The position numbers and the translations under genes are program-made. The notes below the pieces were generated by a model. That model did not search any database. It saw only the letters and a list, made by a program, of their open reading frames with translations, and had not been told where the DNA came from. A DNA stretch of 56,734 nucleotides, from assembly GCA_007859835.1 (NCBI GenBank), contig SJPJ01000001.1, forward strand, positions 7,285,799 to 7,342,532. The letters run 5' to 3'. This document shows positions 1-56,734 of this stretch, in pieces (the first letter of the stretch is position 1; each line of letters opens with the position of its first letter). This DNA is from Novipirellula herctigrandis (GTDB lineage: Bacteria; Planctomycetota; Planctomycetia; Pirellulales; Pirellulaceae).

Positions 1-1854
1 GTCGATGTAGGAACGATCACCGTCAAAGTCACTGCCAGTGATCCCAGTAATGCAACAGTCTCGGATGAGTTTGTCTTGACGGTCGGCAACACCAATGACG
101 TTCCGACGCTAGGCAAGTCGATTAATGACCAATCCACAACCGAGGGATCGATTTTCTCGTTCACGTTCCCTGAAGGCTCCTTTGGTGATCCCGACGGGGA
201 CATGCTTACCTATACGGCCATGCTTGACGATGGCTCCGCTCTGCCCGATTGGCTGGCATTTACCTCGTCCACGCGGACGTTTGCTGGCACGTCGACAAGT
301 GGCGACGTTGGAACATTGAATATTGTCGTTGCGGCGATCGATCCAAGCGATGAATCGGTCACGACTGAATTTGTTATTTCCGTTAGCGATTTTGACCCAG
401 TTGCCGTCGACGATATTGATTTTACAACGAACGAAGATTTGGCGTTGGAATTGGTCGTCTCTGACTTGCTTTTGAATGATCAATATGTTGATGTTGATCA
501 CGAGCGCGTCATTGAGTTCCTTGCGGGTATCGGGGTGACTGAGTTGGGAGCGGTCCTCTCGGTTGCCGCGGATACGGGGCAAATCTCTTACCAACCGTTG
601 ACTTCGTCGGAAATCCAATCTCTCAATGTGGGTCAGACGGTTCAGGACTCTTTCCGTTATGGTATCTGGGACGATCGGGGTGTTGCCAGTTTTGCCACCG
701 TCTTCCTAGCCGTTTCAGGTCGTAATGACGCGCCCCACGCTGTCGATGATGTGATTGCGGTTAGTTCGGTAACCAAGACGGAGATTGACCCATTCATCAA
801 TGATGAAGATGTCGACGGAAATATTGTTCGCTCGACCATGAGCGTAACGGTGGAGCCTCAGTTTGGAGAGCTGCTATTTGAAGACGGACAGTTGAGCTAT
901 TTGCCGGGAGCTTCGTTTGTTAGCGAAGATGGATTCACCTATACCATCGCGGATCACTCCGGTGAACTCAGTCGTGTTGCAACCGTACGACTCCTTGCAC
1001 GTCCTCTTGCCGACACAATTGTTGCTGGAACGTCGATTGAGCGAAGTGTAGAAGTCGCGGTTGCACCCTACTTTGCCTCGCAAACACCATTGGACCTTTC
1101 GCTTGTTGAGATCCTAAGCGGGCCTGTGCCGGGAACGAATCCGATAGAGCAATACGGTCCAAGCCATGGATCAGCGGAAGTGATCAATGGTGCGCTGGTT
1201 TATATGCCTAGCCCGGGATACACCGGGTCCGATTCACTCTATTTTACCGTAGTGGATCAAGACGGTAGCAGGAGCTTGCCAACGCTGATGACCATCCAAA
1301 CGGTACAGAGTCGCTTGCAGTATCCACTCGATCCTGCAGACGTCAATCGTGATGGACAGGTTTCCGCATTGGATGCGTTGCTCGTCATTAATCGGCTCAA
1401 CCGTCTAGGAACTGGGAGCGTGGAAATCGTTGTTGACCAAGAGCATGATTATGGGATTGGCACGAATGACGGCGTTGATGAGCAGTATTTTTACGATGTG
1501 AACGGCGATGTTAAAATTTCAGCGTTGGATGCGTTGCTTGCAATCAATCGACTCGTCGAGCAACCGGCTGAGTCAGAGCGAGTTCCGTCTGGCGAATGGA
1601 TTGGATCACCACTTGTAAGTGCGGAAAACGATCCCATCTCTGGCAATACTCACCCAACCACGATCGATGAGAGACAAGGTGAAACGAAGCGGAAATCGGG
1701 CGGCGACTCTACGGCGAATGTCTTTAATCCAATCGATTTGATCGCAATGGATCGTCATCGCGTTGGGGACACGGACGCGGCTGATGACGATGTTTCTCTC
1801 TTAGCGGCTCTTGACGCGGCAATTCAGGAACGGTTCGAAGTTCGAGTTGGCTAG
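1..1854 (+). CDS. Dockerin-bearing cadherin-like surface protein, 3' part
   Basis: The reading frame is open from base 1, so the gene begins upstream of the window; 617 residues are seen. Repeats in order: the end of one and then a full putative-Ig/dystroglycan cadherin-like (CADG) repeat with DPDGD and the AxDPSD-type ends, then two or three tandem-95/cadherin-5-like repeats that open with AVDD. A dockerin type I module follows, with two Ca-binding half sites DVNRDGQVSALDAL (around 1339) and DVNGDVKISALDAL (around 1495). A polar tail of about 95 residues closes it. Such giant exported adhesin-like proteins with a terminal dockerin are common in planctomycetes, where cohesin partners are usually not known. 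Role in adhesion or cell-surface structure is inference. Downstream genes run in the opposite direction, so it is not in their operon. Confidence 0.85.
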   Translation, partial: VDVGTITVKVTASDPSNATVSDEFVLTVGNTNDVPTLGKSINDQSTTEGSIFSFTFPEGSFGDPDGDMLTYTAMLDDGSALPDWLAFTSSTRTFAGTSTSGDVGTLNIVVAAIDPSDESVTTEFVISVSDFDPVAVDDIDFTTNEDLALELVVSDLLLNDQYVDVDHERVIEFLAGIGVTELGAVLSVAADTGQISYQPLTSSEIQSLNVGQTVQDSFRYGIWDDRGVASFATVFLAVSGRNDAPHAVDDVIAVSSVTKTEIDPFINDEDVDGNIVRSTMSVTVEPQFGELLFEDGQLSYLPGASFVSEDGFTYTIADHSGELSRVATVRLLARPLADTIVAGTSIERSVEVAVAPYFASQTPLDLSLVEILSGPVPGTNPIEQYGPSHGSAEVINGALVYMPSPGYTGSDSLYFTVVDQDGSRSLPTLMTIQTVQSRLQYPLDPADVNRDGQVSALDALLVINRLNRLGTGSVEIVVDQEHDYGIGTNDGVDEQYFYDVNGDVKISALDALLAINRLVEQPAESERVPSGEWIGSPLVSAENDPISGNTHPTTIDERQGETKRKSGGDSTANVFNPIDLIAMDRHRVGDTDAADDDVSLLAALDAAIQERFEVRVG

Positions 1855-1925
1855 CGGGGGAAACCCTTGGGACGTTTTCGGCCGCTTGCGTAGTACGTGC
1901 TTGTGGCGATGGTCTATTTATGACG

Positions 1926-1985
1926 CATTGCAATCGCCGACATTGCAATCGCTCGTATCACAATCGCTCGTATCACAATCGCTGG
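1926..1985. repeat. 15-bp tandem repeat, four units
   Basis: Four adjacent 15-bp units at 1926, 1941, 1956 and 1971: CATTGCAATCGCCGA, CATTGCAATCGCTCG, TATCACAATCGCTCG, TATCACAATCGCTGG. The last unit contains the stop codon and the final codons of the minus-strand SDR gene (stop at 1973-1975), so the array looks like outward copies of that gene end. Confidence 0.85.
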
Positions 1986-2749
1986 ACTGTCATCCCACCA
2001 TCGACATAGATGACTTGTCCCGTCGCGTAGGGAAGATCCCCGCGTGCCATTGCTGCTGCGAGTTTACCGATGTCTTCGGGCACTCCCCAGCGTTTCAAAA
2101 TGCATAGGTCCGTCTCGAAGATCAAGCGATCATACTTCTCAGTCACGCCGGCCGTCATGTTCGACTTGATGATGCCAGGTCGGATTTCGAATACAGGAAT
2201 GTTGAATTCTCCCAGTCGCGCGGCAAACAATGAACTCATCATCCCAATCCCCGCTTTCGAGACGCAGTAGTCGCCACGTGCCACAGACACGACGGTTGCC
2301 GAAATCGAGCCAATGTTGATGATGCAGCCATTGAACTCGCTATCCGCATTTTTCTGCTTGATCATCCAGTTTGCCACTGCCTGCGTCAGAAAGTAGGGCC
2401 CTTTCAAATTGATGTTCATCACACGGTCGTAGCTCTCCTCCGATGCTTCAAGGATGTCCGCCCGTATGGTGGGTGCTACGCCCGCGTTGTTGACAAGTAC
2501 GTCAAGACGTCCAAAGTGTTTTTCGATTTCCTCGAGCATCGCCGACCGATCCTCGCTACTCGAAACGTCTCCCGAGCAATACAGCACTTCGGCGCCGTGT
2601 GCTTGAAGCGATTCAATTGACTCCGCCACCTCCGATGCATCTCGTCGTCCACTCAGTACAAGGTTGAATCCATCCAAGGCTAATCTTGTCGAAATTCCAA
2701 AACCGATGCCAAGTGCTCCGCCAGTGATCAAGGCTACCTGTTTAGTCAT
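1973..2749 (-). CDS. SDR-family oxidoreductase (FabG/KduD-like)
   Basis: A 258-residue classical short-chain dehydrogenase: Rossmann glycine motif TGGALGIG at residues 9-16, NNAG at 87-90, active-site Tyr161 and Lys165 in YCVSK, with a Ser near 148-150. It would reduce a keto sugar or oxidise an alcohol with NAD(P)H in the cytosol. It lies 18 bp after the XRE-cupin regulator on the same strand and is probably cotranscribed with it. The neighbouring GH88 and KdgF-like cupin make a role as uronate (DKI or DKII type) reductase or dehydrogenase attractive, but this is inference from context; SDR sequence alone does not fix the substrate. Its last codons are part of a tandem repeat. Confidence 0.9.
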   Translation of the reverse strand: MTKQVALITGGALGIGFGISTRLALDGFNLVLSGRRDASEVAESIESLQAHGAEVLYCSGDVSSSEDRSAMLEEIEKHFGRLDVLVNNAGVAPTIRADILEASEESYDRVMNINLKGPYFLTQAVANWMIKQKNADSEFNGCIINIGSISATVVSVARGDYCVSKAGIGMMSSLFAARLGEFNIPVFEIRPGIIKSNMTAGVTEKYDRLIFETDLCILKRWGVPEDIGKLAAAMARGDLPYATGQVIYVDGGMTVQRL

Positions 2750-2767
2750 CTGAATTCTCCGAGCGAT

Positions 2768-3316
2768 TCAAAATCGCTTTTGCTTGTGTATGTGTTGAAT
2801 AATGATTCTGCAATCTTCGAGCACTTCGTAAGTGTGTTCAAACAGAGCGTCAAACTGAAGGCAGTCCCCTGCCGAAAGAATGTGACTCTCATAGGGAAGG
2901 TCAAGCTTTAACTTACCTTCCAACACCCAACAGATTTCGAAGTCGTCGCGATGCGCGTCTGGATTGGAACGCTTGGCGCCTTTCGGAGCGTCCGCATAGA
3001 AGCACTTGGCATTTGCAAATTGAATCTCACGAAAATGAAAGTCACCAGCAATCCGCTCGGTTTCGTGTTTGCACTGCGCGGTGCGAGACTCGACAAGCGA
3101 TAGAAGTTCCGCAGCGGTCACACCAAACGCCCGCGACAATCGAAACAGTGTTTTCAATTCCGCAACTGTCTGATTGCGTTCCAGCTTGGAAATCACCGCT
3201 GGCGAAATCCCCGTCCGCTCCGATAGATCGGCAATGGTCATGTTGCCAAGTTTTCGGAGGTCTCGTATTACCGAAAAATTGTACATGTCCAAGCCGATTT
3301 CAGCAGATTCGTCCAT
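2768..3316 (-). CDS. XRE-family regulator with C-terminal cupin sensor
   Basis: 182 residues. Residues about 12-66 form an XRE-type helix-turn-helix (MTIADLSERTGISPAVISKLE is the recognition part) and residues about 100-180 a cupin_2 domain (PDAHRDDFEICWVLEG, then LSAGDCLQF). This architecture is typical of small-molecule-sensing repressors or activators of sugar and amine catabolism (SutR/PuuR-like layout). It is divergent from the GH88 gene and upstream of the SDR on the same strand, so it most likely controls both arms of the uronate locus and itself. Effector unknown; an unsaturated uronate or its ketonised product is a reasonable guess. Confidence 0.9.
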   Translation of the reverse strand: MDESAEIGLDMYNFSVIRDLRKLGNMTIADLSERTGISPAVISKLERNQTVAELKTLFRLSRAFGVTAAELLSLVESRTAQCKHETERIAGDFHFREIQFANAKCFYADAPKGAKRSNPDAHRDDFEICWVLEGKLKLDLPYESHILSAGDCLQFDALFEHTYEVLEDCRIIIQHIHKQKRF

Positions 3317-3370
3317 TCACAGTGCTTTCTCAAACGCTCTGTTCACCAAGTCGCAACAAATCTCAGTTTA

Positions 3371-3400
3371 TTGCTTGAAAACGTTCCCCGATAGTATATA
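3371..3400 (+). promoter_or_regulatory. Putative sigma-70-like promoter for the GH88 operon
   Basis: TTGCTT at 3371-3376 and TATATA at 3395-3400 with an 18-bp spacer lie just ahead of the uronate genes. The spacer contains AACGTT at 3380-3385, a small palindrome that could be part of an operator. Transcription from here would start near 3407, past the ATG at 3406, which fits the GTG start chosen for GH88. Sequence inspection only. Confidence 0.4.
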
Positions 3401-3432
3401 AACGCATGAAAAATATTACAGGAGAACTTTAC

Positions 3433-4803
3433 GTGCGTTTCGACAATCATATTTCCCCCCAAGACTTGCAGCCAGCCATCGATCGTTTTTGGGCGATTTC
3501 CGGGCAAAAGATCAACGATCTCAATCAAAACTACGACTCAGCCCAAGGGTCGCCCGTATTTACGGTGAAGGGCAAATACACGACGCGCGGATGGACCGAA
3601 TGGACTCAGGGGTTTCAGTATGGATCGGAAATTCTTCAGTACGATGCCAGTGACGATGTGTCATTTTTGGAGATGGGCAAGAAGAATACCATCGACAAGA
3701 TGGCTCCACACGTCACGCATTTTGGCGTCCATGACCATGGGTTCAACAACGTCAGCACGTACGGCAATCTTTTGCGTCTGATGAATGAAGGCCGTATCGC
3801 AGAAAATTTGTGGGAGCGAAACTTCTACGAAATGGCCTTGAAAGCTTCGGGCGCTGTTCAGGCTCGCCGCTGGACGACACTTCCAAACGGTGGTTATGTA
3901 TATTCGTTCAATGGCCCGCATTCGTTGTTCGCCGATACGATTCGTTCTCTGCGTGCGTTGGCGGTCTCGCACCAGCTAGGGCATTCGTTTATGCACGAAA
4001 ACGATGCGGAAGTCAGCCTGCTAACTCGATTGATCCAACATGCAAAGGCGACAGCGGATTATTCGGTGTACTACGGGGAAGGCAGAGACGCCTACGACAT
4101 CCGAGGTCGAACAGCACACGAGAGTATTTTTAATCTAAATGACGGTAACTTCCGTTGCCCGAATTCGCAGCAAGGGTTTTCGCCCTTCACAACGTGGACG
4201 CGTGGATTGGCGTGGATCATGGTCGGTTCTGCGGAGCAACTCGAGTTCCTGCAAACTATCGATGACAGCGAATTTGAGTCCGAAGGCGGCCGCATCGCGG
4301 TAGAGGGATTCTTGGTGAAGATGGCAAGAGCGTCTTGCGATTTTTTCATCAAGCATAGTGCTGCTGACGGAATTCCATACTGGGACACCGGAGCACCCAA
4401 TCTCCACAAGCTCGGTACCGACTACCTTGACCGTCCTGCAGATCCGTTCAATGAATTCGAACCGGTTGATTCGTCGGCGGCTGCCATTGGTGCACAGGGG
4501 CTAATTCGACTAGGTTGTTATCTAAACGACCAAGATTCGGCGGTTGGTGAACGTTATATGCAAGCCGGTCTCACGGTGCTTAAGACATTGTTGGAAGAGC
4601 CCTACCTCAGCACCGATCCGTCGCATCAAGGCCTGATACTTCACTCGGTATATCACCGCCCCAACGGTTGGGACCATATTCCCGACGGACAAAGCGTTCC
4701 GTGTGGCGAATCGAGCATGTGGGGAGATTATCACGCACGCGAATTGGCACTGCTTGTCGACCGTATTGCAAACGATAAAACCTACCTAAAATTTTTCCTC
4801 TAA
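3433..4803 (+). CDS. GH88 unsaturated glucuronyl hydrolase
   Basis: 456 residues, no signal peptide, so cytosolic. An (alpha/alpha)6 hydrolase that hydrates the double bond of 4,5-unsaturated uronic acids left by polysaccharide lyases and so frees the uronate. The GH88 marks are HDHGF (Asp101, counterpart of UGL Asp88), ADTIRSL (Asp168, counterpart of the catalytic Asp149), FTTWTRGLAW and a late DSSAAAIGAQGL. I chose GTG 3433 because AGGAG stands 8 nt before it at 3418-3422; an in-frame ATG at 3406 has no ribosome site and would sit at the predicted transcript start. The stop is 15 bp before the cupin gene. Slightly longer than typical family members. Family call is solid; the donor polysaccharide is unknown. 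Confidence 0.88.
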   Translation: MRFDNHISPQDLQPAIDRFWAISGQKINDLNQNYDSAQGSPVFTVKGKYTTRGWTEWTQGFQYGSEILQYDASDDVSFLEMGKKNTIDKMAPHVTHFGVHDHGFNNVSTYGNLLRLMNEGRIAENLWERNFYEMALKASGAVQARRWTTLPNGGYVYSFNGPHSLFADTIRSLRALAVSHQLGHSFMHENDAEVSLLTRLIQHAKATADYSVYYGEGRDAYDIRGRTAHESIFNLNDGNFRCPNSQQGFSPFTTWTRGLAWIMVGSAEQLEFLQTIDDSEFESEGGRIAVEGFLVKMARASCDFFIKHSAADGIPYWDTGAPNLHKLGTDYLDRPADPFNEFEPVDSSAAAIGAQGLIRLGCYLNDQDSAVGERYMQAGLTVLKTLLEEPYLSTDPSHQGLILHSVYHRPNGWDHIPDGQSVPCGESSMWGDYHARELALLVDRIANDKTYLKFFL

Positions 4804-4818
4804 CGGAAAGGGCATCTC

Positions 4819-5283
4819 ATGATCATCGGCGATCTAAGCAAAATCGAAGGACGGACTTACCCAGCGCGAAGGTTGACTCAGAACTTGGTTGGCGGGGCTT
4901 CACCGGTTCAGTGCAAAAATTTCTGCATGGGCTACGTAACACTTGAGCCTAACGGCGGGCAAGTGCCTTGGCATAACCAGGAATCCGAGGAGATCTACTT
5001 CGTCATTTCCGGTAAAGCGGAAATGTGTTTGGGCGAAGAGCGGCAAGAAATGGTCTCGGGGCAAATTGTTCAGATTCCATCTGGCGTTTACCACCAATTA
5101 ACAAATATTGGTGATGAACCTTTGACGTTTGTCTATGTCTACGGGCCCGCCGGAGATGTCGCCCATTGGCGTCAGGAGCTTGCCGGAACGTTACCAAAGG
5201 CAGGTGTCGACGTACCTGAATTGCCCACAGGTGCCCAAACTCAGTGTACGGATATGCCCGAAGGTGGGCCGGTCATTATCTAG
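4819..5283 (+). CDS. Cupin, KdgF-like
   Basis: 154-residue single-domain cupin. Metal site: PWHNQESEE supplies His, Gln and Glu (a His-x-Gln variant of the usual HxH motif 1), and GQIVQIPSGVYHQLTN fits the motif-2 consensus G(x)5PxG(x)2H(x)3N exactly. KdgF-type cupins speed the opening of 4,5-unsaturated uronates to linear ketonised sugars, which is exactly the step after GH88; gene position 15 bp after GH88 and 51 bp before an oxidoreductase supports that. A general sugar-binding or isomerising cupin cannot be excluded by sequence alone. Confidence 0.85.
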   Translation: MIIGDLSKIEGRTYPARRLTQNLVGGASPVQCKNFCMGYVTLEPNGGQVPWHNQESEEIYFVISGKAEMCLGEERQEMVSGQIVQIPSGVYHQLTNIGDEPLTFVYVYGPAGDVAHWRQELAGTLPKAGVDVPELPTGAQTQCTDMPEGGPVII

Positions 5284-5334
5284 TTCAAACCAATTGAATT
5301 AACCAACCAAAGAATCTTACCGCAGGAACAAACG

Positions 5335-6537
5335 ATGGAAACCAAACGCATTGGCATCATTATGAATGGTGTGACCGGACGCATGGGGATGAACCAGCAT
5401 CTGATTCGATCCATCAGTGAGATTATCAAGCAAGGCGGTATCAAGGTTGGTAACGACTTGGTAATCATGCCCGACCCGATCCTAACAGGACGCCGCGAGT
5501 ACGCGTTAAAGGATCTTGCGGAAACGCACGGAAATGATTCACGTGGCGAACCCTACGCCTACACCACCGATGTTCAAGGTGCACTGGATGGAAAATACGG
5601 TGAATCCGAAATCTTCTTCGATGCTTCAGGAACGCTTCAGCGCGCCGGTTTCATCGAGATGGCGGTCAAAGCGGGTAAGGCAATCTATTGCGAAAAGCCA
5701 ACGGCGACCAAGACCGCAGAGGCCGTTCGACTTGCCAAGCTCGTCGACAACGCGGGGCTGAAAAATGGTGTCGTGCAAGACAAGTTGTGGCTGCCGGGAT
5801 TACGCAAGTTGAAGATGCTGCAAGAAATTGGTTTCTTCGGAAAACTGCTTTCGGTGCGCGGCGAGTTTGGCTATTGGGTCTTTACGGGGATGGATTACGA
5901 CCAACCGGCACAGCGACCGAGTTGGAACTACCGCGCTGAAGATGGTGGCGGAATGATGATCGATATGTTTTGTCATTGGCGTTATGTGATCGACAATCTT
6001 TTCGGGCCCGTGAAGAGCCTCGTTGCGTACGGAGCGACCGATATTGACCAACGTCGCAGTGAAGATGGAACGCCTTACCCATGCACTGCTGACGACTCGG
6101 CCTACGCCATGTTCTTGTTGGAAGATGGCACCATGGTGCAGTTCAATAGCTCTTGGTGTACGCGAGTCCGCCGCGACGATCTTCTTTCCATTCAAGTTGA
6201 CGGTGTTAAAGGCTCGGCGGTGGCTGGATTGCGCGAAGTGAAAACGCAAAGTGCCGCCAACACACCGAAACCCGTTTGGAATCCCGATATCGCTCAGCCG
6301 ATTGATTTTCTAGCTGGTTGGGAAGATGTGCCCAACAACATTAGTTACGACAACGCCTTCAAAATCCAATGGGAAGAATTCATCAAGCATGTCGTTCTCG
6401 ATACCCCTTGGAGATACAGCTTGATGGAAGGTGCGAAGGGAGTCCAACTTGCGGAGTTGGGAATGCAAAGCTGGAAGGAACGCAAATGGGTCGACGTCAC
6501 TGACATTGAAGCGTTTGCTGCATCGACAACGCAGTAG
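5335..6537 (+). CDS. Gfo/Idh/MocA-family oxidoreductase
   Basis: 400 residues. N-terminal Rossmann fold (GIIMNGVTGRMGMNQ, residues 7-21), the family EKP motif at residues 120-122 in YCEKPTA, and the C-terminal alpha/beta domain with GGGMMIDMFCHW near 203-214, where the His is in the position of the usual catalytic histidine. NAD(P)-dependent sugar or uronate oxidation or reduction in the cytosol. It ends the GH88-cupin operon (51-bp gap) and may take the place of KduI or of a DEH reductase in handling the ketonised uronate; this is inference. No signal peptide, unlike many planctomycete members of the family. Confidence 0.9.
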   Translation: METKRIGIIMNGVTGRMGMNQHLIRSISEIIKQGGIKVGNDLVIMPDPILTGRREYALKDLAETHGNDSRGEPYAYTTDVQGALDGKYGESEIFFDASGTLQRAGFIEMAVKAGKAIYCEKPTATKTAEAVRLAKLVDNAGLKNGVVQDKLWLPGLRKLKMLQEIGFFGKLLSVRGEFGYWVFTGMDYDQPAQRPSWNYRAEDGGGMMIDMFCHWRYVIDNLFGPVKSLVAYGATDIDQRRSEDGTPYPCTADDSAYAMFLLEDGTMVQFNSSWCTRVRRDDLLSIQVDGVKGSAVAGLREVKTQSAANTPKPVWNPDIAQPIDFLAGWEDVPNNISYDNAFKIQWEEFIKHVVLDTPWRYSLMEGAKGVQLAELGMQSWKERKWVDVTDIEAFAASTTQ

Positions 6538-7016
6538 CACTGTCTAGCGTTCCTTTTTCGTCAATATACAGATTGGCCCAAACGAGAGGGTCGTTGTGTG
6601 ATTCGACTCGCTTTTCATGCCCGCCGATCCCTTCAGGGCAAATTCGTTTATCACATTACGCAAATTTGTTGCTGGCCGTTAGGCCGCCTTCCTGGCGTGA
6701 CCGCGAGCGAGCGCTCGGCGGCTGATGACCCAGTTTGAAAAGCTGATTTGCCCTGCCAATCCTTTCTAGGGAGGCGACTTCGCGCATGATCGCAGATACA
6801 ATGTGTAGCTCTCTCTATTAGGTTTGTGGCGATTGCAGATTGGCTTGACGCTGTGCCAAGGTGTTGAGAAATGTGTTGGCAGCGTCGAGCGATCTTATGT
6901 GTGTTACGTTTCGCGGCAGACCAAAACGGGAAGAATAGCTTAGCCGAACGCCCTCCAAGAATGCTCAGCCTGCTGATTGTGAAGTCTTAAGGCCTCAGTC
7001 AAAAACAAGGAAATAG
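6538..7016. other. Intergenic region with nested inverted repeats
   Basis: No credible gene in 479 bp. A perfect 10-bp inverted repeat, CAGGGCAAAT at 6634-6643 and ATTTGCCCTG at 6746-6755, encloses GC-rich hairpin-forming sequence (CGAGCG/CGCTCG with CCG/CGG outside, 6701-6721). It may be a structured RNA, a REP-like element or the remnant of a small insertion. I see no flanking direct repeat. Confidence 0.4.
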
Positions 7017-9374
7017 ATGATGAAATCCTTCGTGTTTTTTGTGCTCCTATTGGTTCTTTCGTTTGCTGTTCCGACGCTTGCTTTGGCTTCGCCCGAGCAG
7101 TTGGACGCGTGCAAACAGAAGATAAATAGCGGTTGGAAATTCAAGCTGCTGGACGCCGCCGAAACGGATTCCGGTTTCCAGTCTGTGATGTTGGATGATG
7201 CTAGTTGGGCGTCGGTCTCTTTGCCGCATACCGCCCATGTAGAGCCATTGGTGGTCAACGATCAGTGGCAGGGAATCTGTTGGTATCGCAAGACCATTGA
7301 GCTTCCGCAAGAAGTTGTGGAGAAAAAGCTATTTGTTGAGTTTGAAGGTGCGATGAGTCAGTCAAGAATCTGGATCAATGGCGAGTTAGTCAAGGAGCGA
7401 ATGGGGGGCTACTTGCCGGTTGTCCTTGATGCGACCGAGTATTTCAAACCGGGCGAAAAAAATGTCGTAGCAGTGCGGTTGGATAACACCGACAACCCGC
7501 TGACAGGGCCAAAGCCGTTGAAGATTCTAGACTTCAATATGTATGGAGGGCTCTATCGTAACGCGTGGCTAACCATCAAAGACAAGGTCTATATTTCTCA
7601 CCCGGTGCTGGCTGGCAAAACAGCAGGCGGTGGTGTGTTTATCACCTATCCGAAGGTTGCAGCAGATGAGTCAATCGTGAAGGTGAAGACTCATGTCATC
7701 AATGAGGATGCCGATAAAAAAGTCGTTGAAGTTGTTCAATCAATTTACTTTGAAGGCAAACTCGTGACGGAACGAAAATCGAAGCCTGTAGAAATCGCTT
7801 CGGACGGCGAAGCCGAATTCGTTGAAGAGATTCCTGTTGTGAGTGCAAAGTTGTGGTCGCCGCAATCACCGAGTTTGTACTCTATGAAGACGACCGTACT
7901 GGTTGGCGGCAAGTTGATGGATGAACAGAGTGAACGATTTGGAGTTCGCGAATTTGAGTTCAAAGCTCATGAACTTTATGTCAATGGAAAAAAGACATTT
8001 CTGCGCGGTGTGAATCGTCATCAAGAGTATCCTTTTGTCGGATATGCGTTCTCGGACAACGCGCAATATCGCGATGCAAAAAAGATCAAAGAAGCTGGAT
8101 TCAACCATATCCGTTTGTCGCACTATCCGCATTCGCCCGCGTTCATGGATGCTTGTGATGAGCTCGGGTTAATAACGCTTGACGCGATTATGGGTTGGCA
8201 GTACTACCTCGATGACGATCGTTTCCGCAACTACTGTTACCGCTCTGCCATAGAATTGATTCGCCGCGACCGTAACCGTCCGTCGGTATTGGCGTGGGAA
8301 GTCTCGCTGAATGAAAGCCGAATGCCGGTCCCGTTCATGGAAGAGCTGCATCGGATCACGCACGCGGAATATCCTGGCGAGAAGGTTTACTCATCAGGCT
8401 GGATGAATGACGTCTATGACGTTTTTGAACAGGCGCGTCAGCACCGGATTTTGCACGGCTATCACGAAAATCTCGCGAAACCCTATTTCGTGTCGGAATA
8501 CGGCGACTGGGAATACTATTCCAACAATGCAGGTCTAAACCAAGACAAGTTGGACAAGACGACACGTCTTGAAGCCAGTAGCCGTCAACTTCGCGAGTAT
8601 GGTGAAAAGCGTTTGTTGAAGCAGGCCTACAACGTACAAGAATCGCACAACGACAACCTCGGCACTTCGGCCTACGGCGATGCCTACTGGGTGATGTATG
8701 ATTACAACCGCGGCTACCACGACGAGATCGAGTCGTCGGGCATCATGGACATTTTTCGATTGCCGAAATTCAGCTACCACTTCTATCAGAGTCAACGTGA
8801 GACTTCTGCGGGCGCGATGGTAAAAATCGCTAGCTATTGGACCCCCGAGTCGGCTCTGGATATCAAGGTCTACAGCAATTGCGACGAAGTGCAGTTGTTC
8901 CTGGATGATGAATTGGTTTCTTCGCAAAAACCGGATGCGGATAAGAACTGCACCCATCTTGGCCATCCGCCGTTTACGTTCAAGATCGAGACGTTTACTT
9001 CCGGTACACTGAAGGCAGTTGGATTAATCGCTGGCACGGCTGTTTGCGAACATGCCGTAAAGACACCGGGTAAAGCTGCTGCGTTAAAAGTCTGGCTGGA
9101 CGAAAGCGGCAAAATGCCGACCGCCGGGGTCAACGACACCGTGTTCGTCTACATCGCCGCCGTGGATGAAAACGGAACGATCGTGCCTGATTACTCGGAA
9201 GCCGTTGCGATTCAATTGAATGGGGATGTTACGTTGTTGAACGTTGGTGAGATAAAGGCAGAGGCTGGTATCGCTACCGCGTTGGTCCAAATTGGCGACG
9301 CGTCGGATGAGATTAGCATTAGTGCGTCGGCGATAGGTTTGCAGAACGGGAAATTGATTGTGGAGCTTGAGTAA
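7017..9374 (+). CDS. Secreted GH2 beta-glycosidase (beta-galactosidase-like)
   Basis: 785 residues with a signal peptide (MKSFVFFVLLLVLSF up to about residue 25, cleavage near ALA). Domains: GH2 sugar-binding jelly roll (about 35-190), Ig-like (200-300), TIM barrel (305-590), then a DUF4982-like and a bacterial Ig/invasin-like C-terminal domain from about 690. Acid/base Glu433 in LNES and nucleophile Glu494 in SEYGD are present. Exo-acting release of beta-linked galactose, glucuronate or similar from oligosaccharides. The stop overlaps nothing but lies one base before the next ATG, so it is translationally linked to the sulfatase at 9376, suggesting a sulfated substrate. Exact sugar specificity is not readable. 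Confidence 0.9.
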   Translation: MMKSFVFFVLLLVLSFAVPTLALASPEQLDACKQKINSGWKFKLLDAAETDSGFQSVMLDDASWASVSLPHTAHVEPLVVNDQWQGICWYRKTIELPQEVVEKKLFVEFEGAMSQSRIWINGELVKERMGGYLPVVLDATEYFKPGEKNVVAVRLDNTDNPLTGPKPLKILDFNMYGGLYRNAWLTIKDKVYISHPVLAGKTAGGGVFITYPKVAADESIVKVKTHVINEDADKKVVEVVQSIYFEGKLVTERKSKPVEIASDGEAEFVEEIPVVSAKLWSPQSPSLYSMKTTVLVGGKLMDEQSERFGVREFEFKAHELYVNGKKTFLRGVNRHQEYPFVGYAFSDNAQYRDAKKIKEAGFNHIRLSHYPHSPAFMDACDELGLITLDAIMGWQYYLDDDRFRNYCYRSAIELIRRDRNRPSVLAWEVSLNESRMPVPFMEELHRITHAEYPGEKVYSSGWMNDVYDVFEQARQHRILHGYHENLAKPYFVSEYGDWEYYSNNAGLNQDKLDKTTRLEASSRQLREYGEKRLLKQAYNVQESHNDNLGTSAYGDAYWVMYDYNRGYHDEIESSGIMDIFRLPKFSYHFYQSQRETSAGAMVKIASYWTPESALDIKVYSNCDEVQLFLDDELVSSQKPDADKNCTHLGHPPFTFKIETFTSGTLKAVGLIAGTAVCEHAVKTPGKAAALKVWLDESGKMPTAGVNDTVFVYIAAVDENGTIVPDYSEAVAIQLNGDVTLLNVGEIKAEAGIATALVQIGDASDEISISASAIGLQNGKLIVELE

Positions 9375-9375
9375 T

Positions 9376-10797
9376 ATGAGAATGATGTTGTTGTCTTTTT
9401 CGGTGTTTGTGTGCGTAGGTTCTCTGACGGCTTTTGGCGTTGAAACCGAACCCGCTCAAAATTCGCCTGCAAAAATCCCGGCGAAACCCAATATTGTGAT
9501 TCTGTTGGCGGACGACATGGGCTGGGGGGAACTCGGGTGTTATGGACAAGAGGTGATCAAGACTCCGAACCTTGATACGTTGGCTTCAAAGGGGCTTCGC
9601 TTTACCGATTTCTACGCAGGTTGTGCGGTTTGTTCGCCATCTCGGGCCGTTTTGATGACGGGGATTCCGGTTGGGCGTCTGAGCATTCGCGGCAACAAAG
9701 GGTTGCATGAGGATGGGAAATGGGATCGTATCGCGCTCAAAAAGTCGGAAGTAACAGTGCCCGAGATGCTAAACGGGGCAGGTTACCAAACGGCATTCAT
9801 TGGCAAGTGGCATCTAGGAATTCCGCAGGATGTATCCACATGGGCGACGGGACGCGGTTTTGATTTTGCAGTCCAGGAGCAGTGGGGACCGAAAGCCGAT
9901 GGTGGTGTTTTTGATGAACGCGATCACTGGGTGAACGGATGCCAAGAAAGCGTTTTCCACGACTACACGAAAATCGATTGTTTAGATGAATTTCGGACGG
10001 ACATTGCGCTGAAATTTTTGGATCAAAAGCGGGATCAAGAAAAGCCGCTGTTTCTTTTTATGTCTTACCGAAGTCCTCACGCGCACGAGTTCTTTCTCCG
10101 TGAAAAGGATCGCTACAAAGAGCATGGATGGCCAGAGATTGAACGACGGCACGCCTCACGCATCACGATGCTGGACGAACAAATCCAACGACTGCTCGAC
10201 AAGCTTGAAGCCATGGGCGAAATGGATAACACATTTGTTCTCTTCACCAGTGACAACGGACCGCATGCTGAGGGGCCTGCAGGCGGCGACAAACATGACC
10301 CGCTTTTCTTCATCAGTTCCAATGGGCTGAAGGGACATAAACGAGATCTTTATGAAGGTGGCGTTCGGGTGCCGGGTATTGCCTACTGGAAAGGAAAGAT
10401 CCGTGCCGGCGAGACATCCGAACATCAGGCGATCTTTTACGACGTCATGCCCACGCTCGCCGAGATCGCTGGCGTTGATCCTCCAGACCAAACGGGCGGC
10501 ATATCCTTCCTGCCCGAGTTAATCGGCAAAGAACAGAAAACGCATGACCATCTTTACTGGGAAATCATGGAGGGGCGAGCCGCTAAGGCATTCCGTCAAG
10601 CGACACGGATGGGGCATTGGAAAGCGGTGCGATATGGCGCAGCAGGCGTTACTGAACTCTACAATCTTGAAACGGACCTTTACGAAACCAAGGACGTAGC
10701 CGCTTCTTACCCGGAGATTGTCGAGAAGATGAATAAAATATTGCGGTCCGAGAGTAAGAAGGATCCGCACTTCCCTTATTCTGGAGATGGTCCATAG
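9376..10797 (+). CDS. Secreted Cys-type sulfatase (S1)
   Basis: 473 residues with a signal peptide (MRMMLLSFSVFVCVGSLTAFG). The formylglycine signature CSPSR begins at Cys86, preceded by the metal site LADDMGWG and followed by the GKWHLG motif; SDNGPH forms the second half of the Ca site. Needs a formylglycine-generating enzyme, not seen in this window. ATG 9376 is chosen over an in-frame TTG at 9358 because it follows the GH2 stop by one base and has GGAG at 9362-9365. Removes sulfate esters from a saccharide, probably the GH2 substrate. Position-specificity is not predictable by eye. Confidence 0.92.
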   Translation: MRMMLLSFSVFVCVGSLTAFGVETEPAQNSPAKIPAKPNIVILLADDMGWGELGCYGQEVIKTPNLDTLASKGLRFTDFYAGCAVCSPSRAVLMTGIPVGRLSIRGNKGLHEDGKWDRIALKKSEVTVPEMLNGAGYQTAFIGKWHLGIPQDVSTWATGRGFDFAVQEQWGPKADGGVFDERDHWVNGCQESVFHDYTKIDCLDEFRTDIALKFLDQKRDQEKPLFLFMSYRSPHAHEFFLREKDRYKEHGWPEIERRHASRITMLDEQIQRLLDKLEAMGEMDNTFVLFTSDNGPHAEGPAGGDKHDPLFFISSNGLKGHKRDLYEGGVRVPGIAYWKGKIRAGETSEHQAIFYDVMPTLAEIAGVDPPDQTGGISFLPELIGKEQKTHDHLYWEIMEGRAAKAFRQATRMGHWKAVRYGAAGVTELYNLETDLYETKDVAASYPEIVEKMNKILRSESKKDPHFPYSGDGP

Positions 10798-11019
10798 CGC
10801 GTCGTTCGGTTTGAACGGACTCACTGTTTATGCTTCGGCTTGATTGGCAACGATCGATGGGGTTGAAAAAAACACACGGCAAAAGACAGTATCGACAATC
10901 GGGAAGGCAGCCCGATCCAACTATCTGCACTGGATGGACGATGCGGTTTTCCAAGAAGCGGATGCTGTTCAGAAAAATTGACCTTTTCAATAATTACGAA
11001 AACGAAGTAGCGAGTTCCG

Positions 11020-12435
11020 ATGTTGAATGTACTGAAGTTTATCGTGTTTCTTTCTTTGCCAATCACATTATGCGCGGCGGAGTCAAAACCCAATTTTGTG
11101 TTTCTATTGGTGGATGATCTTGGGTGGGGAGATTTTGGCTGTTACGGCGCCGAGTTCTATGAGACGCCAAATATCGACAAGTTGGCCAATCAGGGGATGC
11201 TTTTCAGCAACGGCTATGCTGCTTGCACGGTCTGTTCGCCAAGTCGAGCGGCGATCCTAAGCGGATGCTATCCGGCTCGACTGCATCTAACAGATTGGAT
11301 CACCGGGCATAAACGTCCCTACGCGAAACTCTCGGTGCCAGAATGGTCAACGAAGCTGGATCCACAGCGTGTGTTGTTACCGGAGGCGTTGAAGCAGGCG
11401 GGCTATGCGACAGCTTTTCTCGGGAAGTGGCATCTAATGCCGATCGGTCAGCCGGACTTTGATGAACATTATCCAACGTCCCATGGTTTTGATGTGAATA
11501 TTGGTGGCCGCGAATGGGGGCAACCGAAGGGGCCTGGACGCTATTTTTCGCCATTCGGCATGCCCAATTTGGATGACGGAGAGACCGGTGATTTTCTTAC
11601 CGATAAGCTCACCGATGCCGCCGTGGACTATCTAGATCAGACAAGCAGAGAACAGCCATTCTTGATGTATTTTGCTTACTACACTCTTCACGGCCCAATC
11701 ATGGCACCGCCCGAGTTAGTTGCGAAATACAAGACGAAAGCGAAAGATTTTTCGAATGAGAAAGATGAGTTTCTAAATCCTGCTCGTGCCGGAATGGTTG
11801 AAAAACTAGATGATAGTGTCGGTCGGATTATGACAAAGCTCGATGAACTCGGGATTGCGGATAATACCGTGGTGATTCTGACTGGCGATAACGGCGGCGA
11901 TCATGATAAAACCACTGGAGGATTAAGAGACTTCAAAGCGTACTCTCATGAAGGTGGTGTCAGGGAACCTTTTGTGGTGAAGTGGCCGGGTAAAACGAGA
12001 GCCGGTTCGACTTGCGATGTCCCAGTGATTGGGACTGACTTCTATCCGACGATCCTTGATATTGCTGGGCTCGCACCTCGCCGCGATCAGCATCTTGATG
12101 GGGTAAGCATCGTACCGTTATTGACTGACTCAGCCACGACTCTCAATCGCGATACTCTCTATTGGCACTATCCGCACTATCACCGCACCAATCCGTATGG
12201 AGCGATTCGCGACGGTGATTGGAAGCTGATCGAGTTTTTTGAGGATGGAAAGCTTGAACTATACAACTTGAAAGAGGACCCCAAGGAGACGCAAAACCTC
12301 GCATCGATTCAACCTGAAAAGACGCAGGAGTTGTTAAGGAATCTCAAAAAGTGGCGTCGTTCCGTGGACGCTCAGATGATGACAGATAACCCAGATCATG
12401 ATCCCGGAATTGGGAAGCGGAAAAAGAAAAAGTAG
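11020..12435 (+). CDS. Secreted Cys-type sulfatase (S1)
   Basis: 471 residues, signal peptide of about 19 residues (MLNVLKFIVFLSLPITLCA). LVDDLGWGDFG gives the N-terminal metal ligands, CSPSR starts at Cys72 and is the formylglycine site, GKWHL and GDNGGD complete the active site. Ends in a lysine-rich tail (KRKKKK). Follows the previous sulfatase by 222 bp on the same strand; the two share only family-level similarity, so they probably act on different sulfate positions of one polymer. The spacer between them holds no convincing gene. Confidence 0.92.
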   Translation: MLNVLKFIVFLSLPITLCAAESKPNFVFLLVDDLGWGDFGCYGAEFYETPNIDKLANQGMLFSNGYAACTVCSPSRAAILSGCYPARLHLTDWITGHKRPYAKLSVPEWSTKLDPQRVLLPEALKQAGYATAFLGKWHLMPIGQPDFDEHYPTSHGFDVNIGGREWGQPKGPGRYFSPFGMPNLDDGETGDFLTDKLTDAAVDYLDQTSREQPFLMYFAYYTLHGPIMAPPELVAKYKTKAKDFSNEKDEFLNPARAGMVEKLDDSVGRIMTKLDELGIADNTVVILTGDNGGDHDKTTGGLRDFKAYSHEGGVREPFVVKWPGKTRAGSTCDVPVIGTDFYPTILDIAGLAPRRDQHLDGVSIVPLLTDSATTLNRDTLYWHYPHYHRTNPYGAIRDGDWKLIEFFEDGKLELYNLKEDPKETQNLASIQPEKTQELLRNLKKWRRSVDAQMMTDNPDHDPGIGKRKKKK

Positions 12436-12642
12436 GAAGCCGTCCGCCATCAACAATAAGCAGCATGCCCATTGGGGCAGTGAATGTATTCGATTGTGAG
12501 CGGTACGGCGTTTGCCGCCGGTTGACGCGAGAAAAACCCCGGCTAGCGTCTTGCGGCTCTCACAAAGTGGTCCGACAACAACGAATCGTTGATGGATTTC
12601 GCACCGGCCCAAGGGAACGATTGACGCGACGTCCGTCGTTTC

Positions 12643-12676
12643 GAGTTCACAGTGGAGTTGAGTTCATTGTGGAGTT
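12643..12676. repeat. 17-bp direct repeat, two units
   Basis: GAGTTCACAGTGGAGTT at 12643-12659 is followed directly by GAGTTCATTGTGGAGTT at 12660-12676 (15 of 17 identical). It lies in the convergent spacer 12436-12768, which otherwise holds GC-rich REP-like sequence around 12510-12560 and no gene. Confidence 0.7.
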
Positions 12677-12720
12677 GATCGCCAACACGGTCCAGCGTCG
12701 CTTGTTTATGTCAGCGATTT

Positions 12721-12745
12721 CACGGTCGCGAATCAGGCGACCGTG
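12721..12745. terminator. Putative bidirectional terminator hairpin
   Basis: CACGGTCGC at 12721-12729 and GCGACCGTG at 12737-12745 form a perfect 9-bp stem with a 7-nt loop, in the spacer between the converging sulfatase (ends 12435) and isomerase-like gene (ends 12769). There is no strong T run, so intrinsic termination is only plausible. Confidence 0.45.
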
Positions 12746-12768
12746 ATTCTCGATTGCCGATTTGATTG

Positions 12769-13653
12769 CTAATTCTCAAGCTTGGAAAGATACGTGTTCC
12801 ATGCGTTGATTGAATTTTCAAGCATCTCGGCGGGTTCCTGTTTGACATTGTAACACTGCAACCCAATGGGCCCGTCGTAGCCCACTGATTTCAATTCGTT
12901 CAGCAGCGACAGTATGTCGAAGTCACCTTCGCCAAGTGGAAGGATCAATTCCTTCCACGGATTTTTTGCGTCCGTCATGACTCGCATTGCACCATTGATC
13001 GAAACCATCGTCAAATGGTCGGCCGTCTTCTTGATGATCTCACTGATGCGAGGTCCGTTACCTGCACGTAGCTCATGACACAAATTGAATGTAACGCCGA
13101 CGTTCTCTCGATCGACCGCCTTGACGATCTTGACAGCGTGCTCCGCTGTTGCGACCTGAAACCCATGGTGCGGGTAAACGGAAATTTGAACGTCATGAAT
13201 TGCCGCTTGGTCAGCAAGCACTCGCAGGCGATCGGCCGTTTGTTCGTCTGACGCATTGCCGTGGATGTGAATCCACAATATTGCGTCCTTGCCCTTCATC
13301 TTCGGTAGCTGGGCAATGACTTTTGGATCTATCGATTGCTCTTTCTCCGAATGAAATGGCACATAAAAACTGACTACGCTCAATTGCTGTTTGTCGAAGC
13401 TGGCAAAGCGTTGATCCAAGTCGACCACGTTGGTGTAGCCAATGCCGTCGAATCCAAGTTCCGATAACAATTGTGCTTGTGCATCAGGCTTCCAGCCCGC
13501 ATCACGCCCAACACCGTTATCAAATGCGAAAAGAGCCCATGGCGATTTTGTATCCGATGTGTCAGCACCAGCGGGTGACGGATTCATCGCAAAGGTTGCG
13601 AACACACAGGAAGTAACGAAAAACCAGCATGCAAAAAGTCGTCGTTCGATCAT
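12769..13653 (-). CDS. Exported sugar phosphate isomerase/epimerase-like TIM barrel
   Basis: 294 residues. A signal peptide (MIERRLFACWFFVTSCVFATFA, cleaved near residue 30) precedes an AP-endonuclease-2/xylose-isomerase-like TIM barrel. Signs of the fold are the spaced acidic and His positions in LWIHIHG, VYPHHGF and FNLCHE. This family in planctomycetes is often secreted and of unknown function; ketose epimerase or inosose-type activity is the usual guess. It lies 92 bp beyond the enolase-like gene on the same strand and may be the last gene of that operon. An export signal on a fold that normally works on free or phosphorylated cytosolic sugars is unusual. Confidence 0.82.
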   Translation of the reverse strand: MIERRLFACWFFVTSCVFATFAMNPSPAGADTSDTKSPWALFAFDNGVGRDAGWKPDAQAQLLSELGFDGIGYTNVVDLDQRFASFDKQQLSVVSFYVPFHSEKEQSIDPKVIAQLPKMKGKDAILWIHIHGNASDEQTADRLRVLADQAAIHDVQISVYPHHGFQVATAEHAVKIVKAVDRENVGVTFNLCHELRAGNGPRISEIIKKTADHLTMVSINGAMRVMTDAKNPWKELILPLGEGDFDILSLLNELKSVGYDGPIGLQCYNVKQEPAEMLENSINAWNTYLSKLEN

Positions 13654-13745
13654 GGCAAGGCCTCAAAGTAGGGGAAGGATCGTTGGGGGTGGGTTTCTAC
13701 TGGAAAGGAAACGAGCGGGATGGGACGGTGCGAGTCATGGTTGTC

Positions 13746-15188
13746 TCAGACGTCCGCAACGCGATCAAAATCGGTCGTTAGCGGGTACATCGCGTACCCA
13801 AAGGGGGCTTGGTTGACAGACTCTAAGTCTATTCGGCCGTCGGTAATGTTTAGGCGTGGCCACGTTTTACCCGATGGTGAATGGTGGGGGCAATAAAGGT
13901 CGCAATGATGTGTCAATGTGGCGTCTTGAATCGCTTGAGTAAACGGTTGGAGCCCCGCAACATAGTGATGCCCGTTGCGTTCGATATGCTTGATCCCCAA
14001 TACGGCACTGACTGCGAGGTCTTGCAGAAGCGCGATCGGACCAAGGTTCATCAAATCTTCGCCGGTTAGCGTAAGCGGACGCAACGGTTTTGCTTGGTTT
14101 CGAAAACGCACTAAACAGGCGTTAGCAATTCCTTTGAAGACCCCTTTGCAGTTCTTGTGGCTTGTACCGTCATAGCCGATTTCTAACGCTCTTGGAAAGC
14201 TCCCAATTTCACCATCGGACTCGTCAATGATCATTGGTGGTCGGTGCTTCCACGCATCCCAAACACTTCCCACTTCGTCCGACAAAGCGACGTCGCGGTG
14301 TAGTGGTTGTTCAACAAGAAGCAGTCCATGCTGTATGAATTCATAGACCGACGGATCCGAACTTAGTTCCTGCCAATAATCTCGAAACGCGGATGGGGTC
14401 GTGAAGAATTCATTCCCGTCAAGCGTGAATGCGTACGATTGACAATGTTCGCTGAGCGTGCGAGCGATTGCACGCAGCCGATCACGGGCTGTATCAATGT
14501 CGGCGGGCAGTTTAATTTTGAAGTGGGTCAAACCGTAATACTCAATGCACTGATCAAGTGTTTGAGGCAATCCATCGTCCAACCGGTCGGCGGATTCGAT
14601 TTCGCCGCTGGAAAGCGGATCCGCAAGTCCAACGGTGTGCCGCGCACTGACGAATCGTCTCGGCTCGGACGGCAGCAGATCCATCGGTTCTAAATCCGAC
14701 AACTCGGGATGCAGGTCGCCCAAGCGGATTTGAAAGCGATTCTCTCTCAGCAATTGAGCAAAGGGACAACGATGATGGCGGCAAAAGGCATCGATTGCTG
14801 CGCGTTCTAGTAACGACGTTCCGAGCCCCTTCAGCAGTGGCGGGCAATGATTCAAATCCGAGTCCGACATCTGCGCTTCATACAACTCACGCCACCAGTC
14901 GAAAACGCTCGGTTGTTCCGGAATCTTCGTCGCATGCACGCACGCGCATCGAACAACGTCCATCATTTCATCGATTTCGTCGTCTAGCGAAGCTTCCGGT
15001 TGTTTGGTGAACCATTTCGGGGGCAAAATGTCCGCAGAGATCCCGGTGCTGGATTCGCCATTGATTTCAAACTCTCCAAACACCACCAAATAGGGTGCCA
15101 TTTCGAGAGTGGCAATTCCATAACGAAACGGCATCCGCGTGCGGACGTGCGTGGTACGCAATTGAACGTTTTTTAGGGAAATCGTCAC
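13746..15188 (-). CDS. Enolase-superfamily (mandelate racemase/muconate lactonising-like) protein
   Basis: 480 residues from a GTG start with GGAG upstream. Active-site residues of the superfamily can be placed: general base KIK (Lys224, Lys226), metal ligands Asp257 (LDGNE), Glu293 (VEQP) and Asp322 (IDES), and a second lysine region at Lys345/Lys348 in SHKNCKG. The protein would abstract an alpha proton next to a carboxylate and dehydrate or epimerise an acid sugar. It is about 80-100 residues longer than usual members, with an enlarged N-terminal capping region (residues 60-210). It starts 3 bp after the MetE-like gene stop, a tight operon. Substrate unknown; sugar-acid dehydratase is the most likely role. 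Confidence 0.82.
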   Translation of the reverse strand: MTISLKNVQLRTTHVRTRMPFRYGIATLEMAPYLVVFGEFEINGESSTGISADILPPKWFTKQPEASLDDEIDEMMDVVRCACVHATKIPEQPSVFDWWRELYEAQMSDSDLNHCPPLLKGLGTSLLERAAIDAFCRHHRCPFAQLLRENRFQIRLGDLHPELSDLEPMDLLPSEPRRFVSARHTVGLADPLSSGEIESADRLDDGLPQTLDQCIEYYGLTHFKIKLPADIDTARDRLRAIARTLSEHCQSYAFTLDGNEFFTTPSAFRDYWQELSSDPSVYEFIQHGLLLVEQPLHRDVALSDEVGSVWDAWKHRPPMIIDESDGEIGSFPRALEIGYDGTSHKNCKGVFKGIANACLVRFRNQAKPLRPLTLTGEDLMNLGPIALLQDLAVSAVLGIKHIERNGHHYVAGLQPFTQAIQDATLTHHCDLYCPHHSPSGKTWPRLNITDGRIDLESVNQAPFGYAMYPLTTDFDRVADV

Positions 15189-15191
15189 CGT

Positions 15192-16241
15192 CTATGCTCC
15201 CATTGGATCGGTTGCGGTGGATTCGGATTGAATTCCTAGGAACAAGTCGCGTCCTTTGACCAAGTTGGCGATTTTTCGATCCGCGACGCTACGCTTGTTC
15301 ATCCAGAATCCGCAATCGGGATGGACCCATCGGATGCGATCGGGTCCGACGTTCGCAGTGGCGGCTTCAATCCGTTTGGCGATCACTTCGGGTGATTCGA
15401 CGGTATTCACTTTCACATCCACAACGCCAATGCCAAGCCCGATTCGAGGGTCCAAGCCATCCCGGAAAAATTTCAGTTCGTCATAGCCACGAAAAGCGAA
15501 CTCAAGCACGACGTGGTCACAGTGCAGGCGATTCATCAGTGAAAGCAGCTGATCCCAGTGGCCCTTTTGGATATTTTGCCCGCCATAATTGCCGAAACAC
15601 AAATGCACGCCTTTTTCCTTTGCTCCGGTCGCGGCGTCGAGCACCAAGTTGATTGCCTTGGCGGCCCATTCCGATTCTTCCGGGTGCCCCGTAATGTTGG
15701 CCTCGTCGATTTGAATGACTTCCGGATTAATGTCGGCAACTTGCTTTGCCAACGCTCGGCCAAGAGCCGCAGCAAGTTCCGGGCGCGATCGATAGTGATG
15801 GTCCATTAACGTTTTGCAAAGCATGTGTGGGCCGGTCAACGTGAACTTCAGCGGGTGATCGGTACATCGGCGTGCTCGAGCATAGTCGCGCGGAATATTC
15901 AACGTTCCCTCATCGACTGGCCCATCGACCACGCCCGCCGGTTCGACTCGAAACCCCATCCCCTCGATTTGCGAGAATTCGACGATATCCGACCGAGTGA
16001 TCTCGCTGCGAATTCCCTCCATGGGTCGGATAAAATACTCGATCATCCCATTGGTGTCGGGATGATTGACGTCCCATCGATACAGTTCGCCATCAACGAC
16101 GACGTCGACGCCCGCCATCTCTTGAGTCTTAAAGACAACTCGCGTGGCGTCGATCAGTCCTTGCTGAGACGGGGACGCCATGAGCCAGTCCGGTACCGGA
16201 TAGGATCCGACGACAGTGGTTCGAATGCTGGGGGTCGACAT
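15192..16241 (-). CDS. Stand-alone MetE catalytic barrel (cobalamin-independent methyltransferase-like)
   Basis: 349 residues, corresponding only to the C-terminal barrel of methionine synthase MetE (about 750 residues). The zinc set is complete: His213 and Cys215 in HLCFG, Glu247 in VLEFA, Cys310 in HPDCGF; QIDEAN (178-183) matches the substrate-binding aspartate motif. Core-MetE proteins can transfer a methyl group to homocysteine from donors other than methyltetrahydrofolate triglutamate. Placement between an AraC regulator and an enolase-like sugar-acid enzyme suggests a catabolic demethylation rather than methionine supply, but this is inference. Cytosolic, no signal. Confidence 0.85.
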   Translation of the reverse strand: MSTPSIRTTVVGSYPVPDWLMASPSQQGLIDATRVVFKTQEMAGVDVVVDGELYRWDVNHPDTNGMIEYFIRPMEGIRSEITRSDIVEFSQIEGMGFRVEPAGVVDGPVDEGTLNIPRDYARARRCTDHPLKFTLTGPHMLCKTLMDHHYRSRPELAAALGRALAKQVADINPEVIQIDEANITGHPEESEWAAKAINLVLDAATGAKEKGVHLCFGNYGGQNIQKGHWDQLLSLMNRLHCDHVVLEFAFRGYDELKFFRDGLDPRIGLGIGVVDVKVNTVESPEVIAKRIEAATANVGPDRIRWVHPDCGFWMNKRSVADRKIANLVKGRDLFLGIQSESTATDPMGA

Positions 16242-16358
16242 GGAAATTCTCGATCGATTAATGAAACAATTAAGTAGGGAAATATAACGAAAAACAGGAA
16301 GTTGATGGATTGGGAAATCCGCCGCAACAAAGTCGCCACTGTTCCGCGACTCGCTGTC

Positions 16359-16372
16359 AGTAAGCTCTTACT
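16359..16372. promoter_or_regulatory. Palindrome ahead of the MetE-like operon
   Basis: AGTAAGCTCTTACT has 6-bp arms that pair perfectly and lies in the 160-bp gap between the AraC stop and the MetE-like start, next to a run of nine T (16379-16387). It may be an operator or the stem of a weak plus-strand terminator. Unsupported by anything but symmetry. Confidence 0.25.
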
Positions 16373-16401
16373 ATAAGATTTTTTTTTGCATCGTGCCTTA
16401 C

Positions 16402-17271
16402 TCAGGAATTGGATGCTTCTTTTAGATGCCGTTGGATAAATGCTTGCGGAGTCTCATCCGTTTGGCGTTTAAAGACTCGATAAAAATGTCCCAGGTCGTG
16501 AAACCCTGCTTCCAAGCATGAGCCCAAAATGTCCTCGGTTTCCAGCATACGACGCTTGGCAAACTCAATCCGCCGATGTGTGACGTACTGGGTGACTGTC
16601 ATTCCGGTGTGACGACGAAAATGGTCGGTGTAGGAGCGATAGCTCATGTTCGCTTCTCTCGCGAGTTCCGCAACGTGAAGTTCTTCGGTAAAGCGATGGT
16701 CGATATCGACTATGCTGGCTAAAAAGCGTTTAGGCGTTTGATGCGATGGTTGGCGTTGGCTGCGAGTCAAGGCACGCGTGAGGGAGAGCAACAAATGGAT
16801 CGAAAGAGCGAGCGCCGAAGCCGCTCGATCGGGTAGGTCTTGTCCAAGTTCCAAAACGAGTGCGTCAAAAAGTCGCTCCAACCCCGCCCGTTCATTCTCC
16901 GAAGGAATCGTTTGTGCTGACATTTCAGGGAGCAGTTCGCGTGTTCGTCGCCAAAGGCTTCGCACGCTTTCGGGTGACGACAAAGCACGTCCGTCCAGGC
17001 AAAGCATACTTAGCGTCATCGGGTTGTCAGGTTCGTCGATAAAACGATGACGTATGCGAGGCGGCACTCGAACCAGCGAAGATGCACGCAAATCGATGGT
17101 CTTGGAAGTCCCTAGCAATTGACCGCGTCCCGCCCGTACGTAACAAAGTTTGTGGTACGGATGGGCGCAAAACGGCATCGCAAAGTTAGCAGCATGTTGG
17201 CTGGTTAATGCCGAAATGCCGAACTTTGGAAGATCAATCTCGATCGGTTTTCTTCGTAAGGGAATCTGCAT
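16402..17271 (-). CDS. AraC-family transcriptional regulator
   Basis: 289 residues from ATG 17271. N-terminal cupin-like AraC ligand-binding domain (HPYHKLCYVRAGRG, then LVRVPPRIRHRF) and a C-terminal double HTH: ELHVAELAREANMSYRSYTDHFR and the family signature region LEAGFHDLGHFYRVFKRQTDETPQAF. The frame is open further upstream to 17487 but that would run into the divergent isomerase-like gene; 17271 begins just before the conserved domain. Presumed regulator of the MetE-like/enolase operon downstream and of the divergent gene at 17462. Confidence 0.88.
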   Translation of the reverse strand: MQIPLRRKPIEIDLPKFGISALTSQHAANFAMPFCAHPYHKLCYVRAGRGQLLGTSKTIDLRASSLVRVPPRIRHRFIDEPDNPMTLSMLCLDGRALSSPESVRSLWRRTRELLPEMSAQTIPSENERAGLERLFDALVLELGQDLPDRAASALALSIHLLLSLTRALTRSQRQPSHQTPKRFLASIVDIDHRFTEELHVAELAREANMSYRSYTDHFRRHTGMTVTQYVTHRRIEFAKRRMLETEDILGSCLEAGFHDLGHFYRVFKRQTDETPQAFIQRHLKEASNS

Positions 17272-17401
17272 TTTGTCGTAAATATAACGTGGCGTGGAAG
17301 CGATCTCAAGTAAATTTTGACGAGAATGGTAGACAGATTGCCGAATGCGCAAATCCACCGAAAGCGCCAAGACCCGTGTTTGTTGGGTGGTTAAAGTGTT
17401 C

Positions 17402-17419
17402 ACGATCCGATCCGATCGT
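17402..17419. promoter_or_regulatory. Inverted repeat in the AraC / isomerase-like divergent spacer
   Basis: ACGATC (17402-17407) and GATCGT (17414-17419) are exact inverted repeats separated by 6 bp, in the 190-bp spacer between the AraC gene and the divergent isomerase-like gene. Position and symmetry make it a candidate operator; AraC proteins more often use direct repeats, so the assignment is weak. Confidence 0.3.
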
Positions 17420-17461
17420 TTGACGTTTTCGTTAGCAGTGTGTTGAAAGAGAGTGGGAGAG

Positions 17462-18919
17462 ATGGGCAGCAAAAATTTGGCCAACAAGCTTGGCTTCGAC
17501 GTGGTCCTCTTTGGCTCGACGGTCTATTGGAACGAAGAAAGCATGCTTTCGAGTGTTTTGGAACAAGTGAAAGCCGCGATGAGTGAGTTGCAGTCGACAA
17601 TCGATAATGGGGTGGTCGCAGACGAATTCGATCTCCATTTCCATTTGATAAGCTCGTCGGAGCAATGCCAGGATTTCGTCACGAAGCCGCGGGGCGATGC
17701 TGCGATCTTTGCTCCGCTTAGTGGCGGCGTGCAACCGTGGATGATTGCAACGGCAAAGTGCTACCAACACATTGGACTTGCCAATCTGTACTTGCCATCA
17801 TCGCTCGATCCCGTTTTGACCGCAGCGTTTCTGTGTCGTAATGCGCACCCGGCTGCAACTGATTTTTTCGCCCATCAGCAGATGCGCGGTAAGTCCATCG
17901 AGTGGTTGGCGTCGCTAGAGGCGTGGGATGCCTTTCGTCGAGCCTGGTGTGCAGCACAGAAACTGCAACACAGTCGGTTGCTTAAGATAGGCGAGACCGA
18001 GCCCTGGGTAATTAACAGTTGTCGGTCGGTCGAACGGTTCCGAGAGCGGTTGGGGATGGAGATCATTCCGATCGAGCTGCCTGACTTGTATGAGCGCGTT
18101 CGTGGCGTTCAAGAGTCAGACGCCGAGTCGATCGCGTCAGAGTGGGTACAACGTGCCAAGGAGCTTGTGGGTATTGATTCATCGGATGTGAATCAAGCGG
18201 CACGCGTTGTCGTGGCGATGCGACAATTGTTGGCCGAACACGAAGCCGATGGTTTGTCGATCGCTTGCTTTGCATTGATCAAAGAATTGAAGACAACAAG
18301 TTGCTTGGCGACCGCGTGTTTGAATGAGGCGTTCGGATCGTTGGCTGCTTGCGAAGGCGACTTGGACGCCGCCGCAACCATGATGCTACTTAAGAATCTC
18401 GGTGCCGATTTTGTTTGGATCGGAAATCCAATTATCTATTGCGGTCCGTTTATCGATTTCGTTCACTGTACTGCTCCACGCGGACGACGCGGCGTCGATT
18501 TTCCGTACCGCCTGATGACTCACCATGAATCGGGGCAAGGCGTTGCGCCGGAGGTCGAGTTGCCTGGCCAACAGACGGTTACGTTGGCTCGGATTGGTGC
18601 GGACTTAACAAAGATTGCCGTTCATACCGGACAATCACAGCAAGTGGCTAAGCAATCCGCCTGTCACACACAATTGCGGATTTTGCTTGACTACCCCCGA
18701 GACTTTTTAACGCACCTGCTTGGGACCCACCAAGTTCTCAGTTTCGGTGACATGACTCAGCCCCTGCGATACGCTGCCAAGTTCCTTGCTCTTCAGACCC
18801 TAGGGGAATCGACTTGGCGTGTGGCAAGCCCTCTCGTTCATGACCAAGTTCAGCATCAACATCGGGTCGAGAATGCGAGCTCATCAGACGCGTGTTGTCT
18901 TCCTGTGCTTCCCAACTGA
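17462..18919 (+). CDS. L-fucose/L-arabinose isomerase-like protein
   Basis: 485 residues, cytosolic. The C-terminal half carries the fucose-isomerase-like features NEAFGSLAACEGDLDAA (residues about 280-297), FVHCTAPR and THHESGQGVAPEVELPG, which in the family line the metal and substrate site; the N-terminal half has the Rossmann-like domain of the same superfamily. It would interconvert an aldose and ketose or serve a related function. ATG 17462 is preferred to GTG 17453 since it has GGGAGAG just upstream. It is divergent from the AraC gene, and a strong terminator follows its stop. With a GH95 fucosidase in the window, fucose or a methylated or deoxy sugar is a natural candidate substrate. 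Confidence 0.82.
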   Translation: MGSKNLANKLGFDVVLFGSTVYWNEESMLSSVLEQVKAAMSELQSTIDNGVVADEFDLHFHLISSSEQCQDFVTKPRGDAAIFAPLSGGVQPWMIATAKCYQHIGLANLYLPSSLDPVLTAAFLCRNAHPAATDFFAHQQMRGKSIEWLASLEAWDAFRRAWCAAQKLQHSRLLKIGETEPWVINSCRSVERFRERLGMEIIPIELPDLYERVRGVQESDAESIASEWVQRAKELVGIDSSDVNQAARVVVAMRQLLAEHEADGLSIACFALIKELKTTSCLATACLNEAFGSLAACEGDLDAAATMMLLKNLGADFVWIGNPIIYCGPFIDFVHCTAPRGRRGVDFPYRLMTHHESGQGVAPEVELPGQQTVTLARIGADLTKIAVHTGQSQQVAKQSACHTQLRILLDYPRDFLTHLLGTHQVLSFGDMTQPLRYAAKFLALQTLGESTWRVASPLVHDQVQHQHRVENASSSDACCLPVLPN

Positions 18920-18930
18920 ATTTTTGGCGC

Positions 18931-18960
18931 AGTGCCGGAAAACTGCGTTTTGGCACTTTT
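18931..18960 (+). terminator. Intrinsic terminator after the isomerase-like gene
   Basis: AGTGCC (18931-18936) pairs with GGCACT (18952-18957), with an inner AAAAC/GTTTT stem offset by a two-base bulge and a TGC loop; a TTTT run closes it. It starts 12 bases after the stop codon. Confidence 0.6.
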
Positions 18961-19150
18961 GGAACGACTCTCGTTTGATTGTCAGTAGCGTCTCGCCCAA
19001 GCATTTGTTTTGCATTGCATTCCCTTGATCTCTTAGGCGGATGTCGGGAGGTGTAGGCTGTATATCTGCCCAAACTCTGGCGTTGCCTATTGTTTGTCTA
19101 GGCAAAATCACTCCGCTTTTATGCGAAAAAACCTTTAGGAGCTGAAGTTC

Positions 19151-19228
19151 ATGAGAAGGTTTGCGTCGGTATCGCTTGCATTTTTGGTTGAGGGGTTGCT
19201 GCTTCCTCGTTCACTCGTGCCACTTTAG
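19151..19228 (+). CDS. Possible 25-residue leader-like micro-ORF or secreted-gene remnant
   Basis: ATG 19151 has AGGAG at 19137-19141, 9 nt upstream, and encodes 25 residues with a signal-peptide-like start (MRRFASVSLAFLVEGLLL) before TAG at 19226. It runs into the 3' end of the protease gene on the other strand. It may be the severed 5' end of a secreted protein gene or chance. The rest of the 291-bp spacer 18920-19210 holds the terminator and nothing else I can name. Confidence 0.2.
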   Translation: MRRFASVSLAFLVEGLLLPRSLVPL

Positions 19229-20008
19229 GTCGGGTAAATTTTCATCTAGCCATTTGCGGGATTCGGCCAGTAGTTCGTGGTGGCTGTGATTTCCTAGTGA
19301 GGGTGATAATCGGTTTGAAACGGTTGTCGTTATGCCCACAAGCAACCATGAGTCACCTCGACGAATAAACACTGGCGAACCACTATCAAGCAATGCTGGA
19401 AACACTTCGTCACCCTCTGTGTTCTCGGCTTCGGGTGCATCGAAGCGAATCTTTCCTCGATGATTCGTCACCTGTTCGATACGATTGTGGCCGCTGGCGA
19501 AGTTGCCTCCGAGGAGGGCGTGACCAACCCATCCGGACAATCCGTAACCACCGAGCCATACTCGATCCCCCGCTTTTGGCTTTGACCTGCATAACGATAC
19601 TCTTTGGCAATCGATTGAATCGGAAACCGTTCGACGAAGACGGATCAAAGCTAAGTCGACCCCTTTCACGGGATGCTTGGCTATCGATTCCGCCGCAAAA
19701 AATTCGCCGCCAATCGCAATGCTAACCATCTCAATCGGCCAAGAGTCGACGGCATGTTTTGCTGTTAGAACATGTCGTGAATCGACTAGGACTCCACACC
19801 CGCCGAAGACGTGAAGTGGCGTGTAATGCAGCTTGACTACGGATTGCATGACATCCGAAGGCTCGCGACCTATTTGGGCTGATTGTTCTTTGCTCCAAAT
19901 AATTGCATGAGCCAAAGGCAAAGGAAGCAAAGCGAACGCAGCAACCATTGCAAAACAGAATCGAACTAACTGCGTTCGGGAGCATGGTTTTTGGAGTTCT
20001 TTTGTCAT
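19211..20008 (-). CDS. Secreted trypsin-like serine protease
   Basis: 265 residues with a signal peptide ending near AHA (residues 33-35). Chymotrypsin-fold triad: His85 in LTAKHAV, Asp118 in GVDLALIRL, Ser209 in LLDSGSPV. The serine motif is DSGSP instead of GDSGGP, which alters the oxyanion-loop residue after the usual Gly. It starts 30 bp after the GH116 stop on the same strand and may be cotranscribed. A housekeeping or maturation role for exported proteins is possible; target unknown. Confidence 0.85.
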   Translation of the reverse strand: MTKELQKPCSRTQLVRFCFAMVAAFALLPLPLAHAIIWSKEQSAQIGREPSDVMQSVVKLHYTPLHVFGGCGVLVDSRHVLTAKHAVDSWPIEMVSIAIGGEFFAAESIAKHPVKGVDLALIRLRRTVSDSIDCQRVSLCRSKPKAGDRVWLGGYGLSGWVGHALLGGNFASGHNRIEQVTNHRGKIRFDAPEAENTEGDEVFPALLDSGSPVFIRRGDSWLLVGITTTVSNRLSPSLGNHSHHELLAESRKWLDENLPDLKWHE

Positions 20009-20037
20009 TGACTTAACGAAGGTTGTGTAGCGTTGGG

Positions 20038-23000
20038 TTACATCGTGAAATGGATCTCAATCGATTGCACTGCTCGAATGGTTTCGTCCTGCAATAGAGT
20101 GATTGTGATCTCTGTGCCGTTTTGTTCCCAGTTGGTTTTGATTTGTTCACCGGAAATTGTGACGGTTACTTGCTTTGCCGTTTTATTTTTTGGGAGCGAG
20201 AGGACGAGTGATTGCAGACGCAATTGTCCCCACTTCACTGCAATGGAATTGGTTTGCGTGGAGTCCGTTCTTTGTTGTTGTAGTGCCCCCCATCCTTCGG
20301 CCCCACTAAAGAAACAACGAAAGTCATCTACCATCATCCGCGGTGCAAAACCGATTTCACCAGCCGGGCCGTCATAGCGAAAGCCGCTTGCGGCTAGGAG
20401 CATGCTCCACGATGCCATCGCTCGCGAATAATGGTCACCTCCTTCAATTTCGCACCAAGGATTATGCTTCGAGCCGTCGTAGCGTTGGTGCACGCCGTAA
20501 GCGATGGATAGCCCTTCTTGAAGCAATCCTTCCCAAATCATATGTGAGGCGGCTTGATACTCGTAGCCAGTCCATGGATCATCATTCTGGCCGATCCGGT
20601 TGTCTGGCGGATCCCCTTTGGGATAGGTGATCCCGACCATTCCAGCTTCGCCTTCGTTAGCCAGCAAAATGAAACGCCGTGTTACCCGCTTGTAAACCGT
20701 TGCAACGTCGGGCGTCCAGTTGTACTTAAAGACGCTTCGAAGCGCACCGTCAACGTAGGGCTTCGGATAGACATATCCAAGTCCAAGTTGGTGTGCCCAG
20801 TTTTGGCCAAACACTTGGTCGGAAAGGCAGCCGTCACCATAGGATCGCCCTTTTTGATTGTCTGGTAACGCCCCTTCGGGAGCAGGCGAGTACTTGTGGA
20901 TAAAGTACTCTCCGTTCCAAAGATTTCCCAAGCCCCAGTCGCGGCCACTTTCAAACAAGTTGTGGCAGGTGTCAGCAAACGCATCGTCATGCTGGACACG
21001 CGCCATCTCTTCTGCAGCTCTTAATGCTGCTAGATAAAGGGAACCGCTGAAGGTGTTGGGCCCCCAGCCTAAGCTGTCTGTTAAATGCTGCAAACCTTCG
21101 AGGATGCCGTTGGTGGGGCCGTGTCGTCCATCGCGTTCAATCAAGTATTCGGTTGCTCTCTTGATTCTCGGATACAGCTCATTTAGGTATTGGTTGTCAG
21201 CTGACATCAAGTGTTCGCGATAGGCCTTCAGCACATAGCCGGCCTGAGCATCCGGGATGTAGCCCCAATTTTTGAATGACTCACTGTTGTCGTTGAATCC
21301 CCTGAAATTGATCCGTCCGGAATCTTTGAAGGAAGCCGTATCGCTAAAGTCCTGCATCATGCGGACAGATCTTTCCAGATCAGGAAACAATCGAGCTGGT
21401 CCTTGTGCGTAGTTCCAAACATGACCACATGTGCCGATACAAAACCCAACGCCTTCCCAAGAGTAGAATCGACCGTTTTTCCACCACTCGACTGTGTCCG
21501 AGGCGAGGGTCGACGTGGATGCCATCGAACGTTGGGCCAACCAGTACGGCAATGTCGTATCGAGATACAAACTATCACGGAACGTATGAGTCGATCGATC
21601 CAATCGGTCAATGTTCTTCGCTAAATGCTTCACCACATCCAAGGAATCATCAAACCAATTCGCGTACATTCGACCGACCTCACCAGGACAACCTTTGTTG
21701 TCGTTGATATGGTTTGGGAAGTACCACGAGATGAAGAACCTCACCGATTTTGATTCGCCCTTTGCTAAGGTCAGCGACGAAGTTACTGTGCCACACGGCT
21801 TTGACGAAATCGGGCTGACGCTTGATAGTTTCGCGGGTACTTCGTTTTCGGAGAGTGATGTCAAAAAAGCTTGCTGTGAATCCCAGGCGGCGGATGCTAC
21901 GGCATTTGGGTCCAATGCTGCCAACGTCATGTTGCCAAACTCCGGGTGCCATACCGGAAGTTGTTCCTCTTGCTGTGGATCCAAGTTCGTCAAGTAGATT
22001 TGGTCGACCAAGATATTTTGATGTGGATCTTCATCAATGATCTTGATTTGGGCTTGAAGGCCCACGAACTCTTGGACGTTCCATGATTTGACCGTTAGCG
22101 AATCTTTCGAATCTGGGGTCGCTGTTCGAACCACTTTTCCATCGACGAGAAGTTGAATACTCGGTACATTGATCGCCCAAGTACGCGAACGATTTCGATA
22201 GCCGATCGAGAAGACCAGATTGTTCTCAGCGATCATAAATGGGATGGATGTTAATGTCCCTCGTGTGTTGTCACCATTGGTGCCCGAGGCGATCAGGTGC
22301 TGTCCCTCTGCTCTTCGGATTCGGCTCAGTTGTTTGTGGTCGACGAATCTTGTTGCTACCGAGTCGAATGCATCGCCTTCGACGGTCCACTTTTCGAGGC
22401 TGCCACTTTGAACCGATGTGCCATCAGGCCGTATGATTGCCGATTCAAAGTTATCAAACATTTTTACGCGTTGAGTTTCGGCGGGAGAAGTGTTGTCCTG
22501 TGCATGGGGATGATCTGCAGGTGCAATTAAATCCATGTACGTTCCATGCCACTGAGGTTCGGAAACGACTCGGATTTGCCGTTGTGCTTTGGAACTATCG
22601 TCGCTGTTAATCATCACCGCGTTTTGCAGCCAACCGCCAAGCTTCACATTGAGTGGCGTGTCTGATTCATTCGTGACGGTGTATTGAATGATCGTCGCTG
22701 GATGCCCGGACGCCTTCGTGTCGAGCGGCACAAACGGCGAGAATACCTCGCCGACAACTTTCACCGGCCAATCCTGTTGCTTTGCCCCTTCGTAGAGGAT
22801 CGTTGCGATCGGGTATTCCCCGATAAAGCCAATGTTGTCGAAGCCGTCCTGGCTAAGTGGTAGCACCTTGCGATTCCCCTCGCCATTGCCAACTCGATCG
22901 TCATCGTCCTTGGCAACTGCGATCGCAAAACCTTGCTGTAAACGACTGACGGGCCGGAACGTCCTGTAGCCTGTGTTTGGGTCTTGTTTGCGAAAGTCGG

Positions 23001-23277
23001 TTGAAATGCCTTCGTTAAAGATCCACCATCGGGCTAAGGTCCCGTCACCACGTACGTAGAGTTGTCCCGCACCGATTCCTCCACAGGGCATGCCAATGGT
23101 GTATCGTTCTTCACCGCGAAAGACCTTCCGCTCGCCTCGGTCAAACAGTGCGCTGATCCACTCGGCTTCAAGGTGCTTTTCTGCAGGCACGTAATGTTCG
23201 TTCGATGGCTGATCAGCCAACAACGGAGTCTCAGGCGTACAAAGTAGTAACACTTGAATCAGCAGCAATGTCCACAT
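20038..23277 (-). CDS. Secreted GH116 glycosidase with an inserted beta-sandwich domain
   Basis: 1079 residues from ATG 23277, which opens a clear signal peptide (MWTLLLIQVLLLCTP). The frame is open to 23457 with ATGs at 23352 and 23385, so the start is uncertain. The N-terminal beta-sandwich shows MPCGGIGAGQLYVRGDG; the (alpha/alpha)6 barrel shows SWEG (nucleophile Glu608), GTCGHVWNYAQ, then LTDSLGWGP (acid/base Asp734). GH116 enzymes are beta-glucosidases, beta-xylosidases or glucosylceramidases. Residues about 270-450 are an extra domain with WTVEGDAFDS, GTLTSIPFMI and NILVDQIYL, like the module found with planctomycete and levanase-type hydrolases, here set inside the catalytic protein. 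Downstream 30 bp is the protease gene. Confidence 0.86.
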   Translation of the reverse strand: MWTLLLIQVLLLCTPETPLLADQPSNEHYVPAEKHLEAEWISALFDRGERKVFRGEERYTIGMPCGGIGAGQLYVRGDGTLARWWIFNEGISTDFRKQDPNTGYRTFRPVSRLQQGFAIAVAKDDDDRVGNGEGNRKVLPLSQDGFDNIGFIGEYPIATILYEGAKQQDWPVKVVGEVFSPFVPLDTKASGHPATIIQYTVTNESDTPLNVKLGGWLQNAVMINSDDSSKAQRQIRVVSEPQWHGTYMDLIAPADHPHAQDNTSPAETQRVKMFDNFESAIIRPDGTSVQSGSLEKWTVEGDAFDSVATRFVDHKQLSRIRRAEGQHLIASGTNGDNTRGTLTSIPFMIAENNLVFSIGYRNRSRTWAINVPSIQLLVDGKVVRTATPDSKDSLTVKSWNVQEFVGLQAQIKIIDEDPHQNILVDQIYLTNLDPQQEEQLPVWHPEFGNMTLAALDPNAVASAAWDSQQAFLTSLSENEVPAKLSSVSPISSKPCGTVTSSLTLAKGESKSVRFFISWYFPNHINDNKGCPGEVGRMYANWFDDSLDVVKHLAKNIDRLDRSTHTFRDSLYLDTTLPYWLAQRSMASTSTLASDTVEWWKNGRFYSWEGVGFCIGTCGHVWNYAQGPARLFPDLERSVRMMQDFSDTASFKDSGRINFRGFNDNSESFKNWGYIPDAQAGYVLKAYREHLMSADNQYLNELYPRIKRATEYLIERDGRHGPTNGILEGLQHLTDSLGWGPNTFSGSLYLAALRAAEEMARVQHDDAFADTCHNLFESGRDWGLGNLWNGEYFIHKYSPAPEGALPDNQKGRSYGDGCLSDQVFGQNWAHQLGLGYVYPKPYVDGALRSVFKYNWTPDVATVYKRVTRRFILLANEGEAGMVGITYPKGDPPDNRIGQNDDPWTGYEYQAASHMIWEGLLQEGLSIAYGVHQRYDGSKHNPWCEIEGGDHYSRAMASWSMLLAASGFRYDGPAGEIGFAPRMMVDDFRCFFSGAEGWGALQQQRTDSTQTNSIAVKWGQLRLQSLVLSLPKNKTAKQVTVTISGEQIKTNWEQNGTEITITLLQDETIRAVQSIEIHFTM

Positions 23278-23610
23278 TTTGGGCAAACTGCTGAGTGTCC
23301 GCGGCGCCTTTGTGTCTGTCCATCCGCCGGTTTGCTTTGAGCGTTCCAACATCACCGGCATGTAGGGATAATCAACCATATTCATTGGGATCTCATGTTG
23401 CGTTTGCGCAGCTGTTCTGCAGTGAACGCGGCTACGGTGTCGCCCGCGTCCAATCATAACATCTACTAAAAAGTTGGATTGCCGTTGTCACGCACCGCGT
23501 TTTTAATCGCCAAATTCCAGCGGCATTGTCCATTTTCGTGTCCTGCGACGACAAGGACTTACCATTGGAGAGGCAACTTGGGATTTGCATGGTGACTCGA
23601 TTGAGCGGCT

Positions 23611-25473
23611 TTATTCGGCGAAGGCCATTACTTCGCTTAGGCGACTGAAGCTAGGGAATGTGAGGCCATGGCAGCCTTGGGTGACAATTTTGATGAAGCG
23701 AATTTCGCGAACGGGGAATGAATGAACAACGTGATTCTTCTCGCCACGACTGCCCTTCTGAGCGCTGCCGATTTTCGCGAACGTCTTGCCGTCGGGTGAG
23801 ACATGCAGTTCGTAGATTTCGTGGCTAGTACCAATCGCTCGTTCGTAGATGACGATACGACCGACCGCCGAGGGAGACTTCAGTTCGATCAGGATCTCGA
23901 GCGGTTTGGGTTGAGTGGGGAATCCGAGGAAGTGATCAAAGCGATCCGGAAAACCATTGGTCAGACGCTGGGGCCCGAAGTGCGGTTGCGATGCACCGTC
24001 CGAAGGCGTGACTTTGGCCCTGTATGCGACGTTGTCCTTTTGTGACTCCGGATCGGCGAATGGAGTTTCAGGGAGCTTGTAGTCCGCAATCTTTTCTAGG
24101 ATCGGCAGGGTTTGTTTCTGGCGATTTTTATAGTCGGCGAAGTTACGCTCGCCTTCCCGATTCCAAGCGGCACTAGCGACGGCGGCAAGGCGTGGTAGGC
24201 ATAGCGGGATTACGTTTTCTTCTCGGCCCTCCCACCATGGCATGCAGAATCCGAGAATTCCCTCGGCTGTTTTGGTTCGGTGCGGATTCTCGTATGTGGA
24301 AAAACGGTGGTCGATGTGGCCGAAACTTTGTATGTCCCAGTTGTAACAACGCTCAACATCCACTGCTGTAAACATGGTTCTTGGGTAATGGTCAACCACG
24401 TAAAGTGGGTTCCAGGCGGCATTCACAATTTCGTATCCGGCATCAAGCATTTGCTGCGCGGGAAAGTCGACGGTACGCCAGTTCATATGGACGACGTTTT
24501 CGGCGACCTTGTGCTTGCCTTCTCCTAGGTGCGGCCCTTCCCAGACAAGTGTGCGTTTGCCTTTGGCGTTTAAGAACGTATTCAGGCGATTGATCAAATC
24601 GCGTTGGTCGTTCATCGGCACGCCGCTCGCTTCGTCACCTCCGATATGAATGAAGGGAGTGGCCTTGAAAACGCTAAGAAGTTCGGCGAGGAGTGTTTCC
24701 AGGCCTCGCTGGGCCTTGGGTTTGGTCGCAAGATCGGTAGAAGTGTTTCCAAAGATCTCGGGATACTCTCGACGGAGAATACCGGAGTGACCTGGGGCTT
24801 CGAGCTCCGGAATGATCGTGACGCCGCGAGCTTGTGAATAGCTCTCGAGGGCGACAAAGTCATCCCATTCCCAGCCTGCGCGTGAACGATAGAGTTTGGG
24901 GAAGGCCTTTGATGGCCAACTAAAAAGTTGGTCGTCGGTCAGATGGAGTTGAAGGTAGTTTACTTTGTAGAACCACATCATATCGACAATGCGCCGAAGC
25001 GTCGCCGGCGAATGTGGGTTGCGCCCCATGTCGACCATGAAGCTACGGTAGGAGCAGTCCGGATGGTCATCGATCGTCATCGACGGCCAGGTGATTTCAC
25101 CATTCTCGAGTGTGACGGTTTGTAGCAAGCTGGCTGCCGCATGGGCTGCTCCTTGGGAGGAGGCGGCGTTGATGGTCAGCTGATTGTCATTGCTATTGAT
25201 GCTGTAGCCCGCCGGAGGGAGCGAACTGTCTCTAGCAAACACGACAACGGGATTCAGCGCAGGGTCCGTTGTGATTGTGACATTTTTCGCTCCGAGTTTC
25301 TCGAGCGCAGCGACAAAGGCGTCTACCTGGTCTTTGAATTCGAGAGTCTCGCAGCGGATGGAGTCTCCGGTGATGCTGTGTGCGCTATCGAGTTCAACGT
25401 TTTGCGGAGCAGGAACGATTTGTGCGGATGCGGTGGAAGCGATGAACAAAAGTAAAAGGAGGGAGCGAAGCAT
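23611..25473 (-). CDS. Secreted GH20 beta-N-acetylhexosaminidase
   Basis: 620 residues from ATG 25473, signal peptide MLRSLLLLLFIASTASA. GH20b-like N-terminal domain (40-150), TIM barrel with FMVDMGRNPH and the catalytic pair Asp280-Glu281 in HIGGDEAS, and a C-terminal F5/8 type C (discoidin-like) domain from about 510 (LTNGF, LHVSPDGKTF). Uses substrate-assisted catalysis to release terminal GlcNAc or GalNAc. The frame is open upstream to 25587 but the signal peptide fixes the start. Followed by GH116 on the same strand after about 330 bp. Suggests the target glycan or host glycoprotein contains N-acetylhexosamine. Confidence 0.92.
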   Translation of the reverse strand: MLRSLLLLLFIASTASAQIVPAPQNVELDSAHSITGDSIRCETLEFKDQVDAFVAALEKLGAKNVTITTDPALNPVVVFARDSSLPPAGYSINSNDNQLTINAASSQGAAHAAASLLQTVTLENGEITWPSMTIDDHPDCSYRSFMVDMGRNPHSPATLRRIVDMMWFYKVNYLQLHLTDDQLFSWPSKAFPKLYRSRAGWEWDDFVALESYSQARGVTIIPELEAPGHSGILRREYPEIFGNTSTDLATKPKAQRGLETLLAELLSVFKATPFIHIGGDEASGVPMNDQRDLINRLNTFLNAKGKRTLVWEGPHLGEGKHKVAENVVHMNWRTVDFPAQQMLDAGYEIVNAAWNPLYVVDHYPRTMFTAVDVERCYNWDIQSFGHIDHRFSTYENPHRTKTAEGILGFCMPWWEGREENVIPLCLPRLAAVASAAWNREGERNFADYKNRQKQTLPILEKIADYKLPETPFADPESQKDNVAYRAKVTPSDGASQPHFGPQRLTNGFPDRFDHFLGFPTQPKPLEILIELKSPSAVGRIVIYERAIGTSHEIYELHVSPDGKTFAKIGSAQKGSRGEKNHVVHSFPVREIRFIKIVTQGCHGLTFPSFSRLSEVMAFAE

Positions 25474-26016
25474 TTTTTTGTCATTTCGGTGGGAGCAGAA
25501 TTTGTGTTCAGCTATTCGTTTATTGTGCCGTTTGTGGAGTCTTCGCGAGCAGTCGATTTGACTTATACGCAGCAATTTCGGGCACAAAAACAGTGCAGCA
25601 TAACACGAAATGCGAGTGAGTGAGTGTTGCCGTGTATTTGTTAGCTGGCTGGCGTTTTGTGTTGCTGGTAATTTTCATGTGAGGCTGTTCCAGTAAGTAG
25701 ACAGAGGTCATACTTCACCGAAAATGCGATTCAAATGGCTTGCGGCAGCGTCAACGAGCGGTGGTTGGCGGTGGTTTTGTGTCGTCTTTGGCGTCTGTCG
25801 TCAAGGCCGTCTTTGGGGAAGTGGCAAGGACTTCGACCCTTTAGGGGCTTCCACTGGGTCAATCTGTTAATCAGAATGCGGGTTGAACCATTTTGTCGAA
25901 TGAATCTCAACGATTCGAAGACGGAATTGTTCAGGGGCGAAAAGTTCTCGCAATTCCGCCCTCCCTTAGATCTCTCCTGCCTTTCCTTCCCACCTTGATT
26001 CCCCTTCGCCACTGTT
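25474..26016. other. Divergent intergenic region
   Basis: 543 bp between the GH20 start and the beta-helix start. It must hold both promoters. A 48-codon frame from ATG 25724 has no ribosome site and no family resemblance. No repeat or strong hairpin noticed. Confidence 0.4.
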
Positions 26017-28035
26017 ATGCAAATACACCCCGCCTTCTTGGCAATCGTTTCGCTATGTTTGCTTCTCAATCATTCGCATGCGGCCACGATCGTGGTTTCA
26101 ACCGCAGGTGACGACAACGCCGCTGGTACTGCCGTAGCTCCTTTCCGCACGATCAGCCGAGCAGCTGAAATTGCAATGCCTGGTGATACGGTTTTCGTTA
26201 CAGCGGGTACGTATCGTGAACGGGTTTCGCCACCGCGTGGTGGAGAGCCTAACAAGCCGATCATTTACCGCGGGGAAGAGCTGGGACGCGTCTTTATCAA
26301 AGGATCGGATCTTTGGCAGCCGAAGTGGACGAAGCATTCTGAGTTCGTCTACTATGCGGTACCGGATGAATCGATGTTTACCGACGATGCTTGTCTGGAC
26401 AGCCCCAATCCGTTTCGCGTGGAGATGGCTTCAACGCCCCATGGTCGCAACGGAAAGCCAGAGAAGGAACGCTTTGGTTATGGCGATCCGACGCTCATTT
26501 ACAATTGCGGGCAAGTAATTGTTGGTGACAAATTGCTTACCCAGATGCCTTTTTTGTCGGAGGTTGAGCAGCAGGCTGATACTTGGACATTCGATCCCGT
26601 TTCAGGCCGTATCTACATACACTTTGGTGGTCGTGCACCATCGCAACAGACGGTTGAAATCACGACTCGGCGGCGAGTTTTTGCCTCACATCGTTTGGGA
26701 TTGGGGCATATCGTTATCGAAGGTTTTGTCTTGGAACATTGCGGAAATAACTACCCGACCAATTTTTGGAGTACGCCTATATGGGGCCAAGCGGGCGCCC
26801 TGGGTTTACGTGGTGGGCATCATTGGGTGGTGCGGAATAACATGATCCGCTATGCGAACACGATCGCGATCGATATTGGTTCTCGGGGCGGCAATAATGA
26901 ATCGGCACCCTCGGCCAAAACGGAGCCTTTAACCGACGCGGATCTGGAGAAGTTTGGTTGTGACAATCGGATTGAATCCAACTACTTCGTCGACAATGGC
27001 GCCGCGGGGCTGATCGGATCTGGTAGTGAACGTATCGTGATTCGTGGCAATGTTATCCTGAGAAATAATTCGCTCGGTTTCGTTGGCAATAAGCGTTATG
27101 AACACGCTGGCATCAAGTGCCATGGGATCCGCGATGGTCTGATTGAAGGAAACTATGTTGCCGACAATCCGCTAAACGATGGTATTTGGTTGGACAATCA
27201 GTTCCCCAATACGCGAATTACGCGTAACGTGATCATCAACAACGGAGTCAAGGGCATCTTTTTGGAAATGAGCGACGAGGATTGGGATTCGGCTTTCGTT
27301 GACCACAATATTGTGCTTGGGAACGACTTGAATCAGTTCTATGTTCATGACGCCTCGGGTTCGACGGTCATGCATAATTTGTTTGCGAACAGCCCCGCGG
27401 AAAGTCGTAATGGTCAAGGGGCGTATATCTACCAAGTCACCGCAAGGACGCGGACCTATCACCACTCGCTTTTCAACAACCTTTTCGTCAATCACAAGGT
27501 GATGATGGATATTGACTATCCTTCGCATCGTGGTGGGCCTCAGCGACTGGATCATAACGTCTACGACACTTCAGCCGAGCAGCGTGTGTTTTTGGTCAAT
27601 AGCTTTAGCGACAAGCCATCGCCTTGGAGCCCAGCGGAGTTTATCGACTTGGTGGACCGCGATTTGGGTCAATCGTCCACTGGTCGAGATTCACTCGATG
27701 GTGGCAATAAGGCGAATCTTACTTTCGATCAGTGGCGTGCCTTTTGGTTGAGCCACGGGCTTCGGAACGATGAGCATAGCGTGCTTGAAAAGGGGATGTC
27801 GGTTTCTTACGAGCCGAAGTCCCATGAGCTTACCGTGTTTGTTCCCTTTGATCCGAAAGTTGTTGGTAGCCAACCGTCTGAGGTTGTCGAGAAAGATTTT
27901 TGGTTGCGTCCGATTTCGAAAAGCGGAAATGCAAGTCCGGGGCCTTTTCAGAATTTGAAGCAGGGCATGAATGTTTTTCGTATCTGGGACGGATTGCCAA
28001 TGTTGGGTACGGGGGATTTACCGGGGTCCAACTAG
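26017..28035 (+). CDS. Secreted right-handed parallel beta-helix protein
   Basis: 672 residues, signal peptide to about SHA (residue 22). The start has the DUF1565-type opening VVSTAGDDNAAGT-APFRTISRAAEIAMPGDTVFV, then about 12 beta-helix coils between residues 220 and 500 with N-rich turns (NNMIR, NYFVDN, RGNVILRNN, HNLFANS). This fold is shared by polysaccharide lyases and some glycosidases (GH28, GH141, GH120). The length and the coil region resemble GH141-like or lyase-like proteins, but I cannot place a catalytic motif, so activity is open. It heads a plus-strand run with a sulfatase and GH31. Confidence 0.85.
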   Translation: MQIHPAFLAIVSLCLLLNHSHAATIVVSTAGDDNAAGTAVAPFRTISRAAEIAMPGDTVFVTAGTYRERVSPPRGGEPNKPIIYRGEELGRVFIKGSDLWQPKWTKHSEFVYYAVPDESMFTDDACLDSPNPFRVEMASTPHGRNGKPEKERFGYGDPTLIYNCGQVIVGDKLLTQMPFLSEVEQQADTWTFDPVSGRIYIHFGGRAPSQQTVEITTRRRVFASHRLGLGHIVIEGFVLEHCGNNYPTNFWSTPIWGQAGALGLRGGHHWVVRNNMIRYANTIAIDIGSRGGNNESAPSAKTEPLTDADLEKFGCDNRIESNYFVDNGAAGLIGSGSERIVIRGNVILRNNSLGFVGNKRYEHAGIKCHGIRDGLIEGNYVADNPLNDGIWLDNQFPNTRITRNVIINNGVKGIFLEMSDEDWDSAFVDHNIVLGNDLNQFYVHDASGSTVMHNLFANSPAESRNGQGAYIYQVTARTRTYHHSLFNNLFVNHKVMMDIDYPSHRGGPQRLDHNVYDTSAEQRVFLVNSFSDKPSPWSPAEFIDLVDRDLGQSSTGRDSLDGGNKANLTFDQWRAFWLSHGLRNDEHSVLEKGMSVSYEPKSHELTVFVPFDPKVVGSQPSEVVEKDFWLRPISKSGNASPGPFQNLKQGMNVFRIWDGLPMLGTGDLPGSN

Positions 28036-28162
28036 CGGGAATCTCGAGAATATTGCCGTTCATTATCGAGATTCGAGGGCTGTTTTCGTAGGCAACCGGC
28101 AGTAACTCAGTTGAGATCGTTGTGTAACAGAGCGATGCGGTCTGTCAAAGTCTCTGTCGAAG

Positions 28163-28226
28163 CCCCAGTGCCTAAAAGCCCCAGTGCCTAAAAGCCCCAG
28201 TGCCTAAAAGCCCCAGTACCTAGAAT
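28163..28226. repeat. 16-bp tandem repeat, four units
   Basis: CCCCAGTGCCTAAAAG occurs three times in perfect tandem (28163, 28179, 28195) followed by a degenerate fourth copy CCCCAGTACCTAGAAT (28211-28226). It ends 27 bp before the sulfatase ATG at 28254, so it lies within the 5' leader of that gene. Confidence 0.92.
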
Positions 28227-28253
28227 CCCGCCCCAAGCCCTATTTCAGACAAA

Positions 28254-29756
28254 ATGCCAATCCTCCTCGTTTGTCAATGCTCACGTCTGTTTCAACCGAT
28301 TTCCCGGACACTATTGGTTCTGCTGAACCTGTTCGTTGTGACGTCCTTGGGTGCGGTTGATTCCCGCAGTGTTGAGTCGAGTCCGATTAAGCCAAACGTC
28401 GTTCTGATTCTTGCGGATGATCTTGGGTACACTGACCTCGGTGTGATGGGAAGCGATTTGTATCAAACACCCAATATCGATGGTTTGGCGAGCCAAGGGC
28501 TGCGATTTACCAATGCCCATTCTTCACACCCCACTTGTTCGCCAAGTCGGACAGCGATCATGACCGGGAAGTACCCCGCTCGATTGGGGATTGTCGGGCA
28601 TGGCGGCCGCGGTACGGTAACAGCCGGTGACGGTACGTTCATGCCGTGCGAAGAATATACGATGGCCGAAGCGTTAACGGACGCCGGATACACGACGTGC
28701 CACATCGGCAAATGGCATGTAGGGCATGAGGGCACGACTGGCCCAAAGGAGCAAGGTTTTCAGTTCGACATTGCCTCCAACGAATTCTGTTGTCCGGGCA
28801 GCTACATCTACCCCTATCGAAATAAGAAAAAGGCGGGCGTGCAGGCTGAAAATAGTGCCGTACCGGACCTTCAGGACCGTGGCCCAGACGACCACCTGAC
28901 GGAATGTCTTGGCGACGAAGCGGTGAAGTTTATTAGCAGTCACAAGGATGAGCCTTTTTTTCTGAATTTGGCTTACTACGCCGTGCATACCCCCATCGAA
29001 TCGGAACGTGACAAGGTCGCAAAATACAAGAAACTGATCACACCCGATTCGCGGCAACGCAATGCTGCCTACGCGGGACTCGTCGAGCACCTTGATGAAA
29101 GTGTTGGCCGAGTACTCAAAGCGATTCGTGACAACGGACTCGAACGCAATACGATTGTCATTTTCTTTAGCGACAATGGTGGCGAAGTCACGCATGGTGA
29201 AACCAGCAACTATCCGCTAAGAGATGGCAAGGTGTCGCAGTATCTCGGGGGCATACGTGTGCCGTTGATCGTGAAGTGGCCTGGGGTGACACCCGTCGGT
29301 GCGACGAGCGAGATTCCGGTGATTGGTCATGACCTTTACCCGTCGATATTACAGATGGTGGGGGCGCAGGGCGATACGAAGCACAACGCTCAAATCGATG
29401 GTGTCGACTTGACTGCTGTTTTCCAAGACCCCGCCTCGCAACTCGATCGTCAGGCTCTGCATTGGCTGCGCTATCCTGTTGTTTTCCACTATCGAAAAGG
29501 GGAGCGAAAACGGGGGCCTGTAGGCACGATCATCAAAGGCAATTGGAAGCTGATGGAATTCTTCCCGACTCCACACGGGCAAGACCGCAGCTTTGAACTT
29601 TACAATCTTCGTGAAGATATCTCCGAGCAAGAGAACGTGGCCGCTGCGAATCCTGAGTTAGTAACGGAGTTGCATCAGGAAATGATTCGATGGCGAGAAT
29701 CCGTTGACGCTCCCGAGTATGAAATGGCCTTCAAGGAGTACGAGAAGATTCCGTAA
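28254..29756 (+). CDS. Secreted Cys-type sulfatase (S1)
   Basis: 500 residues. Long n-region then hydrophobic stretch TLLVLLNLFVVTSLGA, cleavage around residue 35-40. Metal site LADDLGYTDLG, formylglycine signature CSPSR from Cys95, GKWHVG and SDNGGE complete the active site. Sits between the beta-helix protein and GH31, each on the same strand with 128-220 bp gaps, so probably acts on the same polymer. A 16-bp tandem array lies in its leader and may affect expression. Confidence 0.92.
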   Translation: MPILLVCQCSRLFQPISRTLLVLLNLFVVTSLGAVDSRSVESSPIKPNVVLILADDLGYTDLGVMGSDLYQTPNIDGLASQGLRFTNAHSSHPTCSPSRTAIMTGKYPARLGIVGHGGRGTVTAGDGTFMPCEEYTMAEALTDAGYTTCHIGKWHVGHEGTTGPKEQGFQFDIASNEFCCPGSYIYPYRNKKKAGVQAENSAVPDLQDRGPDDHLTECLGDEAVKFISSHKDEPFFLNLAYYAVHTPIESERDKVAKYKKLITPDSRQRNAAYAGLVEHLDESVGRVLKAIRDNGLERNTIVIFFSDNGGEVTHGETSNYPLRDGKVSQYLGGIRVPLIVKWPGVTPVGATSEIPVIGHDLYPSILQMVGAQGDTKHNAQIDGVDLTAVFQDPASQLDRQALHWLRYPVVFHYRKGERKRGPVGTIIKGNWKLMEFFPTPHGQDRSFELYNLREDISEQENVAAANPELVTELHQEMIRWRESVDAPEYEMAFKEYEKIP

Positions 29757-29883
29757 CGCCATTATTCTGGTGTTGATCCACGATCGATTTGGATGGCCAT
29801 ACTGTTGAATCGTAGTTTGACCTGAAAGCTGGATCCCAATCGACATCAAATCGCGATTCCCCTTTTACTGCAAAAGATATCTC

Positions 29884-32800
29884 ATGCGTATATTTTCTTT
29901 GATTGTATGGCTATTCGGTTCGATCTTCGTTCCCGCATTTTCGGCCGCAATCGGTGCGGAGCCGACATCGTCACCACGTCAAATGGCTGTGCTGGGCAAT
30001 GTTGTTAGTGTTACCGCAGACGACGCGAGTGTCACTTTGGCGTGCGATGATGGAGCGGTTGCTAGATTGACTTTAGTGGATGCCGGGGTGCTGCGACTGC
30101 AGGTTGCCCCGGATGGAGCGTTTGCCGAGTCGATGATGGTTCGCCTTGGCTATGTGAAAAGTGATTTGCCTCAGGTTGACTTTGATGTCAAGGATCAGGA
30201 TGACCGAGTAACCATTTCGACAGATGCTCTGACGCTTTCGGTTGCCAAGACTCCGTTTTCATTGAGCGTGCTCGACAAGGATGGGAATCGAGTCGTCAAG
30301 GGCGATTCCAAGGAATCGGTTTCCTTTGGCGATGCGAATCAGTTGAAGTTCGACATGCCTGCTGACGAGCACTTTTTTGGGTTCGGCTTCATGCGTTCCA
30401 CTCTCGACGCACGCGGGAAAAAGTTGACTTGGAAACGAGGCTATCGTTGGATGGAAGCCACGGTGCCTTTCTACTTGAGTACTCGCGGCTATGGTTTCTA
30501 CTCTAACAATACTTGGGCGCACGAGTTTGACTTCACTAATGTCTCAGAGGATGTTGGCTCCTACCAAGTCAATTCCGTAGGTGGGCAAATTGATTGCTAC
30601 TTCATTTACGGTCCTTCATTTCGTGAAATCCTAAAACGCTATGTTGATCTTACTGGGCATTCATGGTTAGTGCCAAAGTGGGCATTGGGTGCTGAGTATC
30701 GCGCGCGTTATTTGGAAAACCAAGCGAATCTATTGGAGATCGCACGGACCTATCGTGAAAAAGAGATTCCTTGCGACATCATGGCGCTCGAGCCTGGTTG
30801 GGAAGCGGTTCCGTACAAGATGAATTGGCATTGGAGTCCAGAGCGGTTTCCGGATTCGGATGCGATGATTGAAGAGCTCAAGGAAATGGGTTTTCAATTG
30901 GACCTTTGGGAATCGGGTGTCGCGCCGACGAGCAATCTGACGGACCCTGCGGTCCGTGATGCGTGGTATGACCAACGCCGCAAAGTAATCGACCAAGGCG
31001 TGCGGATGTTTAAACAAGATGATCCCTACCCACGTGGCATTAAGAGTACCGAGCTTCTCGAGGCGGTGTTTTCCAAGGAAGGTATTGCGGACGAACGATA
31101 CGCGGCTGGCGAGCTCGTGAATATCTCGAACACCCTCTACACCGACACTCTCTTTTCCAAGTTCCGTGAGCAAACGGGCGAACGGGCGGTAGTGATGTTC
31201 CATGCCTACAATGCGTCGGTTGCGTCGCATCGGTGGCCGTTCCAGTGGGCTGGTGATTTTCAGGCAGGCAATGGGATGCTCAACGCCAGCCTTTCAGGGC
31301 ATGCGATGGTTAGCTTTGATATTCGCAATCCTTATCCGGCGGGCTGGCACCAAGGTTTCTTTACGCCGTTTGCCGTTGTGGACAGTTGGGCGTATTGCCG
31401 CGAACCGTGGCTCTACTCCGATACGATGGAACAAAGTCATCGCAAATACGCATGCCTTCGTTCTCGTTTGTTGCCCTATTTCTATTCAACCTTGTGGCAG
31501 GCACGCGTTAGTGGCGTGCCGATGATGCGGCCGATGGTGCTTGACTATTACGCAGATGCCAACGTGCATCAGATGAAGTCCCAGTACATGTTTGGCGATT
31601 GGATTTTGGTTGCGTTGTCGGACGCTGAAGATGCCCCGCCAGACGAAAAAGTTGATTACTGGACGGGCGAAGACAAAGGTAGAAGTGGCAAAGTTTATTT
31701 GCCAAAAGGCAAGTGGATCGACTACTGGACGGGACGGGAATTGAACCTTGCCAAGTCGGCGTGGGTCTCCGGTTCGTGGCCGAAATACATGGGAGGCATG
31801 TTGTGGGTCAAATCGGGTGCAATCATCCCGATGGGCTGCGTAAAGAATTATGTCGGTGAGTCCGAGGATGAGTTGGTCACGCTTGACATTTATCCCGAGG
31901 GGATGACCGAATTCCGCCTCTACGAAGACGATGGGATTTCGTATGACTACGAAAAGGGCGTTCATGCGATCACGGATATTTCGTGCAAACAAGCCGATGA
32001 TTCGGTCGGCATTGAAATTTCCGCGAGCCACGGAACTTATGAAGGGATGCCCACGCGGCGAAGCTATCTGCTTAAAATCCACTCCTTCGTTCAACCAAAA
32101 GAAGTAATGGTTGATGGTGTCGAATTGCCGTGGGCCAATGTTCCTTCTGACTTGGTGCGTGACGCCAATGCATACGGATGGAGTTACGATAAGACGGCCA
32201 AAAAAGTCATTGTCAAAGTGGATAAGGGATGGTCGTATGCGTCCGTTAGCGAAACGAACAACCCGCTTGCCACCATCCCACCGACGGCGAGACACGAGAA
32301 GATAGTCTGGATCGATGGTGCCAACATCCCTAACAAGGCTCGTTCGATCGTGTTGACGATGCCAACGAAAACGGTGCTTGAGTTGTCAAGTTCGTTGGCG
32401 ACACTGCCTGCGGACAATTCGACAAGTTGTGAAGTTGTGGTCACGTCCGTTGACGGGTCGGATTTTGACGGTGTATGTGTCGCGGAAGTCGAAGGTCCGG
32501 CTTCGTTTCTCAATGGAAAGACGAGCACGACGCTTCGATTTGTGGATGGAAAAGCAAGTCTACAAGTGATTGCTGGAGCGACTCCGGGGCTCAGTCGAAT
32601 CAAAGTGTCTGGCTCGACGATTGAAGACGCATTCATCGCGATTCCGGTACATGGTGAAGCTCGAAAGATTTCTCTTGATCCACCTAATTCCCCTTGGCTG
32701 GCTGGTGGTGGTCATGCAATTGAGGTTGTCGCCGAATTGTTTGATGACGAAGGTCGGCAGATCACGACTCTTGAATCACCCGTCGTTTTTCGCGTCACCA

Positions 32801-33285
32801 GGTCGGGCGAATCACAAGCCGAAGAGCATGCGGTTGCGATCATGGATGGACAGGGGAAATTGAGTGTGGTGTCATCGCTTGATCCTGAGCGATGTGAAAT
32901 TGTAGCAAGCTTAGGTGGGCTAGAAAGTGAGCCGATTAGGATCGATTCGGTAGCAGGTGAGTTAGACGTTCGAGTGAACCCGCCTTTCGTCGTTCAGTTG
33001 CCTTCAGGGGGCGATTGGAAACCGAAACAAGTCAGTGTGTTTGTGAGTGTGCGAGCGGAGGGCGAATTGGTTTCGACCGCGGAACCGATCGTTACACTTA
33101 CCATTCGCGATGCCGAAGGGACGGTTCTTAATACGCTCGAAAAGCAGGCCGTCGATGGTGAGGTGGAATTCAAAGACGTGCGTTACGAGACTCGCCCGGC
33201 GAAGTATCTGTTTGAGGTGAGTAGTCCTGGATTCGCACCGGTGGAAATGCGAGTCTTTCCCGAAAATTGGTCCGCGGAAAAGTAA
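29884..33285 (+). CDS. Secreted GH31 alpha-glycosidase with C-terminal Ig-like domains
   Basis: 1133 residues, signal peptide MRIFSLIVWLFGSIFVPAFSA. N-terminal galactose-mutarotase-like domain, TIM barrel (about 250-600), beta-sandwich domains, and at about 800-1130 two to three bacterial Ig/invasin-like domains. By alignment with YicI-type enzymes the nucleophile is Asp379 in FKQDDP (usual KTDFG) and the acid/base Asp458 in WAGDF (usual WGGD). LEPGWE replaces the usual DxxW loop. Alpha-xylosidase, alpha-glucosidase or alpha-galactosidase activity are all possible. Its stop is 11 bp before the MFS transporter, so the sugar it releases is likely the one imported by the operon that follows. Confidence 0.88.
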   Translation: MRIFSLIVWLFGSIFVPAFSAAIGAEPTSSPRQMAVLGNVVSVTADDASVTLACDDGAVARLTLVDAGVLRLQVAPDGAFAESMMVRLGYVKSDLPQVDFDVKDQDDRVTISTDALTLSVAKTPFSLSVLDKDGNRVVKGDSKESVSFGDANQLKFDMPADEHFFGFGFMRSTLDARGKKLTWKRGYRWMEATVPFYLSTRGYGFYSNNTWAHEFDFTNVSEDVGSYQVNSVGGQIDCYFIYGPSFREILKRYVDLTGHSWLVPKWALGAEYRARYLENQANLLEIARTYREKEIPCDIMALEPGWEAVPYKMNWHWSPERFPDSDAMIEELKEMGFQLDLWESGVAPTSNLTDPAVRDAWYDQRRKVIDQGVRMFKQDDPYPRGIKSTELLEAVFSKEGIADERYAAGELVNISNTLYTDTLFSKFREQTGERAVVMFHAYNASVASHRWPFQWAGDFQAGNGMLNASLSGHAMVSFDIRNPYPAGWHQGFFTPFAVVDSWAYCREPWLYSDTMEQSHRKYACLRSRLLPYFYSTLWQARVSGVPMMRPMVLDYYADANVHQMKSQYMFGDWILVALSDAEDAPPDEKVDYWTGEDKGRSGKVYLPKGKWIDYWTGRELNLAKSAWVSGSWPKYMGGMLWVKSGAIIPMGCVKNYVGESEDELVTLDIYPEGMTEFRLYEDDGISYDYEKGVHAITDISCKQADDSVGIEISASHGTYEGMPTRRSYLLKIHSFVQPKEVMVDGVELPWANVPSDLVRDANAYGWSYDKTAKKVIVKVDKGWSYASVSETNNPLATIPPTARHEKIVWIDGANIPNKARSIVLTMPTKTVLELSSSLATLPADNSTSCEVVVTSVDGSDFDGVCVAEVEGPASFLNGKTSTTLRFVDGKASLQVIAGATPGLSRIKVSGSTIEDAFIAIPVHGEARKISLDPPNSPWLAGGGHAIEVVAELFDDEGRQITTLESPVVFRVTRSGESQAEEHAVAIMDGQGKLSVVSSLDPERCEIVASLGGLESEPIRIDSVAGELDVRVNPPFVVQLPSGGDWKPKQVSVFVSVRAEGELVSTAEPIVTLTIRDAEGTVLNTLEKQAVDGEVEFKDVRYETRPAKYLFEVSSPGFAPVEMRVFPENWSAEK

Positions 33286-33296
33286 TAGGAAGACGA

Positions 33297-34661
33297 ATGC
33301 ATTCTCAAGGATCGGACAGCGGAAGCGCTCTCTACACGGCGTTGATTTCACTGGTTGCTGCGCTGGGCGGTTTGCTGTTCGGTTTCGATTGGGCTGTCAT
33401 TTCAGGAACGGTTCCGTTTCTAGAGACCCATTTTGACTTGGACAGCTACGAACTAGGTGTGGCGGTCAGTAGTGCACTTTTCGGATGTATCATCGGCGTT
33501 TGTTTCGCTGGAACATTGAGCGATCGGTTCGGACGCAAACGTCCGTTGATCGGAGCGGCGATTCTGTTTGTCGTTTCAGCGTTGTTGACGGCACTAGCAA
33601 CCAATCTATCGTTGTTCATCGCTGCACGCCTACTTGGAGGGATCGCAATTGGATTGTCGAGTCCCATTTCACCGATCTATATCGCCGAAATGGCGCCTGA
33701 GAAAAGACGCGGCGCGTTGGTCACGCTTTACCAATTTGCGATTACGTTTGGCATTGTGGCAGCATACGCATGCGACTGGCTTATCGCTGGGATGGGGGAT
33801 GACGCTTGGGGGGCATCGCATGGATGGCGGTGGATGTTCGTGTCGGAAGTTCCGCCCGCGCTATTGTTTCTCGCAGCATTGTTTTTTGTCCCTGAGAGCC
33901 CACGCTGGTTAGCCAAGGAGGGGCTTGAGGATGACGCTCGAGAAATTCTCAGTCGAATCGGAGGCAGCGAGCACGCGGAGTACGAGCTTGGGAACATACG
34001 CGCTGCGTTGGAGCAGGAAGCAGGCAGTGTGACGCAGTTGTTTCAGCCAGGCCTTCGAAAGGCGCTTTGGATTGGGATTGGAATCATGATCTTTTCCCAA
34101 ATCACAGGTAACTTTGCTGTGTTCACCTTTACTCCCAAGTTGTTGTTGCAAGCGGGTTTTAAAAGTTCATCGTCGGCGCTTCTCGGAATGGTAGCGATCG
34201 GTATCGTGAATATGTTGACGACGATCATTGCGATCTTGGTGATCGACCGATTGGGACGACGGCCGTTGTTGATGCTGGCACCCATCGGAATGAGCATCTG
34301 CATGGCCCTGATTGCGATTGGTTTGACGATGGCCAGTGCTTCGCCAATCGCGTTGCTCGGATTGATCCTTGGTTTCGTGTTCTTTTATGCAGTCGGCGTA
34401 GGTCCCGGCGCTTGGTTAATCATTTCCGAAATCTTTCCGACGCGATTGCGTGGTCGAGCAATGTCGATTTGTACGCTTTGCTTGTGGGTTGTGAATTTTC
34501 TAACGACTTTGGTGTTTCCGTCGCTTTGGGAATCGACCCAGGCAGGCACGTTTTGGTTGTTTGCGTTCACAAGTGCATCGCTTGCCATTTTCGTTTGGGC
34601 GATGTTGCCTGAGACCAAAGGCCGTTCGCTTGAAGAAATTGAATCGTTTTGGTCGCCCTAA
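33297..34661 (+). CDS. MFS sugar porter
   Basis: 454 residues, 12 predicted membrane segments. Sugar-porter family marks: LSDRFGRKRP between segments 2 and 3, PESPRWL after segment 6, DRLGRRPLL between 8 and 9, and LPETKGRSLEEIE at the C-terminus. Proton-linked uptake of a mono- or disaccharide through the inner membrane. ATG 33297 has AGGAAG upstream; a GTG at 33267 inside the GH31 end is less likely. First gene of a six-gene cytosolic operon. Confidence 0.93.
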   Translation: MHSQGSDSGSALYTALISLVAALGGLLFGFDWAVISGTVPFLETHFDLDSYELGVAVSSALFGCIIGVCFAGTLSDRFGRKRPLIGAAILFVVSALLTALATNLSLFIAARLLGGIAIGLSSPISPIYIAEMAPEKRRGALVTLYQFAITFGIVAAYACDWLIAGMGDDAWGASHGWRWMFVSEVPPALLFLAALFFVPESPRWLAKEGLEDDAREILSRIGGSEHAEYELGNIRAALEQEAGSVTQLFQPGLRKALWIGIGIMIFSQITGNFAVFTFTPKLLLQAGFKSSSSALLGMVAIGIVNMLTTIIAILVIDRLGRRPLLMLAPIGMSICMALIAIGLTMASASPIALLGLILGFVFFYAVGVGPGAWLIISEIFPTRLRGRAMSICTLCLWVVNFLTTLVFPSLWESTQAGTFWLFAFTSASLAIFVWAMLPETKGRSLEEIESFWSP

Positions 34662-34709
34662 CAACAACGTAAATCTAACTCGTTCAATTTCCTTTAGCAT
34701 TAAGAAGCC

Positions 34710-35528
34710 ATGAATCAGAATCCCCTTACTTTTCCGAGTCAACTTGATCGTGTTCGCGATGGTGTGATGGCGCAACAAGAGACATTGCGTCAGGTCGCTT
34801 CGCATTATGCGGATGCAATTCAAAACGATGGTCTGATTCACGTTTATGCAAACGGTCATTCGCGTGTTTCCGTTGAAGAAATGGTCGTCAGAATGGGCGC
34901 CCTCACGGGGTTCCATCCTGTGCTGTCCCATTCGCTCGCTAACTTTACCGATGTTGTCGGTTCGGATGGATTGCGAGTTGCCCAGTCGATTGAAAAGTGC
35001 GAAGGGCTCGGTGCGGTGCTGCTCGATGAAATCGACGTCGGGGAGCACGATGTGTTCATTGCCATCAGTGCAACTGGTCAAACACAAGCCGCGGTGGACT
35101 TTGCGTTGGAGGCCTCACGCCGGTATCCCAGCCATCCACTGGTCTGTTTTGCGTCGCTTGAGCAGGCGAGTCAATCGCAGCCAAAACATAGCAGTGGCAA
35201 AACGCTTTATCATGTCGCCAACGAGCATCAGCCGGGCTATTTTCTTGATAATTGCATGCCGATGGGCGATTTGTCGACAACGATTGATGGCCAGACGGGG
35301 CAATATGCAGTCTGTCCGCTGAGTTCGATCGGATCTCTAACCTTGGTGCAATCGTTGAATGAACTCACGCTGCGTGAACTTGATTCGCGAGGCTACAAGC
35401 ATACGGTGCTGCAAAACATGCACCTCGGCGGATATGGAGTCAATTATGACCAATGGCTTGCCGATCAGCGCAGACGCTATAGCAAGGCGATGTACAATCC
35501 GAATGCCGTGAAGCCTCAAAAATCGTAG
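34710..35528 (+). CDS. SIS-domain protein (UPF0309-like phosphosugar-binding)
   Basis: 272 residues. HVYANGHSRVSVEEM near residues 45-60 matches the UPF0309 phosphosugar-binding P-loop-like region (usual HxFGTGHS), and AISATGQTQAAVDFA near 120-135 is the second SIS phosphate-binding serine/threonine motif. SIS proteins bind or isomerise phosphosugars, often amino sugars. 48 bp after the transporter and 18 bp before the SDR. Likely isomerase or lyase acting on the product of the ROK kinase of this operon; inferred. Confidence 0.85.
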   Translation: MNQNPLTFPSQLDRVRDGVMAQQETLRQVASHYADAIQNDGLIHVYANGHSRVSVEEMVVRMGALTGFHPVLSHSLANFTDVVGSDGLRVAQSIEKCEGLGAVLLDEIDVGEHDVFIAISATGQTQAAVDFALEASRRYPSHPLVCFASLEQASQSQPKHSSGKTLYHVANEHQPGYFLDNCMPMGDLSTTIDGQTGQYAVCPLSSIGSLTLVQSLNELTLRELDSRGYKHTVLQNMHLGGYGVNYDQWLADQRRRYSKAMYNPNAVKPQKS

Positions 35529-35546
35529 CGTTAGTGTTTGACCATT

Positions 35547-36332
35547 ATGATTCCACGTATTTATCTTATCACCGCTTCCACGGGCATCGGCGCCGAAACG
35601 GCACGGCAACTTGCAACACTTGGTCATCGGTTGTTCATTGTCAGCCGCAACCCGGTGAACGTGAACAACCTTGTCGATGAACTTCGTGGTTTGGGTGCGG
35701 AGGTGGAATCGGCCTATGGTGATTTGACCGACCCCAACGTTGGGCCTTTGGCGGTTTCAAAATGTGTGGACTGTTTTGGTCGAATTGATGGACTCTACAA
35801 CGTCGCTGGTATTAGCGCACGAAAGTTCGGCGACGGTCCATTGCATGAGTGTACCGAGAAAGGATGGCAGAAAGTGCTCGACACGAATTTGACGACTCAA
35901 TATCGAATGTGTCGCGAAGTGCTGCGTCAGATGCTCTCGCAAGAACCACACTCGGAAAACGCTCAACGCGGGGTGATTCTTAACATGGCTAGTATCCTGG
36001 GGATACATCCCGAGCCGAAGAACTTTTCGGCAATCGGTTATGCTGCGGCGAAAGGAGCGATCCTATCGATGACCCGTGCCTCGGCCGCTTTTTACGCCGA
36101 ACAAAGGATTCGTATCAATGCAATCGCCCCCGCATTGGTCCAAACTCCCATGAGCGCGAGAGCATCAGAGAGCCCCGAAGTGCTTTCGTTTATTTCCAAA
36201 AAACAACCGCTTGTAGGCGGTGTCATCCCTGTCACGGATGCGGCGTCCGTGAGTGTTTTTCTGTTGTCTGATGCGTCGCGTGCCATGACGGGTGAAGTGC
36301 TCGAAGTGGACGCGGGGTGGAATCTTTGTTGA
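35547..36332 (+). CDS. SDR-family oxidoreductase
   Basis: 261 residues from ATG 35547 (an in-frame TTG at 35538 lies nearer the previous stop). Rossmann motif TASTGIG at 9-15, NVAG at 85-88 in place of NNAG, Ser149, catalytic Tyr165 and Lys169 in YAAAK. NAD(P)-dependent sugar or polyol oxidoreductase in the cytosol. Only distantly similar to the SDR at 1973. Packed between the SIS and FAD genes with gaps of 18 and 10 bp, so it works in the same pathway. Confidence 0.9.
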   Translation: MIPRIYLITASTGIGAETARQLATLGHRLFIVSRNPVNVNNLVDELRGLGAEVESAYGDLTDPNVGPLAVSKCVDCFGRIDGLYNVAGISARKFGDGPLHECTEKGWQKVLDTNLTTQYRMCREVLRQMLSQEPHSENAQRGVILNMASILGIHPEPKNFSAIGYAAAKGAILSMTRASAAFYAEQRIRINAIAPALVQTPMSARASESPEVLSFISKKQPLVGGVIPVTDAASVSVFLLSDASRAMTGEVLEVDAGWNLC

Positions 36333-36342
36333 ATCGAACTGA

Positions 36343-37671
36343 ATGAATACGTACACGAAAAAGATCTCGGCACCAAAGCATTACGACGTGATCGTTGTCG
36401 GATCGGGGTCTGCTGGAGCCACCGCGACGATCGCTGCTGCACGTGCTGGTGCAAAGACACTCGTGCTCGAGCGTTTGCCGTTTCTTGGCGGGACCAGCAC
36501 GGCGGTCCTCGACACGTTTTATGGTTTCTACACGCCGGGTGCTAGTTCTAAGAAAGTCGTTGGTGGAATCAGCGACGATGTCATGGAGCGGCTTCGTCAT
36601 TATCGTTCTTGGCTCGAACGGCCGAATACTCACGGCGCGGGCACCGGAGTCACGTATCACCCTGAGTACTTGAAAGTCGTTTGGGAGGATTTGGTTCGCG
36701 AATCGAACGCTGACGTCTTGCTTAACGCTTGGGTTCAGGACGTTGAAGCAAATGGTAAGTCGGTCAAACAGGTGATTGTCGCTTCCAAGTTGGGCCTTCA
36801 ATCTTTTTCCGCAGATGTCTTTGTGGATGCATCAGGCGATGCCGACCTATGTCATTTCGGCGGTTTCGACTACGAGTTGGCCGGTGACATTGATCCGGCT
36901 CAAACGCTTACGACGACATTTAAGCTTTGTAACGTGGATGTCGCGAAGCGAAAGACGATCAGCAAGGATGAGTTCCACGGTCTGATGGCGAAGGCAGCGG
37001 AATCGGGCCACTATGATTTGCCTCGCAAAGAAGGTAGCGATCACATCACGCCCGTGGACCATATGACCGCGACAATCATGACGCGTCTTCCATCCTTTTA
37101 CAAACAGGGAGAGACCGTCGTCAACGCGACCGACCCTGAATTACTCTCTCAAGCCGAAATGGAAGGACGCAAGCAAGCGATTGAGTACATCCGCTTTTTA
37201 CGTGACCGAGTTCCTGGTTACGAGCAGGCTCAGCTTTCTACGTTTGGCATGCAGATTGGCGTCCGTGAAACGCGACGAGTATACGGTGAGCATCGGCTCA
37301 GTCGCGACGAGGTTCTGTCAGCGACTCAGTTCGATGACCAAATTGGCCTGTGCGGTGCTCCGATTGAAGATCACCATGGTGGTGCCGATACGAAATGGGC
37401 CTACTTGCCAGATGGTCAATGCGTTGGGATTCCCTGGCGTACACTCGTTCCGAAAGCTTCCGAGAATCTACTCATCGCAGGACGTTGTTTTTCTGCAAGC
37501 CATGACGCGCATGCAAGCGTTCGATCGATGGCGCAGTGCATGTCGATGGGCCAGGCGGTTGGTACCGCTGCGGCATTGATGGCCCAAGAGAAGAAATCAC
37601 CGCTTGAGATTCCGGTCAATCGAATCCAAGAGACCCTTCGTGCCAATGGAGCGATTCTCGAAACACCATGA
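36343..37671 (+). CDS. FAD-dependent oxidoreductase (FAD_oxidored family)
   Basis: 442 residues. Dinucleotide-binding VVGSGSAGATATIAAARAGA at residues 18-37 with the acidic end of strand 2 in LVLE, and a C-terminal FAD contact region LLIAGRCFSASHDAHASVR typical of PF12831 proteins. No signal peptide. Members are common in planctomycetes and Bacteroidetes next to glycan genes, but substrates are mostly unknown; oxidation of a sugar hydroxyl or of an amine-bearing carbon is conceivable here. Its stop overlaps the ROK start (ATGA at 37668). Confidence 0.88.
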   Translation: MNTYTKKISAPKHYDVIVVGSGSAGATATIAAARAGAKTLVLERLPFLGGTSTAVLDTFYGFYTPGASSKKVVGGISDDVMERLRHYRSWLERPNTHGAGTGVTYHPEYLKVVWEDLVRESNADVLLNAWVQDVEANGKSVKQVIVASKLGLQSFSADVFVDASGDADLCHFGGFDYELAGDIDPAQTLTTTFKLCNVDVAKRKTISKDEFHGLMAKAAESGHYDLPRKEGSDHITPVDHMTATIMTRLPSFYKQGETVVNATDPELLSQAEMEGRKQAIEYIRFLRDRVPGYEQAQLSTFGMQIGVRETRRVYGEHRLSRDEVLSATQFDDQIGLCGAPIEDHHGGADTKWAYLPDGQCVGIPWRTLVPKASENLLIAGRCFSASHDAHASVRSMAQCMSMGQAVGTAAALMAQEKKSPLEIPVNRIQETLRANGAILETP

Positions 37672-38645
37672 GTACTCCCTACTATCTTGGAATTGATTGG
37701 GGCGGAACACGCATCAAGCTCGGCGCGGTTACGGGCGAAGCAGAATTTCTTGACCAAGAAATCTTTGAGTCGCCTCAAAATGCGGATATCGACGGCGTCG
37801 TTGACGGCCTCTTGGATTGGACGGATTCTTTTGTCAAACAGATTGGATTTCCGCCGCTCGGCATCGGACTTGGATTGACTGGCCCCGTCGATCCCGAACT
37901 TGGCGTTGTTCTATTGCCCGGAAAGGTCAAAGGACTCGAGAAGTATCCGATCGTGCCACGATTCAAAGAGCGGTTTGGGTTGCCTACGCGAGCACAGAAC
38001 GATGGCGTGCTATCGATTTATGCTGAAAAGTATGCTGGCCAAGCGAAAAATGTCTGTTGGGCAGTTTCCGTCACCATTGGCACGGGCGTGGGGTCTGGGG
38101 TCATGCTAGACGGGAAGATCCTCGACGATCCCCATTTTATGTTCGGTAGCCAACTGAGCCATTTGGTCTTGGATGCATCGAATGATCAGCTGTGTTTAAC
38201 CGGAGCACGTGGCACGGGCGAGATGCTTTGCTCGGCAACGGCATTGGTACTGGCCGTGCGAAGTGGATTGCAGCGAGGTATCCCTTCGACATTGACAGAG
38301 CCCTATTTTGCGGATCCTCAATCAATCGATTTTCGAATGATCATCGAGGACGGCGTTGCCAAACAAGATCGACTCTGTTGCGATGAATTGAGTCGTTGGA
38401 CTCGCAAGGTTGGTTGGCTATTGGTCAATGCGGTTCACGCCTATTCACCTGAAATGATTGTCTTAAGCGGCGGAGCCACCTTGGCATCGAACTATTTCCT
38501 TGCGGATGTTCAAGAACACGTTAACACTCACATTTTTCGTTACCCACCGGGACAAGGTGTTCCGATTGTTGTCTCTGAAATCGCCGAACACGCCGGGGTG
38601 CTTGGCGCAGCAATGATGATGAAAGTCTACTTAGGAAATCTGTAA
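37668..38645 (+). CDS. ROK-family sugar kinase (glucokinase-like)
   Basis: 325 residues. YYLGIDWGGTRIKLGAV holds the DxGGT phosphate-1 motif at residues 8-12; VTIGTGVGSGVML and VLSGGATL are the phosphate-2 and adenosine regions. The usual ROK zinc cluster CxCGxxGCxE is replaced by CLTGARGTGE, so the structural zinc is probably absent. No N-terminal HTH, so kinase not repressor. Starts by a 4-base overlap with the FAD gene and ends by a 1-base overlap with the creatininase gene. Expected to phosphorylate the imported or oxidised sugar. Confidence 0.9.
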   Translation: MSTPYYLGIDWGGTRIKLGAVTGEAEFLDQEIFESPQNADIDGVVDGLLDWTDSFVKQIGFPPLGIGLGLTGPVDPELGVVLLPGKVKGLEKYPIVPRFKERFGLPTRAQNDGVLSIYAEKYAGQAKNVCWAVSVTIGTGVGSGVMLDGKILDDPHFMFGSQLSHLVLDASNDQLCLTGARGTGEMLCSATALVLAVRSGLQRGIPSTLTEPYFADPQSIDFRMIIEDGVAKQDRLCCDELSRWTRKVGWLLVNAVHAYSPEMIVLSGGATLASNYFLADVQEHVNTHIFRYPPGQGVPIVVSEIAEHAGVLGAAMMMKVYLGNL

Positions 38646-39337
38646 TGCATGAATGGTCGCAACTTTCGTCGGATGAAGTCGCTGCGCTCGATCGTAATCT
38701 ACCCGTCATTTTGCCGATTGGGTTAGTCGAGGCACATGGACCGCATCTAGCAACATCGGTCGACATGGATACGGCAGCTTACTTTGCGCGTCGTACAGCG
38801 GAAAACACTGGAGCCATCTTATTGCCAATGTTGCCTTACGGTTTTGCTGACGAGATGGCCGAATACGTTGGCACGCTTGGCGTCCGAGCCGAAACGATGT
38901 CGCGTATTATCGACGATCTGTCCTGCCGACTTTGCTCTCACGGATTCAAACGCCAAATCTTCCTAAGCGGCCACGGTGCGAACAAATTGCCCACCGAGAT
39001 GGCTTTTTACCGCATCTGGGAAACGTATCCAGATTTGCAGGCCGTCTATTGGAACTATTGGACCGAGGCCGGCTTGACCAATATCTCTCATGCGGACAAA
39101 GGCGAAACCGAAATTGCTTTGGCTGTTGGTACCAAGTCGCACATGGACCGCGTTAAAGACTTTAAGGTCAAAAAGCCCTGGTATCGCATACGGTCGCGTG
39201 CTGAGATTTGTCCGGGGACTGGCGGAATTAACGGATCGCCAAGCGAGGCCGTTTTCAGTGAGGGCGAACGCATGCGAGAAGACATCGTTCGAATTCTAAC
39301 CGAGAAGGTCTCGGCAATCATCCGTAGCGCCGAGTGA
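38645..39337 (+). CDS. Creatininase-family amidohydrolase
   Basis: 230 residues. Metal ligands in LPIGLVEAHGPHL (Glu and His) and SVDMDTA (Asp), and FLSGHGAN in place of the common NGHGGN. The family includes creatinine amidohydrolase and enzymes that cut cyclic amides or formamides in cofactor synthesis. TAATG overlap with the ROK gene shows translational coupling. In an operon with oxidoreductases, a kinase and a SIS protein it may open a lactam or lactone formed from an oxidised (amino) sugar; inference only. Confidence 0.88.
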   Translation: MHEWSQLSSDEVAALDRNLPVILPIGLVEAHGPHLATSVDMDTAAYFARRTAENTGAILLPMLPYGFADEMAEYVGTLGVRAETMSRIIDDLSCRLCSHGFKRQIFLSGHGANKLPTEMAFYRIWETYPDLQAVYWNYWTEAGLTNISHADKGETEIALAVGTKSHMDRVKDFKVKKPWYRIRSRAEICPGTGGINGSPSEAVFSEGERMREDIVRILTEKVSAIIRSAE

Positions 39338-39377
39338 ATGGAACACCCGACGCTAGATCGATGATGGTTCAACATGC

Positions 39378-41822
39378 CTATTCGGCCACGCTGAACCCGC
39401 CCTCCAAATGAATGCTCGTCGACGAACTGCCGATGCGTACGGTGAAGTCGCCAGGTTCCACGACGCGACGCATTTCGCGGTCGAGCAGCTGCATGTCGCT
39501 CTCTTCGAGTTGAAACGAGATCGTTTTTGACTCACCTGCTTTTAGCGAAACACGTTCAAACCCTCGCAGCATCGTATCGTAGGTAGTCACGCTACTGAAA
39601 TTATCGCGTAGATAGAGCTGTGCAATCTCATCACCATCGCGGTCGCCTGTATTAGTGATTTGACAATTTACTCGAACCGCGTCGCCAGGGGTGATGACGG
39701 CTGGCGAGATTTCGAGATCGCTGTACTCAAAGGTTGTGTAGCTCAACCCGTACCCGAACGGGTACAATTCACCGGTGATCCGTGAGTTGCCGACGCCATT
39801 AGGGTCACCGTTTCGTCCCTGTTCCGCTTGACTTCCCGGCTTGAAGGGGAAGTTGTGAGGAACCTGACCGACGGTACGTGGAAAGGTCACCGGAAGCTTG
39901 CCGCCGGGGTTGTAATTTCCGAATAGGACATCGCCCACCGCCCGCCCGCACCATTCGCCCGGGAACCAAGCCTCGACGATGGCAGGCACATAGCGATCGA
40001 TCCAATTGATCGTTAACGCTCGACCGTTGATGAGCACAACGACCACTGGTTTTCCGGTAGCATGAAGCGCTTGGACGAGCTCTCGTTGATACCCGGTGAG
40101 GTTTAGATCGGTGCGGCTAACGCCTTCGCCAACGGTTTTCTCTGACTCGCCAAGTACGGCAACTACCACTTCTGCATTCTTCGCCATCTCGACTGCCTCC
40201 GCAATCATCTCCGCATCTTTACCGCTTGGTGGCTCGGGGAAGATTTCTGATTCCGGCCAACGGTCGTCGAAAATCTCGCACCCCTTGGCGTAGTGCACTT
40301 GTGTCTCTTTGGACACTGCTTGGCGGATTCCATCGAGCACCGAAATCACTTCACCTCCGGTCGGTCCATAGCGGCTGACACTGTGTTCAATGGCGGTTGC
40401 ATTCGGGCCACACACGAGGATCGAGCCACAGTTTTTCGAAAGCGGCAAGAGATCATTTTGGTTCTTTAACAACACCATCGATTCTTGTGCGGCTCGAAGA
40501 GCGATGTCGCGGTGCGTCTTGTTTCGGATTGCGCCGTCCGCTTGTTGGGGATCCCTTCGAAGAGGCGTATCAAACAAGCCAACCGTGAATTTCACACGTA
40601 GTACGTCTCGAACACGGTCGTCAATCAGATCCATGTCGATATCGCCATCAGCGATCAGCTCGCGCAGCGGACCGACGAAGTTCTCTGGTGCGTTGAATTC
40701 GGTACGGACGTTGCCGCCGCCCTCAAGAAATTGTTTGACAGCCTCTTTCGCTGATCTTGCAACACGATGCTTGGAGTGCAGGAATTTCACTGCATCGCTA
40801 TCGGAAACGACGTACCCTTTGAAACCGAATTCGTCTCGCAACAGGTCAATCATCATGTACTGGCTGCCCGAAACAGGAACCCCGTCATAGTCGTTGTAGG
40901 AGCTCATGATTCCCATCACCCCGACTTTGCGAACCACTTGTTCAAAGGGGTGCAGGAACATTTGACGCATCTCTCGTGGCGCCACGTGCGGGTCCGTGCG
41001 AGCTTGGCCGTCACGGCCACCTTTGGGAATGCTGTAGACAGCATAATGTTTTGGTGATGACGTGATTCCGACGCTCTGAATTGCTTTTGCTTGCTCGATA
41101 CCAAGCGTTGCCACCAACACCGGGTCTTCGCCGTAACATTCAACCACGCGGCCCCAGCGTGGGTCACGAGCCAGATCAAGAATCGGCGAGTAAAGATTGG
41201 TGTACCCGAGAGATTTTCCTTCGGTAGCGGTTACCTTCCCGATTTGTGCAACCAGCTCTTTGTCCCACGTCGCCCCAATGCCTACTTGGGCGGGGAAGTT
41301 CGTCGCGCGATGGTGGCATAGCCCACGAATTCCCTCATTAGTAAAGTCAACCGGTATGCCGAGCCGCGTTTCTTCCACGAACCATCGTTGCACTTCATTT
41401 AACGCTCGCACATGGGACGAAGGAGGCCATACATATTTGCTTTCCTTCTTGTTTTGATGGCCAGCAATTCCATTGATGTGCTCGTCGATATTCGCCAATC
41501 CATCTTTCCAAACTTTGCTCTTCCATGCCGCAGTTGGCAAGTCGTCCTTAACCACGCGGTTGTAGCCGTACAGAGTGACAAGCTGGCACGTCTTCTCATC
41601 GACGTTCATCTGTGCAAGCAGATCTTCAATGCGATCCTCGATCGTGGCCTGAGAATTTTCGTACACATCCTTTTTGCCGTTCTTGTTGAAATCGATCCAA
41701 GTGTCGTGATAAAGCTCTGCGTTAATTTGGCTCAGGACAACGTCGTTGTCATACGGTTGGGCATGAGCCAGCGCCGGCATGCCTAGCAAAGTCAGGACTG
41801 AAAAAATGATTAGGTTTCGCAT
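39378..41822 (-). CDS. Secreted GH3 beta-glycosidase
   Basis: 814 residues with signal peptide MRNLIIFSVLTLLGMPALAHA. After a Ca-loop-like DFNKNGKKDVYE (about 45-56), common in GH3 of this type, follow the GH3 N-terminal TIM barrel with nucleophile Asp341 in YVVSDSD, the C-terminal domain with candidate acid/base Glu in LGESEKTVGEG, and a fibronectin-III-like domain at about 720-800. Beta-glucosidase or beta-xylosidase on oligosaccharides. Ends 41 bp from the convergent creatininase gene; divergent from GH95 across 396 bp. Confidence 0.92.
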   Translation of the reverse strand: MRNLIIFSVLTLLGMPALAHAQPYDNDVVLSQINAELYHDTWIDFNKNGKKDVYENSQATIEDRIEDLLAQMNVDEKTCQLVTLYGYNRVVKDDLPTAAWKSKVWKDGLANIDEHINGIAGHQNKKESKYVWPPSSHVRALNEVQRWFVEETRLGIPVDFTNEGIRGLCHHRATNFPAQVGIGATWDKELVAQIGKVTATEGKSLGYTNLYSPILDLARDPRWGRVVECYGEDPVLVATLGIEQAKAIQSVGITSSPKHYAVYSIPKGGRDGQARTDPHVAPREMRQMFLHPFEQVVRKVGVMGIMSSYNDYDGVPVSGSQYMMIDLLRDEFGFKGYVVSDSDAVKFLHSKHRVARSAKEAVKQFLEGGGNVRTEFNAPENFVGPLRELIADGDIDMDLIDDRVRDVLRVKFTVGLFDTPLRRDPQQADGAIRNKTHRDIALRAAQESMVLLKNQNDLLPLSKNCGSILVCGPNATAIEHSVSRYGPTGGEVISVLDGIRQAVSKETQVHYAKGCEIFDDRWPESEIFPEPPSGKDAEMIAEAVEMAKNAEVVVAVLGESEKTVGEGVSRTDLNLTGYQRELVQALHATGKPVVVVLINGRALTINWIDRYVPAIVEAWFPGEWCGRAVGDVLFGNYNPGGKLPVTFPRTVGQVPHNFPFKPGSQAEQGRNGDPNGVGNSRITGELYPFGYGLSYTTFEYSDLEISPAVITPGDAVRVNCQITNTGDRDGDEIAQLYLRDNFSSVTTYDTMLRGFERVSLKAGESKTISFQLEESDMQLLDREMRRVVEPGDFTVRIGSSSTSIHLEGGFSVAE

Positions 41823-42218
41823 GTCAGTTTAGTCGTGCAGTTGATCGTAGTGAAATAGGATCAAGGGGCGATTTGTGCTCCGTTGAAATGAGAACCAGAG
41901 TTTATCAAATTTGAGACTCGTCTGTATCGGGTTTGTGAAATTTGACTGGGCAAATTAGACCGACTCAGTGATCCAATTTCAACGCGACGAGCTGCTTAAC
42001 GCACTCGTGTGTAGCGCATGAGGGCAAACGAAGCCAGCGAGTTTTTGGAGTGGTTTTCTTCAAAATATTCTCACATCCGATAGAGTAGCTGAATTTGCGG
42101 TTATTGGTTTCAGTACAATGGCGTTTCGCATAATGACCCGGTGTCACCGACGCTAATACACTCGTTGGAAAAATTGACTCGGATCGAATCACTGCCTGCA
42201 ACAAATAAGTCCAATATC
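41823..42218. other. Divergent GH3 / GH95 spacer
   Basis: Contains no gene apart from a possible N-terminal extension of GH95 from GTG 42141. AT-rich stretches occur at 41900-41950 and 42055-42075, where promoters for both genes should lie, but I cannot name clear -35/-10 pairs. No repeat noticed. Confidence 0.35.
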
Positions 42219-44591
42219 GTGAACCGAATTCCTACTTTCGTTATCGCCGTAATTACAATTTTCGTTGCGGGGGCGGCAAATTGTCACGCTAATGACTCAT
42301 CTAAAGTCACCCTCTGGTATGACCGTCCAGCGGTGAGTTGGTCCGAATCGCTGCCGATCGGCAATGGGCGATGGGGCGCGATGATGCACGGTGATCCCGC
42401 AGCCGATGTCTTCTACTTAAACGAAGAAACGGTCTGGTCGGGCGGACCTCATGATTACACAAATGTCGGATCGCATCAGTACTTGGAACCACTCCGGAAA
42501 TTGATCCGAGAGGAAAAATACGACGAAGCCGCTGAATTTGGTGCCGCTCACTCATTGGGTGTACCACGTAAACAGCAGGGTTACCAGAATCTTGGAAAAT
42601 TGCACCTCGAATGCCAAGGACATGACTCCTATTCGGACTACCGACGTCAACTGGATTTGAGCACTGGTCTAGTCGAAATCAAATACAAGGTTGGTGGTGC
42701 CACATTCACTCGCCAGATTCTCGCGTCGCACCCAGACGACGTGATTGCGATTCGTTTAAGTTGCGACCAACCAGGCAAAATTTCGTTTACAACGTTCTTC
42801 TCGACCGAGCATACGCCACAGAATCGTCAGCATGTAGGAACGAACGGTTTAAACATCACGGGAACTTCTTCCAGTCGGAACGGAATTGAAGGCAAGATCC
42901 ATTTTGAAAGTCAGATCCAGGTTTCAACCGAAGGCGGGTCGGTCTCGACTGACGAGAACAGGTTGAGTGTTACGGGCGCAGACGCCGCGACGCTCGTCCT
43001 GGTCGCCGCTACGAACTATGTTGATTATCAAGACGTCTCTGGGGATCCTCAGTCGCGCTGTGCGGATTGCCTTTCCAAAATCCAACAAAGTTCATTTGCC
43101 GATCTCAAGAAACGTCACATTGCGGACCATCGTGGACTTTTTAACCGACTGAGTCTCGACCTCGGTGGCACTGAATCCGATGCCTCGATTCCTACCGATC
43201 GATTGATACAGAAGATGTTAGCCGGAGAGCATTCGGCGCTCCTCGAAGAACAGCTCTTTCAGTTTGCCCGCTATTTGAGCATCGCCGGCGCCCGTCCCGG
43301 CACTCAACCGCTCAACCTCGTCGGCATATGGGCCGAGGGGCTCAGTGCGCCCTGGGGCGGTAAATGGACACTAAATATCAACGCAGAACTCAATACGTGG
43401 CCTACCGAAACAACGAACCTTGCCGAGTGCCATGAGCCTCTGCTGGCACTTATCGAAGACGTCCGCGTCACAGGAAGAAAAGTTGCCCGCGAGCACTACA
43501 AGTGTGGCGGGTTTGTTGTGCATCACAATACGGACTTGTGGCGCGGGGCAGCGCCGGTCGACACTTCGATCCACGGCCTTTGGACATTGGGTGGCGCATG
43601 GTTATCTCGACATATTTGGGAACACTATGATTTTTCTCGCGATGTCGAATTCCTGCGCAAGTCCTATCCAACGATGCGCGAGGCGGCTGAGTTCTTCGTC
43701 GACTACCTAACGCAGGACAAGGATGGTTATCTTTCAACCTGCCCCGCGATTTCCTTTGAGCAGACATTCATCTTGGCCGATGGTAGAAAAGGGCGACTGA
43801 CCTATGGCCCGACGATGGACAACCAAATTCTGTATGACTTGTTCAGCAACTGTATCGCGGCGACCAAGGTCCTTGATATCGATCCGGATTTCCGCGAGCA
43901 ACTCGGTGCGATTCGCTCGAAACTGCGGCCAACAAAGATTGATTCAAAAACGGGTCGGTTGATGGAATGGGCTTTTCCCGCGGAGCAAACAGTCGTTAGT
44001 GGCCAGACTGCTCCGTTGTGGGCAATCAGTCCGGGGCGAGCAATCACGCCGCACGACACACCCGAACTCGCCGCTGCGGCCGTCAAACATCTTGTCTATA
44101 CGATTCCCAAGATTCCCGTTTACCAACGGGGTGGCAGTTGGATTACAGGTACCTTACTAAACGAATGGGCTCGGCTCGGAGAACCAGAGCAGGCTTACAA
44201 GACGATCCACAAAGCGATCACGCAGTATCTCTATCCGAACCTCATGATGCACTTCTACACCCAGAAGTACTTTCAGATTGACGGTAACATGGGGACTTGT
44301 GCTGGCATGACAGAAATGCTGATGCAAAGTCACCGGCTTAGCGACAGCGGACAGCCCATTGTCGACCTGCTTCCTGCCCTGCCCCAAGCATGGCCCACAG
44401 GTTCGGTTTCGGGGCTTTGCGGCCGCGGTGCCTTCGTTTTTGACCTGCAGTGGCGAAATGGCAAACTGTTGCAAGTGGACGTCACATCGTTAAAAGGGAC
44501 GCCACTGACGATGTGCTACGATGGCAAAGCCATTGTCTTGGAAACCGAAGCCAACCAGAAGTATCACTTCGACGGGAATCTCTCTCGTTAG
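42219..44591 (+). CDS. Secreted GH95 alpha-L-fucosidase (or alpha-galactosidase)
   Basis: About 790 residues if read from GTG 42219, which opens the signal peptide NRIPTFVIAVITIFVAGAANCHA; the frame is open to GTG 42141. Opening SWSESLPIGNGRWGAMMHGD and LNEETVWSGGPHD are diagnostic of GH95. Barrel motifs include NINAELNTWPTE (the Asn pair of the active site), DNQILYDLF and IDGNMGTCAGMTEML (Asp corresponding to the conserved C-terminal acid). Inverting exo-hydrolysis of alpha-1,2-fucose or galactose. Stands alone between GH3 and the WD40 gene, whose strand is opposite. Confidence 0.92.
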   Translation: MNRIPTFVIAVITIFVAGAANCHANDSSKVTLWYDRPAVSWSESLPIGNGRWGAMMHGDPAADVFYLNEETVWSGGPHDYTNVGSHQYLEPLRKLIREEKYDEAAEFGAAHSLGVPRKQQGYQNLGKLHLECQGHDSYSDYRRQLDLSTGLVEIKYKVGGATFTRQILASHPDDVIAIRLSCDQPGKISFTTFFSTEHTPQNRQHVGTNGLNITGTSSSRNGIEGKIHFESQIQVSTEGGSVSTDENRLSVTGADAATLVLVAATNYVDYQDVSGDPQSRCADCLSKIQQSSFADLKKRHIADHRGLFNRLSLDLGGTESDASIPTDRLIQKMLAGEHSALLEEQLFQFARYLSIAGARPGTQPLNLVGIWAEGLSAPWGGKWTLNINAELNTWPTETTNLAECHEPLLALIEDVRVTGRKVAREHYKCGGFVVHHNTDLWRGAAPVDTSIHGLWTLGGAWLSRHIWEHYDFSRDVEFLRKSYPTMREAAEFFVDYLTQDKDGYLSTCPAISFEQTFILADGRKGRLTYGPTMDNQILYDLFSNCIAATKVLDIDPDFREQLGAIRSKLRPTKIDSKTGRLMEWAFPAEQTVVSGQTAPLWAISPGRAITPHDTPELAAAAVKHLVYTIPKIPVYQRGGSWITGTLLNEWARLGEPEQAYKTIHKAITQYLYPNLMMHFYTQKYFQIDGNMGTCAGMTEMLMQSHRLSDSGQPIVDLLPALPQAWPTGSVSGLCGRGAFVFDLQWRNGKLLQVDVTSLKGTPLTMCYDGKAIVLETEANQKYHFDGNLSR

Positions 44592-44866
44592 GAGTACAAA
44601 CTCCAGTGATTCAGCATGAGCTGAGCTGCTATCAAAATCGTTGCCAACGGTGGTCACAAAACGCAATAGCTTTTCGGATAACCCCTTCCTTACTGCTAAA
44701 AAGAAAGCGTCAGACAGGAACTCTGTCTCACGCGATGGAGTGATCGAATGCGTTTACTTAAGGGGCATGCTCGACCATGACAGTGCTTTGATCGTTCCGT
44801 TCCCCTTTAATCGTTCGCGCAAAGCCTTTTGCACGGTTGCGATTGCAGTATTTTGCAGCGGAGTGT

Positions 44867-46171
44867 CTATCGTCTGCGTTCTTCGCTGGGCAGACGAAAA
44901 ATTTCGACCAGTTTACCGATCGGGCCACCAATCGCTGCGAAATGAATTCCATCAGGTGAGAAAGCAACATATTTTACATAGCCACTGTCGCCCATTTGAA
45001 ACTTGCGGAGCGGCATGCCGCTTTGCGTATTCCAAAGCTTGACGTGCTCTCGGCAGCCGGTAATTAGGCGTTTGCCGCCTGGTGAAAAGGCTGCGGACCA
45101 TGCAATCTCGTTCCCTTCACCCATGGCGGGCTGCTTTCCGGATTGCGTTTCAAAGTAATGAACGTCGTAAGTCCGGCCGGCCGAGATCAAGCTTCCGCGG
45201 GGTGAGATCGCTGCAAATTGGCCGCTTCCACTTGATAGCGGCATGCGCTGGATGATTTTGCGGCTTTGCACGTCAATCACTGCCGCCATTCGTCCATCGG
45301 TGATTAGAATGTGTCCGCCGTAACGGCTGAACCGGGCAGCTCCGCTGGAACTAAATTGGAAGCCTTTGTATCGCGCCAGCACTTCACCTGACACCATATC
45401 CCACAGGCAGGCAATGTCGGCGGAGTGAATGGTGATGACATGCTTATTGTCGGGCGATGCAACGATCGATTTGATCTCTCCGCGATGGATTGAAAAATGA
45501 TTCTCCGGCTTCAAAGTCCCCTTGCCGTCAAATTGCCATACCAGCACCTCGCCGTTGAATGACCCCGCAAAGAGCCGCTTACCATCTGCAGAAAACGCGA
45601 CGGCGGATCGATTGTCGCTACCGATATCGTAAGCGGATTTTGTCGACGCATTGATGTCTATGAGGGTCAGGTTATCGCTGCCAAGCGTAGCCAAGTATGC
45701 ACCATCATTCGAAAACGCTAGTCCCTTGTAGCCCCAGGAATCCGAGCGAAATTGGCGAATGGATCCCGATGCTGATGGGGAATCGGTGACAATGGTCGCC
45801 ATCACCACCGCCGGCGATCCTGCGGCGTGCGATTCTCGATTTCCCGCTTGCTCGTTACCCGTCGTCTCTGCCTCGTCCCCCTCGGTGGATGGGCTTGTCT
45901 CTGGCAACAGCGCTTTGACGTGTGTAGCGTGCTCAGGAAGGGAAGCAATGTAGGTGAGGTCCTTGACGCTAAGGCGTCCGAGCGGGACCGCAGTTACTTG
46001 ACCGTTTGTTTTCTCTAAGTAAGCCTTCCCGTCGCGAACGGTAACAAGCTCGGCATCCACTTTGAATTTTCCAGTGCGGTCAGTCCATGTTCGAGCCAGT
46101 GCGTTAGGCACGAAGCCCAGCAGGATCGCGCAGGCGAATGAAAATGTTCGGACCAGGCGGTTGAATGTCAT
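44867..46171 (-). CDS. Exported SHD1-domain and WD40-repeat protein
   Basis: 434 residues, signal peptide to about ALA (residue 26). Residues 28-75 are an SLA1-homology-1-like domain (RTWTDRTGKFKVDAELV, then VPLGRLSVKDLTYI), which is very common in planctomycete exported proteins. A low-complexity linker (80-130) is followed by about six WD40 blades (140-430; AVAFSADGKRLFAGSFNGEVLVWQ is one). Protein-protein scaffold; no enzyme motif. Its ATG overlaps the stop of the protease gene upstream (ATGA), so the two are translationally coupled and probably act together. Confidence 0.88.
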   Translation of the reverse strand: MTFNRLVRTFSFACAILLGFVPNALARTWTDRTGKFKVDAELVTVRDGKAYLEKTNGQVTAVPLGRLSVKDLTYIASLPEHATHVKALLPETSPSTEGDEAETTGNEQAGNRESHAAGSPAVVMATIVTDSPSASGSIRQFRSDSWGYKGLAFSNDGAYLATLGSDNLTLIDINASTKSAYDIGSDNRSAVAFSADGKRLFAGSFNGEVLVWQFDGKGTLKPENHFSIHRGEIKSIVASPDNKHVITIHSADIACLWDMVSGEVLARYKGFQFSSSGAARFSRYGGHILITDGRMAAVIDVQSRKIIQRMPLSSGSGQFAAISPRGSLISAGRTYDVHYFETQSGKQPAMGEGNEIAWSAAFSPGGKRLITGCREHVKLWNTQSGMPLRKFQMGDSGYVKYVAFSPDGIHFAAIGGPIGKLVEIFRLPSEERRR

Positions 46172-48183
46172 TTGTTTGGATCGAACTTGTTCAGGCTGGT
46201 GGATTGGGGGGCATCTTTGACGTTTTCGAACTCTAAATCGTCGGTAGCGACGGAACGCGTTGTTGACGGCGATAGCGAATCCGAATTCATGAATGCATTG
46301 GCTCTTTCCTTCGCTCGTGATTCCTCGCGTTCTAGCCTTGCTTGCTGTTCCTGCTTTAGCTCCGCCTGATCGACTAGCTTGTAATTGAATTTAATGGGAA
46401 TGCGAATCGTCAGGTTATCTTGATTCAGTGTAATCGTTGCTTCGTAGTTCATGTGCAGCATCCGGCCAGCGTTCGGGTCGAACATCCCTTTTCCGGATCC
46501 GCTGATGACAAGAGGTGGTTCGTCCTTAGCTTCGCCATCGATGCGCAGCAAGTATGTCTTTGTCACATCGATACCGTCGGGGCCAGGCTTTCCAAAAGCG
46601 ATGGTTGTTGATTCGGTTCCGAGCAGCATTGGCGAGTTTTCAGGTGGCGGCGATTGTGACCGCATCCAAGGCGGACGTCTTCTTGATGCAAAACCGCCGA
46701 ACCCATAGCGATCCAGTCCCGAGGATCGGGTTTGGGCGGTCCGTTGTTGGAATACGATCAGACGGCTGGTGGCGGTGCGTCCGGGCGCCGAATTCGGCAG
46801 CATCTCAATCCCCACCTGGCCTGCGTTTTCAATCATCAACGGTAACATTGCGTGTTCATCATGGTGAAGTACTTGTCCGGACGGATCGATTTGAATTTTT
46901 CCGTCATAGTTCTCGTGGCGCAATGAAGGTGACTGAAACACACCCGGAGTGGGCAGCGTCGACTCATACCAATAACAGCCGTAATCGAGTTCGTAGGGGG
47001 ATTCCATCCCGGCGCCGTTGGGGCCAAAGCTGAGCTTCAATAGAGCGGTCGCTGGGCTCACCAAATCAATGATGTCTGGCGCTGACATGGCAGTTGCCTG
47101 ATCTTCTAGCACCACGGGAATGTTCAGCTCCTTCGCAATCTCAATCACCTTATTCGATGGGATTGCGAAACCGACTTCGGAGATGCCCTCACCTGCAAGT
47201 AGTGAGCTGGTGACGCCAACGAGTCGTCCAGCATCATCGACAAGCGGTCCTCCGCTGTTCCCGGGGTTGATCGTCGCGTCGATTTGAAGCCCATCCGCCC
47301 CATCGGGGCCGCCACGTCCAGACACCTCCCCCTTGGTCACTTTAATGGATTCTCCTAACACATCCGACAGCGGGTATCCTAATGCTCGGACTTCCTGAGC
47401 CAATCGAACTTGGTCCGAGTTCGCCAACTTTAGGTAGGGCAGGTCATCCTTGTTGAGACGTAGTACCGCAAGATCGTTCTCAAAGTCTAGCTTGATCACC
47501 GTCGCACTAAGCTCCGAGTCTCCGATGGTTGCTTGTATGCTCGTTGCGCCCTGTACCACGTGTGCACAGGTCACAATGATTCCTTGTGGATGGATGACAA
47601 ACCCAGTACCGCTACCTTCATCGACTTCATCATCCGTTGCGGTGATGGTTGGGCGATTCCCAGTTCCCTGAAGCGAGTTGCGGCCTCTGTATTTGAGCTT
47701 CTTCGTTCCCACCTCAGCTTCGATCTCGAAACCGTAAACCAACTTCTTTGTTGGATCAAAAGAATACTTGAGAGCGGATTCCACATGATCGAGTGCGGTG
47801 GGAACTTCTGGACCTAAAGAAGCAAGATCTGCAATCAAATGGAGTTGCATTGCCTTGGACTTGGAAAAATGATTGCCAAGATCGCTTGCGCGATCGTCGT
47901 CTGCAATTGGAGAGGACTCGTGTTCAAGTTCTTCTGCAACGGTCGGCTCGACCTCTGCAGCGACAGCAACAATGTTCTCTTCAATTTGCGGGATGGCCTG
48001 CTGGGCAACAAAAGGGTGAGTCGGAGATTGCGGCTTTTGTTCAGTCGTGACGAAAACATCGCGGTAGAAATACCAACCAGCGAACGATAGCAGGGTCAAA
48101 CTGAGCAAGGCGAATAAAAGTAGACCAGAAAAAACAAGAAACAGGACAACCTTACGATCGTCGCGATTGGCTTCGCTTCTCAT
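46168..48183 (-). CDS. Membrane-anchored DegP-like serine protease
   Basis: 671 residues. One membrane segment at about 12-39, then an acidic linker, then a trypsin-2/HtrA protease domain (about 185-370) with His208 in VTCAHVV, Asp237 in ENDLAVLRL and Ser310 in GNSGGPL. No PDZ domain can be seen; instead a C-terminal region of about 300 residues of unknown fold ends in a Lys/Arg/Glu-rich coiled tail (LKQEQQARLEREESRAKERA). It faces the periplasm. Cotranscribed with the SHD1-WD40 gene. May be an envelope quality-control or signalling protease unrelated to glycan use. Confidence 0.88.
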   Translation of the reverse strand: MRSEANRDDRKVVLFLVFSGLLLFALLSLTLLSFAGWYFYRDVFVTTEQKPQSPTHPFVAQQAIPQIEENIVAVAAEVEPTVAEELEHESSPIADDDRASDLGNHFSKSKAMQLHLIADLASLGPEVPTALDHVESALKYSFDPTKKLVYGFEIEAEVGTKKLKYRGRNSLQGTGNRPTITATDDEVDEGSGTGFVIHPQGIIVTCAHVVQGATSIQATIGDSELSATVIKLDFENDLAVLRLNKDDLPYLKLANSDQVRLAQEVRALGYPLSDVLGESIKVTKGEVSGRGGPDGADGLQIDATINPGNSGGPLVDDAGRLVGVTSSLLAGEGISEVGFAIPSNKVIEIAKELNIPVVLEDQATAMSAPDIIDLVSPATALLKLSFGPNGAGMESPYELDYGCYWYESTLPTPGVFQSPSLRHENYDGKIQIDPSGQVLHHDEHAMLPLMIENAGQVGIEMLPNSAPGRTATSRLIVFQQRTAQTRSSGLDRYGFGGFASRRRPPWMRSQSPPPENSPMLLGTESTTIAFGKPGPDGIDVTKTYLLRIDGEAKDEPPLVISGSGKGMFDPNAGRMLHMNYEATITLNQDNLTIRIPIKFNYKLVDQAELKQEQQARLEREESRAKERANAFMNSDSLSPSTTRSVATDDLEFENVKDAPQSTSLNKFDPNK

Positions 48184-48270
48184 TCTTATTCTCTGCTTTG
48201 ATGCCCCGGGTATGGAAGTCGACCACGTCTCGTCTGGCCAATAGGTTAGCAGATCCTAGCCATCCTTGCT

Positions 48271-48333
48271 TGGCATGCCAGCGATAAGCTCTTGGCATGC
48301 CAGCGATAAGCTCTTGGCATGCCAGCGATAAGC
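48271..48333. repeat. 22-bp tandem repeat with palindromic core, three units
   Basis: TGGCATGCCAGCGATAAGCTCT starts at 48271 and 48293, with a third copy at 48315 that diverges after 18-19 bases. Each unit contains the perfect palindrome TGGCATGCCA, so three symmetric sites are spaced 22 bp apart (about two helical turns). It lies in the 489-bp divergent spacer 48184-48672 between the protease/WD40 operon and GH51; no gene is otherwise seen there. Confidence 0.92.
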
Positions 48334-48672
48334 CACTTCGGTCGACTTCGTGGCGCGGGTCCGCGAGAGAATTACTCCAATGCTTTTAAACGCACTTAGC
48401 AGGAAGGCCAGTGTGACCATCTTTGAATTCGGTGTAGTCCAGAAACCCAAGTCGATCCGCGGTGAAGGTATTGCCTGCGCAAATGGGATATTTTTATGCG
48501 TATATTTGGGTTGTATCCATGGAATGATTGGGGACCATAGTAGGTTGCGTTTGAAACGTGGCAAGCATTCCCAGCAGCCGTCAAGTATCACGGTTTCTGG
48601 TCAAGCAAGTAGTCACGTTACCTTTTCGCAACTGAATCTCCCAATTGTTTTACGTTCTAAGGATAATGAGAC

Positions 48673-51144
48673 ATGCAGAAGCAACGTCAGCAGTCGTGGA
48701 ACCTAGTTTCCTTTGTCGCCATCACTGCTTTGATCGTCCTGGCCAACATACCAATCGCCAAGGCTGAAAACCGGGCTGAGATCCGAATCGATTGTGCGAA
48801 GCCGACGGTGGCCTTGAGTCCCCACCTGTATGGCCTGTTCTTCGAGGACATCAATTATGCAGCGGATGGCGGGTTGTATGCTGAATTGGTACAGAACCGC
48901 TCGTTCGAATATCACTCGCTTGAAGAAACGCATCGTGGCAGTGGTTTTCATCCTTTGTTTGCTTGGAAAAGTATTGGTGGTGAAGGGGGGCACGCCGATG
49001 CGAAGGTTGTCAACACAAGCCCACTCAATCAAAACAATCGAAACTATCTGCAGTTGAAGATTGACCAGAGCGGCGTTGTTGGCATAAGCAATAGCGGTTT
49101 CGACGGTATCCATTTGGATAAAGGGCAGCGGTACAACGTTTCACTTTACGCCAGAATCGACGATTGGAATGGCGACTCGGCGTTGACCGTTAAATTACAG
49201 TCGGACGACGTGTCTGATTGTGGTTCGGTTGTTCTCAAGGGTGGTGGCCAAACGTGGCAGAAACTCGAGGGCGTCATTGTTGCCTCCGCGACGACCGATA
49301 ACGCACGCCTCGTTGTTACCACAAAGGGACAGGGCACGTTGAACCTGGATATGGTTTCGCTGTTCCCGCAAGACACATTCAATGGTCGCAAAAATGGATT
49401 GCGGAAAGATTTGGTCCAAGCGTTGAAAGAGCTTAACCCGAAGTTTTTGCGTTTTCCTGGTGGATGCATCGCTCATGGTCATGGTTTAGACAACATGTAT
49501 CGTTGGAAGGATAGTGTTGGTGACGTTGCCGAACGCAAACCGAATTGGAACCTTTGGGGGTATCACCAAACCTACGGTCTAGGCTACTTCGAATACTTCC
49601 AACTCTGTGAAGATCTGGAAATGGCCCCGCTGCCTGTCGTTCCCATCGGCGTGGGATGTGGTTTCCGTTGTAATGAATTTGTTCCAATCGAAGAGCTCGG
49701 ACCGCACATCCAAGACGCGTTGGACTTGATCGAGTTCGCCAATGGTTCGGTGACTAGCAAGTGGGGTAAGGTACGTGCCGAGATGGGGCATCCGAAACCG
49801 TTTAATTTGGAGTTCGTTTGCCTGGGTAACGAGGAACACGACACGCCCGACATGCGTCAACGCTTTCCGCTATTCTCCAAGGTCATTCGTGAGGCATACC
49901 CGGACGTCAAGATCATCGGTACCTCTGGGCTTGGACCAGAGATCCCGATCTACGACCTAATGACGCGTGACAATGTTTATAGCTCCGACGAGCACTATTA
50001 CATGCCGCCATCATGGTTCCTGGGCAATCAGGATCGCTTCGATGAGTTCAGTCGTAACAAGCCGTTGATTTTTGTAGGGGAATACGCTGCTCACGATACG
50101 GATCGCAAAAACACGCTCTTTTCCGCGCTTTCGGAAGCGGCATTCCTAAACGGCGTGGAACGAAACGCGGCTATCGTTGATATGACGTGTTACGCGCCGC
50201 TATTCGGTCGTGAGGGTCACTCACAATGGAACCCGGATATGATCTATTTTGACAAACGGAATGTAGTACGAACGACGAACTACTACGTGCAACAAATTTA
50301 TGGGCAAAACAAGGGCGACGTCTATCTCAGCAACAGCGTCGAGACCAAGGCGGTGGGAGATCGGCCTACCGTTTCCGGTTGCGTTGGCATTGGAAGTTGG
50401 AACACCGCCATTGATGTTGAAAAAGTCACGGTGAACGGACGCCAGTTGGATCCTGCCAATTGGAACGTGATCAGCGGCGATTATTCGGTCAAGGATGGTC
50501 ACTATCTTCAATCCGAAGAGCAGGCCGCACCGGCAATGAGTATTAGCCAGGAAACCTTCTCGGACGAAACGGTTACGTTCGCGGTGCGAGCACGCAAAAC
50601 AAGCGGCTCAGAAGGATTCCTGATTCGGTTCGGTGCCGACAAGGAAGGTAACGGTGGTTATTGGTGGAACGTGGCAGGATGGAACAACAGCCGTCATGGC
50701 TTGGAAGACTTTTCGAGCGGCAGCGCAACGTTGGACAGTGTGAACGGTTCGATCGAGACAAACCGCTGGTACGATTTGCGGGTCGATTTGACGCCCGGCG
50801 TGATACAATGCTACATCGATGATCAGTTGGTCCAAGAATACAAGATCGAGCCAGCTGCGTTGAGCATTTCCTCGACCTACGATCGTGATGCCGGCGAGGT
50901 GATTGTTAAGCTCGTCAATCCAACGTCCGACCCGATTGAGGCTCATCTTAATATTGCGGGCAGCGATAGCGTTGCCACCAAGGCGCAGTTGATCTCTTTG
51001 TCGGGTGAGAAAAATGCCACCAACACGTTGGATCACCCCAATACCGTTGCGCCAGTGACGAGTGAAATCGCCGCAGGTCGTGAGTTTTCGCATAGCATCC
51101 CGCCGTTTGCCGTGGAATTCATTCGCATCAAGGCCGAGCGTTGA
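48673..51144 (+). CDS. Secreted GH51 alpha-L-arabinofuranosidase
   Basis: 823 residues, signal peptide ending near AKA (residues 29-31). HLYGLFFEDINYAADGGLY opens the family region; a carbohydrate-binding CBM4_9-like segment (about 90-230) interrupts it; FLRFPGGCIAHG begins the barrel. Acid/base Glu387 in LGNEEHD and nucleophile Glu470 in VGEYAAHD. A LamG/DUF1080-like domain (about 600-720) sits before the C-terminal beta-sandwich. Removes arabinofuranosyl side chains from arabinoxylan, arabinan or arabinogalactan. A terminator-like hairpin follows at 51195. Confidence 0.93.
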   Translation: MQKQRQQSWNLVSFVAITALIVLANIPIAKAENRAEIRIDCAKPTVALSPHLYGLFFEDINYAADGGLYAELVQNRSFEYHSLEETHRGSGFHPLFAWKSIGGEGGHADAKVVNTSPLNQNNRNYLQLKIDQSGVVGISNSGFDGIHLDKGQRYNVSLYARIDDWNGDSALTVKLQSDDVSDCGSVVLKGGGQTWQKLEGVIVASATTDNARLVVTTKGQGTLNLDMVSLFPQDTFNGRKNGLRKDLVQALKELNPKFLRFPGGCIAHGHGLDNMYRWKDSVGDVAERKPNWNLWGYHQTYGLGYFEYFQLCEDLEMAPLPVVPIGVGCGFRCNEFVPIEELGPHIQDALDLIEFANGSVTSKWGKVRAEMGHPKPFNLEFVCLGNEEHDTPDMRQRFPLFSKVIREAYPDVKIIGTSGLGPEIPIYDLMTRDNVYSSDEHYYMPPSWFLGNQDRFDEFSRNKPLIFVGEYAAHDTDRKNTLFSALSEAAFLNGVERNAAIVDMTCYAPLFGREGHSQWNPDMIYFDKRNVVRTTNYYVQQIYGQNKGDVYLSNSVETKAVGDRPTVSGCVGIGSWNTAIDVEKVTVNGRQLDPANWNVISGDYSVKDGHYLQSEEQAAPAMSISQETFSDETVTFAVRARKTSGSEGFLIRFGADKEGNGGYWWNVAGWNNSRHGLEDFSSGSATLDSVNGSIETNRWYDLRVDLTPGVIQCYIDDQLVQEYKIEPAALSISSTYDRDAGEVIVKLVNPTSDPIEAHLNIAGSDSVATKAQLISLSGEKNATNTLDHPNTVAPVTSEIAAGREFSHSIPPFAVEFIRIKAER

Positions 51145-51194
51145 TGTGACCCTCTACGCAAATCTATACCAGCGTAGGTGAGCAAATTGGAATA

Positions 51195-51224
51195 TCATCT
51201 GGCCGGGCTATCCCGGTCAGATGA
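51195..51224 (+). terminator. Hairpin after GH51
   Basis: TCATCTGGCCGGG (51195-51207) pairs over 13 positions with CCCGGTCAGATGA (51212-51224), one of them G-U, with a CTAT loop, 50 bases after the GH51 stop. There is no T run, so it may need Rho or act as an RNA-stabilising stem. Confidence 0.5.
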
Positions 51225-51252
51225 AGCGAATGGTCTTTAACAACAGGTGTGA

Positions 51253-51280
51253 CGGGCTCAATGGCACGGGCTCAATGGCA
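51253..51280. repeat. 14-bp direct repeat, two units
   Basis: CGGGCTCAATGGCA at 51253-51266 and again at 51267-51280, exact, followed by a partial third start CGGGC. About 110 bp after the GH51 stop. Confidence 0.8.
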
Positions 51281-51444
51281 CGGGCACAAGCTTAAGCTGC
51301 TGATGCATAACGAGTTGGGTCTCCGCTCCTTGGTGTTGCTGTTAGCTTGCCTTCCTTCTTTCTTCGTTTGAGCACACGGGGTTCTGTTCGTCCTCACCGG
51401 TCTCCTACCTTGAGTTCACTGTTTATCGTGAGGAGGTTGTTCCA

Positions 51445-51612
51445 ATGATCGGCTCTTTTTCCGTTGGAAAAACAAACGAAAAACAAACGGGCCATCCAAT
51501 AAACCCTTGCATTGCGGCGGGAACGATAGAGAGTCTTGCTCGTAAAGCGGTTCGAAGTGGCCAAGGATGGCTATGTGCGCCAGCCAATCCGCTCGGGTTA
51601 TCTTCGGCGTAG
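51445..51612 (+). CDS. Candidate 55-residue small protein with perfect Shine-Dalgarno
   Basis: ATG 51445 is preceded by AGGAGG at 51431-51436 with an 8-nt spacer, the best ribosome site I saw in the window, and the frame runs 55 codons to TAG at 51610. The peptide starts MIGSFSVGKTNEKQTG, has two Cys (residues 22 and 44) and a middle that could form a helix (GTIESLARKAVRSG). I recognise no family. It lies in the 796-bp spacer between GH51 and GH16, which is unusually long for this window. The good ribosome site argues for expression; the length and lack of homology argue for caution. Confidence 0.35.
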   Translation: MIGSFSVGKTNEKQTGHPINPCIAAGTIESLARKAVRSGQGWLCAPANPLGLSSA

Positions 51613-51799
51613 CGGCATCTGTTTTGCACTCTTGAACTTGCAGCCGATTTTCTGATTGGCGTTGTCCGCTGGGCGGTCGATGCTGCAAAGATGGTTGTGA
51701 ACTCGTAGGAGAGAAGGTCTGCAGCTTCGAGCGCATCGACTGGCTGCAGATTCCCAAATCAAAGACACCGAAAAAGTTCCGTACGAAAGATAGATGTTG

Positions 51800-51885
51800 G
51801 ATGGCCCTCTTTGGTTATTGATGGCCCTCTTTGGTTATTGATGGCCCTCTTTGGTTACTTTGGTTGCTTTGGTTACTTTGGTTAC
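51800..51885. repeat. Nested tandem repeats: 20-bp x3 running into 9-bp x4
   Basis: GATGGCCCTCTTTGGTTATT is repeated at 51800, 51820 and 51840 (last copy ends ACT). The end of the third unit continues as 9-bp units TTTGGTTAC at 51850, 51859 (TTTGGTTGC), 51868 and 51877. The 9-mer is part of the 20-mer, so the array grew at two scales. It lies 55 bp from the GH16 stop. Confidence 0.92.
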
Positions 51886-51940
51886 GAGTCATGGTGAGTC
51901 AACGCGTGGCGTTAAAGGTTCGATACTCGGATCGCTCGCT

Positions 51941-53011
51941 CTAAGGTTGTTTTTGATAGACGCGAACGTAGTCGACCAAGACGCGTGACATTTCACGCAT
52001 TTCATTGTTTTCAGCAACGCAGGGGCCTTCGGTGCGGCCGTCGCCTTGATTGGGGTCCCACGAATTTGGTTTGAACTCTAAAGTTAGAAGCATCATCATG
52101 TCCACGGGATCGGTCGGGATGTTTTCCGTGAAGGTGTAGAAGAGTTTTCCATCAACGTAGCATTTCATCAAATCGGTTGACCATTCCAAGCCGTACTCAT
52201 GGTACTTGTCGTCGTTGACATCAACGTATTGCTGCGGACGCGGGCGTGAGGCGGCATTGAATTGCTTTGATTCCGACGCGTCTTTTTTTCCCCAGTGATT
52301 AGCGACGTTGAAACAGTACCGCATATAGTCTGGTTCGCCTTTGACAATCTCGACGATGTCGACTTCTGTCCCATCGGCCGGTTCGTCGTTATAGGCTCGT
52401 GTTTGGGTAAAAAGCCAGAACGCGAACCACGTCGAATAGCCAATAATTTTATCGCTGCGAACACTTGCACAGATGTAGAGCGGCCCCTCCTTCGGGCTGA
52501 AAAACTGGCCGGCCCACTTCACGTTGTTCGGTTCAGTACTAGCCCATGTTTCTGGATAGCCCGACAACAGGTAGGCTGCATTGACGCGGTCCCCGTGCTC
52601 ATTTTGCTTCGTTTTGTCACAGACGATCCGCATCGCAAGTTGTCCCGAGCCGTTGAGTACGTGGTTGCCGGATTTGGTGCTATACATCCAAGCGGATTCT
52701 TCTGTTGCGCCGGTCCAGCGGAGCCCCTTCGCTTGGTTGGCTTTGAATGTATCCGGATCGTAGGCGAGCATGGGGAACCACTTCGTTAGTTCCCCTTTTC
52801 CCGAGAACTCGTCCGACCAGGAAATCTCCCATTTTCCCGGCGGCACCCAGCTTGGCGAATTGATCGGTTCGCCGGATGTGTTGAGTGCCTCTCCTGATGG
52901 AGTCACAGAAACAGTAGCAGTCTCGGCCGCATCTTCGGCACGATTCACCGCAGAACTCAAAACTAAAATCGCCAAGGCGGGGAACAAGATTGCACGCATT
53001 CGAAAAATCAT
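51941..53011 (-). CDS. Secreted GH16 endo-glycosidase
   Basis: 356 residues, signal peptide to about NRA (residue 25). Jelly-roll domain with WSDEFSG near residue 67 and the catalytic motif E-V-D-I-V-E at Glu216-Asp218-Glu221, the beta-bulge type (ExDxxE) of agarases, porphyranases, carrageenases and laminarinases. WFAFWLF before the motif and the late HEYGLEWS also fit agarase/porphyranase-like subfamilies, which would agree with red-algal sulfated galactans, but subfamily needs alignment. Retaining endo-hydrolase. Divergent from the PEP-CTERM gene across 390 bp. Confidence 0.9.
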   Translation of the reverse strand: MIFRMRAILFPALAILVLSSAVNRAEDAAETATVSVTPSGEALNTSGEPINSPSWVPPGKWEISWSDEFSGKGELTKWFPMLAYDPDTFKANQAKGLRWTGATEESAWMYSTKSGNHVLNGSGQLAMRIVCDKTKQNEHGDRVNAAYLLSGYPETWASTEPNNVKWAGQFFSPKEGPLYICASVRSDKIIGYSTWFAFWLFTQTRAYNDEPADGTEVDIVEIVKGEPDYMRYCFNVANHWGKKDASESKQFNAASRPRPQQYVDVNDDKYHEYGLEWSTDLMKCYVDGKLFYTFTENIPTDPVDMMMLLTLEFKPNSWDPNQGDGRTEGPCVAENNEMREMSRVLVDYVRVYQKQP

Positions 53012-53401
53012 GATTCGCTTAATGAGATTTGTTGAGGTTGCCTTTGGGGGCCGTCACTCCTCCCCCCAACGGCTGTCTCGGTCGAAGACGAGATAGAAAC
53101 AACCGGCATCAACCTACGATACCGGTTAGCTTTTCGATTTACAGTAGCGGCAAATCCAATCTCCTATATCTCCGAAGCCAAAACAGCATTGATTGCGATT
53201 TTTTATCGTCCCGGGGGATTCGTGCCCGCTTGTCTGTCTTGCCAGAAACCTCGCTAGAATTGCTCATTCCCTGGCCAGAAAAGCTTTACAGCCCTCCCCT
53301 CTTCACTATGATAAGACTTACTAAAGACAATGCAATAATTTCTGTTGGCAATGGCATTCGTCGATTTTCTGTCCCTCGCCAACATCGCTTGGAGAACCAG
53401 C
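53012..53401. other. GH16 / PEP-CTERM divergent spacer
   Basis: No gene or repeat recognised in 390 bp. The 60 bases ahead of 53402 are in an open frame (from GTG/TTG-like codons near 53345) but lack ribosome-site support. Confidence 0.3.
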
Positions 53402-54055
53402 ATGATTCAACGCTTTCTCACCCTAGCCGTCATCGCCGCCCTCGGCATATCGTCCGCAACTACCGTTACCCATGCTGATGTAGTCCTTTTCGACGGCACA
53501 GTTGTGCATGGAGGACTTTTCGCGAACGGAATGAAGGAGATCGATACGGCTACCTTCCCGGGAGAGAGCGTCATAAAGTTCACGCCTGACGGCAGCTACA
53601 AGAGCGGTGGGCTCGAATTCTACGGAGGGAAGGAATACACGATTCCGACAGGCGAAAGCTTGTTGCGGGTATCCGCTTACTCAACCGATGCAGGCAACAT
53701 GAACGGTTTTACCATTAGCATGGACACAGGGAGTTTCGACCTTGGAACGGATGACTGGACCTTGGACGGAAATCCAGGTGCAATTGGTGATTTCACGGGC
53801 GGCAATTGGCATGAGTTGGAGTTTGATTTAAGCACAGTCTCAGGCTTCGTTGCAGGTACCTCTGTATTAAATGGACTGGTAACGTTTAAGAACAATACTA
53901 GTTTGAACCCTATCTACATTGGAGATATCAGCCTTGCTACGGCCGTAGCCGTACCCGAACCATCAACCTTCGCGGCATTGGCCATCGTTGGTTTTTCCGG
54001 CACGGTTATCGCTCGACGACGTCGTCGCAAGCTTCACTCTGATATCGCAGCTTAG
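53402..54055 (+). CDS. PEP-CTERM sorting-domain protein
   Basis: 217 residues from ATG 53402. Signal peptide MIQRFLTLAVIAALGISSATTVTHA; a beta-rich body of about 165 residues that I cannot assign to a family; then VPEPSTF, a hydrophobic segment (AALAIVGFSGTVIA) and a basic RRRRRK tail, the full tripartite PEP-CTERM signal recognised by an exosortase. The protein is exported and probably processed and surface-attached, often linked to exopolysaccharide in other bacteria. No exosortase gene is in the window. A strong terminator follows. Confidence 0.9.
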   Translation: MIQRFLTLAVIAALGISSATTVTHADVVLFDGTVVHGGLFANGMKEIDTATFPGESVIKFTPDGSYKSGGLEFYGGKEYTIPTGESLLRVSAYSTDAGNMNGFTISMDTGSFDLGTDDWTLDGNPGAIGDFTGGNWHELEFDLSTVSGFVAGTSVLNGLVTFKNNTSLNPIYIGDISLATAVAVPEPSTFAALAIVGFSGTVIARRRRRKLHSDIAA

Positions 54056-54085
54056 CACAACCTTACGAGTTCAAAGCGATCACCA

Positions 54086-54117
54086 AATCTCCTTCGTAAA
54101 CGCGAAGGAGATTTTTT
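54086..54117 (+). terminator. Rho-independent terminator after the PEP-CTERM gene
   Basis: AATCTCCTTCG (54086-54096) and CGAAGGAGATT (54103-54113) form a perfect 11-bp stem around loop TAAACG, followed by a T run to 54117. About 30 bases after the stop codon. Confidence 0.9.
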
Positions 54118-54142
54118 GGTTTGCCAGGCATGTTTCTCAGCT

Positions 54143-54300
54143 TGAGGGTGAAAGTCGCTTGTCCAATTTGACGGAGGTGAAGGACTAGCCAAACGCAAGG
54201 GCATCCGTCGTGAGGCGGGGTCTGAAGGAAGCGTGTAGCGAAGTCATGACTCGACGAACAGCAACCGGACAGTAGGCAGCAAAGGGGATGGAGGAGGCGG
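54143..54300 (+). mobile_element. Group II intron RNA fragment (domain I region)
   Basis: The stretch GGGTGAAAGTC ... GCCAAACGCAAGGG ... TCTGAAGGAAGC ... GACGAACAG ... GGCAG ... GGATGGAGGA, in that order and with about normal spacing, is the conserved 5' part of bacterial group II introns. The rest of the ribozyme, the intron-encoded reverse transcriptase and domains V-VI are not found downstream, so this is a dead 5' fragment. 5' limit uncertain; sequence beyond 54300 no longer matches what I know of the family. Confidence 0.7.
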
Positions 54301-54393
54301 AGAGGAGGGGACGGAGCACACGAGTGAGGGTTTACTCGCAATCCAGTAGCGCTGCACTCAACTTTTCGGATTCTGACGATCCGTTGCTCTAGG

Positions 54394-54841
54394 CATTGGT
54401 ATCTACACAAGTACCAAACTGGCTTAAGTCGTTACCAACTGAAAAAGTTAAATTGAAAGTTGTAAATTGTAAAATCGCCTCCGTCAGCCAGCTTATTCAT
54501 TTTTTGAAGGTTAGCCTTGGCTGTCACGACTGACTTTCCAATGATGTTGCACAATTGGACGCATTCATCGAGAAGCGGCGTGATCCGATCATCAGATAGC
54601 CACTTCGCACCAATTGTCCCGCGATATGCCAGCCTTGCCGAGTGTCCCGCAACGCATCTACCAATTTCCCAATGGGTGCTGCAAAATCCAACAATCGGTC
54701 TTCCAGATCTTCACCGCGCTGATCCATCGATCTTCTCCACTGAAACGTTTCTAGACTTTCAAATTTACAATTGTCAATTTAGATTTTTCAATGACCTCGA
54801 TTGCCGACGTAATCCTTTCCTGACTTGTGTAGATACCAATG
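54394..54841. mobile_element. 448-bp TIR-bounded cassette carrying a four-helix-bundle pseudogene
   Basis: Perfect 19-bp terminal inverted repeats: CATTGGTATCTACACAAGT at 54394-54412 and its reverse complement at 54823-54841. Inside them is a second inverted pair, 54449-54468 and 54762-54781, matching 18 of 20. GCTCTAGG abuts both ends as an 8-bp duplication. Between lies only a minus-strand four-helix-bundle pseudogene, no transposase, so the element is non-autonomous (MITE-like). It sits in the leader of the tyrosine transposase fragment at 54870. Size of TIR and duplication would fit an IS with an 8-bp footprint acting in trans; which one is unknown. Confidence 0.8.
54432..54727 (-). pseudogene. 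Four-helix-bundle (S23/IVP-like) protein, internally deleted
   Basis: From ATG 54727 the N-terminal 43 residues follow the family: LEDRLLDFAAPIGKLVDALRDT, then HIAGQLVRSG. At about 54597-54606 the match jumps to another frame, KWLSDDRITPLLDECVQL followed by CNIIGKSVVTAKANL, which is the family C-terminus, ending at a TAA at 54432-54434. The 40-45 residues between (the helix 2-3 region with the usual TSPAxNYxEA and KLxxxLKELxET parts) are missing. The true frame after the junction stops within the TIR cassette. Such proteins are known from 23S rRNA intervening sequences; here the gene is away from any rRNA. No function expected from the broken copy. Confidence 0.78.
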
Positions 54842-54869
54842 GCTCTAGGAGAGGAATTCGGAGGCTAGA

Positions 54870-55307
54870 TTGGCTCGCGTCGAGGTGTTTGATCCCGCCG
54901 AAATCTCGATTACTCATGTTTTCAATCGCACCGTTCGTCGCTGCTTCTTGATGGGGGATGACCGGATCAGCGGCAAGAATTTTGACCACCGTAAGGTATG
55001 GATTGAAAAGCAGTTAAAGCAGTTCGCTGCTCGCCTCGGTATCGACCTTTTGGGTTTCGTAATTCTGTCAAACCATTTTCATGTGATGCTGCGAAGCAGG
55101 CCGGATGTTGTTGCGAGCTGGGAGGATACCGAGGTTGCTCGGCGATGGCTGATGCTCTGCCCGCATCGGAAGAATGCCGATGGGTGCGTGAGTTACTTGC
55201 CGCTATCGACTGACAGGCTGGAATGTAGCCGCATTGACATCGGCTGCTTTCGAAATTGGCGAGACTACGGTGTGAGGAAAAGGGCGGATAAGGGAAAGAG
55301 GTCGTAA
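54870..55307 (+). pseudogene. Truncated REP-associated tyrosine transposase (Y1, IS200-like)
   Basis: TTG start at 54870 with GGAGG at 54860-54864. Residues 1-105 match planctomycete Y1 transposases: HVFNRTVRRCFLMGD, FDHRKVWIE, the HUH-type pair His69 and His71 in SNHFHVML, then RRWLMLCPHRK. After residue 105 the sequence no longer resembles the family and stops at 55307, whereas relatives have about 300 residues; the catalytic Tyr region is gone. Dead fragment. Its leader was the target of the TIR cassette. Confidence 0.78.
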
Positions 55308-55498
55308 CCAAATTAAAGGTTTTAGGTGTTTGTGGTGTTTCCCCGTTTACCGAGACGCTGTCCGCCACGAAATGCAGGCGGAGCCGCGATTGGTGACGAG
55401 ACATGAAAGGAAAAGTATCTACCCGAAAACCAACTTGAAATCAACGATGCGTGGATAGCCGAAGTAGCTTGAATAATAATCGATCCCCAAGAAAACCG
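55308..55498. other. Spacer after the transposase fragment
   Basis: 191 bp with no recognisable gene. The missing 3' part of the transposase is not found here in any frame that I could follow. Confidence 0.3.
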
Positions 55499-55729
55499 AT
55501 GTCGAACAAACGTTTTGTCTCGATTGGCAAGCGAAATAATCGCCAGATCTTTTTAAAACTAGTCTTGCACGATGGACCGTCCATAAATAAGTCATTGCAT
55601 TGTTTTGCTTGGGGACTTTTTTGGGGAAGAATAGCAGTAAGGGCCGATTTGGTGGTATCGGACCAGATCGCGTTTCATGACGCGATCGAGAAGATACTTT
55701 GGCCGAATCTTAGTTACTCACAGCGGTAG
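55499..55729 (+). CDS. Hypothetical protein, AT-rich
   Basis: 76 residues from ATG 55499 (frame open from GTG 55451). Basic N-terminus (MSNKRFVSIGKRNNRQ), a possible short hydrophobic stretch LHCFAWGLFWGRIAV, no known motif. Lower GC than the hydrolase genes, in keeping with the acquired character of this end of the window. No good ribosome site. May be a chance frame. Confidence 0.25.
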   Translation: MSNKRFVSIGKRNNRQIFLKLVLHDGPSINKSLHCFAWGLFWGRIAVRADLVVSDQIAFHDAIEKILWPNLSYSQR

Positions 55730-55774
55730 CAAACCTTCGTTTTGAATGCGTTCCAGTTCGACAGACGAAATCAT

Positions 55775-55984
55775 TTATTCGCGGCTTCGACCGCGACCGC
55801 TTTGCCGCTTCTCGGCCCAAATGCGTCCGCCGCGTGCCCATTCACGGACTGTGGATTCTGCTCGACCTAGAATGTTGGCGATCTCGGCGGTTGTGTAGTG
55901 CTCTTTTGTTTTCTCTTGCTCGATAAGCGAGCACAACATGGTTGCAATTCGTTCAAGTCGAACAGAAAGTTCTTGATCGGTCAT
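55775..55984 (-). CDS. Small HTH protein (MerR/excisionase-like)
   Basis: 69 residues: an N-terminal amphipathic helix (VRLERIATMLCSLIEQE), then a winged-helix HTH, YTTAEIANILGRAESTVREWARGGRIWAEKR split over residues 30-60, and a GRGRSRE basic tail. This is the helix_turn_helix_17-like layout of excisionases and small phage or island regulators, frequent in planctomycete genomes. It stands 96 bp downstream of the zinc-ribbon gene on the same strand. DNA-binding regulator or recombination directionality factor; no integrase is visible in this window. Confidence 0.8.
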   Translation of the reverse strand: MTDQELSVRLERIATMLCSLIEQEKTKEHYTTAEIANILGRAESTVREWARGGRIWAEKRQSGRGRSRE

Positions 55985-56080
55985 TTTGGTCTGTCTCGAT
56001 GTGTTGGCTATGAAAGGGAGAGAAGAACGCTCCGGCTGTTAAGCCGAACCTCCGGCAAATAGGCAAGTCAAGCGAGCGGC

Positions 56081-56278
56081 TTAGCTTGGATTCTCAGGCT
56101 TCGTCAGTTCAGACTTGCTGCCGCGTGACCGAACCTTGAAGGCGGCTTGCAAACACTTCCAATAGAGCCAAGCTTCTCTAATAAGGCCGTCCGAGAATGA
56201 CGTTTTCACGCATTCTTTGTCCTTCTCACACCACACGCATTTGGCCGTCTCTTGACGGTCACTCAACACCACTTTCAT
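56081..56278 (-). CDS. Small zinc-ribbon-like protein
   Basis: 65 residues from ATG 56278, chosen since GGAGAG stands just upstream at about 56288-56293; the frame is open to 56434 but the upstream part lacks a ribosome site. CVWCEKDKEC in residues 14-23 and a later KC (WKCLQAA) give up to four Cys that could bind zinc. Same strand as the small HTH gene, 96 bp ahead of it, so perhaps cotranscribed. I do not recognise a named family; pairing with an HTH protein suggests a small accessory regulator of an integrated element. Confidence 0.6.
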   Translation of the reverse strand: MKVVLSDRQETAKCVWCEKDKECVKTSFSDGLIREAWLYWKCLQAAFKVRSRGSKSELTKPENPS

Positions 56279-56734
56279 CGTTCCACTCTCCGAATTGAGG
56301 TAGGGTTCGATCGGCACCTGACAACCAAGTGCACGGGGATCGCAAAAGAGAGAACGCCTTGGAAGCAAGACGCTCTGGAGATTCGGCTCACAAAAGAGCC
56401 TGTAAACAACCAGTGATTGCATCTTCAATGCCAATTGGCATCACGGATACATCCGCCCGATTCCCAATGGATAGCGAACACCATCCAGCGGCGTAAAACA
56501 GTTGCGGCTGTTTCATTCAATTTTTGGTTTTGCAGCAATCACAGCAGCTGCAGCACAAGTCAAACTCCAACATCATCACGTCGATACCGATGAACCGATT
56601 CCGAGCTTCCGCTAACGGCTCCGAAATGTTGGGTGCATATCGCGGTTTTGTAGTCTAGCTGGACAGCGCGAGTTTGATGTTATTGGTTATAGTTTCACGC
56701 GGATTTTGGCTCGACGCTTTTGATTTGACCGGGG
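56279..56734. other. Window end, no confident gene
   Basis: 456 bp with no convincing longer frame. On the minus strand a short frame, ATG/GTG at 56573-56579 to TGA at 56517, encodes a Cys-rich end (CCSCCDCC); it has no clear ribosome site. See findings. Confidence 0.3.

Follow-up and report, generated by a model that had tools for sequence, protein, structure and literature searches.

A miniature transposable element with IS50-like ends and the remains of a four-helix-bundle gene in Novipirellula herctigrandis

Near the end of the window, by which we mean the whole 56,734-nucleotide stretch of Novipirellula herctigrandis DNA analyzed here, a short minus-strand open reading frame (ORF) lies between two nested sets of inverted repeats that are themselves enclosed by a direct repeat. 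This arrangement raises the question of what kind of unit the locus represents, and whether it has anything to do with the distribution of four-helix-bundle (S23/IVP) genes in planctomycetes. A previous sequence-only reading had described the locus as a mobile cassette carrying an intact four-helix-bundle gene, and had proposed that such cassettes explain the spread of these genes. Our results establish that the locus is a real mini-transposon of a Tn5-related kind, copied recently, which holds the broken remains of a four-helix-bundle gene. The explanation that we favor with high confidence is a nested one, combining an outer miniature element (MITE), moved by a transposase of the IS4 family that is supplied in trans and related to the Tn5/IS50 enzyme, with an inner, dead cassette resembling an intervening sequence (IVS).

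Structure and copies of the MITE

The outermost feature of the locus, read directly from the window sequence, is an 8-bp direct repeat, GCTCTAGG, at positions 54386-54393 and 54842-54849, which the sequence and the comparison of copies identify as the left and right target-site duplications. The element between the duplications comprises 448 bp (54394-54841). It opens with a terminal inverted repeat (TIR), CATTGGTATCTACACAAGT, on the plus strand (54394-54412), and closes with the exact reverse complement of this repeat (54823-54841, minus strand), all 19 of 19 positions pairing in ends of an IS4-family, IS50-like kind. Further inward, a repeat search of the window recovered a second inverted pair, 54440-54476 and 54754-54790, with 37 nt and 81% complementarity. 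We annotate this pair as the arms of a nested four-helix cassette, the left arm (54437-54476, plus strand) containing an AT-rich word that begins AAAAAGTTAAATTG and the right arm (54754-54799, minus strand) being inverted with respect to it; the gene remnant lies between them on the minus strand (54506-54727). The 448-bp element contains no ORF of transposase size.

A search of the window genome with the 464 bp of the element and its duplications returned two other complete copies, C1:3569859-3570306 and C1:2316637-2317084, which agree with the 448 bp of the window at 448/448 and 446/448 positions (100% and 99.6%), and a fourth, left-truncated copy of 212 bp that ends at C1:6682924. The flanks of the complete copies are different, as judged by eye, and the duplications at all three differ: GCTCTAGG (8 bp) in the window, CTCCAAGC (8 bp) and CCCTCCGGG (9 bp) elsewhere. 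Dispersed copies with differing 8-9-bp duplications constitute the signature of transposition with target duplication, and the repeat symmetry of the window locus cannot be due to chance, since the same 448 bp sits at two more places. The sequence-only reading was therefore correct in seeing a transposase-free mobile unit in ordinary DNA, bounded by TIRs and flanked by duplications, and in anticipating further copies with duplications of their own. With a length of 448 bp, TIRs pairing at 19/19 positions, duplications of 8-9 bp, and three full copies plus a truncated one, the element shows the properties that define a MITE. The same ends, one of them with one mismatch, are also found 198 bp apart at C1:2805219-2805416 in the window genome, with different DNA between them.

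The copies also bear on the alternative that had been put forward as incompatible with a mobile unit, namely that the symmetry reflects a local, immobile RNA structure or terminator. Although the inner and outer repeats do fold together into a long hairpin on the minus strand, with a predicted -147 kcal/mol, near-identical copies occur at other loci with different target duplications and the same ends bound transposase-coding elements, so that we attach next to no probability to this explanation. As the only account of the window symmetry, RNA structure is ruled out by the dispersed copies.

Comparison of the 448 bp with 97 other related genomes gave any match in just 5 of them, and none over more than 201 bp. 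The sequence-only reading had also looked to empty sites for support. For the copies at C1:2316637 and C1:3569859, searched with their flanks in genomes G001, G002 and G015, we found no empty site: the search yielded repeats and partial matches on different contigs, with no match spanning an insertion point, and the best match (463 bp of the query, 77%, in G002) lies wholly to one side of the insertion.

Two observations concern the immediate surroundings of the MITE. Upstream, positions 54204-54337 (plus strand) match Rfam family RF02001, group II intron D1-D4, with 43.5 bits against a cut-off of 32, and this match ends 48 bases before the left duplication; RF02001 is also present in the flanks of two of the four-helix loci considered below (L262 and L257). 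Downstream, a 145-aa ORF (54870-55307, plus strand) starts 20 bases after the right duplication. Its translation has no Pfam match at E ≤ 0.1, and its NHFHVML stretch resembles a motif of REP-associated (HUH) transposases.

IS50-like ends and full-length relatives

Other public genomes contain the exact 19-mer of the TIR in 113 stretches. Judging from their titles, planctomycetes account for 48 of the 80 listed records, and the remaining listed records include Methylococcales, other proteobacteria, Verrucomicrobiales and acidobacteria; within the family, the ends are present in 12 of 100 genomes when up to one mismatch is accepted. Pairing of ends within these stretches, with up to four mismatches allowed in all, produced 43 pairs with readable flanks and 3 more without flanks. 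The paired elements measure 116-311 bp, except for three of 1363-1388 bp. The flush repeat at the 43 pairs is exact over 8-10 bp in 17 cases, has one mismatch in 10 and at least two mismatches in 16; with the right flanks shuffled, exact 8-bp matches make up a fraction of 0.0016. Many IS and MITE insertions of this family (L039, L042, L069, L072, L110, L123 and others) lie in palindrome-like targets, such as CCCTTTGGG and CCTTTAAGG, and the mean self-complementary fraction of the 43 insertion targets is 0.55, a figure that stands without a control.

Two of the three long elements contain an intact transposase ORF. The L072 element has 1363 bp, a 9-bp repeat and a 429-aa transposase, and the L137 element has 1388 bp, a 10-bp repeat and a 427-aa transposase; the ORFs of the third, L101, are broken up. 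The L072 and L137 transposases are 42.5% identical, and the Y(2)R(3)E(6)K motif is present in each. For the Pfam family DDE_Tnp_1, L137 scores over the cut-off and L072 falls 0.1 bit under it, and in NCBIfam the best matches of both transposases are IS4-family models (97.8 and 96.6 bits, against a cut-off of 160). All PDB matches of the L137 transposase are to Tn5 transposase (best E 5e-8, residues 33-375); for other IS4 subgroups, solved structures may be lacking.

According to the description of the IS4 family in PMC2266710, its members encode a DDE transposase with Y(2)R(3)E(6)K and generate duplications of about one helix turn; Table 1 of that paper gives the IS50 subgroup ends of the form CW------Y---CA-A--W-, lengths of 1350-1550 bp and 8-9-bp repeats, its text has IS50 elements starting with 5'-NT, and IS4Sa is given the end consensus CA------T and repeats of 8-10 bp. 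The window ends match the IS50 consensus at 7 of 7 fixed positions, and the full-length elements, at 1363 and 1388 bp, fall within the IS50 range of lengths; the 10-bp repeat of L137 suits IS4Sa (8-10 bp) better than IS50 (8-9 bp). The IS4Sa consensus likewise fits the window ends, the element begins with 5'-CA in place of the 5'-NT of IS50, and plasmid relatives, among the 25 of 102 matches listed, are annotated as 'transposase' or 'IS4 family' with no subgroup name. For these last three reasons we speak of an IS50-like element and not of an IS50 member; by its ends and the transposases of its relatives, it is assigned to the IS4 family and probably to the IS50 subgroup. The stretch TACACAAGT is presumably common to the outer end of Tn5 and the ends of the window element.

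A complete 1363-bp element, with both TIRs perfect, is located in a congener (G002, C2:706846-708208). Its flanks, CCATGCGGG and CCGTGCGGG, show one mismatch in 9, and its transposase frame is 84.6% identical to that of L072. The presence in a congener of a full IS with the same TIR makes it a plausible helper for the MITE, and together with L072 and L137 it supplies the full-length relative that the sequence-only reading had called for, in each case outside the window genome. Within the window genome, the L072 transposase finds no match and the IS4 profile NF033590 has 0 matches, although the same search of five genomes gave matches in the remaining four; going by the assembly, the window MITEs therefore have no resident helper at present. 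By homology with Tn5, the transposase would bind the 19-bp ends, excise the MITE and insert it with duplications of 8-9 bp, amounting to cut-and-paste in trans by an IS50-like transposase. The copies are probably stranded, or may have moved during the transient presence of a helper.

The four-helix-bundle gene remnant

The minus-strand ORF inside the element (54524-54727) encodes 67 aa. It starts like the four-helix proteins of PF05635 (MDQRGEDLEDRLLDFAAPIGKLVDALRDTRQGWHIAGQLVRSG) and then departs from the family, and its translation in the same frame over 54524-54742 (72 aa) has no Pfam match at E ≤ 0.1. Genome G001 contains the closest intact gene detected, of 122 aa (L167:7171-7539). Only the first ~43 residues of the window ORF align with the intact homologue, the C-terminal part being in another frame. 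Alignment of the element with the G001 gene at the DNA level gives one segment of 201 bp at 69% identity and another of 53 bp at 81%, and lacks the stretch that encodes the middle of the protein. The cargo is a remnant of a 23S_rRNA_IVP-like four-helix gene, with its core deleted and its frame shifted, and not the intact gene that had been described. The same internal deletion and frame shift are common to all three full copies of the MITE, which leaves the expected family of cassettes with intact cargo without a representative among them. Because the three complete copies are in the same broken state, the gene would have lost its core, and been dead, before the MITE multiplied here. A decaying four-helix cassette may have been captured by the MITE or may have inserted into it, and the MITE would now carry the dead gene as filler DNA.

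These observations can be set against the proposal that the TIR unit is a dedicated vehicle of functional four-helix-bundle genes, which would explain the spread of these genes in planctomycetes. The proposal draws on the presence of four-helix-derived sequence within a mobile unit that has multiplied, but all full copies carry the gene in broken form, and a profile built from seven members of the four-helix family detects nothing in the 113 TIR stretches of other genomes, only 71 of which extend inward from the TIR by 448 bp or more. The window genome has 11 PF05635 matches over the cut-off, and 0 of the 11 are bounded by the TIR: for one of them the closest TIR lies at a distance of 2.5 kb, and for the other ten at more than 40 kb. 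The two distributions also disagree, the four-helix family being present in 43 of 60 family genomes and the TIR in only 12 of 100. We consider it very improbable that the unit serves as such a vehicle. In the sample examined, the MITE is not the vehicle of working four-helix genes, and with a broken cargo and no four-helix gene provided with these TIRs it does not explain how the genes spread.

Four-helix genes between inverted arms and their relation to known systems

In the window genome and likewise in a congener, the words of the inner pair also stand on either side of an intact four-helix gene that has no such TIR; the pair consequently belongs with the four-helix gene and not with the MITE. 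The subterminal inverted pair of the sequence-only reading (reported there as 18/20) is thus present, and its assignment to the transposable unit has to be given up. In the window genome, the intact gene L032 is flanked by the arm word at C1:3461646 and C1:3462135, with an arm-to-arm length of 513 bp as against 363 bp in the shortened window copy. Counted with up to 3 mismatches, the arm word occurs at 10 places in this genome: 7 in MITE copies, 2 flanking L032 and 1 alone. Genome G001 has the word at 15 places. Eight of these form part of the array around its intact gene (L167:6750-7945, contig C3), where repeated arms on both sides make up mutually inverted arrays of ~118-122 bp; one forms the left arm beside a fragmentary four-helix gene, four constitute two inverted pairs without a gene (L176, C3:480077-480228, and L175, C5:381437-381540), for which long hairpins are predicted, and two stand alone. 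The count in G015 is 44 places, only one of them with a listed PF05635 match at a distance of up to 1 kb, so the arms are not exclusive to four-helix genes. In the G015 stretches examined, the arm words occur singly, in many cases as part of a longer repeat between genes. A region of that genome, C2:289-346 kb (L314-L316), has the arm word frequently within a longer repeat dispersed through intergenic DNA, and the listed PF05635 matches include none from there.

Nearly all of the 11 PF05635 matches of the window genome appear to lie between inverted repeats, with words specific to each locus. We quantified this pattern on a set of 102 starting loci, consisting of the 11 of the window genome, 29 and a further 60 from a profile search of the family, and L167 and L172; the 60 further loci were selected to be free of stops and mostly of full length, and the set does not comprise all family matches. 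Removal of L262 (no gene call), of six loci with less than 150 bp of flank on a side, and of the duplicates L025 (of L022) and L235 (of L203) left 93 loci. Where a stretch held two four-helix genes the best one was scored, so that one of the neighbors in L022/L025 is uncounted. The arm score compares the 200 bp upstream of the gene with the reverse complement of the 200 bp downstream, after masking tRNA genes and removing duplicates, and the threshold was set at the 95th percentile of mismatched pairs.

The inverted-arm score exceeds this threshold in 59 of 93 four-helix loci versus 5 of 91 ordinary ORFs; the corresponding Fisher P, 6e-18, should not be taken as a true probability, many loci being relatives or lying in shared tRNA arrays. 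One of the five control ORFs that pass, L167_7953, neighbors a four-helix cassette. The threshold is not reached in 34 of the 93 four-helix loci, and 43 of the 93 score above 14; in direct orientation, 22 of the 93 pass the same threshold, which is also above chance. The pattern is displayed by 53 of 70 genes of 105-140 aa, by 4 of 19 genes longer than 140 aa at their own 95% threshold, and by 10 of 10 scored genes of the window genome.

No rRNA family match was found in the available flanks of 99 four-helix loci. A tRNA gene is present within 300 bp of 24 of the 93 four-helix genes, a count without matched control, and 60 of 69 such neighboring tRNAs are on the strand opposite to the four-helix gene. 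In L166 of the window genome (G000:C1:2422151-2427843), for instance, three plus-strand four-helix genes lie between 24 minus-strand tRNA genes. The intact cassette L030, searched with its flanks, has no match in G001 or G002; five of a further six relatives show short matches, the one in G122 being the gene itself, and none has an empty site.

The location of working four-helix genes mostly between their own inverted repeats suggests a separate, poorly understood type of unit. In the explanation favored here, the inner part of the window element is a dead cassette of IVS-like organization, in which AT-rich arms of its own, inverted to each other, enclose a four-helix (S23/IVP) gene. A reading with different implications, which we judge quite possible without preferring it, holds that the arms are the target: palindromic repeats would already exist between genes, and four-helix genes would insert into their loops. 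The related genes L032 and L167 and the gene fragment in L337 tend to share the arm word at different sites, and upstream flank similarity is seen in 73% of the 26 gene pairs above 70% amino acid identity against 1-7% in the lower bands, a comparison in which one gene was counted twice and tRNA genes were left unmasked, so that some of the pairs have tRNA genes in common or represent a single gene; both results run counter to arms that preceded the genes, whereas the gene-less arm pairs of G001, the occurrence of the arm word as a dispersed repeat in G015 and the variation of arm words between loci would all be in keeping with them. We put forward as a tentative proposal, returning to genes that move with their arms, that four-helix (S23/IVP) genes and their cognate arms form an independent mobile unit, and that the 23S IVSs would be only its best-known insertions. 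In planctomycetes these units would be intergenic, with a preference for tRNA arrays and with lineage-specific arm words; the gene-less pairs would be deletion derivatives, and the unit in the window would be a dead one hitch-hiking in a Tn5-like MITE.

Apart from its cargo, the MITE itself is ordinary, and it is the occurrence of four-helix genes between inverted arms outside rRNA that deserves to be followed. The dozens of S23/IVP genes outside rRNA, often located by tRNA genes, provide a natural set for testing IVS-mobility hypotheses across strains, and this planctomycete set bears on the origin and mobility of 23S IVSs and on the role of the S23 protein. A literature search returned no paper joining 'four helix bundle protein' and 'planctomycete', and the wider literature may hold some.

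Among known systems, the window element is akin to IS50/Tn5 in its consensus ends and in its 8-9-bp duplications in the window genome, as are the helper elements in their size of 1.36-1.39 kb and their Tn5-related transposase with Y(2)R(3)E(6)K; it differs in starting with 5'-CA and in carrying the remains of a four-helix gene. In RAYT/REP systems a gene stands between inverted copies of short repeats, and further copies are found singly in the genome; the four-helix cassettes are similar in having inverted short repeats around a gene and elsewhere on their own. The four-helix protein is not known to be an HUH nuclease; its fold is shared by Avd of diversity-generating retroelements, whose gene is accompanied by a reverse transcriptase and template/variable repeats.

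A similar architecture is that of the IVSs of 23S rRNA, which RNase III cuts out of the transcript. As described in PMC4990558, the IVS of Coxiella burnetii has 428 nt, a 28-bp terminal stem and an S23 ORF, and hypotheses dating from 1990 and 1993 view IVSs as remnants of transposition or as mobile elements in which the ORF serves mobility. The planctomycete cassettes likewise have an S23/IVP four-helix ORF between inverted repeats that would pair if transcribed into RNA, at 513 bp for L032 and 363 bp for the window copy compared with the 428 nt of Coxiella. They differ in lying outside rRNA, across 99 loci, and in being beside tRNA genes in 24 of 93 cases, and the window copy differs further in being broken and placed within a MITE. 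Because a location in rRNA was looked for and not found, we do not file the planctomycete four-helix cassettes as 23S IVSs; they resemble them in construction, and do so in ordinary DNA.
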